From Prorocentrum cordatum (taxonomy: Eukaryota > Sar > Dinophyceae > Prorocentrales > Prorocentraceae), in assembly GCA_963575745.1 (NCBI GenBank), contig CAUYUJ010004570.1, forward strand, positions 104,264 to 168,263: a stretch of DNA of 64,000 bases. The letters run 5' to 3'. Shown one piece after another: positions 1-64,000 of this stretch. Both the position numbers and the translations under genes were made by a program. Within the stretch, counting starts at the first letter, position 1; the number at the start of each line of letters is the position of its first letter. The notes beneath the pieces are model-generated. The model was not told the origin of the DNA and did not search any database. It saw only the letters and a list, made by a program, of their open reading frames with translations.

Positions 1-400
1 CCTCCCTCTCCTCCTCCTCCTCCTCCTCTACTCCTTCCTCCTCTCTCCTCCTCCTCTTTCCTCCTCTCCTCCTCCTCATCCTCTTCCCTCCTCCTCCTCC
101 CTCCTTCTCTGTCCCCCCTCCCTCCTTCTCCTCCCTCCTCCGCCTCCTACTTCCCCCCTCCTAATCCTTCCTCCTCCTCCTCCTCCTCCTCCTCCTCCTC
201 TCTCCTCCTCCTCCTCCTCCTCCTACTCCCTCCTCATCCTATCCTCCTCCTCTCCTCCTCCCCCCTCCTCTCCTCCTCCTCCTCCTCCCCTCCTACTCCC
301 CCTAATCCTCCTCCTCCTCTCCTCTCCTCCTCCCTCCTCCTCCTCCTACTCCTCCTCCTCCTCCTCATCCGCTCCTCCTCCTCGGGTGGCCAACCTTTCA
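1..400 (+). repeat. (TCC)n tract
   Basis: Almost pure pyrimidine TCC/CTCC triplets with occasional A and CCC interruptions. It is open at the left window edge. Long open frames here are only homopolymeric Ser, Leu or Pro and are not genes. Confidence 0.95.
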
Positions 401-813
401 TCATGAGGTGCTACCGCCCGATGATGCATCGAGATAGCACTCTTGATGCTGTAGCGTAGGTCTGCGACGGGCCCAGGCCTCCGGACGAAGACAGGACGTG
501 GACAGGCTTGGATGCGGATGTGTCCTCCTCCTCCTCCTCCTCCTCCTCCTCCTCCTCTCCTCCTCCCAGCCTCCTCCTCCCCTCCCCCCTCCTCCTCCTC
601 CTCCTCCTCCTCCCCCTCCTCTCCTCATCCTCCTCCTCCTCCTCCTCCTCCTCCTCCTCCCTCCTCCACCTCCTCCTCCTCCTCCTCCTCCTCCTCCTCC
701 TCCTCCTCCTCCTCCTCCTCCTCATCCGCTTCCTCCTCCTCCGGTGGCCAACCTTTCATCATGAGGTGCTACCGCCCGATGATGCATCGAGATAGCACTC
801 TTGATGCTGTAGC
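363..813 (+). repeat. Direct repeat of ~95 bp flanks around (TCC)n
   Basis: The sequence from about 363 to 457 (CATCCGC, then TCC units, then GGTGGCCAACCTTTCATCAT to GATGCTGTAGCGT) recurs almost unchanged at 721-813. The two copies are about 359 bp apart and each follows a TCC tract (second tract about 519-735). The unit is therefore TCC tract plus unique flank, a small macrosatellite. Confidence 0.85.
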
Positions 814-1815
814 GTGTATTTTCTAGATGCTCTCTTATGCCTGCTCTTGACCAGTCAACTGCTTCATGACCCCTCCTTGACCATATGGAGTCTCACAAAC
901 GGCCCAAGGGTGGGCGTCGGGCTGAGAGCCGTAGCCTGCAATGGTTATGCAGTGCCCTGACCCTGGCCAGGATTACCAATGCCACTACACACAGCGACCT
1001 GCTCTGAAAGCCGTAGTGACCCAAACTTTTGAGGGCCCTGATGTGTATCGACGACATGCCACCACGCGTAATGCACTGCGCTTCGCACAGTTCCAAGGAA
1101 GTCGACGCGCACCACCGCCGACCACCTTTTGGGATTCGCACCGTATGCCTACCCACTGATACCAGAGCCATTCGAATGACCGTTAATATGTCCCAGGCAG
1201 ACCAAACACCAATTTCCAACGCCATTTGGTCCCCACGACGCCTGGAACGGAAATCCAAAAGTCACAATGCCGCTGGACGCCGTCTTGGACTGTCGTTGGT
1301 CCGTCTTGGCCGTCTCGGGGGTCTCTTCGTGACCGCTCGGGGCCTGCTTGGGTCCTCCTGAGCCGACTTGGACACTCCAGTGGTGCTCCAGAACCAGCCT
1401 CCCAGTCCCGGGTTCAGTTGTGTCGAATCAGCTGTGCATGTATTTGTGATTTGTATGTGTTGATACATGTGGTTGTAGATACATAGGTTCAAGAGCACCC
1501 GACGTTAAACTGTCGATGTTCTGGTATGGCATGAGATGTTATGGTAGTCCCGCCGCAGATGCTGCCGCAGATGCCATGTTGTGCCATATCGTGCAATGTC
1601 TTTGTAGTGCTTTGTCGCTGGGCCCTCTCGCAAGCCGACAGCATCAGCCATTCTTCACTGTGTGAAGCAACATGAAATGACAACGCCTTTGGGACTCCCC
1701 CAGGGGGCAGCACGGGATACGTTGGATTTCAAGTCCGCAGTAGCGCCTCCGCATCCTTCAAGCACCGAGCGAATCGAACAAAACAGACCGATGGTACGCG
1801 ACCTTGACACGACGA
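814..1815. other. No gene recognised
   Basis: Mixed-composition sequence without a recognisable gene, tandem repeat or foldback. Short open frames on both strands show no family motif. It may be 3' flank of the PPR gene, whose stop lies at 1816-1818. Confidence 0.5.
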
Positions 1816-2877
1816 TCAGGGATACGGTGGTGACATTTCTTTCGCGACACAGCGCAGCTGCAATATCCTCAGCGTCAGCCTCGCGTGTGCATGGCCGAGC
1901 CCGTCGATGTCGCTGAGGGCCGCATCGCAAGACTGCAGCAGCAACCACTCTTCGGCCGAGCGCAGCTCGCCTCCCAGCCGTGGCGCCGCCGACAGCAGCC
2001 GCGCAAGGCTGGCTATGGCGGGTGCGTGCGCCCGCTGCAGCAGCAGGCGAGCCTCGGCGCTGGCGGGGTCCCAGAGGCCAGGCCCGAACAGGCCCGCTGC
2101 TGCGCACGCGGCCTGCTCGGCGCCCTCGGCCTGGCCCCCGGCGGCGGCCGCCCAGGCGGAGCGCCGCAGCAGCCCGAGCGCGCGGCGCGCAGCTGAGGCA
2201 CTGCCGCCCCGCTCACCGCCGCTGGCCGCCGCGAGGCAGGCGAGCGCGCCGGGCCGCGAGCCCTGCGACAGCAGCAACCTCAGCGCGGCCGCCCAGCGGT
2301 GCGCCCGGGCGCACGAGCTCACGGCCGCACTGCTAGTGGCGGCGGTCGGCTGCAGCGCCCAGACTGGCAGCATCATCAGCAGACGCAGTGCTGCGGCCCA
2401 CTGCTCCCCCGAAGCGCACGCGTGCAGCGCGGAGTTGACCCCCACGACGCTCGGCGGCCCACGCGCCTCCGAGCCACTGGCCAGCAGGAGCAATGCCCAC
2501 TGCCAGCTGCCGCCCTTGGCGCAGGCGCTGATGGCGGCGTTTCGAGAAGTGTGGTTGGCCTCCGGCATCGCGCCCAGGAGCCACAGCGCCAGGCGCCAGA
2601 CGTGACCCTTCTCGCAGGCGCTGATGGCGGCGTTGTAAGCCACGACGTTGGGTGTGGCTCGCTCCCTGCGGGCACGCTCCAACGTTGCCAGCGCCCGCAG
2701 CCACTGGTGGCCCCGCTCGCAGGCGCTGACCACCGCGCCCCAGGAGGCCGCGTCGGGCTGCTGCCGCAGCAAGCGCTGCTCCTCCACGAGCCGCAGCGCG
2801 AGGGGCCACTGCCGGCCCCTGCCGCACGCGCTCACGGCGGCGCCCCAGCTGGCAGCGGTGGGCTCGAGCCGCTGGGC
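1816..2877 (-). CDS. Pentatricopeptide repeat (PPR) protein, 3' exon
   Basis: Encodes the C-terminal part of a PPR-like protein. Successive ~35-residue helical repeats carry the motif seen in dinoflagellate PPR proteins: ASWGAAVSACGRGRQWPLAL, ASWGAVVSACERGHQWLRAL, VAYNAAISACEKGHVWRLAL, then NAAISACAKGGSWQWALLLL and NSALHACASGEQWAAALRLL, with weaker repeats after that. PPR proteins usually bind organellar or nuclear RNA in a sequence-specific way; the target cannot be told from this sequence. The exon starts after an acceptor ending CCCCAG and begins GCCCAG in frame with the upstream exon ending at 3497. The stop is TGA at 1816-1818, after EMSPPYP. GC is very high, unlike the repeats around it. 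Family assignment is firm; the exact 3' end is less so. Confidence 0.8.
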   Translation of the reverse strand, partial: AQRLEPTAASWGAAVSACGRGRQWPLALRLVEEQRLLRQQPDAASWGAVVSACERGHQWLRALATLERARRERATPNVVAYNAAISACEKGHVWRLALWLLGAMPEANHTSRNAAISACAKGGSWQWALLLLASGSEARGPPSVVGVNSALHACASGEQWAAALRLLMMLPVWALQPTAATSSAAVSSCARAHRWAAALRLLLSQGSRPGALACLAAASGGERGGSASAARRALGLLRRSAWAAAAGGQAEGAEQAACAAAGLFGPGLWDPASAEARLLLQRAHAPAIASLARLLSAAPRLGGELRSAEEWLLLQSCDAALSDIDGLGHAHARLTLRILQLRCVAKEMSPPYP

Positions 2878-3496
2878 CTGGGGAAACCACAGGTACGGAG
2901 TCGGGCGCGGCCTAATTATCCGACCCCTAGCAAGCCACCCCCTTCCGTGGCGTCATTCTCGCCTTTCGAGCTCCCTATCGCTACTCCCCCGACCTCTTCC
3001 CAGGGTGCGTTCTGACCAGACGCTCGAGGCGAATCTGGCCGTGGCGACGATGGCCTCCTGGGAGGCCCAGAAAGGCGATAACGAGGGACGGGTCGCTGTA
3101 ATTATCGATACCTCTTTCCTCCTGGGAGGCGGCCCGAGGGTCTGAACTGGATTGGGCCCCAGAAAATCGATCAAAGGGGGTGGGGAGGAGGATGAGGAAG
3201 ATGAGGAGCAGGAGGAGGAGGAGGAGGAGGAGGAGGAGGAGGAGGAGGAGGAGGAGGAGGACGAGGAGGGGGAGGAGGAGGAGGAGGGGGATGTGCCAAA
3301 TCGGCTCACAATCGGTCCTTGGACCCCTGTCGGCTTCCATCCGGTGCAGCCTTTCCGCCCGGCACTGCAGCTCACGGTCCTGGGGCCCGCAAGCGGCCCC
3401 CGGGAACAGGCCTTCGGACCTCGCCTCCCCCCCTTCCTGCTGGCCGGACCCGGTGTGGGGCCACCTCAGACCCCCAGACGGCTCCAGCCCGAGGGC
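2878..3496 (-). other. PPR intron holding a (GGA)n tract
   Basis: GC-AG intron between the two PPR exons. About 3182-3292 is an almost pure GGA tract (plus strand). 3000-3090 resembles a motif near 39050, 43200 and 49830 (CGTGGCGACGAGGGCC-like followed by CAGGAGGCCC), so the intron is made of dispersed repeats. Confidence 0.6.
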
Positions 3497-3680
3497 CTGC
3501 AGGAGGCGGAACACCGCCAGCGCCTGCTCCCAGCGCCCTGCGCGCTCGCACCCGCTGATGGCCGCGTTGAAGAGCACCGCGTCGGCCTGCGCGCCCGGCT
3601 CCCGCAGCAGCCCACCCAGCAGCTGCAGGCCGCACTGCCACGAGCGCTGCCGCCCGAGGCGCGAGACCGCCTTCGTTCGG
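3497..3680 (-). CDS. PPR protein, upstream exon
   Basis: Encodes one clear PPR-type repeat (ADAVLFNAAISGCERAG, then RWEQALAVFRLLQ), preceded by a Leu/Gln-rich helix (WQCGLQLLGGLLREP). The donor is CTGCAG|GC at 3497/3496. Joining it to the acceptor at 2878 gives FRLLQ-AQRLEPTAAS, which continues the repeat register. Both exon ends lie on codon boundaries, so this is a GC-AG intron of about 620 bp. The 5' limit near 3680 is approximate. Earlier exons must exist but were not recognised, so the gene is partial. Confidence 0.65.
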
Positions 3681-3939
3681 CTGGGCGCAAGATAAGGAGC
3701 CCACAAAGGACGTACACGCCCAACTATGTACATGAACACGGCCCCTCGATCCGCGAAACTGGCCGCGTTATACGAACATTTGCGCGCAATGCGTACTCTC
3801 GAAACCAGCGTGGATTCATGTACATGTACGTCCTTCTTTCGCTCCTGAGCAAGAGTGACCCTAGGTCTGAGTGACCTTTGGTGCGCGGCTTGATCGGGGT
3901 CGCGGGCGACCAAACCCACGCGCGCAGGACGCTCAGAGG

Positions 3940-4122
3940 CCCCGCCCAGCTGGGGTCTGAGTAGCTGGGGTCGGAGGATCGCGCCGCATCGGCGACGTCG
4001 GCGAGGCCCCAGCGCCATCGGCGTGGAGAACATCGGGTTCTATATCGAGCCGCATCGCCCATGCATCGGCGATGCGGCGCGACCCTCCGACCCCATCCAC
4101 TCCGACCACATCTAAGAGGCCC
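3940..4122. repeat. TIR-C foldback element, copy 1
   Basis: Begins with CTGGGGTCGGAGGATCGCGC and ends with the inverted complement GGCGCGACCCTCCGACCCC, then a second inverted block (CATCTAAGAGGCC). The middle holds GCATCGGCGAT units. Other copies are at 11773, 38078, 43523 and 48857. No coding capacity; non-autonomous foldback element or MITE. Confidence 0.75.
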
Positions 4123-4129
4123 GGAACGC

Positions 4130-4345
4130 TGCTACAGCCGGACCTAGGCTAGAAGAAAATCCTTCAAGAAATGCCACCCCCCACCAGCCAAACAACAAAG
4201 AACATCCAAGGGTACCCTCCCCATTGTGCACAAAAGCACACCCAACAAACACGACGACCATCATGGCACTCTCTCCGAACCGACCTCGATCTTTTATACC
4301 CCGGTCCGACTGTATTGCATTGCGTTCGGTGATCGGGGGGCCCCC
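4130..4345 (+). repeat. Dispersed repeat R4, copy 1
   Basis: Shares CCTTCAAGAA, GGGTACCCTCCCC, CCTCGATCTT and CGGTCCGACTGTAT(T)GCAT, in this order, with 16630-16885, 18760-18945 and 49258-49445. No inverted ends or coding potential seen. Confidence 0.6.
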
Positions 4346-4625
4346 GTGCTTGGATCGCCGTGGTGGTTGCGAAGGGGATGGGGGGGGTCAGAAGTGCACG
4401 TATGCGAAAGTTTATCTTATCTGGCCAGGCCCAACTTGTAAGTTGGTTACAAGTGCCCCATGTGGCTAAAGATGATGAGGCAACTCCGCCAAGGGGGCTC
4501 CGCCCCCTAATTCGCCCAGATCTGTGCGCCCTTAGGCCACTGAGGGCACGTGCAACCCACTTCTAAGGTGGGTTAGGCAGGATCAAATCCACTTTAGCAT
4601 CCACTTCTAACCCTTCATCCCATCA
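4346..4625. other. No feature recognised
   Basis: Unique-looking sequence with a short local inverted motif (AAGTTGG / CCACTTCTAA...GTGGG). No gene seen. Confidence 0.4.
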
Positions 4626-4762
4626 GACCACCGATGTCACGATTTTTCGTAACGTCGACCCCCAGAGGTTTAGACCCATTCCCCAGGACGGGTTTCTCGT
4701 CCTGGATCGTTTTGTTGACGGTCCCGAGGCCCGGCGAGGGCCCCAGATGCCGAACATGGCAA
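4626..4762 (-). repeat. Dispersed repeat R1, copy 1
   Basis: Minus-strand copy of a ~130-bp repeat whose marks are GGGCCCTCGCCGGGCCTCGG, CCGTCAAAAAACGACT and CCAGACCTCTGGGGTCG. At least ten copies lie in the window in both orientations. No reading frame is conserved between copies. Confidence 0.7.
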
Positions 4763-4979
4763 GAACAAAACAACGTCGTGCGGTTTTCGTTACTCGAGGG
4801 GGTGTGGGCCCTGCAACCACCGCGGCGATCCAAGTAAAGGCCCGCACCCGAGGGCCACTCTGGCAGGGCCCCCCCCCTCCGGCAAGGCCGAGACCTTCGT
4901 GCAGGCGACGGCCCGCGCCGCCGCCTCCGCGGGCATCCCGCCCGCGCCGCATGCCCGCACGACGCGGCCGCCGCGCCCT
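4763..4979 (+). other. GC-rich block, possible exon fragment
   Basis: About 4880-4980 reads GKAETFVQATARAAASAGIP on the plus strand with strong G/C at third positions, as in the recognised exons here. No family match. It lies between R1 and a GGA tract beside the 3' end of the LINE. Confidence 0.25.
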
Positions 4980-5212
4980 CAGGAGGAGGAGGAGGAGGAG
5001 GACGAGGATGAGGACGAGGAGGTGGCGGAGGTGGAGGAGGAGGAGGAGGAGGAGGAGGAGGAGGAGGAGGAGGAGGAGGAGGAGGAGGGAGGAGGAGGGG
5101 GAGGGGGAGGGGGGGAGGGGGAGGAGGAGGAGAAGGAAGGGGAGGGGGGGAGGGGGAAGGAAAAGGGGGAGGGGGAGGAGGAGGAGGAGGAGGAGGAGGA
5201 GGAGGAGGAATG
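4980..5212 (+). repeat. (GGA)n tract at LINE 3' side
   Basis: About 230 bp of GGA/GGGGGA repeats. On the LINE strand it is a TCC tract directly after CATTCCATCCCATTCCATTCC, so it may be the 3' tail of the element or its insertion site. Confidence 0.85.
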
Positions 5213-5277
5213 GAATGGGATGGAATGCCCTCGAAAGGGGGAGTGCACAGCACTAAGGTCTGAACAAATCAGAGAGA

Positions 5278-8200
5278 CTAGCCAGAGTGTCTGGCTTCCT
5301 TCATACGAATTCGGTCCAGGAGGGCCGCCATCCTTTGCTCGTAAGTGGGTACTTCCCTGGAGGCCGAGAGCGCGTCTGGCACCACAGTAAAGTCAGGCAC
5401 GCACTCCGAGGGTGCCGACGCGACCGAGGAGGCGAGCGAAGGGAGTCCAACGCTACGTCCCAAGAGCACCCGTACTCGACGGTTCGGCGGCTTACCCTGG
5501 TAGTAACGTCTTAAAACCTCCTGACCTTTCTTCGTGGGCTTCTCGTCAGGCCTGATACAAGGTTTCGCCAACTTAACGGCACGGCCCTGGGACCAGGCAC
5601 CACATCGTAAACACATCCAGCATCGCTTCTCAGGGGCGTTCGCACTCACGAAAGCCGCGGGGGCCAGTTGATCGAGCCGCAGTCCAGCCGTCACGACGAT
5701 GTGCCCCAAGGGGTCCCTGAGAAGCCTTTTGATGCCAACTGGGATGCCGATGCATCCGTTCAAATCTAATAGAGACTGGCCATCTCCTCCCAACTGCAAG
5801 CATCTCCTGCATTGGTAGCCGAGGGTGGGATGGTTGTGCCAATCGTGTAACTGCTGACGCACCGAGGATGTGTTCCTGCGGCTTGTAGCAACACGAGTCC
5901 ACCTCGGCGTTGCTCCGAACAAGGGCAGCACATGAGAGGCGAGCTTGACAAAGTGTTTAGCCCGCTCCTTTGCAAGCGACAGAGACTGCAGGAAATGAGG
6001 ACCAGCAGAGGGATGAATAGACAGCGCCACCTTCGCATGGAAGTCGACAGCGGCATTAGCAACTGCGAATGCACGCTCCGTCGTATCCAGGGATTCGGCC
6101 TCCTGACTGGAGCGGTGTGCTTTGACGTGGCGTATGCTCTCGATGAAACTCGTTCCTTCCAGCGACTGAGCAAAGAGTCTGGTGCCTGCGAACTTCGACG
6201 ATGCTTTCAGCTGCTGCTCAACGCTGCTCTGAGCAATCTGTATGGCTGACGTGCAGTCGGCAGCAAGAACCGTTTTCCTGTTCGCAATCTGTCCGCTCAG
6301 CGCAATGCCAACGTGCTCCGCCATTGCTGGCGTCTGAGGAAAAGTACCGTGGACCACGCCACGCATCACCGCAACAGGCTCAGGCTGGCCCCCGCTTGCA
6401 GGAAGCACTGCAATGGCCCACGACGCTCGCTGGAGCGCGCGTATTGGGGGCTTAGAGCATGAGCCGTCAGAGGCAAGTCTTAAAGTCTCTTCCCCCGACA
6501 ACTCAAAAATCCTTTCGGGCCACAGGTCCAGCGGGCTGCCAGAAACATCGAAAATCTCAACCCCCGACGAAACAGAAGGTTTTGGCAGCTCGCTGTCCGT
6601 GTACACAAAAATGCCCCTGGTAAATATCTCTAGGTCAAGCTCTGCGCGAGCCGCTTCCATGAACTCCCTAGGGACTTCAGCCTCAGCTCTAGCTCGGGCC
6701 ACGTCCTCTCGGGTGCACTCATATGACCTGTGGTGGAGTGTGTCGACCTGACCGCACGAACAGCGACCGTCAGTCGCGTTACCAGCACGACGACCTCTCT
6801 CATTGGTCCACACTCCATTACATGCACAGCTCCGAATCAAAAACTTGGCTTTCTTGCTTAGCCCCCGAGCCTTCGGCCCCACACGAGATCTAATCAGATC
6901 AAGGGTGGCCCTTTGCCCTGGGGGGTGACCTAAGCTACTGGCTAATTTCATCTCTTGCTCGCGCTGAATTCCTACCTCGAGCTGCTCGGCTAGGAGGGCA
7001 GGCGGGGTTTGATCCACAAGGATCTGCAGCCCGTTGTGGTCGCACCACTCCAGTAGGCCCCTGGCCCCCCAGCCCGCCCTTGAGAGCACTAGCACCGCGC
7101 GAACCAAAGGCCCCCTCGAGATACTCCACGGGCCAGCCTCCAGAGGCCTCGCCGCGTCCCAGGGCCGCAGCAGCTCCCCACGACTGGCTAGTGCTCTCAG
7201 GGGCTGCGTTGTCGCAAACCAGATCATTCTGCGCCATTGAAGGGCTGGGGCAACTGCAAGTTTGAAACTGCGGTCCCCCAACACAGCTAACTTAGCCGAC
7301 AGAGGCGCCCCTCCGTGGGCAGGCGAAAAAGCGCAGCTCTGCAGTCTTTGGTGTGACTTCCACTCACTGAGGCTTAAGCCAGTGACCTCAGCTCCGAAAC
7401 TGCTGGCTGATGGACCCCCAGCCCCAAAAACCTTGGCAAGCGGGGCCTCCTTGTCACCACCACGAAAAGCTCTTCTAAAACGCTTGACTTTTCTAAGCCT
7501 AAGACGCGCAGCTGCAAACCCACCCTTCTGTTTCGGCCTGGCTCCACGAGCGGATCTCTTGATGCCTGCCGTCTCATCCACCCCCAGGTAGGTGACGCTG
7601 TCCTTGAGCACGTCCAGGTTGACCCCGACCTCCTGGCAGATGGCCTTGCCAAGCTCCTTCGACGAGGCAATCAAGGCTACCTTGTCTACGTTCAGCGTTG
7701 CGTTGATGGAGCTCGGCATAGCTCGGAACTCCGTGAACGACTTCACTGCAACACCTTTCGCACTATCAAATGAGAACGAAGAATTGCCAGTCGCAGTGTC
7801 GTCTATGTAGTTCAGCATGGTGACTGTGGGACATCGACTGAGAAAAGCATCCATTTCGGCCACTGAGCGAACCTTTACCGCAAAATCTGCAAATCCATCG
7901 CCAGCTGGGGGGCCATGTTCAGCGCACAGTGGAACCAGCGAGTGATGTCGGCCGCAGCGAATAATTCGTGGTGTACTCCATGCGTTGTACACAAGCTTCA
8001 GCCAACATGTGGGGGTGCCCACTCGAATACATTTCTCTCGCAACAACGGCAAGGGAATCGATTCATCATACTTGGACCAATCAATCACCCATAACGCTGA
8101 GTGAAGGGAGTCAGTCTGGTTCGCTTCTGCTCGTGCTGCTTGAAGCCATGCGCAGTCAATCGCTGGCCTGCCCCTAGAAGCACCCCAGAACTTTCGCTCC

Positions 8201-10281
8201 AAACTGTCTATCACTCCAGCTACCACGCTGCGCCTAGCTCGCTGCCGTACCCTGTACATTCCCGCGTACAGGATGATCAGCCGATTGCCTCCAGTGGGCT
8301 TGCCTAACATCGGCATCTGAATCCAGCAGAGTTGCTTGGGCAGCATTCCAATAGCCTCCGAAATCGCCCAGATGCTACTGAGAACCTCCAAACCAGAGTC
8401 TCCCAAGAGCAGAGCGTGGCGCGGGTGAAAATGATCGAATGACGAGGCCGTTCCTTTGGGGAAGGTCCTCACAACTTTTCGGATCCGATCTGGCGTGAGC
8501 CTCGTGCATGTGGTACGATCTGGAATCCATGCAAGCGGTGCCGTATCGGTTGCCTTCCAGAGTCTGCGGTATGCATCAACTTCGCCTTGTGCGATGTCTC
8601 GTGGATCGCCCGAGACTACATCACCCTGTGACACGGCAGGAACAGGTATCTTGCGCACCTTCGTTACCCGACGAAGAGCCCTGGCACCCTTCGCAGAAAC
8701 TTCGACACACCAACATTCCCAGGCCTCTGTCACATCTCGCACCATGGCTTTACAGGCAAACTCCACGTCGTCTGCGATCTCTTCGACGAACTGGAGAATG
8801 TCGTCTACCTCCATCGGGACACGCGCAACCATCGCTCGAGCCTGCGAGACTGACGCGTCCAGTCGTCCACTTAGTCCTTGGCCGCTGTAGGGGTTGGCAA
8901 GGAAGTGGTCCATCTCTTCAGAACATTGCTCCAGGCACTGCGTGCCTCTGAAGAGATGAGTGATCGTAGTTAGACTTGTAGATAGCCACTGCCATCCGTC
9001 AGCAACTGCTTGAGCCATCAAGTCGGGCTTCTCCTGATAACTGGCATCAACCCACCTCGGCTGTGCGTTTCGACCAAAACTACCTGCCTGCACTAGATCG
9101 CATCCTGTCGCGTGGGCCACCTCGATCGCAGCAGTGACCGCGAACTGTCCCCACAGTCTAGATAGAAGCACCCACGCCACTGCAACATCACTGTTCACGT
9201 CCTGAGCCATGCCCAAGCACGTGTTCGCCAGAATCTGGCGTGTGCTCCAATTCGGGCCCTCTCGAAGCGGCCCTGTGTAGATGAAATGACGAATCTTCTG
9301 TCCGCGGTCTAAAAGTTTGAGCAACACTGGTCGATGTGGACGCTTGCACCAACGCGTGTCGGCTTCCACGCCCTGAAAACCTCGCAGAGCAGCATCATTC
9401 AGCGCAAAGTAGTCGATGGTCGACACTCCTGTGCCTCCTCGACATGTTGCCTGCTTCGGTGCTGCCATTGTGACATTGGCCAACCTCGGGAACCCTGAGC
9501 TCTCAAGTTGCGTCACAGACATATTCCAGTCTGCCCCGGCAATCACAGGAGCCTGTATCTGAGCAAATAGGAGACCCATGCGGGAGAAAATGTCACTGTT
9601 GACCCCCGTCACACCGATGCCGTCCTTGAGGTACGCATTTAGCACATGCAGCGGTGGCCAGCCTGGCATATCGATAAGCACATGCTGGCATCGATGAGGG
9701 AAAACCACATGATCATGGTGAACAGGTGCCCTGAGCCCAAGATCGCTGCGAACCAAAACGGCAACACCCGCGGAGCAGGCTTTGCGAACTGTGCTTGCTC
9801 GGCTGAGACGACTGGGAACTGCCATCATCTTCCATCCTCGAGCGTGCGCCCATGAGAACAAAGATTCCAAATCACCTTCACAAAAACCTATTTCCTGCAG
9901 CAGCAGGATGTGGGCAGATGACTTTTGAATCTTCTCTTTCACCGTCTGCTTGTCACCATTGCCGTTGGAGCACTCGACGACATAGTGTCCAAGAGCCTGA
10001 GCAGGAGGGGGCAGCTTCGTCATTCCCTGGGCGATCGGTAGTCCAGAGACCCGAATAGGTGCACACCCTTGCTGCCCTAGCTCCAACGTCCATCGCATAG
10101 GGGTATCAGGAACAACGTTGTTTCTTCGCAAGTTCTTTGTATACACCTTGAAAGCTGGAGAAATCGTCGGCCTTGCCATGCTCAAAGGGATCCTTGAGCT
10201 CTGTCTCTGAAAGCTCGTCACAGGTCCTGTTGGAGGTGGAGCCAGGTGCACGATCACCATGATATTCAGGAGGCACTTCAT
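5278..10281 (-). CDS. LINE ORF2: endonuclease / reverse transcriptase / RNase H
   Basis: 1,667 codons. The endonuclease/exonuclease/phosphatase domain covers about residues 115-330. Its expected active-site residues are visible: E130 in LLLQEIG, D251 and N253 in GADWN, D290 in STIDYF, H316 in PHRPVLL. The reverse transcriptase covers about 600-910, with the first catalytic Asp D734 in VIDWSKYDES and the YIDD box at 825-828. A C-x-C-x7-H-x4-C zinc motif lies near 1172-1188. RNase H has its full set D1272 (ASDGSC), E1322, D1342 (AADCTS), H1389 and D1413. The C-terminus holds further CxxC pairs (YQCRRC, CWMCLRC). The product would nick target DNA and copy the element RNA by target-primed reverse transcription. 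The usual G-x-PQG-x-P block before YIDD is replaced by EHGPPAGDGFADF. The start at 10281 overlaps ORF1 by 176 bp in the +1 frame relative to it, so translation may use reinitiation or frameshifting. Confidence 0.92.
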   Translation of the reverse strand: MKCLLNIMVIVHLAPPPTGPVTSFQRQSSRIPLSMARPTISPAFKVYTKNLRRNNVVPDTPMRWTLELGQQGCAPIRVSGLPIAQGMTKLPPPAQALGHYVVECSNGNGDKQTVKEKIQKSSAHILLLQEIGFCEGDLESLFSWAHARGWKMMAVPSRLSRASTVRKACSAGVAVLVRSDLGLRAPVHHDHVVFPHRCQHVLIDMPGWPPLHVLNAYLKDGIGVTGVNSDIFSRMGLLFAQIQAPVIAGADWNMSVTQLESSGFPRLANVTMAAPKQATCRGGTGVSTIDYFALNDAALRGFQGVEADTRWCKRPHRPVLLKLLDRGQKIRHFIYTGPLREGPNWSTRQILANTCLGMAQDVNSDVAVAWVLLSRLWGQFAVTAAIEVAHATGCDLVQAGSFGRNAQPRWVDASYQEKPDLMAQAVADGWQWLSTSLTTITHLFRGTQCLEQCSEEMDHFLANPYSGQGLSGRLDASVSQARAMVARVPMEVDDILQFVEEIADDVEFACKAMVRDVTEAWECWCVEVSAKGARALRRVTKVRKIPVPAVSQGDVVSGDPRDIAQGEVDAYRRLWKATDTAPLAWIPDRTTCTRLTPDRIRKVVRTFPKGTASSFDHFHPRHALLLGDSGLEVLSSIWAISEAIGMLPKQLCWIQMPMLGKPTGGNRLIILYAGMYRVRQRARRSVVAGVIDSLERKFWGASRGRPAIDCAWLQAARAEANQTDSLHSALWVIDWSKYDESIPLPLLREKCIRVGTPTCWLKLVYNAWSTPRIIRCGRHHSLVPLCAEHGPPAGDGFADFAVKVRSVAEMDAFLSRCPTVTMLNYIDDTATGNSSFSFDSAKGVAVKSFTEFRAMPSSINATLNVDKVALIASSKELGKAICQEVGVNLDVLKDSVTYLGVDETAGIKRSARGARPKQKGGFAAARLRLRKVKRFRRAFRGGDKEAPLAKVFGAGGPSASSFGAEVTGLSLSEWKSHQRLQSCAFSPAHGGAPLSAKLAVLGDRSFKLAVAPALQWRRMIWFATTQPLRALASRGELLRPWDAARPLEAGPWSISRGPLVRAVLVLSRAGWGARGLLEWCDHNGLQILVDQTPPALLAEQLEVGIQREQEMKLASSLGHPPGQRATLDLIRSRVGPKARGLSKKAKFLIRSCACNGVWTNERGRRAGNATDGRCSCGQVDTLHHRSYECTREDVARARAEAEVPREFMEAARAELDLEIFTRGIFVYTDSELPKPSVSSGVEIFDVSGSPLDLWPERIFELSGEETLRLASDGSCSKPPIRALQRASWAIAVLPASGGQPEPVAVMRGVVHGTFPQTPAMAEHVGIALSGQIANRKTVLAADCTSAIQIAQSSVEQQLKASSKFAGTRLFAQSLEGTSFIESIRHVKAHRSSQEAESLDTTERAFAVANAAVDFHAKVALSIHPSAGPHFLQSLSLAKERAKHFVKLASHVLPLFGATPRWTRVATSRRNTSSVRQQLHDWHNHPTLGYQCRRCLQLGGDGQSLLDLNGCIGIPVGIKRLLRDPLGHIVVTAGLRLDQLAPAAFVSANAPEKRCWMCLRCGAWSQGRAVKLAKPCIRPDEKPTKKGQEVLRRYYQGKPPNRRVRVLLGRSVGLPSLASSVASAPSECVPDFTVVPDALSASREVPTYEQRMAALLDRIRMKEARHSG

Positions 10282-11713
10282 CAGTATCAGCGGGAGTAGC
10301 AGCAGCGCCCTTCTGTGAAGCGAACACGCCTGCCTTGATCTTCAGCGTGATAACCTCCTTGAGTGTTGACCACAACTCTGAGTCGAGGAAGGTCTTGAGC
10401 TCTTCCGTCTGAACATCATCTGCGGAGACGGAGATGTCGAACTCAGTCTCCATGGCTGCATCGGCCCCTTTGTCGGCTGCAATCGCGGCTGCCGGCTGCT
10501 TGTGCTCGGCCTCAAGCGCTGTGACCCCAGCCTGCTTCGCTGCCAGGTGTGTCCTGCGCGCCTCGACCGACTCTTGAAGTTCTGTGAGTTGCTTCTCCTT
10601 CTCAGCAAGCTCCTTTTGAAGGCGGTCCCTTTGAATCTTGGCCTTGTGCAAATCCTGAGCGACCCTGCGGTAGGCGATCTCAGGCGTGCGCAAAGCCTTC
10701 TGCCGCTCCTTGATCTCACGCACCTTCTCCATGGTGACCTGCCTGACTGGATCGTCAGCATCACTGCCAGGAAGGTTCTTGAACATGCTTTCGTACGTGG
10801 CCAGCTGCGCCGCCAGCTTCTCACGCTTGGTTTTGTCATCATAATCATCCGAGATCGGTTCCTTGTTGACTGCCGCTGGCGGCGGTGCAGCAGACCACGG
10901 CGGCGGCTTGGCTGGATTTGGGCTGCTCCCAATGGTGAGGGTCCGCAGCAACTTCTCCAACTCCGCCAACTTCTTGGATGTCGTATCCTTGTCATACGTA
11001 TCTTTCTTGTTGCCCTTTTGCGGGGAGCTCTCGCCGTTGACAATCGCGCTGTGATGGTCCCAGGCCAGCTTCCTGATCCGCATCGGAGCTTCATTCCCAC
11101 ACTGACAGCGGATCCTCGATGCCCAGTTCGCCGAGGCAGCGCAGCGTCCGCATCCCCGGGGAGGAGGGGGAGGAGGGGGAGGAGGGGGCGGAGGGGGAGG
11201 AGGAGGAGGAGGTGGAGGAGGAGGTGGAGGAGGAGGAGGAGGAGGAGGAGGCCTCTCTGAGATCCTGGCGCTCCGATTCTTCCACGTCCGTCGTGTGTTA
11301 GCCCAGGCTTCGGGTGCTGCTGGAAGCGCCGCTGGCCCGAGGTGCCCCCAGCTTCTCTCGCTCCCTTCCTGGAGCCCCTGGGGCCCTCTGGGGCTTTCTG
11401 TGAGGGGTGCTCTGGAGGCCGTCTGTGCCACCCCGGGTATCCTGAGGGGCACCGTGGGCCAGGGGCACTTCTGGCAACACCCGAGGTTTCGGGCCCCAGG
11501 GCCATCACGGATCGATCCGACTCGAAGTATCAGCAGACAGACAGGGTCTACGGTGAGGAAATTGCGCGCGTGCCGCCGCGGCGCCCCATGCGACACGCCG
11601 TGTCCTGCAAGCGGATATAGCGTGTCGCTTCGCTCCGCGAGGCGGGAGGCTCCGAAAGGCTCGGTACGTGGATGCCTGGGGTGACCTACGACTACAATTG
11701 CGACTACGACCAC
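10106..11713 (-). CDS. LINE ORF1: coiled-coil nucleic-acid-binding protein
   Basis: Open from 11713 to the stop at 10106, but the true start is uncertain. The first ~140 codons look like flanking sequence and are followed by a polyproline stretch encoded by a (GGA)n tract (11155-11262). The credible part begins near residue 185 with a degenerate zinc-finger-like motif (CGRCAASANW, then RCQCG; C-x2-C-x11-C-x-C, close to the RanBP2 type). A charged region follows, with a strong coiled coil at about residues 350-405 (QRDRLQKELAEKEKQLTELQ) and an acidic C-terminus. LINE ORF1 proteins typically coat the element RNA and multimerise through coiled coils. Position upstream of ORF2 and the overlap support this role. 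Confidence 0.7.
   Translation of the reverse strand: MVVVAIVVVGHPRHPRTEPFGASRLAERSDTLYPLAGHGVSHGAPRRHARNFLTVDPVCLLILRVGSIRDGPGARNLGCCQKCPWPTVPLRIPGVAQTASRAPLTESPRGPQGLQEGSERSWGHLGPAALPAAPEAWANTRRTWKNRSARISERPPPPPPPPPPPPPPPPPPPPPPPPPPPPPPPRGCGRCAASANWASRIRCQCGNEAPMRIRKLAWDHHSAIVNGESSPQKGNKKDTYDKDTTSKKLAELEKLLRTLTIGSSPNPAKPPPWSAAPPPAAVNKEPISDDYDDKTKREKLAAQLATYESMFKNLPGSDADDPVRQVTMEKVREIKERQKALRTPEIAYRRVAQDLHKAKIQRDRLQKELAEKEKQLTELQESVEARRTHLAAKQAGVTALEAEHKQPAAAIAADKGADAAMETEFDISVSADDVQTEELKTFLDSELWSTLKEVITLKIKAGVFASQKGAAATPADTDEVPPEYHGDRAPGSTSNRTCDELSETELKDPFEHGKADDFSSFQGVYKELAKKQRCS
11155..11262 (+). repeat. (GGA)n tract inside LINE ORF1 region
   Basis: GGA/GGGGGA repeats encoding polyproline in the ORF1 frame. 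It marks either the real N-terminus of ORF1 or the junction with flanking DNA. Confidence 0.85.
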
Positions 11714-11772
11714 GACTTCGACGACTGCGTGCCTACATGTTACTATGACTACTACTCTGACTACTACGATAG
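11286..11772. other. 5' flank of LINE
   Basis: Possible 5' UTR of the LINE or unrelated flank. An in-frame continuation of ORF1 runs through it without motifs. 11690-11770 is a degenerate (GACTAC)n stretch. Confidence 0.4.
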
Positions 11773-12013
11773 ACGCCTCCTAACTGGGGTCCGAGCAGAT
11801 GGGGTCGGAGGGTCGCGCCGCATCGCCTAGGCATCGGCGACGCATCGCCGATGCATCAGCGATGCATCATCGATGCGCCCGCGACGTCGGCGATGCATCG
11901 GCGACGTCGACGTGAAGCAAGTCGGGCTCCACATCGAGCCCCATCGGCGAAGCCTCGGCGATGGGGCGCGATCCTCCGACCCCATCTGCTCGGACCCCAT
12001 CCAGGAGGCCTAG
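11773..12013. repeat. TIR-C foldback element, copy 2
   Basis: Inverted ends GGGGTCGGAGGGTCGCGCCG and CGCGATCCTCCGACCCCAT. The interior has several GCATCGGCGATG units and a CGTCGACGT core. Outer arms CTGGGGTCCGAGCAGATGG and CTGCTCGGACCCCATCCAG extend the palindrome. Confidence 0.8.
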
Positions 12014-12464
12014 ATCTGCTATGCCTACTGCTCGGACGATTGCGTATTCGACGACTGCGACTACCGTCGCCCCGTATCATAAGGACGCGCGGCAAGGATG
12101 CAAGGGCCTCGGAGGCCCACGTGAACGTTTTTCGAACGAGGTTGGCCAACAAAAGTCGCTAAGGATGGGCCAAAAGCGGGCGTTGGCAGAACTGGGTCTA
12201 GTGGGACCTGGTTTAGTGATCTGTATTGTGGGACGCCCCCCCCCACCCCGTTCCACTAACCTGAAGTGCCGTCACCCGAAAAAAACACAAGCTACGGCAG
12301 ACCTGGTTTGGTGTTTATGGCCAATTTACGGGCTCCGGGGCCGTACCACTGTCTCGGCTCCATTACCTGGAGTCCTGGCTATACCCGACAAAGGGGGCAA
12401 TGATTCAAGGGTGCCCTTGGGAAGGTCGCCCATCCTTCCTATGCGGGTCGGGTTGACTGGTGAG
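12014..12464. other. No gene recognised
   Basis: Contains no recognised coding region. About 12423-12450 (CCATCCTTCCTATGCGGG) is repeated at about 12737-12754 on the other side of TIR-D and, diverged, near 18690. Confidence 0.4.
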
Positions 12465-12720
12465 CGTTTCTTTATTCGGCGTTTCGACATTGGGCGGAAG
12501 GTGGGGGGGAGGGGGGGGGGTCTGGCTCCGGACCTCTGCTTAGTGCGACTGTTTGGAACCGTGCGCCCATCATGGGGGAGGCTCTCTATGGGGAGGGGAC
12601 CCCGCCGGCTCGAAACAGGCGCCAAAACGACAGCCAAGATCCACTCCACGAGGAGGGGGGCAGGGAGGGGGGGGAGTGAGCGGGCCCGCGCCGCCCGGCC
12701 AAACAAGGAAGGAGAAAGCG
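12465..12720. repeat. TIR-D element, copy 1
   Basis: Starts CGTTTCTTTATTCGGCGTTT and ends with an imperfect inverse (CGGCCAAACAAGGAAGGAGA, AAGCG). The interior contains GACATTGGGCGGAAGG and GGTCTGGCTCCGGACCTCTG. Copies at 24065 and 39462. About 230-255 bp, non-coding. Confidence 0.7.
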
Positions 12721-12929
12721 ACCACAAGGTAGTCCATCCTTCCTATGCGGGCTGACTGTGCTTCGCGCGTGGTGTTTCGTGATGTCTCTCGCAACGTCGG
12801 GTCCTTTGGCCTGCGCGCGCCGCCCGCGGCGCGCCCCGCCGCGGCCGCGGCCCCCAACATGGGCCGCCGCGGGCCCGCGAGGGGCCCCCCTCGAAGGCGC
12901 AGAGGTGCAGGGTGCAGGGAGACGAGGGG
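12721..12929. other. GC-rich block, possible exon
   Basis: 12800-12910 is very GC-rich (CGGCGCGCCCCGCCGCGGCC and similar) and open on both strands. No family recognised. Confidence 0.2.
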
Positions 12930-13062
12930 AGGAGGAGGAGGAGGAGGAGGAGGAGGAGGAGGAGGAGGAGGTGAGGAGGAGGAGGAGGAGGAGGAGGAGG
13001 AGGAGGAGGAGGGAGGAGGGACGAGGAGGGACGAGGAGGAGGGAGGAGGGACGAGGGCGCAG
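12930..13062 (+). repeat. (GGA)n tract
   Basis: GGA repeats ending in three GGAGGGACGA-type units. Confidence 0.9.
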
Positions 13063-13534
13063 GGTGCGGGGAGAGCTGCGGGTAGGGATTAAGCATAAAA
13101 GGACCCTAACCCTGTTGGGAGGGGACCTAAGTTAGGAGGGCCTAGAGCATGAATCAGAGATAGGGGTCTTTGCTGTAGGTGTATCGAACCACGCTGCTCA
13201 GATGTATGTTCCCTGGTGTGGGGGAATTCACATATATGAATGGGAGCATAGACATCTACATATTCATACAGATATGCAAACACATGTACATACATCCATA
13301 CATACATACATACATACATGCAGGCAGGCAGACAGACAGGCAGGCATACGTACACTTGTGTATGTGTCAACCTCATCCTTCTGATCTTCGTGGGATATTC
13401 CAAGGGGAAAATTAGAACAATGTGTTTCCCCACATGCTTCGTGGGGTTATGGTTTTCTTCCCTGCCGCGCCGCACCCGCGTCTCACCTCCCGCCCCGTCT
13501 CTCTCTCACACACCTCACTCTTCCCCTCCTCCTC
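13063..13534. other. Non-coding, short (CATA)n and (CAGG)n
   Basis: No gene seen. 13290-13345 is a (CATA)n run passing into (CAGG/CAGA)n. Confidence 0.5.
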
Positions 13535-13735
13535 ACAGCACTGCTCAGCACAACTCAGCTCAGCTCAGCTCAGCACAGCACAGCACAGCACGGCACAGCT
13601 GAGCACAGCTCAGCTGAGCTCAAGTCAGCACAACGCAGCACAGCACAGCACAGCACAGCACGGCACAGCACAGCACAGCTCACCGCACAGCAGCCTAGCA
13701 CAGCACAGCACAGCACAGCATATCACACAGGGCAT
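13535..13735 (+). repeat. (CAGCA)n / (CAGCT)n pentamer repeat
   Basis: About 200 bp of CAGCACAGCA and CTCAGCTCAG units, directly followed by the 79-bp minisatellite. Confidence 0.85.
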
Positions 13736-14395
13736 TCCTTCGACGCCACAGGGGGTGCGATTGGGGTGGGGGCCCCATGCGCTGTAGGCTCCCAGGGCGT
13801 GGCAGGCGTGGCATTTCCTGGGCGCCACAGGGAGTGCGCTGGGGGTGGGGGCCCTATGCGCTGCAGGCTCCCAGGGCGTGGCAGGCGTGGCATTTCCATG
13901 ACGCCACAGGGGGGGCGCTGGGGGTGGGGGCCCTAGCGCTGCAGGCTCCCAGGGCGTGGCAGGCGTGGCATTTCCTCGACGCCGCGGGGGGTGCGCTGGG
14001 GGTGGCGGCCCTATGCGCTGCAGGCTCCCATCGCGTGGCAGGCGTGGCATTTCCTCGCCGCCACAGGGGGTGCGCTGGGGGTGGGGGCCCTATGCGTTGC
14101 AGGCTCCAGGGCGTGGCAGGCGTGGCATTTCCTCGACGCCACAAGGGGTGCGCTGGGGGTGGGGGCCCTATGCGTTGCAGGCTCCCAGGGCGTGGCAGGC
14201 GTGGCATTTCCTCGACGCCACAGGGGGTGCGCTGGGGGTGGGGGCCCTATGCGCTGCAGGCTCCCAGGGCGTGGCAGGCGTGGCATTTCCTCGCCGCCAC
14301 AGGGGGTGCGCTGGGGGTGGGGGCCCTATGCGTTGCAGGCTCCCAGGGCGTGGCAGGCGTGGCATGTCCTCGACGCCACAGGGGGTGCGCTGGGA
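13736..14395 (+). repeat. 79-bp minisatellite, about eight units
   Basis: The unit contains GGCGTGGCAGGCGTGGCATT, CGACGCCACAGGGGGTGCGC and GGGGGCCCTATGCGCTGCAG. Units are 79 bp with few substitutions. One unit before 14100 has a small deletion. Because 79 is not a multiple of three, the phase changes each unit and a conserved protein repeat is not expected. Confidence 0.9.
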
Positions 14396-14610
14396 GGTAG
14401 GAGGAGGAGGTAGAGGAGGAAGAGGAGGAGGAGGAGGAGGAGGAGGAGGAGGAGGAGGAGGAGGAGGAGGACGGGGAGGTGGGGCAGCAGCAGCGGCAGC
14501 AGCAGCAGCAGCTGCAGCAGGAGACGCAGCAGCAGCAGAAGCAGAAGCAACAGCAGGAGGAGGACACCGAGGAGGAGAAGGAGGAGCAGCAGCAGAAGCA
14601 CCGACGGTAC
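14396..14610 (+). repeat. (GGA)n passing into (CAG)n
   Basis: GGA repeats to about 14475, then CAG/GCA-rich triplets. Any reading frame is low complexity. Confidence 0.85.
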
Positions 14611-16100
14611 ACATGGGAAATAACATAGGTATGTGGGGCTCCTCGGTAGCGTAATTTTTTCGGCGGCGAATTAATAGCAGCTGGGATCCGGGGACGAGGG
14701 AGGGGGGCCATCAGTTTGTATTTCAAAAAACAACGAACCGTAGTTGAACACTACAATGACGTATCGACGCAGACATAACGTATTCTAACACCATGCATCA
14801 TGACATTGCGTAGCACATCGTACTAGAATGTACCATGGCATACCATACCCATAGCACGACAACTAATGGCATAACATAATAACGCAACGCATTGCAGCAC
14901 ATATCATTCCAACCCATGACACAACATACCATGACAGAGCGCGGCATCACATTATATAATCGCACGTCATAAAATGCAGACGCGAGCATTCGCTTACATG
15001 CCGTGGCAGACCAGAGCATATCATAACGGAACGTCGGGCATAGCGTACCACTACAACGCACATCACGACTTAGCGGACCACATAATAATACAATATGGCA
15101 GGGCATACGCTACCTTACCAGACGTGTTGAACTATTGTTGCCACGACGGCAGCGAATCCACTATAACATCACACGTCTTAAAACTATTACAGAGGAAGGC
15201 CATGACATGACAGAGCATAGCATCATATAATGAGCAGACCACTGTGTAACCAGTCTGCCATGACAAACTTGGTACACTGCTGCTGCCACTGCGGCAACGC
15301 ACTTGATATACCATCAACGACAACAACTCTAGTTCAGCGGCATGTCATGCAAACGCAACACAACATGTACTACAATGAACTTGCCATCGCGTAAACACCA
15401 TCGCTGCACATAACATAACATGGCATAACGGGGCAAGCCATATCATGACATGACGTGGTGCCACACGGCGAATGCTACCATACCATATCAAATCATGTTG
15501 TGACCGTGGTGGCCAGACCAAAGCATACTTAAGCATAACAGAACACCAGAAAAGATGAGGACCATCATACCATACTAATACACCGTACTGTGGATGATCA
15601 AAAGCTGCGTGCACGTCGAGGTCAAACTGGCCAAAACCAACACACGCAACAACGACCGAATGGACGACCTATCTTCCGTGACAGGCGTCACGACGTCACG
15701 CCAGCTCGCCGAGAACAGAACAGGATATACTACACTATAGCAACATCACGTATTATTACATGGAACCCACACTTTGAATCCAGTTGAATACAGCAGCGAC
15801 AGCTTTCAGGAGGGATCTCACCATAGAACAAACCAGATCATATCATACCATAACGTAGCAGACAATAATATACTAGACGGAACTGCGCATGCCGCCGACA
15901 GCATCACTGAAACGAGCATCGTATTACATAACCTATCATGTCATAGCATGGTTCCGCAGACCAGAGCCCAATATAATAGATCACACCATGCTGTGACAGA
16001 TGTGAGCACACCAGGGCATACTTGCACATAAGAGAAACACATACATGCAGAGGACCACCATACCACAATACTGTAGGGGGCATTTGATAAGGAACCTTTC
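14611..16100. other. AT-richer degenerate CATAA/CATGA repeat region
   Basis: About 1.5 kb much lower in GC than its surroundings, with frequent scattered CATAACA, CATGACA and ACCATAC words. It looks like an old, decayed microsatellite. No gene recognised. Confidence 0.5.
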
Positions 16101-16629
16101 GATAAGGTCTGGAGGCCGGTGGAACTCCGCTTGAAGCATGGCCATGGATATCATTGCCGCCCTCATCGGATAAGGACTCCTCCAGGGTCTGCAGCATCCT
16201 GGGCGCATTCCTCAACCAACGCCCCCACCGCACTTGAACATAATAGAAAAGAATACGTGAAGAGGAACACTATGACCCAACATACCTTTCTAGCATCCAA
16301 TCAAGCGCGACGTGCGCGCCGAGTTCGGGCTGGCTCCGATGCGACGGTTCACCATCATCTTTTGCTGTCTACAGCTGCTTGACCATGAGCGGCAAGGCAA
16401 GCAGCGGCTCGGCGAAACTATGCGCTGGCATCAGGAGCAACGCCGTTTGCGGTCTGACTGAGCCGCCCCGTTCAAACACATCCGACGTCTGACAACGGCC
16501 CCGCGGCTTGCCCGCGCCGCGCCAGACATGATCCGACACACTGCGAAACGATGCTCAGAAACGACATGCTCGACGGTCCCCCCTTTCCCACACGAGCAGG
16601 GCAACCAACGCAACCATTGTGAAACGCCC
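16101..16629. other. No gene recognised
   Basis: The motif GGAACTCC...GGCCATGGATATCA, then GCCGCCC..TGGA and ACTCCTCCAGGGTCTG at 16115-16195 recurs at 18068-18140, so it is a dispersed repeat. The rest shows nothing recognisable. Confidence 0.4.
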
Positions 16630-16885
16630 ATCGGCCTCGGACCTGGGCCAGAAGAACACCCTTCAAGAACATGAGACCCTCCGTGGGCCATCACACACAC
16701 ACACACAGAAGATCCAGGGATATCCTCCCCAGGAGGCACGAGAGCGTCCAACTTACACGGAGAACGTTAGGGTATACCCTCCCCGAGCACACCTCGATCT
16801 TACACCTCGGTCCGGCTGTATGGCATGGGGCCGGTGACGCCGAACCTCGTTTCGAGATCGGGGACGCACCGACCTGGGGCAGTGC
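16630..16885 (+). repeat. Dispersed repeat R4, copy 2
   Basis: Contains CCTTCAAGAACATGAG, GGGTATACCCTCCCCGAGCA and CGGTCCGGCTGTATGGCATG, then GGTGACGCCGAACCTCGTTT. Closely matches 18760-18945. Confidence 0.65.
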
Positions 16886-16903
16886 AAGCCCAGGCCAGCA
16901 TTA

Positions 16904-17031
16904 GGGAAACGAAAAATGACATAAACATAAAAACTCGGAGGTCCGCGCGGATTTCTCGGATCCGCGCTGGACCCCCCTGGACATCCGCGCGCACCTCTGA
17001 GTTTTTGTGTTGATGCCATTCTTCGTTCCCC
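16904..17031. repeat. TIR-B foldback element, copy 1
   Basis: Left arm GGGAAACGAAAAATGACATA...AAAACTC and CCGCGCGGATTTCTCGGATC; the right arm is its inverse, ending ATGCCATTCTTCGTTCCCC. Non-coding. Other copies near 20150, 21770, 44417, 46593, 50402, 50513, 53019 and 54553. Confidence 0.85.
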
Positions 17032-17077
17032 TGAAGATCCTGCAAGACCCTGCGATCTGGCTGACCCCCGTTTGCAT

Positions 17078-17237
17078 TAGCTCGGGCATGTCCCCCTAGA
17101 GGCGGATTTTGGACGAAAAATAAGAGGATACCCCCAACATTCCCCCAAATAGTCAAACACAATATAAACAAATCGTCCCCAGACATTTTTTGACTATTTT
17201 GGAATATTCCTCCTGTAGAGGGACAGGCCCGACTCAA
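17078..17237. repeat. TIR-A element (introner-like), copy 1
   Basis: Ends TAGCTCGGGCATGTCCCC and GGGACAGGCCCGACTCAA are inverted repeats. The interior has AAATAGTCAAA and CGTCCCCAGAC. Flanked by CGTTTGCAT (17069-17077) and CGTTTGCCT (17238-17246), an 8/9 match read as a target-site duplication. Confidence 0.85.
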
Positions 17238-17246
17238 CGTTTGCCT

Positions 17247-17719
17247 TGGCCCCCGTCTCGAGGCTCCCTTCGAGCAGGGCTCCCCCTCCACCCATCGACC
17301 TCCAGCGTCCAGCAGCGCAGCACTCCGACCTCCACCCTCCAGCATCCTACTTTCCACCTCCACTTCCACCTGCCGACCACCCAGCACTCCGACTCCAGCA
17401 TCCGGCTTCCGACTCTCCACTTCAACCTGCACCACTGGACTTCCAGCCTCCACCAGCTCATAACGCAGCACCCCGACCTCGGCAAACAAGGACTACGAGC
17501 ACCGAGGGCCCCGGCCCCCCCGCGCAGGCCCCAAAAGGCCCCGCACCCGGCGGAACCGCGCGCTCGCCTCGCCTCTTGGGCGTGGCTTCATGGGGGGGTC
17601 ACAAATGAGGGGGTAAGATAAAGGTCCCCTTTCGTGCCCCTTTCGGGCCCTTCTGGAGCCCCAGGTACTGTTTGGGTACCTTTTCGGACCACCCTCGCCC
17701 CCCCCCATTTATGACCCCC
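17247..17719. other. Degenerate CCACCTCC minisatellite and non-coding DNA
   Basis: 17285-17475 is an imperfect repeat of CTCCACC, CTCCGAC and CTCCAGCATCC words. 17480-17719 holds GC-rich unrecognised sequence. Confidence 0.5.
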
Positions 17720-17985
17720 CCAACCTCCTCCTCCTCCTCCTCCTCCTCCTCCTCCTCCTCCTCCTCCTCCTCCTCCTCCTCCTCCTCCTCCTCCTCCTCC
17801 TCCTCCTCCTCCTCCCTCCTCCTCCTCCTCCTCCTCCTCCTCCTCCTCCTCCTCCCCTTCCTCTCCTCCTCCCCTCCGCCTTCCTCCTCCTCCCCTCCTC
17901 CCCTCCTCCTCCTCCTCCTCCTCCTCCCCTTCCTCCCCTTCCTCCCCTTCCTCCTCCTCCTCCGCCTCCTCCTCCCTCCTCCGCC
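17720..17985 (+). repeat. (TCC)n tract
   Basis: About 265 bp of TCC repeats with a few TTCC interruptions near the right end; opposite strand sense to most tracts in the window. Confidence 0.95.
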
Positions 17986-18759
17986 ACGTCTTCATTTACC
18001 TCTGAGGTATCCAGGGTCGGCGGCACTGGCCGTAAGGCCTTAGCAATCCAAGGTCTGGAAGCCAGAAGGAACTCCAATCGTGGATCGGCCATGGATATCA
18101 CCGCCGCCCCTCTTGGACAGGGACTCCTCCAGGGTCTGAAGCCTCCCGGGAGTATTCCTTCACCAGCGCCCCCACCGCATGCTGCTCCCATCGGACTTAC
18201 GGACCACATCCCAGAGATGGTTTCGAGCACCCCGACAAACAAGTATCGAAGCAGAGTCGAACGAGTCTCGCCGTCCAGAGCCCAGAATCGAATCGATAAA
18301 TCGAATCGGCGGTCGAAATGAACCGGATCAGCGGAAAGCGGCAACCGAGTCGGGAAACGTCGAACCGGCGGACATCGGCAGGCTAGCATGCCTCCAACAA
18401 GAAATCGGAACCCAAATCGGAATCCCAAACCGAATCGAATCGAAATCGGAAGCCATCGAAGTCATATCGAATCGAGTCGGAGGAATCGAAACGAGCCATG
18501 CCTTTTGCTCACTGCCCCGCCCCCTCCTGCCTCCCGCGCAGTCAGCCCATATGGTAAAAGTGCGCGATAATGGTGCAGGGGCCGTGGAGAAGGGCACGGC
18601 GAAGCTTTTTGCGGGCGGGGCGCGGCCAGCGACAGTGTGGCCAAGGATGGGCCGGGGAGGCAAGGATGCACGGGTACCCGTGGGAAGGTTGCCCATCCTT
18701 GCTATGCGAGTTGACTGTCGGATCCCAGCCATCATTGTAATGTTGCTTGCTGCCGTCGG
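17986..18759. other. Non-coding; degenerate GAATCG repeat
   Basis: 18230-18500 is rich in CGAATCG/AATCGAA words, a decayed short tandem repeat. 18068-18140 repeats the motif of 16115-16195. 18640-18720 repeats the flank of TIR-D copy 1 (CCCATCCTTGCTATGCGAGT). Confidence 0.5.
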
Positions 18760-18945
18760 ACGCAGGCCAGAAGAGAACGCCCCTCGAGAGCAAGGGATGC
18801 ACGGGAGCATCCAAACTCACACGAAGGACATCAGGGTATACCCTCCCCGAACCCACCTGGATCTGATACCTCGGTCCGGCTGTATGGCATGGGGCCGGTG
18901 ACGCCGAACCTCGTTTCGAGATCGGGGATGCACTGAGCTGGGTCA
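18760..18945 (+). repeat. Dispersed repeat R4, copy 3
   Basis: Shares GGGTATACCCTCCCCGAACC and CGGTCCGGCTGTATGGCATG, then GACGCCGAACCTCGTTTCGA, with copy 2. Confidence 0.65.
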
Positions 18946-18959
18946 AAGCAAGCCCGGGC

Positions 18960-19065
18960 CAGTCCGGCTCTGCAGGATCCTGCGCGCAGGCCCAGATCAA
19001 CGCAGCCCTGGCGCTGCAGGATCCTGCAAGACCCCGCGATCTGGCTGACCCCCGTTTGCTTTTGA
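18960..19065 (+). repeat. Dispersed repeat R7 (CTGCAGGATCCTGCA)
   Basis: Two CTGCAGGATCCTGC words followed by CTGGCTGACCCCCGTTTGC. The same order occurs at 17032-17075 (around TIR-B and TIR-A) and 54060-54275. Confidence 0.6.
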
Positions 19066-19114
19066 GATCCCCGCCCTCGTTTCAAATGTTGCCCGCCGGC
19101 ACCGCGTCCCAATC

Positions 19115-19335
19115 GGGATCCGCGCTCTCTTGGCATCCGCCGCGCCGGAGCCCAGCGCCACCCTCCCCGACTCAGCAACACGCCAGGTTCTTGCGCCGCG
19201 GGAAGCCACCCGCGGGCCTGCGCGGGGGGGGGAGAGGCGGCCTCCTGAGAGGCGACGCTGGCATCCACGGCGTGAGGAGGCTTCTGGGCGTCCCTGGAGC
19301 TTTTCGTCGCGGCGGCTGGCAGGATGTATCCCGGG
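19115..19335 (-). other. Possible exon, minus strand
   Basis: Open minus frame with coding-like composition (AATKSSRDAQKPPHAVDASV, ASQEAASPPPAQARG). No family recognised. It is bordered by R7 and a GGA tract. Confidence 0.2.
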
Positions 19336-19339
19336 AGGG

Positions 19340-19612
19340 CAGATGACGAGGAGAAGGCGGAGAAGGAGAAGGAGAAGGAGGAGGAGGAGGAGGAGGAGGA
19401 GGAGGAGGAGGAGGAGGAGGAGGGCGAGGAGGGCGAGAGGACGAATGAGGAGAAGAATGAGGAGGAGGAAGGCGAGGAGGGCGAGGAGGGGCGAGGAAGG
19501 AGGAGGAGGAGCATGAGGAGGAGGAGGAGGAGGAGGAGGAGGAGGAGGAGGAGGAGGAGGAGGAGGAGGAGGATAATGAGGAGGAGGACGAGGAAGAGGA
19601 GAAGAAGGATGA
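19340..19612 (+). repeat. (GGA)n tract
   Basis: GGA/GAA-rich repeats. The right flank (ACACTCAAAACGCATCAACG, ATGTTG, TACACCCTCCC) matches the right flank of the GGA tract ending at 29385. Confidence 0.9.
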
Positions 19613-20149
19613 CCAGAGTACACTCAAAACGCATCAACGATGTTGCAGTACACCCTCCCGTCCCAAGTTCCCTGCTCAGCAGTCCCTGCCAACCTTCGTC
19701 TTCAATGCAGGAAGCGCCCCGCTGAAAGAGTAGGGGGCCATGGGCCTACTACCATTCAGGCAAGAGCCCCGCTTTGAAAAGGTTCTCTCATACAGTTTAA
19801 CAAGGTGTCCAGCGGCTACCCCGTTTTGAAACACATCAACCTGTGTATTCGTTGCACGAGCTTGTACCTCCGACCCTGGAACTCGAAGAAGTCGCAAGGG
19901 AATGCCCCATTTGGAAAAAGCATTCGCCCTCCATCCGTACAGCTGCTGTATACATTCTGGCTTCTAGCATGTGAGCTTACATTCCATGGCTCTCATGCGG
20001 CAACACGATGTTGGATAGGGGCCGTCCCTCCATCCCAATATGCGTTGCAAGCGGCTGCAGAAATTGTGCGCGGCGCTACAGCGAGATCCCTAGATTGAAA
20101 ACGGGACCCATCCATACTTGAAGCTGCTTCATAAAATCACACAGCCGCC
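19613..20149. other. Decayed copies of the 83-bp repeat
   Basis: Scattered CCCGTTTTGAAA, CCCTCCATCCGT and TGTGCGCGGCGCTACAGCGA words resemble the 83-bp tandem repeat at 29640. No gene recognised. Confidence 0.45.
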
Positions 20150-20335
20150 ATGAACACATTTTTTGGCGCTCCGCGCGGATTTCTCGGATCTGCGCTGGAC
20201 TCCCCTCACCGGCGCGCGGAGCGCGCCAGTGGCTGCGCCGGTGGCGCCGACAGGAAGGCCCAGCGCAGATCCAAGAAATCCACGCGGAGCTCCACAAGTT
20301 TATGTTTATGCCGTGTTTTTCCTTCTTCGCTTTCA
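20150..20335. repeat. TIR-B foldback element, copy 2
   Basis: Core GCGCTCCGCGCGGATTTCTC, then GGATCTGCGCTGG; inverse CCAGCGCAGATCCAAGAAAT, CCACGCGGAGCTCC, then TTTATGTTTATGCCGTG. Confidence 0.8.
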
Positions 20336-20446
20336 CCGCGAAGCAGGAGCCACACGGACGCCCAGAAACATGTCCAGAGCCTCATCGATCTTCCATCCGC
20401 TCTTTCCCTCGACCGATTTCCAGGGAGACTGCCCTGAGAAAGAGGA

Positions 20447-21535
20447 GAAGGAGGAACAGCAGGAGGAGGAGGAGGAGGAGGAGGAGGAGGAGGAGGAGGT
20501 ACTGTGGAGGCCGCCCACCTCGACGTGTCCTTCACGGACCCCGCGGTCGGCGTGGCCTACGTCGAAGTGGTGGTTACCGACGCCTCGGCGCGGACACGCC
20601 GGCGGGCCGAGGCCGCGCCGCCCGGGATGGCGCCGCCGCTGCCGCCGCGGAGGGGCGCAAGCACGCGCGCCACCCAGGCCCAACGCTGACGGCTTTTGCG
20701 CTGGAGGCCCTCGGGCGCGCCGGGAAGGAGGCGCCGGCGCTCCTCCGCACCTAGGGCCCTAGGCGCGAGGAGACGCCGAGGTGCTTGCGGCGGCGCGCCA
20801 GAGCCTCGCCGCGAAGCTGCAGCGGGGCAGCGCGGAGGCTTTCCGCTCCGCGTGCTTCGCCGCGCGTAGGGCGGTGCGTCGCAGGGGCGGCGGCGGCGAG
20901 CCCGCAGCGCGCCGCGCGCGCAAGCTATGCGCGCGCCCCGCGGCGCTGCCGCGCGGGCGCCGAGCCAAACGGCTTGCCTCTGGGGCGCGCGCAGGGCGGC
21001 GGGCTGGGCGCAGGCGCCGGGCGGCTGCGGAGGGCAGCGGCGGAGGCAGCGGCGCGGGCGGCGGCGGGCGCGCGCCACGGGAGGGCCGCGGCGCCGGGGC
21101 GCTGGGCAGCAATTAACGCGCGGCAGCGGCGCGGGCAGCGGCGGCGCGGCGGACGCGCGGGCAGCGGCGCTGCGGCGCTGGGCGTGGCACCGGGCCGCTG
21201 GGCAGCTGGAGGCGCTCGTGCCGCGGGCGGCATGGGGCGCCGGGCGGGCGCGGCGGCCGGCGGCCGGGGCGGCGACGCGGCGGGCGCCTGGCCTGGCGCG
21301 AACTGCCGCGCGGGGTCCGCTGGCTGCCGAGGGGCCCAGGGAACGCCACTACGGGGTCGTGGTGGTGCACGGCAAGCTCCCAAGTATCGAGTCTACAGGC
21401 CCCGGCTGGCAGACCCCTCTGGCCCCCCTGGGAATCACTGCTGTCGTCGACAGCCGGCCACCCCCCGGGCTGCCGCCCGTGCCGGCTCCCGACCACGGAG
21501 CGCCCGGGCGCGCGGGAGAGACTCGCGGCCGCCAG
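20447..21535 (+). other. GC-rich coding-like block, product unknown
   Basis: After a short GGA tract (to 20500), several plus-strand frames read like exons: EAAHLDVSFTDPAVGVAYVE (about 20505-20575), LTAFALEALGRAGKEAPALL (about 20688-20750), EVLAAARQSLAAKLQRGSAE (about 20777-20840) and YGVVVVHGKLPSIESTGPGW (about 21351-21410). They lie in different frames, so introns or frameshifts separate them. 20880-21330 is extremely GC-rich and Ala/Arg-coding on both strands. No domain recognised. Confidence 0.3.
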
Positions 21536-21690
21536 CAGGAGGAGGAGGAGGAGGAGGAGGAGGAGGAGGAGGAGGAGGAGGAGGAGGAGGAGGAGGAGGA
21601 GGAGGAGGAGGGGTCCCCTCCTCTTCCTCCTCCTCCTCCTCCTCTTCATCCTCCTCCTCCTCCTTCTTTTCTTCCTCCTCCTTTCCCTCA
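21536..21690. repeat. (GGA)n-(TCC)n inverted pair
   Basis: About 73 bp of GGA repeats pass through GGGTCCCC into about 70 bp of TCC-rich repeats. The tract can fold into a long hairpin. Confidence 0.85.
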
Positions 21691-21769
21691 ACCGATTTTT
21701 CCAGGAAGACTGCCCTGAACACTGCCCAATCTCCTTTCCCCACCGTGCGCTTGCTGGGCTTCCAAAGCG

Positions 21770-21860
21770 CCGCCAAGGGGCCCCAGCGCCGATCCAAGAA
21801 ATTCGCGCAGACCGGCAAATGTTTATGTTAATGGTTAATGCCGTTTTTGGTTCTTCGACT
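21770..21860. repeat. TIR-B, right half only
   Basis: CCCCAGCGCCGATCCAAGAA, ATTCGCGCAGACC and TTTATGTTAATGG match the right arm of TIR-B; the left arm is missing. Confidence 0.6.
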
Positions 21861-22089
21861 GGCCCCGGATAGCCCCAGGATTTCCAGGGATGCCCCCAGC
21901 GGCCCCCGCAGCAACCCTCACGAAGACCAGAAGGCACGGTGGTGTGATTGATTCACTGCGTCGGATCTCGAGGAGCTGAGACTTCAGGGGCTTCTTAGAA
22001 CCCTCCTGCCATCTGAGATGCACTCGTCGTGCCTCTGAGGAGGTGCAGATCCCCTTCCAAGCTCCCCCTGCCTTCTAACCGGACGGCCG
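21861..22089. other. No feature recognised
   Basis: Short unrecognised stretch between TIR-B and R5. Confidence 0.3.
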
Positions 22090-22400
22090 CCCCCTCGCCC
22101 CAGGCAGGGAGGGCGGGGGGGGGCGATAGCCCTTCGCCTCACCTCTGGTGGCGCCGACAGTTCTTCGTAGTCTTCGGGGCGCCGGGGACGACAATCGGGG
22201 GCGCGCCCAAGAGGGGGGGGGGGGGGCGCAAATCATGGCCGGCGGCACGCGCGCGGCTCAAATGGGGGGCCAGGGACGCAGTGGAACAAGAAGGGGCGCC
22301 ATGAAATCTGGGGAGATCTCATGGCCCCCACCATGGTATTCCCCCCCCTCCCCCCCTTGTCAGCACCCCCCCTCTTGGCCGCCCCCGAGCCAAGGAGGGC
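22090..22400 (+). repeat. Dispersed repeat R5, copy 1
   Basis: Contains CCCAAGAGGGGGGG, CATGGCCGGCGGCA, GGCGCCATGAAATCTGGGGA, GATCTCATGGCCCCC and long C runs. Matches 50040-50300 in the same order. Confidence 0.65.
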
Positions 22401-22552
22401 TCGGGGTGGGAGGCCGGTCCCCGCGAGGGAGGGGCCGAGCGCTCCAGGGGCCAGCGGCTCCGTGCCGCCAGAGCGGCGCCCTCTCGACATGCCGGGTGGA
22501 GTCCGCCCCTGCCCCGCGCGCGCGAGCGCCATCGGCCAGCGCAGTGATACCT

Positions 22553-22731
22553 TCAGGTCGGGCATGTCCTCCTCCAGGCGGATTTTGGAGGACGAAGGAA
22601 CAATAGCCAAAACAGATTCAACAACACATCAAGACAAGCATAGTTTAAAAAATCGAAACAGCGTCCCCAAACTATTTTTGACAATTCTTGAATCTTGAAT
22701 CTTCCTCCTGTAGAGGGACATGCCAGGCTTA
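22553..22731. repeat. TIR-A element, copy 2
   Basis: TCAGGTCGGGCATGTCC at the left end; right end CTCCTGTAGAGGGACATGCC then AGGCTTA. Flanked by a perfect 9-bp duplication GTGATACCT at 22544-22552 and 22732-22740. Confidence 0.9.
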
Positions 22732-23460
22732 GTGATACCTGAGCGACACAAACAAAAAAGGTCTCACGCGGGATGGCATCGCGACCTTACGCGGTGGCTT
22801 GCGCGAGCAGCCAGCGCAACACGCAGCATGGGAGCGAGGGCGCTCACGCGCGGCCTGGCGCGGGCAGCTGACGCCAAAGCTGGCGCAGACGAGCCCATTT
22901 TTTCTCTTGCGTCGTTCACCTGGATCGTCTCCTGTGATATGATATGCTCTGCCCCCGCTGCCCGAAATCGGATCCATGAAGGGGCCCTGGGACACACAGA
23001 TAAATGCGCACACATAACAAGATTCCCCACAGTTTCCCATATTTTTTCTGGGTGTCGAGAACGCGGCCTGTCGGCAACGACGCCCCGACGAGAGGCTCCC
23101 ATCTCTCCCGCATGCCCTGGGAGGCCGCGCACGTCATGGGGCACTCGGGGGGTGCTGAATGATCTCTCTCTCCCAAGAGATTCTATGTCGCCTCTGCCTG
23201 CCGTGATCACACTCTTGCGGAGAGTCTTCCGAACCGCGTCGGGGGGAGGCGGCGAAGGGGGCCGCCGCAGCCCGTGCGACAACATCCCGCTTGTGTTGAT
23301 GCCAGTGTTCGCCAGCTGTTCCACGCACGCCACCAGCCCAAACCATGCTCGATGCAAAACTCGACTGGTGTGATCCTCGAGCCGCATCCACCTGCGACGC
23401 GACTGCCTTCACATAGCACTGAGGGCCCTATCTGAAGGCCGATGCAACAACTGAGCAAGC
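22732..23460. other. No gene recognised
   Basis: 22800-22900 is GC-rich and open on both strands (plus: RWLARAASATRSMGARALTR). It could be an exon interrupted by TIR-A copy 2, but no family is recognised. Confidence 0.3.
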
Positions 23461-24064
23461 CTACGCTTGCTTCCCTCCCCCCCGCGCCCCCCCCTGGGGA
23501 GGCTCCTTGGAGGCTCCATGGCGGTACCCCGAGACTCCCGCTGTGCGATTTTCTCGGGCCCCTCAGAAGCCAGGCCGCTTCTTCTTAGAAGCCTCCAGCG
23601 GCTTTCCGAAGCCCCGCGGCCCGAAAACGGGCTTCCAAAGGCACCAGAATCGAGAAAACCCGGTCGTGCCGCTTCTCTCGAACCGCATGAGGTCTGCCCA
23701 GGCGCCATCGTCGCTGGGGTGCTCCAGTGGAGGCTCCCCGAATGGGCCTGGAGCGGATGGAGTCCGAAGCTCTCGCGGCATCGCTGATGCATCACGTCGG
23801 ATCCGATCACGTCGGATCCGATCACGTCTGCTCCGGCGCCATGTGGCGGATTCCAGAAACCCTGAACCCGAAGGCGTTGCCATCCCTTGCCCATGGGGGG
23901 CGCACCTTTTACTTCCGCCGCCTTCCGCCGCCCTTCCGCTGGCGGAGGCGGCCTCGGAATACTTCCTCTGGCCTTCCGCCACCTTTCCGCTGCCTTCCGA
24001 CGCGGAAGAGATGGTAACTCCTTCGACCCTCGAAGGCGAGGCTCTTTTTGGAACGCCCCATGCG
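23461..24064. other. Non-coding; R8-like CTTCCGCC foldback
   Basis: 23915-24010 has CTTCCGCCGCCTTCCGCCGC, CTTCCGCTGGCGGAGGCGGC words, also found at 24360-24440, 24740-24800 and 52870-52945. 23785-23830 has short tandem GATCACGTCGGATCC units. Confidence 0.45.
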
Positions 24065-24296
24065 AACGTTGTCTCACTCGGCCTTTCGGCATTGGGCGGA
24101 AGGGGGGGGATGGGGGGGGGTCTGGTTCTGGACCTGTGCTTAATGCGACTGTTTGCAACAGTGTGTCCTATGGGGGGGATTCCGCCTACTTCATTCAGAC
24201 AGGCGCCAAAAACAGCCAAGATCCACTCCATGGGAAAGGAAAGGGGTGCGAGGGCCCGCGCCGATCGGCAAAACAACGAATAAATAAAGCGATCGC
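24065..24296. repeat. TIR-D element, copy 2
   Basis: GGCCTTTCGGCATTGGGCGG, GGTCTGGTTCTGGACCTGTG, CAGGCGCCAAAAACAGCCAA and terminal GGCAAAACAACGAATAAATA match the other two copies. Confidence 0.7.
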
Positions 24297-24880
24297 CATG
24301 TGGCCCGCTGTGGACATCCTGAGCCCAAGCATGCCGCCATCTCTCGGGAGTGCACTGCTTTCTGCCGCCTGCTTCCGCCCGCTGGAACGCCCCATGTGGC
24401 CCGCTCTGGGAATCCTGAACCCAAGCTTTTTTCGGCGGCGGCGAGGCAGAGGCAATCCGCACCAGCGTGGGGCGAATCGGGGCAACCGAAAGGCAACTTG
24501 TCCGGCGTGCAAGAGGAAGGAGCGAAGACGAGGCCGGCCGCGAGAAGGGAGGGGGAAAGGGAAGCGCTCAGACGTGGAAGAGTTCCGCGACGAGCAGGCC
24601 GGAGCGGCCAGCGGGGGCAGCGGGGACCGCGGCAGCCGGGGCCGAGGCCAAGGCGCACCCGCGGGCGCTGCCAGGCAGCAGTGGCGCTGCTGAGGCCAGA
24701 CATGCCGCCGCCTCTCAGGAGATGCAAATGATCGCTTCTGCCTGCTTCCGCCCGCCCGCTGCCGCCGGCGGGGCCGCCTTCGTCTGGCTTCCGCTGCCCT
24801 ATCGCCGAGGAAGGGGATAGCAATTCACACGCCCGACGTTATGCATCTGTTTGAGCATCAGAATTTATTTGGATACCTAC
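24297..24880 (+). other. R8 copies and a possible exon
   Basis: 24300-24440 repeats GATGTGGCCCGCT..GG-like words twice (ATGTGGCCCGCTGTGG, ATGTGGCCCGCTCTGG). About 24480-24720 has coding-like composition on the plus strand, e.g. LSGVQEEGAKTRPAARREGE. No family recognised. Confidence 0.3.
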
Positions 24881-25604
24881 ATATATACATGCATGCATGC
24901 ATGCATACATAACCACACTTATATACAAAAGTGAATGTAGACCCTTACACAGATACCATTATACATGCATTTGCACATGCATACATGCATACATGCATAC
25001 ATGCATACATGCATACATGCATACACACATACATACATATACACATACATACATGCATACACACATGCATACATACATGCCAACATACATGCCTCCGCAC
25101 AACGTACATACCTACACGCAAGCAAGCATACGTACAAAGGTACATGCACGTACGCACACTCATGCATACAGGCACATCTATATATCTATATATATATATA
25201 TAAACATACAAGTGCAGACAGGCAGACACATGCACATTCACATGGCTATATACACGCATACGTACATACATACATACATACATACACACATTCATTAATT
25301 CACTGATTAGTTCATTCCAAGTTACACACAGGTATACACAAACAAACAATCACACACATGTATACAAGCATCCATGCATACATGCATGCATACATACATA
25401 CATCCATACATACATTACATGCGTACATGCATGCACGTATACATGCATCCACGCATACATACATACATACGTACATACATACATACCTACATGCATACAT
25501 ACATACACACATACATACATGCCAACCTACATACACACATGCATGCATGCATGCATGCATACATACATACATACACACATACACACATACACACATACAT
25601 ACAA
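24880..25604 (+). repeat. (CATA)n / (CATGCATA)n microsatellite block
   Basis: About 720 bp of CATA, CATG and CACA tetramers with degenerate stretches and a short TATATA run at 25180-25200. Confidence 0.95.
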
Positions 25605-26865
25605 GAGAGCGCGTTTCACAGGCGCTTGCCTTGGGAACATTCGGCGGCGCGTTTCGAACCGGGGGGTGGCCCCCCCCCCGAACACTCGGCGCCGTCGATC
25701 AAAACCAGGGGGACTCCCCTCCGCCCAACCCCCCCCTCCCGAACCCCCGCCCCCCCCTCCCAAGGGGGGGGGCTTCAAACAACCCCCCCCCTGGCGCCGG
25801 CGCTGGCGCTGGCGGCCGCCGTATAGCGCCAACGCAGCGACGATGCCCAGCGAGAGCCCAGGAAGGGGGTGGTTCAAACCCCCCCCCCATGGCGCCGGCG
25901 CTGGCGGCGGCCAGCAGCGCCGGCGCTGGTGCCGGCGACGGCGGGGACGCAGCGACGATTACCACCACTACCACCACCACCACTACCACCACTGCCTCAA
26001 CCCACGACCACCACCACCAGCCCACCACACAACCACCACCACCACCACCACCACCACAGCCACCACCACCACCACCACCACCACACAACCATCACCACAA
26101 CTCATCATCACCACCACCACCACCACAAAAACCACCACCACCACCACCACAGTCTACCACACCACCACCACCACCACCACCGCCACAACCACCACCACTA
26201 CCAGCAGCACAACCCACCACCACCACCACAAACCACCACACCACCACCACCACCGCCGCCACCGCCACAACCACCAGCACCACCTCCAGAAAACCACCGT
26301 CACCACCGCAACTCACCACCACCACCACCTCCAAACCAACACCACACCACTACCAAAACCACCACCACCACCACCCACCACCACCACCACCCACCACCAC
26401 CACCAACACCACCACAAATCACCACCACACCACCACCAAACCACCACCGCCACCACCACCACCATCACCACCCACCAACACAACCACCACAACCTCAACA
26501 AACCACCACACCACCACCACCACAACCACCATCACCGCCACCACCACCACCACCACAACCCACCACCACCACCACCGTCGTCCTCATCGACGCTCCCCGC
26601 CGCCGCCGCCCGCCGCCGCAGGCGCCGGCGCCGGCCCAGAAAACAAAATCGTCGTCCCCGCCGCCGCCGCCAGCCGCCGCCGACGCAGGCGCCGGCCCGA
26701 GGAGAGGGAGAGAGGAGAAGTAGGGAAGGAAAGTGCGGGGGGGTCGAACCCCGCCCCCCCCCTCCGTCACGGGGGGGCGGGTTCGAACCCCCCCCCTTCA
26801 TCCAGGGGGGGGGTCCGGTTCCAAATCCCGCCCCCCGCTCCAAGCGACCACAGAACGCGCTCTTT
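25605..26865. repeat. GC-rich/(CCA)n block embedded in (CATA)n
   Basis: Bounded by AGAGCGCGTT (about 25605) and its inverse AACGCGCTCT (about 26850), with CATA repeats on both outer sides. It holds G/C homopolymer-rich arms around a long CCA array. Possibly one element inserted into the tetranucleotide repeat. Confidence 0.5.
25955..26580 (+). repeat. (CCA)n array
   Basis: About 625 bp of ACC/CCA triplets with few interruptions. Open frames encode only poly-Thr, Pro or His. Confidence 0.95.
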
Positions 26866-27000
26866 CATACATGCATGCATGCATGCATGCATGCATGCAT
26901 CATACATACATACATACATACATACATACATACATACATACATACATACATACATACATACATACATACATACATACATACACGCATACATGCATTCGCA
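26866..27000 (+). repeat. (CATG)n/(CATA)n microsatellite
   Basis: CATGCATG followed by about 100 bp of almost pure CATA. Confidence 0.95.
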
Positions 27001-27063
27001 CATGCGCGTGCGCACAATTCGTGCATACAGGCAAATGCATACATGCATACATGAATATGTGCC

Positions 27064-27195
27064 CTGTTTTTCCACAACGTCGCTCCCCAGAGGTCGGGAC
27101 CCCTTCCCCGGGACCGGCTTTCCATGCTGAGTGTTTTGTTGACGGTCCCGCGAGGCCTGGCAAGGGCTCCCGGAGGCTGGACATGGGGGCAGCAC
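27064..27195 (-). repeat. Dispersed repeat R1, copy 2
   Basis: Minus-strand copy: CCCAGAGGTCGGGACCCCTT, TTGTTGACGGTCCCGCGAGG. Confidence 0.7.
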
Positions 27196-28439
27196 CTCCC
27201 GTCGCGATTTCTCCACCACGCGAGGGGGGTCTGGGAACTCCTCGATCTCTCGAAGGCGAGGCCCTGCATCTGGACCGCCCCCCCCCACACACACACACAC
27301 ACGTACGAGGCCTGGGCCGCAGCGGGGCGGGGCGCCTGTCTCCGGCGTGGACCTCGGGCCCGTGGGGCCCCGCGCCCTGGCCGACGGCGCCGTAGTCCCC
27401 ACCTCTGCCGGGCGCGAGGGTCCGGGGGGCCCGGGCGCGGGCCTCGAGGGCCGAGCCCTGCAGAGCCTGGTGCCGCAGCCCTCGCACGACGCGCGGTCTC
27501 GCCGCAGGTTGGTCGACTCTCTCCGACGTGCAGCTGTGTCAGACCTGCACCCCGCACGATGCGAACAAGGAGGGCGGAGATATTGTCCGTTTCGGGCAAG
27601 TTCGGCGGACAGTCCCGCCAAAGGGGGGCGGAAGCAGCGACGGCAAAGTAGGGCAACACATGTCCGCCCTACTTCGGACATCGCCCCAAATACGGCGGAT
27701 CCGGAGTCATGAGGCGGAGATCTTGGCGCTCCACTCTGTTCGCTGGGAGCGTTCTCGCCCGCTCCCGGGCCCTGCAGGGCCCTCGCATATCCATCCGGCT
27801 CGAGCATAGACGCAGAAAGACGGGGTCTGGGGCTCTTGATTATTGTTGCGATGTTGCAATTTGTTCGCAACGTCGGATCTCAGGGGAGGAGGAGGAACGA
27901 GAAGGAGGGAGGCGGGGAGGGGCGAGGGGGAGGGGAGAGGGGCGACGAGGAGGGTGAGGAGGGAGGAGGACGAGGAGGGGGATCGCTGAGGAAACAGCCA
28001 GGACAGCCAGCGGGCCGCCAATGGCATGGGAGTGCCAATGGGGGTCCCTTTGCTTGGGGACGCCCCAACTCGCGGCCTGTTTGTTGGGTTCGCTAACAAG
28101 GGCTTGCCCTGGCAAACCAACCCAACAAAAACCCTCACCAAGGCTGGGCAGCTCCGAGAGCCCCATGACCCCCCACGAAGGCAGTGCGTTAGACATTGCC
28201 GACGACGACGACGACGACGACGACGACAGCTCCAGAGCAACAGCAATCCGCTTGCTCCTCTGGTACCTCCTGCGGATTCTGCTGGCGGGGGGAGGGGAAA
28301 GGAGGAGACCTGGAGGGGCCAGGGCGTAGGGACTCATGTCACCTTGGCCTTGGCCCAGGGAAGCCTCCCAGCCATCCGCCTTTCCTTCCCCCCCGCAACT
28401 TCCCAAACCATCCCCGGGCAGCTGCTCTACGAGCCGCCT
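27196..28439. other. Mixed GC-rich DNA, short (GGA)n and (GAC)n
   Basis: 27300-27560 is GC-rich and open on the plus strand (ALADGAVVPTSAGREGPGGP) but not recognised. 27600-27720 has a degenerate repeat of GGCGGA words. 27883-27985 is GGA/GGGG-rich. 28200-28228 is a (GAC)n run. Confidence 0.35.
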
Positions 28440-29385
28440 CTCCTCGCGAGCGCCAGAGGGAGGAGGGAGGGACTGAGAAGGAAGGGTAGTAGGAGGGGGG
28501 AGGGGGGGGGAGGAGGAGAAGGGGGAGGTGGTAAGGAGGTGGAGAAAGAGGCGGGCGAGGAGTGGCAAGAAATGAGGAGTATGTGTAGAAGGAGGAGGAA
28601 GAGGAGGAGGAGGAGGAGGAGGAGAAAAGGAGGAGGAGGAGGAGGGGGAGGAGGAGGAGGAGGAGGAGGAGGAAGAGAACGAATGAGAAGAAGGACGGGG
28701 ATGAGGAGGAGAGGGAGGAGAAGGAAGAGGAGGAGGAGGAGCAGGAGGAGAAGGAGGAGGAGGAGGAGGAGGAGATGAGAGGAGAAGAAGGAGGAGGAGG
28801 AGGAAGAGGAGGGCAAGGAGGGGCGAGGAATGAGGAGTACGTGGAGAGGAGGACGAGGTGGACGACGAGAACGAGGAGGAGGAGGAGGAGGAAGAGGACG
28901 AAGGAAGAGGAGGAGGAGAGGGAGAAGGAGGAGAAGGAGGAGGGGAAGGAATACGACGAATGATGAGGAGGAGGACGAGGAGGGGGAGAAGGAGGACGAC
29001 GAAGGAGAACAATGACGAAGGATGGAGGAGGAGGAGGAGGAGAAGGAGGAGGAGGAGGAGGAGGAGGAGGAGGAGGAGGAGGGGAGGAGGAGGAGGAGGA
29101 GGAGGAGGAGGAGGAGGAGGAGGAGGAGGAGGAAGCAGGGGAGGACGACGAGGAGGGAGAGGAGGAGGATGAGGAGGAGAAAGAGAGGAGGGAGGAGCAG
29201 GAGGAGGAGGAGAAAGAGGAGAGGAGGAGGAGCATAAGGAGTACAAGCAGGCGGAGGAGGAAGCGGAGGAGGAGGAGGAGGAGGAGGACGAGGATAGGGG
29301 GGGGGGAGAAGAGGAGGAGGAGGAGGGAGATGAGGAGGAGGAGGAGGGCGAGGAGGACGAAGGAGGAGGAGGAGGACCCGTGTAA
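28440..29385 (+). repeat. Long (GGA)n tract, ~950 bp
   Basis: The longest purine tract of the window: GGA with GAA, GAC and GGGG interruptions. All open frames are poly-Glu, Arg or Gly (Ser, Pro or Leu on minus). Confidence 0.95.
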
Positions 29386-29639
29386 ACCCAAGAGTCACCA
29401 ACGATGTTGGAATACACCCTCCCTCCAAGCTCCCTCCTAATAGGCCCCATACAACGGTTCATATCCATTGAGGGAACTGCCTCGTTGGAAGACGACCGTT
29501 CGAAGATCCTGAAGCATGCCAGAACATTGTTTTCGGGATTTCAACGCCACGTATCAGTCTGATTGCTGCGTCTTGACGATCCCGAATCTGCTGCACCCGC
29601 ATAATCCTGAACCCCTGCAAAACATAATTTCTGGTAAGT
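29386..29639. repeat. Flank shared with 19613 region
   Basis: CAAGAGTCACCAACGATGTT, GGAATACACCCTCCC matches the sequence that follows the GGA tract at 19612. The rest is unrecognised. Confidence 0.5.
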
Positions 29640-30075
29640 TGATCATGGGAATCCGTGAAACCCTTGCATGTTTTGGAAAACGAATGTGCGCGGCGCTAAA
29701 GCGAGAAACAAATTTTGAAAACCACCGGCCCTCAATCCGTGAAACTATTGCAAATTTTGAAAACGAATGTGCGAGACCCTAGAGCGAGAGCCACATTTGG
29801 AAAGCGACCCGCCCTCAATCCGTGAATGTGCGCGGCGCCATGGAGAACACCACATTTTGAAAACCACCCGCCCTCAATTCGTGAAACTATTGCAAAGTTT
29901 GAAAACGAATGTGCGTGGCGCTAAGGCGAGAACAACCACATTTTGAAAACGACCCGCCCTCAATCCGTAAAGCTCTTGCAAATTCCGAAAACGAATGTGT
30001 GCGGCGCTAAAGCGAGAGTTGCATTTTGAAAACCACCCGCTTTCTTTCCATCTGTGAAACTCTTGCAGTATTTTA
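29640..30075 (+). repeat. ~83-bp tandem repeat, about five units
   Basis: Unit: CCCTCAATCCGTGAAACTAT, TGCAAATTTTGAAAACGAAT, GTGCGCGGCGCTAAAGCGAG, then CACATTTTGAAAACCACCCG. One unit is shortened. AT-richer than its neighbours. Confidence 0.8.
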
Positions 30076-30197
30076 AGCTTCAGAGTCATAGATGGTGAGG
30101 AAGTCTCAAGCGAAACGCCCGGCCCGCCCAAAAAACTGGCCTCGGGGTGCGACAGGGAGAAGTTACATATCCATCAGGAGAAGGATTGGAGAAGGAC

Positions 30198-30312
30198 AAC
30201 GAGGAGGAGGAGGAGGAGGAGGAGGAGGAGGAGGAGGAGGAGGAGGAGGAGCAGGAGCAGGAGGAGGAGGAGGAGGAGGAGCAGGAGGAGGAGGAGGAGG
30301 AGGAGGAGGAGG
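30198..30312 (+). repeat. (GGA)n tract
   Basis: GGA repeats with some GCA. Confidence 0.9.
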
Positions 30313-32117
30313 GTTGAGCTTCGAGGGCCCAGGCCTTCGGACGCTTTCGGGAGCTTCCCGGACCTCCCGGGGCAGACCCCGTCGCCACACTCGGCTGCAC
30401 GTCCGCCTCGCTGGCCATCGCTCGGACGTCCATTCCCTGTGCTTTTTTCGGTTTCGTGCGTGGTTTCTCGCCAAATGATCAAGGATGCTCCTCGATGGTC
30501 CTCGCCGAACAAAAAAAACGCACACGTCCGAGCGATGCCAAGCTCGGGGTATCCTCGCCGGAGCGCTCCCTCGGGACGGGCTCGGGGCACTGGCCCTGCG
30601 GCCCGCGGCCGAGACCCCCCACGGCTTGCAAGGCAGGCGGGCGGCAGTCGTCTCGCCGGGTGCGGTCTCGAGGGGCCCGTCCTGGGGCCCTGGGGGGCCC
30701 TCAAACCCGACCCAGGACGAGAAGCTGGTCCCGGGGAGAGGTCGAGAGGAGCACGGCCGACGACTCGAACGAGTCGAGCCACCGTCAGCAGGGGCTCTCC
30801 AGGTGAAATGAGTTCGGTGGCGGTAGTGGTCGGCAGTGGTTGTGCTAGCGATGCTGGAATCGGTGGTGGTAGCAGTGCTGGTGGCAGAGTTGGTAGTAGT
30901 AGGGCTTAGTAGGGCTGCCCGCAGCTGGACAAGCAGAACCCAACGGTCTGGTGTGTAGGTGTGTGCGCGCGAGTCTCGTACATCAGAGAGCCACACCCTA
31001 CCAATAGGCACAACAAAGCAATCAAATAGGCACGTTGATCAATGAAGAATGAAGAGGAAGCAACACGTGACCTCTTGCGCAACGTAAAACAGGTCGAGCC
31101 CAGTGCGATTCCGACTAGGAAAACACACATGTGGTGAAACACGAGCAACTCAAAACAAGGCCAAGCAACACATTCCATGTGTAAGCGCAATTAACGCGAC
31201 ACCACGCAATCTCTTGATCTCGGTGGGACATTCACCTTCTCGACCACTCGGAAGTGTAGGTGGGATGAACTTCTCAATGAGCATGTCTGAAAACTTGTTG
31301 TCTGGCATCGAAGTCGTTGGGTTTCCTTGGTGAAGACTGCGAACATCTGGCTAAACCGAACAGAAACAATGAAGACCCCCCCATTCAAGTGGAAATGTGA
31401 CGCATCGGGCTCCCTGGAAGCGGTACCTTTGAACCAGGCGATTCCGATATGATCCGAATAGGACTCAAAAAAGATCCCGAACGGATTTCAATCAGACCCC
31501 TCGGCCCTACGTCCCTGAGGACTCCACGGGCTTCTTATTTGGTTGCTCGAATTGCAGTGCTCCCATCCTGTGACTATTCCATCCATCATCCCACCAGAAC
31601 CCCATGATTAGCTAGTGAGACAATTGCTTCAATCATTCTGGCATCCTGTGGTTATTTGGGTCGTATCCAGCTTGTGTCCTCAGTTGTCCTTTTTCATACT
31701 CTGGCCCGATTACTACCCCATTCACGTCCTACAGCTATCCAGCCATTAGCCTGTTGCTGTGATACTACGGTGAAAGAAACTGTCATTGCGAATGCCCTTG
31801 CTGCTATATTTGTCGCTCGCCTACAGCGAGCGGCTTGAATAAGGAACACTTACTTTTCAAAAGGGGCTCGGTCGTTCCTTAGGCTTGCATGCGTTATTTA
31901 CAGTTCCTTATGCGTTGTTTATTGTGTATCGCTCCTTATGCGTTATTCCTTGGGATAACAAGGGGCTTCGTTCCTTATTTATCGTTCCTTAGGTCAGGCC
32001 GATGACTGTATTCGCGAAGCAGTAACTGGGGCTCGCCGTCGCTGGGAACCCAACAGTCCTTCACTCGTTCCACCAGATCCCTGTGTTGTTTCGCCTTCCG
32101 ACCAACTACATAAGACG
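30313..32117. other. No gene recognised
   Basis: 30640-30760 has a diverged piece of R1 (GACCCAGGACGAGAAGCTGG). 30780-30910 is a degenerate GGTGGTAG/TAGTG repeat. 31000-32100 is AT-richer, unique-looking sequence with CGTTCCTTA words repeated near 31870-31990. No credible coding region. Confidence 0.4.
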
Positions 32118-32173
32118 GGAGGGGGAGGAGGAGGAGGAGGAGGAGGAGGAGGAGGAGGAGGAGGAGGAGGAGG
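32118..32173 (+). repeat. (GGA)n tract
   Basis: Short pure GGA run just before R3. Confidence 0.9.
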
Positions 32174-32194
32174 GCCCAGGCGCTCCGGCCGCAC

Positions 32195-33310
32195 CCCGTA
32201 ATTGCGGATAAGAGTGGGAGGGCGGCGGTGACGTCGGCTGTCTGCGAGGCTCTGACGAAACCCGCCGCGGGCACCTAAGACCGGAGGTTAGGGGTGAGAT
32301 CGAAGTGGAACGGAGAGCCCCCCTACCGGGAACTCGATTTCGGTTTCGTGTTCGTGCGTGCCGCGCGTGCGGGCGAGGCGAAGCTGCGTGGGCGGGCGAG
32401 AGGAAAGTCTCCTGTGGCTGAGGCGCGGCCGGACCAAATGTTTGGCGACCCGGCGTTCGGGGCCGCGCGGTGTCCCGCCGCTGTCCCGCAGGTGTCCCGT
32501 CGGTGTCCCGTCGGTGTCCTGCGGTGTCCCGTCGGTGTCCCGTCGTGAGATCGATTGTGAGATCAATCGTGAGATCGATCGTGAGATCGATAGTGAGATC
32601 GATAGTGAGATCGACTGTGAGATCGATCGTGAGATCGATAGTGATATCGATTGTGAGATCGATTGGCGCCCAGTAGCGAAGGGTGACGTAAACAACTCGA
32701 CACCAAAGCTCCCAAGAGCGAGCGGCAACGCAATAATCTCCACTGGCATCGTCAGAACAACAATCACCACTGTTGCCCATTGCTGGGCCCCTCCCCCCCT
32801 CAACCTCCTTATCACCCGCAGGGTGGTCGTATATGTAGAACAAGTTATACGACGAGCTCGCCGCAGGCGCCGATTTTTTCGTTAAAGCAATGTGGGCAAG
32901 TCGCGAGTTGGGTCGAGAGGTGGGTCGCGGGCGGGTCACGGGTGGGTCGCCGCTGGGTGGCGGGCTGGGTCGCGGGTGGGTTGCGGGTGGGTCGCCAGCG
33001 TGTCGCGGGCCGGGTCGCGGGTGGGTCGCAGGCGGGTCGCGGGCCGGGTCGCGGGTAGGTCGTGGGCCGGGTCGAAGGCGCGTCTCGGGGTGGGTCGCCG
33101 TTGGGTCGCGGGCGGGCGCGGGCCGGGGCGCGGGGGGGCGCCGACAATAAACAACAAACATAAAACAACACACAACTATCAGCACACAACAAACAACAAA
33201 AGCCACCGACAACAACACCGCCACCAACAACAACAATCCGCACCGCAGAACCTCACTTCAGACACGCTCCGAGGGACAGTGAATGACCGTTCGACGTCCT
33301 CAGTCTGATA
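32195..33310 (+). repeat. Composite repeat R3, copy 1
   Basis: Starts with GGATAAGAGTGGGAGGGCGG, GACGTCGGCTGTCTGCGAGG and ends with GGGACAGTGAATGACCGTTC. Inside, in order: GTGTCCCGTCG decamers, a GATCGATAGTGA array, GAGCTCGCCGCAGGCGCCGA, a GGGTCGCGGGT minisatellite (about 32885-33130) and a CAA-rich stretch. Copies at 33328-34950 (same strand) and 58155-59450 (inverted). Confidence 0.8.
32540..32670 (+). repeat. 12-bp tandem repeat GTGAGATCGATC
   Basis: About ten units of GTGAGATCGAT plus A, C or T. Minus strand reads TIDLTIDL. Present only in R3 copy 1. Confidence 0.9.
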
Positions 33311-33327
33311 ACACGTACTTAGCAACC

Positions 33328-34781
33328 CGCAGTTGCAGATAAGAGTGAGGGGGCGGCGGGAACGTCGGCAGTCTGCGAGGCTCTGAGGAAGCCCGCCAAG
33401 GGCACCTAAGTTTTAAACGTCATACAACGAGCTCGCCGCAGGCGCCGATTTTCTAATTAAAACAATGTGGGCGGGTCGCAAGGTGGATCGAAAGTGGGTC
33501 GCGGGCAGGTCGCGGGTGGGTCGCGGCTGGGTGGCGGGCCGGGTGACGGGTGGGTCGCGGGTGGGTCGCCGGTGAAGAGCGGGCCGGGTCGCGGGTGGGT
33601 CGCGGGTGGGTCGCAGGCTGGGTCGGGGGGGGGACGACGACAAGAAACAACAAACAACAAACATCAAACAACAATCCACGATCAACAATTAACAATGAAC
33701 AATAAACAACTAGCAGCAGCAAACAAGCAATCAACACCAAACAAACAACAGGCAACAAGCAACAACCAATACACAACAAACACTACACAACAAACAAACA
33801 ATACACACAACACGCAACACACAATAACAGCATAACAACAAAAAACGACAACACCAACAACTAACGCAACAACAAAGGCAAGCCCAACAACCAACAACAC
33901 GATTATACCTCAGAAGTGGGCTTTCAACAACAACAACCACAACAACAACACTTATTTTGATAGTGTTCGCTCTTATCTGCTAGCGTGCCAATCAACACGG
34001 TTATCCCAAACCCTTGATACCCGTCCTCTTCGTCTTCGATCGTGCCCTCTTATGGAGATATCGTTCTTACCCGCAACGTGTGTTTCGTGCAGCCCCCACG
34101 GCAGGGGAAGAGAGGACGGATGGAAGAAAAGGAACACGGGAGAGGGAGGAGGATGGAGCACGAGAGAGAACGAGAGAGAGTAGCAGGAGGGGGGCTAGGA
34201 GCAGAAAACACGTGGCAGAACCAGGCGGGCAAACCAGGCGGGTATACCCTAAAAGGCGGGTCGGAAAGGCGGGCCCAGGCGACCAGGTCGAGCAGGCGAA
34301 TTGCTGAAGCGTACGTCCTGCAGGAATCACGAAGAAATCTCGAGCGATAACGCGATTCCCAAGTAAATCGTGAGATAGGCCAAAGCCAAAGCGAGACCGT
34401 GATTCCTGAGTGTCGAGGGCGCGGCGTCTGAATCAATTGCGAAGACGTCCCACGCGAGAGCGCGAATCCTGTATCAATTGTGAGGAAGTCCAGCGCGAGA
34501 GCGCGATTTGGGACTATCAAGCGGGACCCTTTGTTGTTGTAAACCAGGGGCCAAAGGCGCAGTTTGGTGACACCTCGCTTTCCCTCGGAAAATATGTGCG
34601 AACCCCTGGAGAGGCACTTTAATTGAAACATCGAATGGTTACCGGGGAGGAAGGATCAACAACAATTATTCCTTAGACATTAAACTGTAACAACAACCAC
34701 AGCAACGAAAACGGCAACACCAACACGAACAACATCAGCAACACCAACAACAGCAATAACAACAACAACAACAACAACAGC

Positions 34782-34834
<53 letters not shown>

Positions 34835-34950
34835 CTTCAACAACTGCAACAACAACAACACCGCCACCAACAACAACATCACCGCAGAACCTCACTTCAA
34901 TCACGCGCCAAGGGACAGTGAATGACCGTTCGGCCCCATCACTCTGATCA
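33328..34950 (+). repeat. Composite repeat R3, copy 2
   Basis: Begins CAGATAAGAGTGAGGGGGCG, continues with GAGCTCGCCGCAGGCGCCGA, a GGGTCGCGGGT minisatellite (about 33470-33630), CAA-rich DNA, AGTAGCAGGAGGGGGGCTAG and AGCAGAAAACACGTGGCAGA, and ends GGGACAGTGAATGACCGTTC. Collinear with the inverted copy at 58155-59450. No open frame is conserved between copies. Confidence 0.8.
34690..34870 (+). repeat. (CAA)n run within R3
   Basis: About 180 bp of CAA/ACA triplets; the inverted copy has only a short GTTGTT run here. Confidence 0.95.
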
Positions 34951-35479
34951 AAAAACGACCGTCTGGGTAGCCGGGTGCCATGGCCCCTCTTCCCCTGGGC
35001 GCGTCTTCCCCCCCACGACGACCACCCCACCCGTCCGGCGCGGTGGCGGAATCGCGCGGTGGCAGCGCAACCGGATACTTGCCACTCGCCTATTCGCCTG
35101 CCCGAGTAACCTTCCCTCTCGCGCCAGGTCGGGCCCACACACGGCCGTGGCCAGTGTGCGAAGAGACGAGCATTTCAACACGTGTGGCCATATGTGAGTG
35201 ACGGGAGCTACTCGGGACGGTATCGCCATGACAGAAGAGGCACCAGGTAACTAATCGTTTGTCATATATTCATATATATATATATACATAGATGAATCCC
35301 CAAAAAACATGCCGCTGTGATGTTGTCACGACGCCCAGAAGTCTGTGTGCCCCATCGAAGAGTCCACTCAAAACATCCGTTCCTGGACCCCTTTGCAGGG
35401 TCCGTCCCGGCAAGCTCGCCTGGTCGCGCCCAGCCGCGGGGACGGAGAGCCCCCAGAAGCGCAGAAAAAAAACCTCGAC
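34951..35479. other. No gene recognised
   Basis: Unrecognised sequence; a short (TA)n at 35270-35290. Confidence 0.35.
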
Positions 35480-35705
35480 ACCCTCGAGCCTCAACGATCC
35501 CTCGGTCCTCCACCCTCCTCGATCCATCCTCCTCGATCCTCATCGATCCTCGCTCCTCGATCCTCGATCCTCCTCGATCCTCGCTCCTCTTCGTTCCTCG
35601 CTCCTCGCTCCTCGCTCCTCGATCCTCCTCGATCCTCGATGCTCCTCGCTCCTCGATCCCTCGCTCCTCCTCGCTCCTCCTCGATCCCCGATCCTCCTCG
35701 ATCCA
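35480..35705 (+). repeat. CTCGATCCT tandem repeat
   Basis: About 220 bp of CCTCGATCCT and CCTCGCTCCT units of 8-12 bp. Confidence 0.9.
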
Positions 35706-35857
35706 TCGGCCCTCCCTTCGCCGTGCCGCCCCGCGGGCGGCAGCGCCGGACAGCCGCCCACCGCCCTGCGCCGCTTGCTGTGGCGCCGCCTGCGGCGCCT
35801 GGCCGAGCTCCTGTCCGCGGGCCGCGGCTGCGGGGGAGGCTAGGCCAACACTACGAT
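35706..35857 (-). other. Possible exon, minus strand, cut by two TIR-A elements
   Basis: Minus strand reads LASPAAAARGQELGQAPQAA with high third-position GC. Removing both TIR-A elements joins it to GADVISTRAS-coding sequence at 36266-36300. No family recognised. Confidence 0.3.
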
Positions 35858-36020
35858 TAGGTCGGGCATGTTCCCCTACAGGCGGAGTTTTTTTTGTGTT
35901 TTTATTATTTTTTTGTTCTTGTTTTTTATATATAACCTCCAGAATGCTCAAACAGAAATCAAAAATAGTCAAAACATCGTCTCCAGAATTGTTCTGTACA
36001 TGTTTCAATATTCCTTCCGT
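35858..36020. repeat. TIR-A element, copy 3
   Basis: Left end TAGGTCGGGCATGTTCCCCT; the right TIR is damaged (TTCCTTCCGT). Flanked by AACACTACGA and AACACTACGG. The interior AT run is expanded (TTTTTTTTGTGTTTTT). Confidence 0.75.
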
Positions 36021-36037
36021 AACACTACGGCTGGCTT

Positions 36038-36149
36038 TTGGTCGGGCATGTTCTCCTACACGCGGATTTCGGAAGAAAATCAGGCACTAGTCAACCTCCA
36101 TATTCTTCAAACATCGTCGGCATACATATACATATATATATGCATATCT

Positions 36150-36188
<39 letters not shown>

Positions 36189-36265
36189 TCATTGAACACA
36201 TCGTCCCAAACCATTATTTTACCATTCTTGAATCTGCCTCCTGTAGAGGGGCATGCCCGGCTCAA
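36038..36265. repeat. TIR-A element, copy 4
   Basis: Left end TTGGTCGGGCATGTTCTCCT, right end GGGGCATGCCCGGCTCAA. Duplication GGCTGGCTT (36029-36037) / GGCTGGCTC (36266-36274). Contains an (AG)n run at 36151-36186. Confidence 0.8.
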
Positions 36266-36479
36266 GGCTGGCTCGCGTCGAGATGACGTCGGCCCCTGGC
36301 ACCGCGCGGGTCCTTCCACCTGGAACGGTTCAACGGCGTGCAAGCCGTGAGACATCGTTCGGTTCTGGGCCACTCGAGACTCTCAACCGTGAACGTCCGC
36401 GCTTGGGTGGCGGCCGCGCCGACCGACGTGGGAGGCTTTTTGTCGCCACTGCTGCTCCCGCAGAGTTCTGGCCGGTGCG

Positions 36480-36665
36480 TACAGGAGGGGCCCGACCACA
36501 AGAAACCTGACACAAGAAACCCAACCCTGAGACCCCAGGACGTCCGTCGATTTTTGGTGTGGGAACGCCACGCTTTCCATGGCAAAAGCATCGAAACCCA
36601 AGAAACCCAGGGCACCCTGGAGGCAAGCAGGGTGTTTCTTGGCATGGGCCCCCACTGTACCCCCC
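36480..36665 (+). repeat. Dispersed repeat R2, copy 1
   Basis: CACAAGAAACC, CCCAACCCTGAGACCCCAGG, CGAAACCCAAGAAACCCAGG, GCACCCTGGAGGCAAGCAGG. Also at 44860-45020 and 47480-47625. Confidence 0.7.
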
Positions 36666-36984
36666 TCCCCCCACTCCCCCCGTCGCGCCCGTGGATCGCC
36701 AGGGGATACAAACACTCTCTTGGAGGGGGAACGCTACCTCAAGTTCGGAGGCCTCCGCCGCAAAAGAAGCCCAGAAACCGCCCGCAGGCCTCCGGCAGCC
36801 TCCCAAAATGCCCCCCCGAGACCGCCAAAATGCCCCCCCGAGACCGACACTGTACCCCAGGGGCAGGTCAGGGGTCCGACGCCGAGGCCCACGGCTCAGA
36901 GTCCTCCCGTGCAGGCCTGCGCGCTGGCCTCCGACGGCGCGGTGAGACCTTCCAACCTTGAGCGATCTTCGCGGGTCCACGGCG
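36666..36984. other. GC-rich, unrecognised
   Basis: Contains a tandem AAAATGCCCCCCCGAGACCG. 36860-36970 has coding-like composition (plus: ACALASDGAVRPSNLERSSR) without a family. Confidence 0.25.
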
Positions 36985-37085
36985 GAGGAAGAGGAGGAGG
37001 AGGAGGAGGGAGGAGGAGGGAGGAGGAGGAGGAGGAGGAGGAGGAGGAGGAGCAGGAGCAGGAGGAGGAGGAGGAGCGGCGGAGG
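36985..37085 (+). repeat. (GGA)n tract
   Basis: GGA repeats with two AGCAGG interruptions. Confidence 0.9.
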
Positions 37086-38077
37086 TGCTTCAGCGACGTC
37101 CTGCAAGCCTAGGCAGCATCAACCTCAACCAGTTGTTGACGTGCCCCCGTCTGAGCCTGGTCCACCCAGATCGGGCCTGCTCCATTCATGTCCTCCGAGC
37201 GGGGCCCAATGCTGAGGTCGGCCGCGGCAAGGTAAGGTGGACTCCATGAGAACGGATGTTGTATGTCATTCGCGCCGTTCAACTGGATCCGGAACCACGA
37301 AAGATGTTGACTGTAATGTGTCCAAGATGATTTCGTCAACGGCTATCCCGCCACATCCAAAGATTCACGCCGCGTCGTGTTGGATGCATCTCCACGTCTT
37401 GGTGGATTCAGCGGGATTTTGCCACTCGCGAGTGTGGGGTTGACAGAACTATCCCACGGCGTGCGTCATGACTTTGCGCTGGCAGGGGACCGGTGATGAG
37501 GAGCGCAATTGGGTGGGCGGCCGCGGGGAAGAAGCGGGGTCTGGACGACGGGATGATGCAACGAAGAGAAAATCAAGATAGGACGAGGATGGCGGGGCTG
37601 TCCGGTTGGTGCAAGCGCTTCGCCGCAGCCTGTCCCTCGCTAACGGCCATCTTGGCCGCCTGCATGGGGTTAGCCTCCGTGGCACAAGAGATAAAGATTC
37701 AAAGGCTCAAGGATGGGTGCACCGTTCAGCCCCGTGCAGCAGACACCCTTACACTGTCACGCCACGCAAGAGTCAAAAAAAAACCGACGCGTCCCCCCCC
37801 CCAGAAAACTAGAAATCCGTTGCCCCTCAGAAGGGCCGTCCCGCTCGCGCGATCAAGAAACCACACATCTTCACATCATGCCCGAGTAACATGAATCGCA
37901 TCGCAACGGGAAGAACTCGGTGACAACACCTCCAATACCACCGCACGATCACAGAGGCACATCTGGCACACCAACGGGATGGGCGTGCAGCGTGCAGACG
38001 GGGGCAGGCGTCGCGCAAGGGACGCCCCTCGTGCTGGGCCAGCGCGCGCGTGCGGGTGTGCTGCCATGACATGACTA
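37086..38077. other. No gene recognised
   Basis: About 1 kb of mixed sequence without motifs, tandem repeats or clear foldbacks. Confidence 0.35.
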
Positions 38078-38287
38078 GAGGCCTCCAGGATGGGGTCCGA
38101 GTAGATGGGGTGAGAGGATCGCGTCGAATCGCCGATGCATCGGCGATGCATCGGCGACGCCGGCGGTGCATCGGCGACGCCAGCGCGGAGAAGGTTGGGC
38201 TCCACATCGGGCCGCATCGGCGATGCGTCGGCGATGCGGCGCGATCCTCCGACCCCATCTGGTCGGTCGGACCCATCTGGGAGGCCC
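38078..38287. repeat. TIR-C foldback element, copy 3
   Basis: Outer arms GGCCTCCAGGATGGGGTCCG and CGGACCCATCTGGGAGGCC; inner arms AGGATCGCGTCGAATCGCCG and CGATGCGGCGCGATCCTCC. Confidence 0.85.
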
Positions 38288-38437
38288 AGAACGACCCACG
38301 CGGACTCGGATGAGACGGCGGCTGGCCACTTCGCTTTTTCTCGTCCGTTCGCTCTTCTCCTCGGCGCCCGTGGCCGCACTCCCAGAGCAGCTGCTCCAAC
38401 CGAGAGCCGCCCAGCGCCGCCAGCACCTCTTTGGGCG

Positions 38438-38663
38438 CCCGAGTTATCCGGGGTAACTCGGGTCCGGGGTAACTCGGGTTTGGATTCCTGGACAAGGAAC
38501 CCGAGTTAGCCCTGACCCGAGTTATCCCTGATGATTCGGGGCTCTGGACGCCCGAGTTATCCGGGGTAACTCGGGTCCGGGGTAACTCGGTTTGGATTCC
38601 AGGGAAACGAACCCGAGTTATCCCTGATCCGAGTTACCCCTGATGATTCGGGGCTCTGACCTC
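38438..38663. repeat. Two 113-bp palindromic units (CCCGAGTTA)
   Basis: CCCGAGTTA-TCCGGGG-TAACTCGGG is a 9-bp stem hairpin. Each unit holds several such arms plus TGATGATTCGGGGCTCTG. The second unit repeats the first. Confidence 0.8.
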
Positions 38664-38781
38664 TGGTGAGACCAGTGTATCGGCTGCGCGCACGAGGTGC
38701 CCCCCAGGCAAGAGTGGCCTGAGGTGCGCGGCTTTCGGGGAGCCGCGCGGGGGGCCGACCCCCAAGCGAGCGAGGCGCCAC

Positions 38782-38985
38782 TCGGCGGCGGGCGACGGGG
38801 GAGATGAGAGGGAGAAAGCCTTCTCAGAAGGCGGCAGGACTTGTTGAGAAGGTCTCTGGCCTTCTGAAAGGTTGCTTGTGTGTCTCCGGGGAAGGCTTAG
38901 ACAACTTCTCAGAAGGCCGGGGGCCTTCCGAGCCTTCGGAGAGGGCCCGCCCCTTCTCGCTTACTCCCCTCGCTCGCCGCCGGCG
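38782..38985. repeat. TIR-E foldback element, copy 1
   Basis: GGGAGAAAGCCTTCTCAGAA near the left end and CTTCTCAGAAGGCCGGGGGC plus CCCTCGCTCGCCGCCGGC at the right are imperfect inverses; inner arms repeat GGCCTTCTGA. Confidence 0.6.
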
Positions 38986-39157
38986 TACGTGTGGTCGACA
39001 GAGAGATACCCATACCGCAGGAAGCGCGGGCCTCTGAGAGGGATGCGCTCTGCCCAGGATTTCGCGGGGCGAGTCCTCCCGTGGCCACGAGGGCCCTCCA
39101 GGAGGCCCCCCAAACAGCGAGAGAGCGGGCCAAAAGAGGTACCCACCTGCTCAGAGT

Positions 39158-39316
39158 TAGGTCGGACATGTCCCCCTGGAGGCGGATTTGGGGCGAAACC
39201 CTGAACAACTAAAAAACATACCCCACAATAGTCAAAACAGATTCAAAACATCGCCCCCATACTATTTTCTGACTACTTTTGAATGTTCCTCCTGTAGAGG
39301 GGCATGCCCGACTTAA
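39158..39316. repeat. TIR-A element, copy 5
   Basis: TAGGTCGGACATGTCCCCCT left, TAGAGGGGCATGCCCGACTT right. Flanks GCTCAGAGT and ACTTAGAGT match at 7 of 9. The 100 bp to the right read ELRALEAKRKGTSLEKRQAQ on plus, a possible exon. Confidence 0.8.
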
Positions 39317-39461
39317 ACTTAGAGTTAAGAGCACTCGAAGCTAAGAGAAAAGGGACTTCACTCGAGAAGCGCCAGGCCCAGACAGACATAGTACGAAACC
39401 ATTCGACGAACAGGCTCTACGAAAACGCCCAGGGTCCAGCCCAAATTCTTGAGTTTGTGAG

Positions 39462-39689
39462 CGTTTTTTTCATTTGGCGTTTCGACGTTGGGCGGAAGGG
39501 GGGGGAGGGGGGGTGTCTGGCTCCGGACCTCTGCTTAGTGCGACTGTTTGCAGCAGTGGGTCCTATGAGGGGAGACCCTACGTGCTCGAAACAGGCGTCC
39601 AAAACAGCCAAGATCTACTCCATGGGGGGGGTGGGAGGGGGGAGGTAGAGGAGGCCTGCGCCGATCGGCAAAACAATGAATAAAAAACG
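39462..39689. repeat. TIR-D element, copy 3
   Basis: CGTTTTTTTCATTTGGCGTT left; CGGCAAAACAATGAATAAAA then AACG right. Interior GGTCTGGCTCCGGACCTCTG as in copy 1. Confidence 0.75.
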
Positions 39690-39792
39690 ATCACTTTCTG
39701 AAGCGAATCCTGGAGTCCATGGCAATTCCTGCATTTTCTTGAAATTCCCAATGGGCGTGGAGCTCTGCATCTCTCCCTCCTCCCCGAGCCCC

Positions 39793-39918
39793 TGACTTCG
39801 TGATCTTTTCGCAGCGCCGACCACCAGAGGTCTGGACACCTTCCTGGGGACCGTCTTTTCATCATGAGTGCTGTTTGGACGGCCCCGAGGCCCTGCCAAG
39901 GCCCCCCCGAAGCCAAAA
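39793..39918 (-). repeat. Dispersed repeat R1, copy 3
   Basis: CCACCAGAGGTCTGGACACC, then GGACGGCCCCGAGGCCCTGC; minus orientation. Confidence 0.65.
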
Positions 39919-40029
39919 ACAGAAATTAGCATGGCGAAGAACCCAACCATATGCAGTTGTCAGTACCGCAACTGCGGGCTTCATCTTCAGTGGAACTCCC
40001 CATAGGACTACGGAACGTGTGAGGGGTGT

Positions 40030-41740
40030 GTCGAGATGGGTGCCACTGGGGCATTCGGCGAAGCTCCCTATGGGGACATGAAACACGCGCGGGGCGTGCC
40101 GACATGGGTGGCGGAAACGCATGTGAGGGCCGCCACTGGGGCCTCCAGTGGAGCTCCCTATGGGTCCCCGAAACATGATGCTGCTGCGGGGGGGGTGCCG
40201 GGATGGGTGGCGGAGACGCATGTAAGCGCCGCTACTGGGGCCTTCGGTGGAGCTCCCTATGGGGCCACGAAGCGCGTGAGGGGTGTACTGGGATGTGTGG
40301 CGGGGACGCATGTGAGCGCCGCCACTGGGGCCTTCGGTGCAGCTCTCTATGGGGCCACGAAACGTGTGAGGGGTGTGCCGAATTGGGTGCGGGTGGTGAC
40401 GCATGCGGGCGGTGCCACTGGGGCCTTCGGTGGAGCTCCCTATGGGGCCACGAAACCTGTTGTTGTGAGGGGCGTGCCGGGATGGGTGGCGGGGGCGCAT
40501 GTGAGCGCGGCCGCTGGGGCCTTCGGTGGAGCTCCCTATGGGGCCACGAAGCGTGTGAGGGGTGTGCCGAATTGGGTGGGTGTGGGTGACGCATGTGAGC
40601 GCCGCCACTGGGGCCTCCGGTGGATGATGGGGCCACGAAACCTGTGAGGGATGTGCCGAAATGGGTGTGCGGGACGCATGCGCATGTGAGCGCCGCCACT
40701 GGGGCCTTCGGTGGAGCTCCCTATGGGGCCACGAAACGTGTGAGGGGTGTGCCGTGAATTGGTGTGCGTGGACGCATGCGGGCGGCAGCACTGGGGCCTT
40801 CGGTGGAGCTCCCTATGGGGCCACGAAACGTGTGAGGGGTGTGCCGAATTGGGTGTGCGGGACGCATGCGGGCGGCAGCACTGGGGCCTTCGGTGGGGCT
40901 CCCTATGGGGCCACGAAACGTGTGAGGGGTGTGCCGAATTGGGTGTGCGGGACGCATGCGGGCGGCAGCACTGGGGCCTTCGGTGGGGCTCCCTATGGGG
41001 CCACGAAACGTGTGAGGGGTGTGCCGAATTGGGTGTGCGGGACGCATGCGGGCGGCAGCACTGGGGCCTTCGGTGGGGCTCCCTATGGGGCCACGAAACG
41101 TGTGAGGGGTGTGCCGAATTGGGTGTGCGTGACGCATGCGGGCGGCAGCACTGGGGCCTTCGGTGGGGCTCCCTATGGGGCCACGAAACGTGTGAGGGGT
41201 GTGCCGAATTGGGTGTGCGGGACGCATGCGGGTGCACTGGGGCCTTCGGTGGGGCTCCCTATGGGGCCACGCCGGGGTGTGCCGCAGCACGGGGCCGCTG
41301 CGGGGGCAGCACTGGGGCTTTCGGTGGGGCTCCCTATGGGGCCACGAAACGTGTGAGGGGTGTGCCGAATTGGGTGTGCGGGACGCATGCGGGCGGCAGC
41401 ACTGGGGCCTTTGGTGGGGCTCCCTATGGGGCCACGAAACGTGTGAGGGGTGTGCCGAATTGGGTGTGCGGGACGCATGCGGGCGGCAGCACTGGGGCCT
41501 TCGGTGGGGCTCCCTATGGGGCCACGAAACGTGTGAGGGGTGTGCCGAATTGGGTGTGCGGGACGCATGCGGGCGGCAGCACTGGGGCCTTCGGTGGGGC
41601 TCCCTATGGGGCCACGAAACGTGTGAGGGGTGTGCCTGTGCCGAATTGGGTGTGCGGGACGCATGCGGGCGGCAGCACTGGGGCCTTCGGTGGGGCTCCC
41701 TATGGGGCCACGAAACGTGTGAGGGGTGTTCTGAAATGGA
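40030..41740 (+). repeat. 90-bp minisatellite, about nineteen units
   Basis: Unit: GGGACGCATGCGGGCGGCAG, CACTGGGGCCTTCGGTGGGG, CTCCCTATGGGGCCACGAAA, CGTGTGAGGGGTGTGCCGAA, TTGGGTGTGC. The right-hand units are nearly identical; units left of 40740 are diverged and 75-100 bp long. As 90 is 30 codons, long frames stay open on both strands (e.g. 40747-41883 plus, repeat GAFGGAPYGATKRVRGVPNW; 40721-41893 minus). Nothing else suggests a protein. Confidence 0.9.
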
Positions 41741-42654
41741 GAATGATGACGATGATGATGGTGGGAGGAGGGAGGAGGGAGGAGGAGGAGACCGAGGAGC
41801 GTGAGCGGGAGCGGGCGCTGTCTCTTCAAAACGAGGACCCAACACCACAGGATGGTTGGGGGAAAAAAAACATCCCGGAATGATTTCTTCCAAGACGCGG
41901 AAGGGTCTGACGCGACAGGAGTCCTAGACCTCATCTTCCTGCGGTATTTTTCGAGCCAGATCGATATGTGCTGGTCCCGGGGCCTGGAAGCGGGCGAAAA
42001 CGCCCAGTGTGAGAAGACTAGAACGCCAGAATCTCAGCCTTGACTTCGGATCCGCCGAACTTGTCGCGGATATTTGTCGCCGTACTTTGCCCGCGCTGTT
42101 TCCACGATCCTTTTGCTGGAATATCCACCCAACTTTTCCGAAACGGAAATGTATCCGCCCTACGTTTTCGCATCGGTTGGGGTGAATTTCTGACACAACT
42201 CTAAGTCGGAAAGTCAACCACCGTAAGAAGATCTGAAGTCAGGTGGGGAAATAGGGGAGAGCCGGGCCATGGGTGAGGAGGATGAGGAAAGGGAAGCGAA
42301 GGGGAATTGCCCTGACAGCAGTTCTTGGTGTGGCGACGTATGTATCGAGCAGGCGATCGACTACATAATTAATTTACCCCATAATTTGATTTCCACCGTC
42401 GAATCTGCGACGAATGACAACCATGTTAACACTTCAACTGAGAAGTCGAGGTATGTTCCAGTAGATTCGACGAGAAAGCTAATCCTGTGGCGAACCAAGT
42501 CTGCAGTCGACCCCAAACTCGACTGGAATGCCCGAGCACCCGACTCGGCGAAGGGTGGCCCGTGCTCTCCGTGTGCGCCCTCGTCCCCCGAGCTCGAGTC
42601 GGGGGGGGGGTCCCAGACCCCCGACAAGTCGCGATCTCTTCGCAGCGCCGACCC
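41741..42654. other. Non-coding; short GGA run
   Basis: 41745-41800 is GATGAT then GGAGGGA repeats. 41800-42650 is unrecognised, with GATCTCTTCGCAGCGCCGAC near 42630, as in R1 neighbours. Confidence 0.35.
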
Positions 42655-42812
42655 ACCAGGAGGAGGGAGGACGAGGAGGCGGAGGAGGAGGAGGAGGAGG
42701 AGGAGGAGGAGGAGGCGGGAGGAAAGAGGAGGCAGAGGCAGAGGAGGAGGAGGAGGAGGAGGAGGAAGAGGAGGAGGAGGAGGAGGAGGAGGAGGAGGAG
42801 GAGGAGGAGGAG
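42655..42812 (+). repeat. (GGA)n tract
   Basis: GGA repeats with AGGCAGAGGCAGA interruption. Confidence 0.95.
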
Positions 42813-43522
42813 GTTTTCCATCGCATCGCATCGCCAGCGGCACGAGAGCTGTCCGAACCACCACGGGGCGCCTGCACACCTCGTGGCGAGCATCTGGGCG
42901 CCTGCTGTTGGAGGCTGTGGCCGGAAGAGTGTGGCTCCCTCGTGGTTGAGAATCCATGAGTTGACGCTCTGGCCGAGGGGCTCTGCAGCAGCACTCAGGA
43001 TGCCGCGTGGCCGTTTTTTGATGGTTTTTGGACGCTCCTGAGGCCATGGGGGGGGGGGCCCCTGGAGGCTGAAAATAGCCCAAACCCACCCGTCGTGATT
43101 TTTCCTCACAGCGCGAGGGGGTCTGGGGTTTTCCTCCTTCGAACCTCAGCCTCCGCTATGCTCCCCGGACCTCTCCTGGGCTGCGCTCTGGCCAACATGT
43201 CGAGGCGACTCCAGCGGTGGCGACGAGGGCCCCCCAGGAGGCCCAGAACACGCCCGTCGGAAGGAGTGGGTAGAGCCATGAAGTAGGAAGTCGTTGGAAG
43301 CAGATTGGGTCTCCGCCCGCCCCCTGAAGACGAAGAAGAAAGGAGCACCACTCGATCCTTGAAATAGGAGGGCGCCTAAAGCATATTGGAAACTCTGGGA
43401 ATCCAAACATCCCGACTTTCAACGACCGATGGGAAAGGGGAGCACGAGGGAAGGGTAGCGGTATCAGTACCTTTCCCTCCTCTGATCCATGTGCGCCCTC
43501 GTCTCCCAAACGTGAGTGTAGA
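42813..43522. other. Repeat-derived, no gene recognised
   Basis: 43090-43170 (CGTGATTTTTCCTCACAGCG, CGAGGGGGTCTGGGGTTTTC, CCTTCGAACCTCAGCCTCC) matches 44150-44215, i.e. the R1 side next to sulfotransferase exon 8. The remainder is unrecognised. Confidence 0.4.
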
Positions 43523-43732
43523 GACCTCCAGACGGGGTAGGAGTAGATGGGGTTGGAGGATCGCGCTGCATCGCCGATGCACCGGCGATCCATTGGCGAT
43601 ACACCGGCGACGTCGGCGATGCATCGGCGCCGTCGGCGTGGAGGAAATCGAGCTACGCATCGAGCCGCACCGGCGATGCATCAACGATGCGACGCGATCC
43701 TCCGACCCCATCTACTCGACCCCGTCTGTTGA
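43523..43732. repeat. TIR-C foldback element, copy 4
   Basis: AGATGGGGTTGGAGGATCGC left and GCGATCCTCCGACCCCATCT right, with GCATCGGCGATG-like units between. Confidence 0.85.
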
Positions 43733-43985
43733 GCAGGGACCGACCGTCCTGGCATTCCTGTAGCTAGGCCTACCACGAAATGTTCTTATGACCAGAATAA
43801 GCTCGAAACAGAAAAGCAATGTTCTTGGAACGTAGAAATCCGACGTGTTAAATCAAGGCAAGTCTCGGCCAGAAGTGTGCCAAACATATTTCGTGTACAC
43901 CACAAGTAGTTATTAGAACATTCTTTGGTGGGCCTCTAGGCAAGCCAAGACGCCTCGTCGCGGCTTGACTCTGGGAGGCCTGGAG
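43733..43985 (+). repeat. Dispersed repeat R6, copy 1
   Basis: GAGCAGGGACCGACCGTCCT, GAAATGTTCTTATGACC, GAACATTCTTTGGTGGGCCT. Same order as 48130-48297. Confidence 0.65.
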
Positions 43986-43989
43986 AGTG

Positions 43990-44190
43990 AGGGAGACCCA
44001 AACCCCTGACGTCATGATTGTTTCATACCGTCGACCCCCAGAGGTCTCGACTTATTCCCCGGGACCGGCTTCTCATCCCGAGTCGTTTTTTGACGGTCCC
44101 GAGGCCCAGCGAGGGCCCCCCGACGCCGAAAATGGCAAAACACCTCCCGTCATGATTTGTTTCATTCCTCGAGGGGGTCTGGGGAGGTTT
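43990..44190 (-). repeat. Dispersed repeat R1, copies 4-5
   Basis: A full minus copy (GACCCCCAGAGGTCTCGACT, TGACGGTCCCGAGGCCCAGC, AACACCTCCCGTCATGATT) plus the start of another. It gives the unoccupied form GACGGGAGGTGTTTTGCC used to judge the TIR-B insertion at 44417. Confidence 0.7.
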
Positions 44191-44211
44191 CCTGCTCCGA
44201 ACCTCGGCCTC

Positions 44212-44355
44212 CCCCTCCGCCAGCGGCTCCGCCCGCGCCCCCGCGGCGCCGGCCCGCAGGGTGCGCTCGGCGCGCTGGCGTGCCGCCTCCGAGGGCGGGA
44301 GCCCCAGCAGCCGCTCGACGCGCGCGAGGACGCTCGCGGGCGACGCCAGCAGGTC
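44212..44355 (-). CDS. Sulfotransferase exon 8
   Basis: Begins after GGGAGAG with GACCTGCTG, completing YEDLLASPASVLARVERLLG, LPPSEAARQRAERTLRAGAA. The 3' limit is uncertain because an R1 repeat abuts it near 44200. No stop codon is seen. Confidence 0.7.
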
Positions 44356-47300
44356 CTCTCCCAGAGGCCCGGGCCCCCTCGCGCCGTCAGACAATCACGA
44401 CGGGAGGGTGTTCGAGCGGAGCGAAGAATGACATAAACGTACAAACTCGGAGGTCCGCGCGGATTTCTTGGATCCGCGCCGGACGCCCCTCCCTGGCGCG
44501 CGGAGCGCGCCAGGGGCGGCGCTGGAGGCGCCGCCAGGGGGCCCCAGCGCGGATGCGAGAAATCCGCGCGGACCGTCGAGTCTTTATGTTTATACGTCAT
44601 TCGTCGTTCCCCTATAGGGAGAGTGTTCGCCATTTTTCGGCCTCCGGGGGCCCTCACTGGGCCTCGAGAGCGTCAAAAAACGGCTCCAGGTGCCCCCGGG
44701 GAAGGGGCCCAGACCTCTGGGGCCAGCGTCGCGAAAAAGCACGCTTCCCAGCGCAGCCACTCGACTTCGGCGAGGACGCTCGCGGGCGACGCCGGCGGGT
44801 CCTCGCCTATAAACCGCAGCCAGCGGAGCAGAAAGCAGACCGTAGGAGCTCGGCCACGAGAAACCTTCCACAAGAGACCCAGCCCCGAGACCTGAGAGCC
44901 CAGAACGCCCATGGATCCTTGGCGTGGGAGCGTCACGCTGTCCATCCCAGAACCATTCGGCACCCAAGGAACCCAGGGCACCCTGGAGGCAAGCATGGTG
45001 TTTCTCGGCATGGGTTTCCATTGTACCCCTCATTAACCCTTGTATCTGTTTGTCCACGGGATTGAACGCGCCTCATTTGCCACAACAGGCGGGGAGGCCG
45101 AACTGTGGCATCCCCTCCAAAAGCCCTATCGTAGCGCTGATCTTCATCTCATGCATAGCACCGTGAACAATCCCATCCTGACATCGATATCACCAGGACA
45201 AAGTTAACACTCCGCCTGGACCCCGAACTTCGTCCCCACGGGATGATTCTCACCAGTGTGAGGTTAGGCTCAGATCCCCTCGCGCTGTGTGAGAAAGAAC
45301 ACCACGACAGGAGGTGTTTTGGTATTCGTTGGCCTCCGCGGGCCCTTACCTGGTCTCGGTAGCGTCAAGAAACGACTGGAATTTTTCCAGACCTCTGGGG
45401 TCGGCATTGCCCTCTCCCACAACTGCAACCCGCGGCTAATAAAGCATCCCCCCTTCCTTAACCCTTGTATATCTTTTCCACGGGCTAATGTGGCTTCATT
45501 GCCACAACAGGCGGGGAGACCGAACTTTGTTTTATCCTCTCCAAAGTTTCTATCGTAGCTCTGGTCTTCATCTTATGCGTAGCACCAGAATTACTCTCAT
45601 CCTAATAACGAGATCTCTGGGACAAAATTATCACTCCGCCTAGACCCCGAACTTTATTATCACCAAGGGATTATTCCCACCAGTAGAGGGTTATGCCCAA
45701 AACTCTTCGCGCTGCGAGCGAATCACGACGGGAGGTTTTGGGTTATTTTTGTTGCGCCTCCGCGGGCCCTTACCAGGCCTCGGGAGCGTCAAAAAACTAC
45801 TCGGGATGCCCGGGGAAGGGGTCCAGACCTCTGGGGTCGGCATTGCGAAACGATCCAGATGCCTGGGGAAGGGGTCCAGACCTCTGGGGTCGGCGTTTTG
45901 AAAAACCACGACGCTGGGGGTCTGGGTCGTCAGGCCCATCCTGAACCCTGCAGAAGTAGGCCCAGGCAAGGGGCCAGTGGATATGTGTATATTTCCGTCG
46001 CCTTATCTCAGACGTGCTCGCGCAGTGACCAAAATCACGACAGGAGGTTTGTCGCGATTGTGTCGGATTTTCGACAATATTCGCTGGTTCTTGAAGGTTT
46101 CCCAGCCAAGGGATGCCCTTCAGCACCTGCGCCTCGCCGAGAGCGTTCCGGGGGTGCCCGGATCGTCCCGAACGGAAGCCGGAGACCCGAATTACGGCCC
46201 GAACATCCTCGTCGTGGAAAACTCACGACGGGATTTTTGCTGGCAATTTTCGGCCTCAAGGGGCCCTCGCTGGGCCCCAAAACCGTCAACAAAACTGCTC
46301 GGGATGAACAGCTGGCCCTGGGGAAAGGGTCGGAGCGTCCGGGACCGCGTACGGAACAGATCAAGGCATCGGATGTCTGGGCTCGGAGGAAGGACAAGCA
46401 ACACGGCACGAGCGCGCAGCCATCGTGCTACCACGAGGGACGCCGGTAAAGGAACGAGGGGGCTCTTGCGCCCACGGGGATCACCGGGCACACGAAAAAG
46501 TTTCCCAGCCTGGATCTGAGGAACGGCCCGAAGCCCGAGCGCCTCCCGAGCCCAAGGCGGTCCTTACTGCAGCGTCTTGGCTGTGAGCTGTCGGAGGTCC
46601 GCGCTGCTCTGTCTGGGGTCGGCGCTGGGCCCCCGCGTCGATCGCCAGGTGCGCCAGGGGCGGCGCCAGGGGGGAGCCAGCGCCGATCCAAGAGAGCCTC
46701 GCGGACCTCCGCAGGATTGTGTGCATGCGTGCGGTGCTGCTGTTGTGCTCTACTTGTACTAGCATTGTTAGCATCATCAATATTATGATGGTGGTGAACA
46801 TTACTATCTTCTACGACTGTTAGTCTTAGTAGTTGTATTACTATGTATGTTTAGTACCCGTATAACTAGCACTGCTATGGTTACCTAGCAGTGCTACTAT
46901 CGTCATTCCTGTTCATGTTTATGTCATTCGTACTCGTATTCTTATTCGTATTCGTATTAATGAAACTGATGATGATATTTGTCAGTGGTAGTCTTATCCG
47001 TGTTGCCATTGCAATTCAAACTCATATTAATATTCGTATCCCCCTTCTTCTTTTTTGCTACAAACATGAAAATCGTATAAGTGTTCTATGTTTTCGTCTT
47101 TATGTTCGAATGTTCCCAGGTCTGACTCTTCTCCGTCTTCCTCTGTTTCTATTCCTTCGTGTGGGTATTCGGGGTGTCTGTCTTCTTCTTCTTTTTCTGC
47201 CTCTTCTCTGTCGCTTTCCGGTCCTCGTACCTCACCTCCAGCCAGTCGGTGCCGCCCGCGGCGTCTTCGATGCCCTGGCGCGCGGCCAGGACGCTCAGGG

Positions 47301-50300
47301 CCCACTCGGCCAGGCCGCGGGCGAACAGGCGACGCCCCTCGTCGGCCGCGTCCAGCAGCGCCAGGAACCCCTCGCCCAGGGACAACTCGGCCTTCACGAG
47401 CGACGGACAGAGCCGCATCCGTGCCCTCGCGGTCTGGATTCTGGGGCGCGATCCCGCGGATACAGCAGAAGCTCGACCACAAGAAACCTCCCACAAGAAG
47501 CCCGACCCTGAGACCCCAGGAAGTCCATGGATCTTCATCACGCTCTCCATAGCAATATCATCGAAACCCAAGAAGCCCAGGGCACTCTGGAGGCAAGCAG
47601 GCAGGGTGTTTCGTGGCATGGGTTTCCAATCCGCGGTCGCACAGATACGTTCCGCGCGTGGCATCCACGAAACAACAAAAACACATCCGCGGCGTCGCGG
47701 CTCAAAGGTCCTGCCCGCGAGGCCGCGGTCACGGACGTGTTCAGCGAGATCCGACGCCACGGAAAAAAACAGCATCGCATCGCAACGAGCCCTGGACCCC
47801 GTCTTCTTGCGCAGTTCTTTCGAGCTGGATCGATCTGTGATGGTGCCGAGGCCCAAACTGAGCGAAAACGCCCGTTGCGAAAAAATTGTAACGCAATTGG
47901 GCCTCCTCCAGCAGGCGGGCCAACTGGCGCCACTTCCACTCGCCCTTCACGCCGTACCAGGCCGCCGAACTCCCGAATCGCGCCACAGATCGGGCCACCT
48001 TCGAGTAGGGGATCGACTACAGTACTGATTTTCCCCAGAACTTATTTCTGCGCCGAATCTACTAAACATACGTGGAACGATCTACGAGCATTCTACGTGG
48101 TTTCGTGAACCAATCCTGTAGTCGATCCTTGAGCAGGGACCGACAGTGCCGGCATCCCTACAAGTCTAACACGGAATGTTCTCAGAACCCAAACAGGTTC
48201 GACCCGTGTTGGAACAGGACAGTCCCAGCCAGAACGGTTCTCCGACCATGTCGGGCAGACCGCAAGGGGCTCTCAGAACATTCGCTGGTGGGCCTATGGT
48301 TAAGTCGGGCCTGTCCCTCTACAGGGGGATTTTCGACGAAAAAAAAACATACACAAAAAATCCTACAAAAAGGTCAAAACATACTCAAAAAATAGTCCCC
48401 AGACTATTTTTGGACTATTGTTTGACTACTCTTGGGGTATTTTTCATTTTTCGTCGTAAATCCCCCTGTAGGGGGACAGGCCCGACTTCAGCCTATGGGC
48501 GAGCCAGGGCGCTTCGCCACTGCCGGACGATCCCCTGCTCGACGCCTCGAGGCCGTCGCGCAGCAGGTGCACGACGGCGCAGCGGCCGGGCCCCAGGCCC
48601 TCCGCGGCCACGGCGCCCAGGAACGGGATCCGGAAGGCGTGCTCCTAGGGTTAGGTCGGGCACGGCCCCCTACAGGCGGGCTCTGGACGAAAACTTGAAA
48701 GGTAGCCAAAACATGCCCCCAAATAGCCAAGAAGAGTCGAAACATCGTCCCCAGACTATTTGGGGGGCTAGTTTTGAATCTTCCTCCTGTTGAGGAACAG
48801 GCCTGGCTTAATCTCAGGGAGACCAGAAAAAAGGTACTGGTGCCGCTGCTCCCCTAGAGGCCTCCTAGATGGGGATCGTGCCGCATCGCCAATACATCGC
48901 CGATGTACCGGCGATGCATCGGCGATGCATCGGCGATGCAACGGCGACGTCGACGTGGGGAAGGACGGGCTCCACATCGAGCCGCCTGGTCGATGCATCG
49001 GCGATACGGCGCGATCCTCCGGCCCCATCTACTCGGATCCCATCTAGGAGTCCTGGATCCCCAGACCTCTCTGGGGATGCATTCTCTTTGTCCTGACCTC
49101 CTCGCGTCGTGGAAGAATCACAACGTGAAGCTTTTCGCTATTTTCGGCCTCCGGGGGCCCTTGCGGGGCCTCGGGACTGTCAAGCAACGACTCAGGACGA
49201 AAACCCGGTCCCAGGGACGGGGTCCAGACCTCTCTCGGGATGGATTCCTTTTGAAAAGTCGAACCTGGGCCAGAAGATCATCCTTCAAGAGCAATGAGTC
49301 CCGCCAGCCAAAGAAAACCCGAATCATAAGATCACCAAGGGTGCCTTTTCCCAGGTGGCATAAGAACTCTAACAAATCTGAAGAACACCAGGGTACCCTC
49401 CCCGAGACGACCTCGACCTTATGTCTCAGTCCGACTGCACGGCGGACCGATGGGAGCAGCGAGCAGCGGACTGCAGTCGACGACACAACCCGCCAGGCAA
49501 GGCAGCGCACCGCACTGAAACGTGGTAAAATGCAGGTGCAGTCCCAGACATGCGACATCCTGATTTTTCCAGGACGGCGTCCCTGGAAATCCCGACCCTT
49601 TCCCCAGGATCGGCTTGGAATCCCGAGTCGCTGTTTGACGGTCCCAGGGCCCCGCGAGGGCCCCCAAGGGCCGAAAACAGGGAAAAACCGGCCGTTCGGA
49701 TGTTTCAGCGACGCGATCATGTCTGGTGTGTAAACCAGCGTGAGCTTGACAAGGCATGCAGGAGAGGAGCAAGAGGAGGGGCACGAGGCTCTCTCCCCTT
49801 GGGCGCGTCCTCGCCAGGACTCCGAGGCGAACGCAGCCGTGGCGACGAGGGCCCCCCCAGGCGGCCCCCCGGGGGCGACAAGACGGGGCAAGGTCGGGGG
49901 CGGCCAAGATCGGGTCGGGCGAAAGAGAGGGATAGCAAAGGGGGGGGGTGAAAATCAGCTCACGTAGCTGATTTTCCTGGCGCCTCCCAGCGCCGGAGGC
50001 GGCTATGTATCGAGGACTGGGCCCCTCGGTGAGGCCGACACCAGCTGCATGCAGCAGATTTCGTATACCCCCCTTTCCCAATCCCCCCCTTCCGCCCGGC
50101 CCGACAAGAGGGGGGCGTCCAAGAGGGGGGGGCGCAACTCATGGCCGGCGGCATTTGCGCCCGGGGGACGGGCCGGGGACGTAGTGAAGTAAGAAGAGGC
50201 GCCATGAAATCTGGGGAGATCTCATGGCCCCCGCCACGAGACCCCCCCCCCCCCTAGTCATCACCCCCCTCTTTGCCGCCCCCGGCAAGGGGGTGGCGGC

Positions 50301-53300
50301 ATCGGCACACCCTTTCCTCCTCGGAGCTCCGGAAACTTCTCCAGGATGACGCAGCGCTCCCTCGCGCCGGCGGCGAGGCTGGCCATATCTCGGTAGGCCT
50401 CTGAAGAAGAAGAGAAAACTGCGTAAACCTGACTTTGTTAGCGCTCCGCGCGGAGCGCTAAAAAACTATGTATATAGCGGCTCATGTTCTTCGACATGTC
50501 CCAGTCGGCCTCTAGAATCATAATAATAGTAGTGACAAAAAAAACGCCTAGATTTGTGGCGCTCCGCGCGGAACGCCGCAAATTTCTGTTCATGGTTTTT
50601 GTTTTGTTCTTCGACACGTCCCGGTCGGCCTCCCCGATGTGCCGCGCCACCGTCTGGCTTTGGGTCGGACATCCTCCTACAGGCGGATTTCGGAAGAACA
50701 GCGAAACAGGATCCAAACGTATTCAAACATTTTCAAAACTAGTCGAACAATCGTTCCCATACTTTGGCGGCGCGCAGAGGAGGGTATGGGGAGGGGGGAA
50801 GGCTTCCTAGAAGGAGGCTGCTTCTTAGAAAACGCCTGCCTTACATCTGTAGCGAAGGCCCGCGCCTTCTAAGAAGCCTTCCCCCCTCCCCCTATCCCCC
50901 TCCGCGCGTGGCTGAAGACTAGTTGCTTGACTGCTCTTGCAAACTCCTCCTGGACTATTTGGACGATTGGAAGAACAACGGAACACACAATCAAAGCACA
51001 TTCACACAAAGTAGAACACTCGTCCCCATACGATGTTTGAACTATTCTTGACTGTTCCTCCTGTAGAGGGACTGCCCGACCCAAGTCTGGCTCCCGCGGC
51101 CCCCGTCCGCGGCCACGGCGGCCAGCGCGTCCTGCGGCTGCAGGGCCAGCCTGCCCCGCCGCTCCGGCGCGCGCACCGACCAGACGTCCAGGGCGGGCAC
51201 GGCGGGGACCCACAGCCGCCTGCCGCACCGCTCGTGGCCGATCCCTATCCCCACTGGCAGGGACTCGGCCCCACGGGCCCACTCCCTCCCTCCAAGAGGT
51301 GGGTATACATCAACATCCATACACACATACATATATATATATATACATATATATATATACAGACTAAACATAGATTCTACACGTAAACATATACATGTGC
51401 ATACATACAGGCACACATATAACAAGAACATATCCATGCATACTCACAGATTATCCAAATATGCTTGCCCTGTAGGAGTCCCAGCTCAAAGCTTACTAAT
51501 TGGTCTGCTGGCCAACCCCTAATTCCTATGCCCCCCTAATCCGACCAGCCCTCTGGGCGTAGGTGGTTCCGGGAGTTTCCTCTTCCAACCTCCTTCTTCC
51601 TCTTCGGGGAGGGGTTTACCCCTCCCCCTAACCCCCTCCCCTGGACCTGGACGGGGGGTTTCGCTGGTAGTTGGAGCGTCCAAAACGGCCTCGGCGAGAA
51701 AGCCAAAATCATCGGTTTTACTAGGGTTTTGGCCCCATTTCTTCTTTTATCAATCGCTTCCAAGATGGCCCCAAAGGGCGCCCAGGAGGCCCCAAGAGGC
51801 TTCCAAGAGGCCTCCAAGAGGCCCCAAGAGGCCGCCATGAGGCGCCAAGAAGCCCCCAAGAGGCTCCCAGGATGGTTCCAAGAGGCCTCCAAGAGGCTCC
51901 AAGAGGCCGCCATGAAGCTCCAAGAGACCCCCAAGAGGCCCCAAGAGGCCTCCAACAGGCCCCTAAGAGCCCCCCAAGAGGATCCCAAGCGGCCTCAAGA
52001 GGCCTCCCCGAAGCACCCAAGACGCCCAAGAGCCCCCATTGACCGCCAAGAGACCCCCAAGACGCCCGAAGAGGCTTCCAAAAAGGCTTCCAAGAGGCAT
52101 CCGAGCGGCATTCAACCATCCACCCAGCGTCATCATTCTCCTCATCCCTCCTTTGCTCGGTTCCTCGCCACCCCTTCATCTATCCATCTGGCCTCCTCTT
52201 CCGCCTCATCCTTTGCATGGATCGGCTGTCCCTCTCGTTGCTCCCCCACTTCCCTGATCTCTTGAACTTGTCTGGACATCGTTTCTGGATGGGCTGGTGG
52301 GGATACTTTTCGATCTGCGGCTCCAAGGAAGATTCCAGAGAGCGGGTCGAACAAGCTTGGGGCAACAAACAAGATAATTGCCAGCGGGCCAAAAGCCAAC
52401 GCCGGAATGCACATGCGAGGAACAAAATTAACCTCCCTGGTGGGGATACGCGAAGCGTCAAGAAATCCTATGGCTATGCTTATGCCTATGCATGTCCCAT
52501 TTTTTTCCAATGGCACCCCTTATGTATGCTTGCTTGCTTGCTTGCTTGCGTGCTTGCTTGCTTGCATGCGCGCTTTCTCGCTGGCTGGTTTTCTTGCTTG
52601 ATTGCTTGCGCGCTTGCGAGCTTGCTTGCTTGCTTGCGCGCTTGCTTGCTTGCTTGCGCGCTTGCTTGCACGCTTGCTTGCTTGCTAAGTTGCGGATTCC
52701 AAGCATGCTCGATTCCTCAGATTCCTTGATTTGAATCGTCTATTATATTTGGAGTCAAGGCTGGCTGATATTTGTTTACAAACACCAATGTACAATTTTT
52801 TGTACAAGCATGGTGGGCTCCAGAAGCCCTGGACCCCAATACGTTTTCCTCTCTTGGGGAGCGCATCTTTTGCTTCCGGCGCCTTCTGCCAGCCTTCCGC
52901 TGGCTGGGGCGGCCTCGTTCTACTTCCGCCGCCTTCTGGTGGTGTTTAGGTACCATGGCAGTGGGGATGGGGATCGGCTAGACGATGCTAACGCGTGGGG
53001 CTCGTTGATGATCGAGGACGCAAAAATGACATAAACATACGTTGTCGGAGCTCCGCGCGGAATTTGTGGATCGGTACTGGCACAAGGCCGATCCACGAAA
53101 TCTGTACAGAGCTGCGACATTGTGTCGTTCTGCCGGTTTGTCTTCTTCGAGTTGGGCACGACGTCCGCGTAAGCGCTCAGCACGTCCCCAAGGACGGGGG
53201 CTGAGGAACCATGGCCCAATGGAGGCTGAGATGCCATGGCCCCATGGTGATGGGCATGGGTTGAGATACCTTCGCCACATGGGGACTGGGTTTTGGGGAG

Positions 53301-53778
53301 GGCGGCTGACCTGGCGGGGCTGAGAGACCATGGCCCGATGGGGATGAGGCTCGGTTGGGCGATGCTGACGCCTGGGCTCGTTGAGGAACACGATGTCCTC
53401 GTGAGCGCTCAGTACGTCCCCGAAGACGGTGGTGCCCGACCTGCCGCAGCCCACGATGTAGCACGCCGAGACTTGCTGCCGCTCCTGCACCGGGTCGCTC
53501 GGCCGCCAGGGGATGCTCGGGCACGCCCCGCTGAGCAGGAAGGCGTCGAAGGGCGACGGTAGCAGCGCGTCCGGATCGTAGGGGAGCCAAGGCCGGCGCT
53601 CCGAGGGCGAGATTAGCGCCTCCCTGCCGCCTGCTTGAGCCGGAGCAGCCGGTGCTGACGCAGGTGGGTCCGCGGGGAGAGGTGGCATGGCGCTGGAAAT
53701 CGTTGGCGCCTGGATGCAATGACCTGCGCGCTGGCTGTCACGGTGGCGCGTCGACGCAGTTGTAGTTTTTCCCCACAT
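44212..53778 (-). CDS. Sulfotransferase, eight-exon gene (overall span)
   Basis: Cytosolic/Golgi-type sulfotransferase that would move sulfate from PAPS to an unknown acceptor. Exons on the minus strand are 53372-53778, 51085-51219, 50630-50659, 50330-50398, 48546-48644, 47903-47998, 47224-47391 and about 44212-44355. All joins keep frame. PAPS-binding marks appear in the expected order: the 5'-phosphosulfate loop GCGRSGTT (exon 1), EKFPEHAFRIPFL (exons 4-5), the 3'-phosphate motif HLLRDGLEVARSVARFG (exons 5-6), WYG-KGEWKWRQL (exon 6) and YEDLLASPASVLARV, then ERLLGLP (exons 7-8). Five introns have identifiable GC-AG or GA-AG ends; the one between exons 2 and 3 is a TIR-A element. Introns are filled with repeats. 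No stop was found, so the C-terminus is incomplete. Expression is untested, but the frame is clean. Confidence 0.8.
44417..44612. repeat. TIR-B foldback element, copy 4
   Basis: Left GCGAAGAATGACATAAACGT, CCGCGCGGATTTCTTGGATC; right GCGGATGCGAGAAATCCGCG, TTTATGTTTATACGTCATTC. Flanked by GGGAGGGTGTTCG (44402-44414) and GGGAGAGTGTTCG (44617-44629). It sits inside an R1 copy whose second part resumes at 44617. Confidence 0.85.
44617..44755 (+). repeat. Dispersed repeat R1, copy 6 (split by TIR-B)
   Basis: CATTTTTCGGCCTCCGGGGG, CGTCAAAAAACGGCTCCAGG, CCAGACCTCTGGGGCCAGCG. Its first bases lie left of TIR-B copy 4, at 44393-44414. Confidence 0.75.
44757..44822 (-). pseudogene. Duplicated fragment of sulfotransferase exon 8
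   Basis: Minus strand reads GEDPPASPASVLAEVEWLRW, close to exon 8 (GEDLLASPASVLARVERLLG). It lies in the intron upstream of exon 8, bordered by R1 and R2, and lacks the rest of the exon. Confidence 0.65.
44830..45020 (+). repeat. Dispersed repeat R2, copy 2
   Basis: CACGAGAAACCTTCCACAAG, CACCCAAGGAACCCAGGGCA, CCCTGGAGGCAAGCATGGTG. Confidence 0.7.
45021..45910 (+). repeat. Tandem ~430-bp duplication with R1 copies 7-8
   Basis: 45027-45418 and 45461-45850 are collinear: TTAACCCTTGTAT, GCCACAACAGGCGGGGAG, CACTCCGCCTRGACCCCGAACT, then R1 (GGCCTCCGCGGGCCCTTACC, CCAGACCTCTGGGGTCGGCA). In the second copy the GGGAAGGGGTCCAGACCTCT segment is doubled. Confidence 0.75.
45911..46592 (+). repeat. R1 copy 9 and unrecognised intron DNA
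   Basis: 46203-46350 is R1 (ACTCACGACGGGATTTTTGC, CGGCCTCAAGGGGCCCTCGC, CCGTCAACAAAACTGCTCGG). The rest of this sulfotransferase intron segment is unrecognised. Confidence 0.5.
46593..46740. repeat. TIR-B-related element, diverged
   Basis: GTCGGAGGTCCGCGCTG...GGGGTCGGCGCTGGG and CCAGCGCCGATCCAAGAGAG, CCTCGCGGACCTCCGCAGG form the diagnostic arms; ends decayed. Confidence 0.55.
46741..47223. other. AT-rich intron DNA
   Basis: 46745-47100 is rich in TATTAGTA, TATTCGTATT and TTCTTCTT words, much lower in GC than the exons. No gene on either strand. Confidence 0.5.
47224..47391 (-). CDS. Sulfotransferase exon 7
   Basis: 56 codons: AELSLGEGFLALLDAADEGR, RLFARGLAEWALSVLAARQG, IEDAAGGTDWLEVRYE. 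Acceptor GTGAAG|GCCGAG; donor TACGAG|GACCGG (GA). Confidence 0.8.
47470..47640 (+). repeat. Dispersed repeat R2, copy 3
   Basis: CCACAAGAAACCTCCCACAA, ACCCTGAGACCCCAGGAAGT, CGAAACCCAAGAAGCCCAGG. Confidence 0.7.
47903..47998 (-). CDS. Sulfotransferase exon 6
   Basis: 32 codons VARSVARFGSSAAWYGVKGE, WKWRQLARLLEE. Joined to exon 5 it gives RDGLEVARSVARFG, the usual 3'-phosphate-binding segment with its Arg and Ser. Acceptor CTCGAAG|GTGGCC; donor GAGGAG|GCCCAA. Confidence 0.8.
48130..48300 (+). repeat. Dispersed repeat R6, copy 2, cut by TIR-A
   Basis: GAGCAGGGACCGACAGTGCC, GGAATGTTCTCAGAACCCAA, GAACATTCGCTGGTGGGCCT. TIR-A copy 6 sits at its right edge. Confidence 0.65.
48301..48490. repeat. 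TIR-A element, copy 6
   Basis: TAAGTCGGGCCTGTCCCTCT left and AGGGGGACAGGCCCGACTTC right, with long arms (GATTTTCGACGAAAAA / TTTTTCGTCGTAAATCC). Target duplication GCCTATGG (48292-48299 and 48491-48498). Confidence 0.9.
48546..48644 (-). CDS. Sulfotransferase exon 5
   Basis: 33 codons from EHAFRIPFLGAVAAEGLGPG to RCAVVHLLRDGLE. Acceptor CCCTAG|GAGCAC lies in the right flank of a TIR-A copy; donor CTCGAG|GCGTCG. The join with exon 4 restores EKFPEHAFRIPFL. Confidence 0.8.
48652..48811. repeat. TIR-A element, copy 7
   Basis: TAGGTCGGGCACGGCCCCCT left, CTCCTGTTGAGGAACAGGCC right. It ends 7 bp before the acceptor of sulfotransferase exon 5; the acceptor AG lies in the flank TCCTAGGG. Confidence 0.85.
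48857..49053. repeat. TIR-C foldback element, copy 5
   Basis: GGCCTCCTAGATGGGGATCG left; ATCTACTCGGATCCCATCTA right; central GCGATGCATCGGCGATGCAT. Confidence 0.85.
49107..49258 (+). repeat. Dispersed repeat R1, copy 10
   Basis: TTTTCGGCCTCCGGGGGCCC, GGACTGTCAAGCAACGACTC, GTCCAGACCTCTCTCGGGAT. Confidence 0.7.
49259..49445 (+). repeat. Dispersed repeat R4, copy 4
   Basis: CCTTCAAGAGCAATGAG, GGGTACCCTCCCCGAGACGA, CCTCGACCTTATGTCTCAGT. Confidence 0.6.
49548..49694 (-). repeat. Dispersed repeat R1, copy 11
   Basis: Minus copy: GAAATCCCGACCCTTTCCCC, TTGACGGTCCCAGGGCCCCG. Confidence 0.65.
49695..50039. other. Intron DNA, unrecognised
   Basis: Part of the sulfotransferase intron. Includes GCGAACGCAGCCGTGGCGAC, shared with about 3040 and 43210, and a short palindrome TCAGCTCACGTAGCTGATTTT at 49957-49975. 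Confidence 0.4.
50040..50300 (+). repeat. Dispersed repeat R5, copy 2
   Basis: CATGGCCGGCGGCATTTGCG, GGCGCCATGAAATCTGGGGA, GATCTCATGGCCCCCGCCAC. Confidence 0.7.
50330..50398 (-). CDS. Sulfotransferase exon 4
   Basis: Exactly 23 codons: AYRDMASLAAGARERCVILE, then KFP. The acceptor is CTTCAGAG|GCCTAC and the donor TTTCCG|GAGCTC, a GA donor. Confidence 0.75.
50402..50614. repeat. Two short TIR-B copies in tandem
   Basis: Elements at 50402-50494 and 50513-50614 with core palindromes GCGCTCCGCGCGGAGCGC and GCGCTCCGCGCGGAACGC. They are bordered by three 18-bp direct repeats (50384-50401, 50495-50512, 50615-50632; GAGGCCKACYGRGAYRTG on minus). Together they form the intron between sulfotransferase exons 3 and 4. 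Confidence 0.85.
50630..50659 (-). CDS. Sulfotransferase exon 3 (micro-exon)
   Basis: About 30 bp between TIR-A and the two TIR-B copies. It encodes SQTVARHIGE across the TIR-A junction. Donor GGGGAG|GCCGAC. Confidence 0.7.
50660..51084. repeat. TIR-A element, copy 8, inside the reading frame
   Basis: Ends TTTGGGTCGGACATCCTCCT and TAGAGGGACTGCCCGACCCA. Perfect 8-bp duplication GTCTGGCT at 50652-50659 and 51085-51092 (AGCCAGAC on the gene strand). Splits codons of the sulfotransferase. Contains TIR-E copy 2. Confidence 0.9.
50769..50929. repeat. TIR-E foldback element, copy 2 (nested)
   Basis: GGAGGGGGGAAGGCTTCCTA left and TCTAAGAAGCCTTCCCCCCT right, outer ends CGCGCAGAGGAGGG and CCCCCTCCGCGCG. 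It interrupts TIR-A copy 8. Confidence 0.8.
51085..51219 (-). CDS. Sulfotransferase exon 2
   Basis: Starts after GTGCGGCAG with GCGGCTGTGG, giving EPRRLWVPAVPALDVWSV across the join. Continues RAPERRGRLALQPQDALAAV and ends where TIR-A begins, inside AGCCAGAC. Confidence 0.75.
51220..51769. other. Intron 1 DNA, (CATA)n and unrecognised
   Basis: 51310-51430 is a CATA/TATA microsatellite. 51430-51770 is unrecognised. Confidence 0.4.
51770..52110 (+). repeat. Decamer array CCAAGAGGCC
   Basis: Imperfect tandem units CCAAGAGGCC(C) of about 10-12 bp, in intron 1. Same type as 59690-60900. Confidence 0.85.
52111..52526. other. Intron 1 DNA, no feature
   Basis: No repeat or exon recognised. Confidence 0.35.
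52527..52690 (+). repeat. (CTTG)n microsatellite
   Basis: GCTTGCTTGC units with GCGCG and GCATG variants. Confidence 0.95.
52691..52975. other. Intron 1 DNA with R8 copy
   Basis: 52870-52945: GCTTCCGGCGCCTTCTGCCA, GCCTTCCGCTGGCTGGGGCG; resembles 23915-24010. Confidence 0.4.
52976..53212 (-). pseudogene. Partial second copy of sulfotransferase exon 1 end, interrupted by TIR-B
   Basis: On minus, 53212-53165 reads VLGDVLSAYADVV (exon 1: VFGDVLSAHEDIV). After TIR-B, 53010-52976 reads CAACGAGCCCCACGCGTTAG, matching exon 1's donor region CAACGAGCCCAGGCGTCAGC. The duplication therefore covers exon end plus intron start, in intron 1. Confidence 0.75.
53019..53150. repeat. TIR-B foldback element, copy in exon-1 duplicate
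   Basis: CGCAAAAATGACATAAACAT, GGAGCTCCGCGCGGAATTTG, GGATCGG left; CCGATCCACGAAATCTGTAC right, ending GTCTTCTTCGA. Confidence 0.85.
53213..53371. repeat. GACCATGGCCCAATGG-type short tandem repeat in intron 1
   Basis: Three or four ~40-bp units containing CCATGGCCC(A/G)ATGG followed by GATG and GGTTGAG words. Confidence 0.6.
53372..53778 (-). CDS. Sulfotransferase exon 1
   Basis: Holds the PAPS 5'-phosphosulfate loop in YIVGCGRSGTTVFGDVLSAH (53401-53460), then EDIVFLNEP. The upstream Ala/Pro-rich stretch (ADPPASAPAAPAQAG) may be a leader. ATG at 53778 or 53688 could start it; the frame is open upstream to 53823. Donor CCCAG|GCGTCAGC at 53372/53371. Confidence 0.8.
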
Positions 53779-53827
53779 GCAGTAGATGTCCCCCGTGCAA
53801 TGGTTCGCCCCCCCCCTACGCAAGAGT

Positions 53828-53855
53828 TGCGTACTGTTGCGCGCAACAGTACGCA
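53828..53855. other. Perfect 28-bp palindrome
   Basis: TGCGTACTGTTGCG followed by its exact reverse complement, about 50 bp upstream of the first in-frame ATG of the sulfotransferase. It could be regulatory or structural; function unknown. Confidence 0.6.
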
Positions 53856-54324
53856 GTCAATCAACGATTGCACCCCTCGCCGCCAACCCATCTGCGCCAG
53901 ACCCACTACTCTAGCTCATCGGCTACACGTAAGAGTGACCCTATACAAGAGTGACCTTTGCTGCGGGGCTTCAGGAGAGCGCGGGGGCGTCAAACCCAGG
54001 GGCGCCAGCCGCTGCTGCCGCAGCGCACTCACCGATCGGGATCCCCAATGGGCCTCGGGGATCTTCTGACCTGGGTCAATCCAGACCTGGGTCAGTCAGG
54101 CCTTGCAGAATCCTGCAAAATCCCGCAAGACCCTGCACCCAAACCCGGGACAATGCGAAGGATCCTGAAACATCCTGCAGGATCCTGCACCCAAGCCCGG
54201 GTCAATGCGACCCTGGCCCTGCAGGATCCTGCAAGATCGGGCGCTCTGGCCGACCCCCGTTTGCATCGACCCCCGTCTGAAGGCTCCCGAGCGCCCGCAC
54301 CAAAGGTCACCCCGGCAGAGAGTT
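53856..54324. other. R7 copy and unrecognised DNA
   Basis: 54080-54275 repeats AATCCTGCAA, ATCCTGCAGGATCCTGCA and GGCCGACCCCCGTTTGC (R7). 53935-54000 resembles 3860-3920 (AAGAGTGACCYTWG, CGGGGGCGTCAAACCCA). Confidence 0.5.
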
Positions 54325-54852
54325 CCTTGTATGCGTGACCGCGTTTGGAGCCTGGCAGCTCCGCGCCCAGCGCGGCTCGGCGGCGGTGCCTCTCGAGGCC
54401 CTCACGCAGCTCCACCAGCAGCGGCGGCGGCGGGCCGAAGCTCGCCAGCAGCGCGAGGCCCTGCAGCATGCCCTCCCTGCGCCCGCACTCGTCGCACCCG
54501 CAGCCGCGCTGCCCGGCGCCTGGCTCCATGCGGCGGCCACCTTCTGCTCGAGGAGCAAGAACAAAAACAGGAGCACAAACTTTCTGCGCTCCGCGCGGAT
54601 TTCTCGGATCGGCGCTTGGCCCGCGCGCCAGGGGCGCGGGTCCAGCGCCCGTCCACGAAATCCGCGCGGAGCTCCAAAAGTTTGCGTGCTTTGCAAGTGT
54701 TTCTGCTTCGCTTTGCGGCGAAGGCCCAGGTCGGGCCGCCCGCACTCGAGCCGAAACGGCTTCCGGCGGCTCGACAGTTGTACCAGGAAGCGATGGAGCG
54801 CAGGGAGCCCAACATCTCGCACGGGCGGGGATTGGGGCAGATTGCAGCCCGA
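54325..54852 (-). CDS. Unknown protein, exon pieces split by TIR-B
   Basis: Two minus-strand coding-like pieces flank a TIR-B element. Upstream (54712-54850) reads VGLPALHRFLVQLSSRRKPF, RLECGRPDLGL; downstream (about 54325-54540) reads CGCDECGRREGMLQGLALLA, SFGPPPPLLVELREGLERHR. Both use GC-rich third positions. Not recognised. The CxxC-like CGCDEC could bind metal, but this is only a guess. It lies upstream of the sulfotransferase on the same strand and may be a separate gene. Frames elsewhere in this block are also open, so exon limits are tentative. Confidence 0.35.
54553..54711. repeat. TIR-B foldback element, last copy
   Basis: GAGCAAGAACAAAAACAGGA, GCGCTCCGCGCGGATTTCTC left; GTCCACGAAATCCGCGCGGA, GCTCC, CTGCTTCGCTTTG right. 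Confidence 0.8.
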
Positions 54853-55479
54853 TAAGCAAACGTGAAAAAGACTTGACACAAGACAGACATGACAAACGGG
54901 CACCCTTGCTTTTGCAGGGTTCGGGCCATGACAACCTTGCGGCAGAAGACTCTGAACAGCTGTACACAGTTACAATGGGGGCCACGATGGGGCGTCACGA
55001 TGGGGGGATCAGGATATGGATGGGGACGGGGTATGGATGGCGAACATCATCGGGAACAAATGCAAACGCCAGCCAGTTGCGCGATGCCCGCGAGGTGCGC
55101 CGCGCGTGCCAAAATACCCCCATCGCCCCTTGTCAAATTATAATGCAAAGCGATCGCGGGGCGGCTGCGCGCGATTGTTGCTGGAACATGTGTTTACTCA
55201 TTCTTTCTGACAAAGAGTTATGGGCCTCGCAACACGTAGTATGCAGGCATTCCCCTTGTCCTTGTCAAACAAACAATGCAACGTGAAGGCTCGGTGCCCG
55301 CGCATGATCGAGATTTTGCCGCAACGTGTGTTTTTAATTATTCCCCACCCTCCTGCATTGGGTTCTCGTTTTGAATATAGCACTGCGGTCGAACACCTCT
55401 TTCCTCCCGCCCCCTCTCCCCTTCCCTCCTGCCTGTCACCTTGTTCCCTCCTGCGTGCCAGCTTGCCTCCTACCTGGCT
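54853..55479. other. No gene recognised
   Basis: Unrecognised; 54975-55035 has GATGGGG and GGATATGGATGGGG short repeats. Confidence 0.35.
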
Positions 55480-56700
55480 ATCCCTGGGAGGCTGCGGTCT
55501 GCGAAACTGTCGCCGCTTTCGAAGGCTGCTGGGGTCCAGCGGAGTGACGTGCTACGCAGACTCAGATTACGCCACTTTCGAGGGCTGCTGGGGGGTCCAG
55601 CGGAATGGCGTCCCACGCAGATTCAAACATTTGTTCGCCATCCTCGGGGGGCTGCGAACTGCGAAGCTGTCACCATTTTGGAAAGCTGCTGGGGGGGCCA
55701 GCAGAATGACGTCCCGTGCACATTCAGGTTCGACCTCGCCATCCTTGGGGGGCTGCGGTCTGGTAAATTGTCGCCACTTTCGGGGCTCCTGGGGGTCCAG
55801 CGTCGTGACGTCCCACGTGAATTTAAATCAGACGCCGCCATCCCGGGGGGGGTGCGGGCTGCGAAACTGTCGCCACGTTCGAAGGTTGCAAGGGGGTCCA
55901 GCGGAATGGCGTCCCACGCAAATTCAAATCAGACCTCGCCATCCCTGGGGAGGCTGCGAACTGCGAAACTGTCGCCACTTTCGAGGGCTGCTGAGCGGTC
56001 CAGCAGGGTGACGTCCCATGCACATCCAGATTCGACCTCGCCATTCATGGGGGGCTGCGGTCTGGGGAGCTGCCGCCACTTTCGAGGGCTCCTGGGGGTC
56101 CAACGTAGTGACGTCACACGCACATTCAAATTACACATCGCCGCCCCAGGGGGACTGCGACCTGCGAAGCTGTTGCCACTTTCGGGGGCTAATTACTGGG
56201 GGTCCGATTTGCGAACATGTTGCCAAGTGTCGCCGCTTTCGAGAGCAACTGGGGGTTCCAGCGGAGTGACGTGCTGCGCAAACTCAGATTACAGTCGGGC
56301 TTGATTGGACAGGGCACGCGAGAGGACACATGACCCTTTCGAGGGCCACGTCGCCGTAGGAATGTCGACAGCGCGGGTCGCGCGCCACAGGACACAGGGG
56401 TACCCTTGATCTGGCAGGGTCGACCTACTAATCAGGGCCGGCTGTCGACCTCGCCATCCCTGTAGGGCTGCGATCTGTGAAACGGTCGCCACTTTGGAAG
56501 GCTGCTGGGGGGTCTAGCGGGGTGACGCGCTACGCAAAAGTCAAATTGGAACTCGCCATCCCTGTGGGGCTGCGATCGGCGAAACTGTCGCCACTTTCGA
56601 AGGCTGCTGGGGGGTCCAACGGAATGACGTCACACCCGGATTCAGATTAGAGTTCGCTGCCCCCGCGGGGCTGCGAACTGCAAAATTGTCGCGACATTCG
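55480..56700 (+). repeat. ~100-bp minisatellite, about eleven units
   Basis: Unit words: GGGGCTGCGGTCTGCGAAAC, TGTCGCCACTTTCGAGGGCT, GCTGGGGGGTCCAGCGGAAT, GACGTCCCACGCAAATTCAA, ATCAGACCTCGCCATCC. Units are 95-105 bp. A break at about 56290-56440 holds unrelated DNA. Long frames here repeat a ~33-residue pattern and are not supported as genes. Confidence 0.85.
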
Positions 56701-56814
56701 AAAACTGTTGGGGCTTTCTTCTGGGACGCCCAAAACAAGATGTCACCAATTGTTTTCGGACGTGCACATTCTTCCATCTACCCGTTGCGCGGCGTGCCAA
56801 GCCAATGGCTCCGG

Positions 56815-57463
56815 GTGCCGTGCGCACTCTTTGACAAAATTGTCCGTCGGACCAGCGTCAACCCGGGAGATGCGGGCGCCATGCGCGGCATGCTACCCCT
56901 GCGCGCGGGCATGCGCATCCGCCTGGAGCAGCTGGACCACACCAAAGGGGCTCGTCAAAGACGCCGCGGGCGAGGCCGTCCAGGCGGCCGTCAGACCTAA
57001 AAATGAGGACGAAGTGGGGGCAGCGAAGGCCGAGCGACGTCCGGCGTACCTGCGGTGCCTGCCGTACGGCGCGTGGGTGCGCATGGACAAATACAGCGCC
57101 AGCCCGTGCGGCAAGATACTCGCGGAACTCGATGACAGCATCGGCGCCGCGGACGCGGCGCGCCTCGTCGTCATCGAGCCGCAGGGGTCAAGCCCTTTCG
57201 ACTACCTGAATCACAAGGTCACGCGCGTAGGCATGGCCATCTCCCATGCCGAAGTCCTGGCGTCCTGCCCGGGCCGCGCCATGCACCGCGGTGTCACTGT
57301 CGACGCCGGGTGCCAAGACTAGAACTGAATGGTCGCCCTCTGGCTGCATCTCCACGTGATGCTGTCGAAGGCGACGATCGTGGACAACCTCCAGATGATA
57401 CGCGACCCCAGCCTGGACTTCCTGGTCCGCGGGCAACCCGCATACCTGGTGGCGCGCTTTTGA
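56815..57463 (+). pseudogene. PIF1-like helicase C-terminal remnant
   Basis: Encodes the end of a superfamily-1 (PIF1/RecD-like) DNA helicase as repeated in dinoflagellate genomes. Order: ALFDKIVRRT, GMLPLRAGMRIRLEQLDHTK, then KGLVKDAAGEAV, YLRCLPYGAWVRMDKYSASP, VVIEPQGSSPFDYLNHKVTR, motif V-like GRAMHRGVTVDAGC and motif VI-like LHLHVMLSKAT (about 57341-57373), ending at TGA 57461-57463. Broken in three places: a frameshift in the AAAGGGG run near 56947, and in-frame TAG and TGA at 57320-57322 and 57326-57328. Walker A/B motifs would lie upstream, where only minisatellite DNA is present. It is therefore a 5'-truncated, dead copy, perhaps from a mobile element. Confidence 0.65.
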
Positions 57464-58154
57464 GCGTGTAGCTCCCGCAGTGACAGGTGCAGGGAGGAGG
57501 CAGAGGATCTGGCGGGCGAGCCGGGCCTTGCCCGCTTTTTGCGTTAGCTATAAGCAGGTTTAATTACGTTGAGCGCCGCGGCGACATGGCGCAAGCAGCG
57601 CTGCATCTGTAGCGTATCGCTGACAAACAGCAACGCTCTCCTGTCTCCCCCCGTCGCATTCGTCGTGGCCCACCTCTCCTTTGTCACCTTCTTTCGGCTG
57701 CTGTCGCGCTAGCTGTTCGGCCTCCCATCGTGCCCTTCTCCTGCTCTCCGTTCCCACCCCATGTCCTCTTCGAGCCTGGGCCCTCGCTCCTCGTCCTTCT
57801 ACTGTTGTCTTGTGAATCATGCTACGTGCGCGAATCCCACGTAGCTTCCACAACATACAACGGCGCCTGCAGTGTCATTGTCCTGAAAAGTTGGGGCCAA
57901 CCCATCTTGTCACTCAGTGCAGATGGGTCGGGTACGTCGACAAGGTAATGTTTGACAGGGTTGGTGGAAAAAAGGGTGTTGTCGCAGTCCCAGGTTCGCT
58001 TTTCGTCGCGTGGGGAATGGGATCGGTTTTCATTAGGAGCAGGGGATGTGTAGGGCTAGCGTTGTTGGGTTATCACAAATACACGGGGTGACGTGGATAG
58101 GGATGTAGGTTCATGGCGGAAGGAGCACATACATATATATATATATATATATAT
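57464..58154. other. No gene recognised
   Basis: Unrecognised sequence; a (TA)n run at 58133-58154. Confidence 0.4.
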
Positions 58155-59450
58155 GTCAGGGTGAAGTGGCCGAACGGTCATTCACTGTCCTTGAAGTGGA
58201 GTTCTGCGGAGCGGAATGTTGTTGTTGTTGTTGATTTCCCATTTCTAAGCAATAATCGTTGCTCCCATCCCTTCGGTGCACATTGCGTTTTCTAATTGAA
58301 GTGCCCACACTGGGGCTCGCAACCTGTTTTTTACAAAGGAAGGCCTTGAGTCGTAGAATGTTGTTATTGGCCCTTGGTTTACAGCAACAGCGGTTCGCGT
58401 TTGATGCTTCCTCACAATGTATTCCCAAATCGCGCTCTCGCGCGTGAATTCCTAACAACTTATGCAGGAATCGCACTCTCGCGTGGGACCTCCTACGCTT
58501 TATTCAGACGCCGCGCCCTCGGCACTCATCAATCAATCTGTCGCTGTGGATTTCCTTTGGATTTATTTGGGGGTCGCGCTATCGCTAGAGACTTCCTCGC
58601 GATCCATGCAGGACGCACGCTTCAGCAACCCGCCTGCTCGACCTGGCCGCCTGGGCCCGCCTTCCCGACCCGCCTGTTCGGGTCCGTCCGCCCGATCTGC
58701 CCGGCTGGTTCTGCCACGTCTTTTCTGCTCCTAGCCCCCCTCCTGCTACTCTCTTTCGTGTTCCATCATCCTTTCTCCCCTGCCCATTTCTTCTATCTGT
58801 CCTCTATTCGCCTGCTTAGGGGCTGCACGACATGAACGTTGCAAGTCGAAAATATATCTACCCCCGAGGGGGTACGATCGAAGACGAAGAGGGAGGGTAC
58901 CGAGGGTTTGGGGTATAAGTGTTGGATGGCACGCGAGTCAGATCAGAGCGAACAGTCTTAACATGATTGATGTTGTTGTCGCTGCTGCTGTTGTTGTAGC
59001 AGTTGTTGCTGTCGTTTGTTGCTGTGTTTTGTTGTTGTCTGTTGTTTGCTGCCTGTTGTCTGTTGTTGGTTGTTTGTTGTTTGTTGTCGTCGTCCCCCCC
59101 GCGTCCTGGCCTGCGACACACCTGCGACCCACCCACGACCCACCCCCGACCCACCCCGCGCGACCCGCCCGTGACCCACCCGCGACCCACCCGCGACCCA
59201 CCCGCCACCCACCCGTGATCGGCCCCCTGACCCACCTGCGACCCACCCGCGACCCACCCCGCGACCCGCCCGCGACCCACCCGCGAACCAGCCACATTGC
59301 TTTGACGAAAAAATCGGCGCCTGTGGCGAGCTCGTTGTAAGAATTGCAAAACTTAGGTGCTTGCGGCGGGCTTCTGCAGAATCTCGCAGACTGCCGACGT
59401 CACCGCTGCCCCCTCACTCTTATCCGCGACTGCGAAGTGCTACGTATATA
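58155..59450 (-). repeat. Composite repeat R3, copy 3 (inverted)
   Basis: Read on minus it is collinear with 33328-34950: GCGGATAAGAGTGAGGGGGC, GAGCTCGCCACAGGCGCCGA, GGGTCGCGGGTGGG minisatellite (59100-59290 plus), CAACAAACAACAAAC, AGTAGCAGGAGGGGGGCTAG, CGTGGCAGAACCA, AAGGACAGTGAATGACCGTT. It has no long CAA run, so it is shorter. Confidence 0.8.
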
Positions 59451-59689
59451 GAGTTGGATAAGGATCCCGTGCCTCTGGGCACGGAGTGGGCGTGTCCTCC
59501 GGTCCGTTGCCTAAGCCTCTAAGCCTCAAGCTTCACTCTTGAAGAGCTTCTAAGGGGACCCAACCCCAAAGTATCAAATCTCCAAGGGCTTGGCGCTGTT
59601 CCGCTGGGGTTTTCCGCTGCCCGTCGCGGCTTGTCGCATGAGGGTTTCGGACCCACGACGGGTTCCAAGACGGGCCAGGAGAGCCGCAA
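59451..59689. other. No feature recognised
   Basis: Unrecognised; leads into the decamer array. Confidence 0.3.
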
Positions 59690-60900
59690 GAAGCCCCCGA
59701 GATGGCCCAAGAAGGCCCCGAGTCGCCGAACGATCGCTCCAGCATGCTCAAGACGGCCCCCAGACGGCCCAACAGGCTTCCAAGACGCCCAACAAGATCC
59801 CCAAGAGGCCCCCCAAGAGACGCAAGAGGCACAAATCATTATTTCTTCTTCGGTTCTTGGAAGATTTTGGCGTTCTCGCTTTGTCGGCTCCCTGACGATC
59901 CCAGACCGCCCCAAGAGGGCTGCAAGAGGCTCCAAAACTGCCCAAGAGGGCCCCAAGACAGGCCAAGAGGCGCCCAAAACGGCCCAAGAGGGTCCCAAGA
60001 AGGCCCCTAACGGGGCCCACAAAAGAGAACACGAACCGAACATCCGAGCCTTCCGCCCAAAGAGGCCCCCAGGAGGCGCCAGGAGGCCCCAAGAGGCCCC
60101 CAAGAGACCCCCACGAGGCCCCAAGAGGCCCCCAAGCGGTCCAAAAGAGACCCCAAGAGTCCCCCAAACGGCCCCCAAGAGGCTTCCAAAATGCCTCCAG
60201 GAGGCCCCCGAGAAGCCTCCCACGAGATCCCAACGCACATCCAATTGGCCTCATACCCGCAACCCGGGCACGGTGGCGGGACGGGCCAGAGGCCATAAGA
60301 TCCGCCGCCCCCTGTCGATTCATCGCAGGGGTGCCTGGCGTGCTAAATCCTTTCGGTTTGGGTTTTGGTTCTTTTTTCAGAAGAACTCCCCCTGAAACTT
60401 CGGCCCGTCCCGCTGGCCACCCGAAATGTTGCTCAATCCCGGAAAATCCCCCAAGACGGCTCAAGATGGCCTCCAAGATGGCCACGTTGGCCCAAGATGG
60501 CCTCCAAGATGGCCTCCAAGTCCGCCCACGATGGTCCAAGACGGCCTCCAAGACGGCCCAGGAGAGTCCAAGATACCTCCAAGGTCGCCCGAGAGGCCTC
60601 CAAGACGGCCCAACACGACCCAAGAGGACTCCAAGAGGTCCTCCAGGAGGGCCCGAAGAGGCCAACATCGTTGGTTTTCGTTCGGTTCTTGAAGGATTTG
60701 GGCAATTGCTTCTTCTCGGCATTCCGACGGCTGAAGACGGCCCAAGAGGTCCCCAAGATCGCCCACGAGGCCTCCGAGATGGCCCCATGACGGCCCCAGG
60801 CTCCAATCGAGCCCAAGATAGCACCAACATGGCCACCGAGACGGTCCCGAGATGGCCCAATCGAGCCCAAGAGTGCCTCAAGAGGCTCCGAAGAGGCATC
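59690..60900 (+). repeat. Degenerate decamer array CCAAGANGGCC
   Basis: About 1.2 kb of CCAAGAGGCC, CAAGACGGCC and CCAAGATGGCC units. Interrupted near 59825-59890 and 60660-60730 by related spacers containing TCGGTTCTTGGAAGATTT or TTCGGTTCTTGAAGGATTT. A 598-codon minus frame (59748-61544) is made of LLGASWGPLGGL-type repeats and is best explained by the array. Confidence 0.8.
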
Positions 60901-61659
60901 CTCTCCCTTCTCCTTTTTCCTCCTTTTCCTCCTCTTCCTCTTCCTCCCACACGTGTTCCCCGAAGGCTTTCCAAACCGACTCGGGGAACACCTGGTCCGA
61001 TAGCTTCGCCCCCAAAGGTGCCTCCAAGACGGCGCAAGATGCGCCCAAGACGGCCCCAGATGGCCTCAAGATGGCCTAAGACAGCCCTACAGGCCCGCAA
61101 GAGGCCTCCAAGACGGCCCAAGAGCACTTCAAGACGTCCTCCAAGAAACCCGTAAGCTCGGAAACCACCTGGTCCGGTAGCTCGCCCGACTCCGTGTTCC
61201 CCGGAAGCTTTCGAACCCCCCTCGGGGAACGCGTGGCCCAATAGCTTGGCCAAGCTCCAACCCAACTTTCGACCACGCAGGCGCTTCCAAAAAGGCAGGG
61301 GGGCCGGCGGTGATTCGCCGTAGGCGTCTTCGATAAGGATGAGGGACGAGGGCCACCGAGAGCGCGTCCGAGTTGAACACGCCTCAGGCTGAAAAGGGAA
61401 ACCCCGAGGAGCCGCAGAGCGGCAGATAGGGACGTCCATGGGAAGCTGCGGGGGGCCCACGGGAAGCCGCCTGGGAGGCCCCGGGAGGCCCCGTGGGGGA
61501 CGGCGGCAGGCAACGGGAGGCCGGGGGAGGCAAACCCAGATCATCCGTTACCGGAAAAATCCAGGTACGAGCGGGCGCGACCGGTAACGGCGAAATCTAG
61601 TGCGTCAGCGGTCGCGACCAGTCGCGACCGACATTGTCAGATTGAAGATTCCCGATGAT
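60901..61659. other. Mixed DNA with a short decamer tail
   Basis: 61020-61145 is again CAAGACGGC repeats. 60950-61000 and 61150-61250 share TTCCCCGRAAGC, TTTCNAACC and CTCGGGGAAC words, a diverged pair. No gene recognised. Confidence 0.4.
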
Positions 61660-61870
61660 CCGTTACCGATCCGTTACCGACCGTTACCGACCGTTCGACT
61701 GATCGATCTGACGATGATCTGACGTCAGATCATTGTCAGACCAACAGTTCGATCTGACAATGACCATTGTCATATGTATTTCCCGTATGACAATGACCAT
61801 TGTCAGATATATTTTCAGTCTGACAATGATCATTGTCAGATGACCATTGTCAGAGGCATTCCTTTCGAGG
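61660..61870. repeat. Palindromic TGACAATG-ATCATTGTCA cluster
   Basis: First CCGTTACCGA repeats (61655-61695), then four to five near-palindromes of CTGACAATGACCATTGTCAG type. The one at 61819-61840 is a perfect 22-bp palindrome. Confidence 0.8.
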
Positions 61871-61965
61871 AGAAGGAGAGGAGGGAAGAGGAAGAGGAAG
61901 AGGAAGAGGAGGAGGAGGAGCAGGAGAAGGAGGAGATGATGGCGGTAAGGAGGAGGAGGGTGAAG
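61871..61965 (+). repeat. (GGA)n/(GAA)n tract
   Basis: AGGAAGAGGA and GGAGGA repeats. Confidence 0.85.
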
Positions 61966-62454
61966 ATGCGAACGTGCGAACGTAGGTAACGTATCCTGCT
62001 CCTCCTCATTCCTCTTATCCCCCTTGTCCATCCCTCCCCAGACGCTCCTTCAATTCCTCGGACCTCGAAGCACGGGAACTTTCAATTTGTTCCGAGTCGC
62101 ATCCAGCCGTACAGACGAGGTCGTCAGAAATTGACGTCAAGCGAAAACGTGCGAAACCATAGCATTTTAGACAACATATATCCTCAACTAACCCCTTGTC
62201 AGAATTTCGAAGCAAGTCCAGCCGTGACAACAGTCGATGAAGCCAAAACATGACCATGATTGAAAACTGAGAAAAACAAAATTCCTCGTTCCTCGCTCTG
62301 CAGACTGAGACCGCGCATTTTTCACATGCAGCGTGCGCGTCTCGCGCACCAAGTCGACTGGCACAGAGCCTCTCTCTTGCCCCCCTCGTCCTCTTCCTCA
62401 ACTTTTTTTCACCTTGATCATCTCACGGCGTAGGCTCCTGTCAATCCTCTTTCC
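61966..62454 (-). other. Possible Cys-containing exon, minus
   Basis: 62015-62401 is open on minus and reads e.g. LHRLLSRLDLLRNSDKGLVE, DICCLKCYGF. No family recognised; codon use differs from the GC-rich exons. Confidence 0.2.
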
Positions 62455-62610
62455 TCCCCTCCCGTGTCCTCCTGCTCTTGCTTCCCTCTCCTCTTCCTCC
62501 TCCTCCTTCCTCCCTCCTCTCCTCCTCCTCCTCCTCCTCCTCCTCCTCCTCCTCCTCCTCCTCCCTCTCCTCCTCCTCCTCCTCCTCCTCCTCCTCCTCC
62601 TCCTCATCTC
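62455..62610 (+). repeat. (TCC)n tract
   Basis: TCC repeats with CTC interruptions. Confidence 0.95.
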
Positions 62611-63007
62611 ATCGCTCACCTTCAATCCTGCCTCTATCTCCGTTCTCCCTGTCCAGCCTCTTTTCCGCGCGTCCCTATCCATCCCCCTATAGAAAAGAGC
62701 TGGCCGAGCTGCTGGCTTAGGCTCCAGCCTAGGCCCTAGGCCGAAACGCTCGAGGAGGAAACCACAGGCGGTGGAGCTGGGAGGTATAGTGAGACTTAAC
62801 AAAATAAGGTCAGGGAGGAGGAAGGAGAAGAGCATGGAGATGACGAGGATATCGTGAGGGCGGTAGCATCAATGCAAAGGGTTGCGGACGAAGGGGAAAC
62901 AGGCCAGGAGAGTTCTCCGAGGACGAATAGAGGAAACGTTTGGAGGGTGGACGAGGACAGGGGCATGGAGTTGAGAAGGTGTTCCAATTCGAGCTTTTCG
63001 GCCTAGC

Positions 63008-63044
<37 letters not shown>

Positions 63045-63230
63045 CGACGCAGCCGCGGCAATACTGCAAACCCGCTAGCCTTGCGGCCCCCTGGCTGATG
63101 CAGAGCCCCTCTCTCTCTTCGTCCCTCGCCGTCGTCTTCCCATGTCCAACCTTCCCTCCTCCCCCCTTCCTCTCCGTCTCCTTCTCCGCCTTCCTCTCCC
63201 CCTCCTTTTTTTGTTGGATTGCATACAATA
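62611..63230. other. No gene recognised
   Basis: A (TC)n run at 63011-63041; otherwise unrecognised. Confidence 0.4.
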
Positions 63231-64000
63231 CTATATGCGCAACCAAAGGGGGGGACGAAAGTCCAAACTATACCGACCAATGCGCACGCGCTCGCACACC
63301 TTCAATGGGACGCTATAGATCGAGGAACCCATGGCACAACCTGCGGCAGTCTTGGTTATAAACCGCTGCCAGTCCTCGGGCTGGTAACACCAGACCCAAC
63401 GCGGGTTCAGCGGCCCCATTCTAACGAGGTGGTACATCATGTGATGTTTATTTACTAAACTGTATTTAAACCTCACGGGCACGCTGGTCAGAGCTCTTTG
63501 GGCAAGGGACTGGTACGTGATCAAGCATCCATCTGCGGCGGCCCTGAGACGCGAGCTCTCGTCGTCACTCAAAAACATACCACCATTCTGAACGACGTCG
63601 TAAAACCGCACCAAATTCTTCATCATCAAAGTGCGGGTCTTGAGGCGCACGTCTGCCCCGCCAGGCCCTGCATCCTGGTACTCCCGTGCCAGGACCAAAC
63701 CCACGCGCGCCAAGGACCGAACCTCGGCCGCCTTGATGCTGCTTGACAGCGATGGGAAGTCTGAGTGCGGCGCATCTGGATCCACAATCATTGTAATTTT
63801 GAAATTGGACAGCCGATGCTTCAAATCCAACTCTCGGTATATCTCTTGGATGCGCCCCCAAACTTTGGAGACGCGGGCAGCAATGCTGCCGCGCTCCTCT
63901 TCGTAGATAATCTCGTGCAGTACATTCGCCACGGCGTGGCTTGCCACGCCGAGGTCTACTGCGTGCATGATATCCAGGGCAAGCATATACACAGATACAC
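63231..64000 (-). CDS. 3' part of uncharacterised, possibly transposase-related protein
   Basis: Open from the right window edge to a stop at 63231, about 256 codons, without interruption. Reads LALDIMHAVDLGVASHAVAN, FKITMIVDPDAPHSDFPSLS, IKAAEVRSLARVGLVLAREY, FKYSLVNKHHMMYHLVRMGP, NPRWVWCYQPEDWQRFITKT. The D-x-MH-x2-DLGV pattern, the KHH-x3-H segment and the WCY-x-PEDW segment look like a family recurring in dinoflagellate genomes. The first pattern resembles the D-x-MH-x2-x-LGV box of some DDE transposases (Plavaka/KDZ type), so a transposon origin is possible but not shown. The N-terminal part lies outside the window. Confidence 0.55.
   Translation of the reverse strand, partial: VSVYMLALDIMHAVDLGVASHAVANVLHEIIYEEERGSIAARVSKVWGRIQEIYRELDLKHRLSNFKITMIVDPDAPHSDFPSLSSSIKAAEVRSLARVGLVLAREYQDAGPGGADVRLKTRTLMMKNLVRFYDVVQNGGMFLSDDESSRLRAAADGCLITYQSLAQRALTSVPVRFKYSLVNKHHMMYHLVRMGPLNPRWVWCYQPEDWQRFITKTAAGCAMGSSIYSVPLKVCERVRIGRYSLDFRPPLWLRI

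Follow-up and report, generated by a model that had tools for sequence, protein, structure and literature searches.

A probable intron from a MITE copy in a sulfotransferase gene of Prorocentrum cordatum

Introners with an 8-bp target duplication have been described in Aureococcus. Their source (PMC9860276) gives them the signature of a non-autonomous DNA transposon and a splice site within the element end, and reports that they add 12 bp to the coding sequence, 4 from the introner and 8 from the duplication. The same source names Symbiodinium and Florenciella as hosts of introners that draw splice sites from the duplication. For P. cordatum, the genome description (PMC10666404) gives an assembly of 4.15 Gb with 59.7% G+C, in which introns are enriched in introner elements defined by a loose rule: 8–20 nt inverted repeats and 3–5 nt direct repeats at most 30 bases from the intron ends. 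There, GT, GC and GA donors account for 24.7, 51.4 and 23.8%, and the AGG acceptor motif is found in 79.7%. Published work already covers introners in P. cordatum, as well as those with 8-bp duplications in other organisms.

Here we analyse a window of P. cordatum DNA, meaning the whole stretch of 64,000 nucleotides, with 57–67% G+C per 4-kb bin. In it, a copy of the repeat family TIR-A, named e7, interrupts a sulfotransferase gene. We propose that e7 is a MITE copy that probably works as an intron, and that its family does not show the enrichment expected of introners. The window also holds a PPR-repeat gene of at least two exons on the minus strand (1894–3670). Pfam searches of ten coding-like window segments returned PPR repeats in two; the other eight had no match, and among them are two exons of the sulfotransferase gene. 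A repeated motif like MHRRCIGDASAMHRR is common to the translations near 48.9 kb (48858–49047), 43.6 kb and 38.2 kb, which points to another dispersed repeat.

Element e7 within the sulfotransferase gene

The Sulfotransfer_3 gene lies on the minus strand at 44203–54529 and was delineated as exons 0–8 by a Pfam match and ten homologues; exon 8 and the 3' continuation are incomplete. Element e7 (50660–51084, minus strand, 425 bp) is the candidate intron 2. It is an insertion of the TIR-A family with a target duplication, an open frame on both sides and a nested repeat. The exact 8-mer GTCTGGCT (AGCCAGAC on the gene strand) is present at 50652–50659 on the exon 3 side and again at 51085–51092 on the exon 2 side. 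The terminal sequences, TTGGGTCGG/CCGACCCAA, form a perfect 9-nt inverted match with 11 of 12 nt matching, within a longer, imperfect TIR (about 29 nt). An exact 8-mer of at least three letter types together with a perfect 9-nt inverted end, 80–600 bp apart, occurs at only three places in the window, namely e7 and two places within a CATGCATG simple repeat, and gave 0 matches in 20 Markov-1 random windows used as a control. These duplicates and inverted ends bear out the sequence-only reading, which had claimed that a TIR-A element with an exact 8-bp duplication interrupts a sulfotransferase exon.

Removing e7 with one duplicate yields the codons GSQTVARHIGE, just as that reading had claimed, and they are continuous with the ten homologues. 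Thus e7 does what is expected of an introner in one respect, being inserted in a coding exon that is in frame on precise removal. In the alignment, the restored junction ...GGRGSQ|TVARHIGEAYRD... fits P0002 (DGQTVAGAVGAAYRD) as well as P0005 (GDQTVAELMMDAYTD), a transcript product from MMETSP. The element splits the gene at the conserved QTVA stretch, and in the homologue alignment the insertion site corresponds to a protein loop of variable length. The restored protein of 393 aa scores 54.1 bits against PF13469 (Sulfotransfer_3), covering profile positions 3–213 of 216. It shares 42–58% identity with the ten aligned homologues; a protein search found 21 proteins. If e7 were retained in the message, the computed translation would shift frame and stop shortly past exon 2.

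The exons downstream of e7 show no decay. In a per-exon comparison of the restored protein with P0002, exons 0–2 are 56, 61 and 61% identical and exons 4–8 are 52, 58, 70, 55 and 52% identical, that is, conserved to the same degree. The exon 3 of the sequence-only reading consists of only 22 nt (50651–50630), with the next intron directly after it; its 8 residues range from 12 to 62% identity across the ten homologues. No second copy of the gene was found that could make up for a loss: a genome search with the protein gave 8 matches at E<=0.001, every one of them within this gene (105 of 110 candidates scored). The seven remaining introns, positioned from the homologues and the deposited model, fit GC donors (five) or GA donors (two) with AG acceptors and have 3–7 bases in common across each junction.

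Two other introns of the gene show repeated exon sequence. Intron 3 with its edges (50399–50651) contains three versions of an exon-edge sequence resembling GAGGCC(G/T)ACCG, along with two palindromes around GCGCTCCGCGCGGAGCGC, and looks like a tandem duplication of the exon edge plus a hairpin. Inside intron 1, at 53420–52990, lie diverged pieces of exon 1 (GDVLSAHEDIV, NEPR), as if that exon had been partly duplicated.

The TIR-A family and its genomic context

Seven complete TIR-A copies, e7 included, and one degenerate copy are present in the window. Inverted ends and flanks define e1 (17077–17237), e2 (22552–22731), e3 (36037–36265) and e4 (39157–39316); the family alignment and the exon map define e5 (48300–48490) and e6 (48651–48811). 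The eighth copy (35857 to about 36016) adjoins e3 and has a degenerate right end and a recognisable flanking repeat (AACACTACG). Across the seven complete copies, the two flanks agree in 51 of 56 cells over eight columns and in only 12 of 42 and 15 of 42 cells over the six columns on either side, which sets the duplication length at 8.

Two of these copies also lie in the sulfotransferase gene. Element e5 is within intron 5, its duplication starting 47 bp from the donor, and e6 has a duplication overlapping the intron 4 acceptor, with the exon start at either 48644 or 48641. We notice that the present intron 4 acceptor, CCCTAG, falls inside the 8-bp duplication of e6. TIR-A has entered the gene repeatedly, which is no proof that it made introns 4 and 5. 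An exon end at the e5 duplication (CATAG|GC) was considered and rejected, as the homologues put the exon end 47 bp earlier, at CTCGAG|GCG, with the next exon beginning GTGGCC.

We searched the assembly (4,128,499,153 bases in 21,875 contigs) with the 26-nt consensus end. At up to 3 mismatches, this gave 113,499 matches (57,040 forward and 56,459 reverse), whereas the reversed pattern, used as a control, had 0 matches in the same 4.13-Gb assembly. With 8 copies in 64 kb, the window is much denser in TIR-A than the genome as a whole, which averages one end match per about 36 kb. From 90 loci (among 100 listed places, each with a perfect consensus end) and the window, we assembled a sample of 96 paired elements, dropping unpaired ends. 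The elements are mostly 150–170 bp long, and their duplications match at 8 of 8 positions in 37, at 7 in 31, at 6 in 17 and at fewer in 11. Where 7 or 8 positions match (68 duplications), the preferred sequence is N-C-C-T-A-G-G-N, a CCTAGG-like target, with T in 40, A in 43 and G in 40 of the 68 at positions 4–6. Their consensus is GCCTAGGG, which holds the palindrome CCTAGG.

Judged by its sequences, TIR-A is a non-autonomous DNA transposon family of P. cordatum, a MITE: the elements are short, with a TIR of about 29 nt, an 8-bp duplication and a high copy number, and their typical length would not accommodate a transposase. The hAT, P and Merlin superfamilies generate 8-bp target duplications. 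TIR-A agrees with them in duplication length alone. Searches of viral and genome contig collections gave 0 matches each to the TIR-A patterns, with records of the window's own genome possibly excluded. No description of TIR-A was met in the literature searched; this agrees with the earlier statement that the family cannot be named.

To see whether TIR-A makes introns, we scored the coding context across empty-site junctions with a codon model whose small training set comprised 776 codons from the two genes identifiable in the window. At a minimum side score of 4, both sides are coding-like for 3/96 TIR-A sites and 61/755 controls (Fisher p=0.10); at score 6 the values are 1/96 and 36/755 (Fisher p 0.11), and at score 2 they are 8/96 and 150/755 (p=0.005), all from small numbers in a sample biased to perfect consensus ends, with controls from the same 3-kb loci. 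With GC-matched controls, 78 elements were compared, all of them from outside the window and with at least 6/8 duplication matches; they gave 1 observed against 6.7 expected at score 4, 4 against 16.6 at score 2 and 1 against 4.1 at score 6. One-sided coding context at score 6 shows no enrichment either (15/156 TIR-A, 304/1786 controls). By eye, the three top-scoring sites outside the window (L027, L051, L039) revealed no convincing exon, and six-frame joins across e1–e4 gave nothing convincing as a TIR-A intron.

The sampled TIR-A copies do not recurrently coincide with introns in coding sequence. They show no preference for coding sequence and seem to avoid it, like an ordinary transposon under selection. 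The sequence-only reading had called e7 an introner candidate and had asked for a count of copies at intron positions, taking a lack of enrichment as a refutation of the idea; run on the sample, the count gave no enrichment. What stands of that proposal is e7 itself, inserted in a coding exon whose frame is otherwise intact; what the sample does not support is TIR-A as an intron-making family, with 1 of 78 copies in coding context where 6.7 were expected.

These counts bear on the idea that TIR-A prefabricates splice sites by its choice of target. A duplicated CCTAGG would copy AG|G to both edges in either orientation, and AG|G is the dinoflagellate splice consensus. The TIR would supply TTAG|GT as a second donor in the same frame as the acceptor, so that a copy landing in an exon could be spliced at once, and e7, with its weaker target (AGCCAGAC), would be rescued by the TIR donor. 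The consensus TIR start TTAG|GT does sit 6 nt past the AG of the preferred target, a spacing that puts the TIR GT donor in frame with the AG acceptor of the duplication; e7 has TTGG|GT, and by eye a GT is found near that place in 10 of the 14 TIR-A ends of the window. AGG on either strand occurs somewhere in the duplication of 24/62 copies and in 4797/18000 random 8-mers (39% vs 27%). Against the idea, the 62 copies outside the window, read in both orientations, have AG in register in 41/124 cases, AGG in 15/124 and AGG continuing with T, C or A in 3/124. With so few AGG and so few usable GT, GC or GA sites, and with no enrichment of copies in coding sequence, we regard prefabrication as decidedly doubtful.

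Age and splicing of e7

The sequence-only reading had described a complete TIR-A element between the exons. Its ends are indeed complete, but the element is not plain, holding a nested foldback repeat at 50762–50917 (ends approximate; arms 50762–50814 and 50865–50917). This repeat belongs to a separate dispersed family that starts near TTGGCGGCGCGC and ends near GCGCGTGGCTGAA, with copies in other fetched loci (e.g. L008, L024, L032, L077, L091). Within the reach of the joint searches, which are blind to TIR-A/foldback composites diverged by more than about 11%, the left joint has one exact genome match, e7 itself, and one with 3 mismatches, in L091, and the right joint matches only at e7. The match in L091 belongs to a solo foldback repeat, no TIR-A end having been detected in the 901 bases. 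The right 35-nt end of e7 has no other genome match at up to 3 mismatches, a result that bears only weakly on its age.

Given the unique joints, the 35-nt end without another match and the undecayed downstream exons, e7 looks like an old, tolerated insertion into which the unrelated foldback later inserted. The age signals conflict, however, as the identical duplications and the termini matching at 11 of 12 nt are those of a young insertion, and an old insertion leaves them unexplained. Could e7 be a recent or strain-specific knock-out that is not spliced, in a gene still intact because decay has not yet begun? The identical duplications and near-identical termini would suit such an event, as would the rarity of coding insertions among the sampled TIR-A copies, as if these were usually purged. 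A nested repeat with joints found only in e7, an end without a close match and the lack of downstream decay all speak against it, and we consider a knock-out improbable.

A gene that stays in frame despite an old insertion and a second repeat is hard to explain unless e7 is spliced out. Since a DNA transposon sits in a coding exon here and the gene otherwise keeps its frame, e7 probably behaves as an intron. This reading is supported by the single detected gene copy, the frameshift on retention, the conservation of exons 4–8 and the restored QTVA stretch.

Which sites would be used is a separate matter. In the enumeration of junctions, no register of exact removal combines GT, GC or GA with AG. 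The donors first suggested, AG|CC or CAG|AC, would make CC-AG or AC-AG introns, unlike the GC and GA donors of the seven other introns. One way out would be an exact 433-nt excision by an unusual route, with the inverted ends pairing as proposed for the non-canonical introns of Amoebophrya (PMC7789003). Its product is the closest to the homologues, and as single-stranded DNA e7 folds strongly (z -8.0), with much of the fold contributed by the nested foldback. All seven other introns fit standard dinoflagellate sites, however, and exact excision is not required at a site in a length-variable protein loop. We therefore give this route only a slim chance.

Near the ends of e7, 17 in-frame pairs of standard donors and acceptors were listed, although such pairs are common here by chance. 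They include GA-AG at -3 or +3 nt, GT-AG at +6 (51080/50654) and GC-AG at +15 or +18. On the minus strand, the candidate donors lie at 51072–51087 (GA 51087, GT 51080 in TTGG|GTCGGG, GC 51075), and the candidate acceptors, in the 3' duplication, at 50654–50658 (exon start 50658 in AAAG|CCAGAC, or 50654 in CAG|ACGG). A protein search of transcript fragments scored 565 candidates, none at E<=0.001.

The deposited model P0004 ('unnamed protein product, partial [Prorocentrum cordatum]') shows 100% identity across 42% of the query. It joins a GA donor at 51057 to the acceptor at 50400 and skips exon 3, and these coordinates reproduce residues 1–396 of 432 exactly. The donor is 27 nt inside e7, and all other nucleotides of the element are treated as intron. 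Beyond the element, P0004 continues in the wrong frame. It may be that the gene is really spliced in this way, with e7 partly exonised, the frame shifted at exon 4 and the gene damaged. The exact reproduction of the coordinates would favour this, as would the published gene models, which according to PMC10666404 combine transcript-based with other predictions. Most of the domain would then be lost, with 20.6 bits against Sulfotransfer_3 (cut-off 27) compared with 54.1 bits for the restored protein, and the downstream frame would go unused, yet exons 4–8 are conserved. We judge this route unlikely. P0004 is an example of how a deposited gene model may go out of frame at an insertion of this kind.

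The 17 in-frame standard pairs, together with P0004, which assigns everything except 27 nt of e7 to an intron, lend further support to the spliced reading. We favour, with somewhat better than even confidence, a history in which one old TIR-A copy inserted into the coding exon of the sulfotransferase gene and would now work as a spliceosomal intron, the unrelated foldback presumably having inserted into it afterwards. Excision would most likely not be exact at the duplication; it would use standard sites at or near the ends and make a small in-frame change. For example, joining the GT donor of the TIR (51080) to CAG at 50654, within the 3' duplication, would add two residues (TW), and joining the GA donor in the 5' duplication (51087) to AAAG (50658) would add one.

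Comparison with described introners

If splicing were confirmed, e7 would show in detail how an intron can arise from an ordinary MITE spread through the genome, not from a specialised introner family. It would have been tolerated in a gene detected in single copy, though more than 100,000 end matches exist and sampled copies seem to avoid coding sequence. Such a case would help to tell transposons that are spliceable by accident from transposons that evolved as intron makers, a distinction that is an open point in work on intron gain.

The introner elements of P. cordatum (PMC10666404) share with e7 the species, the inverted repeats near intron ends and the direct repeats; they are defined there by the loose rule given above and not through families or insertion sites. 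The non-canonical introns of Amoebophrya (PMC7789003), which are hairpin-ended, resemble e7 in their inverted and direct edge repeats and in having no standard site in exact register. They differ in their 3–5 nt direct repeats and in comprising thousands of RNA-supported introns, where e7 is one case known from DNA. The introners of Polarella glacialis (review PMC11453091) also have a dinoflagellate host, but unlike TIR-A they make many introns per family. Those of Symbiodinium microadriaticum (PMC9860276) have a dinoflagellate host, TIRs and a splice site from the duplication, with 4-bp duplications in place of the 8 bp of TIR-A.

As for the Aureococcus introners (PMC9860276), they carry both splice sites and the family makes many introns. 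In TIR-A, an AG|GT-like donor lies near the ends, the last bases hold no AG, and the sampled copies show no enrichment in coding sequence. What TIR-A and e7 share with them is the 8-bp duplication, the transposon signature, a candidate splice site inside the element end and codons that would be added.
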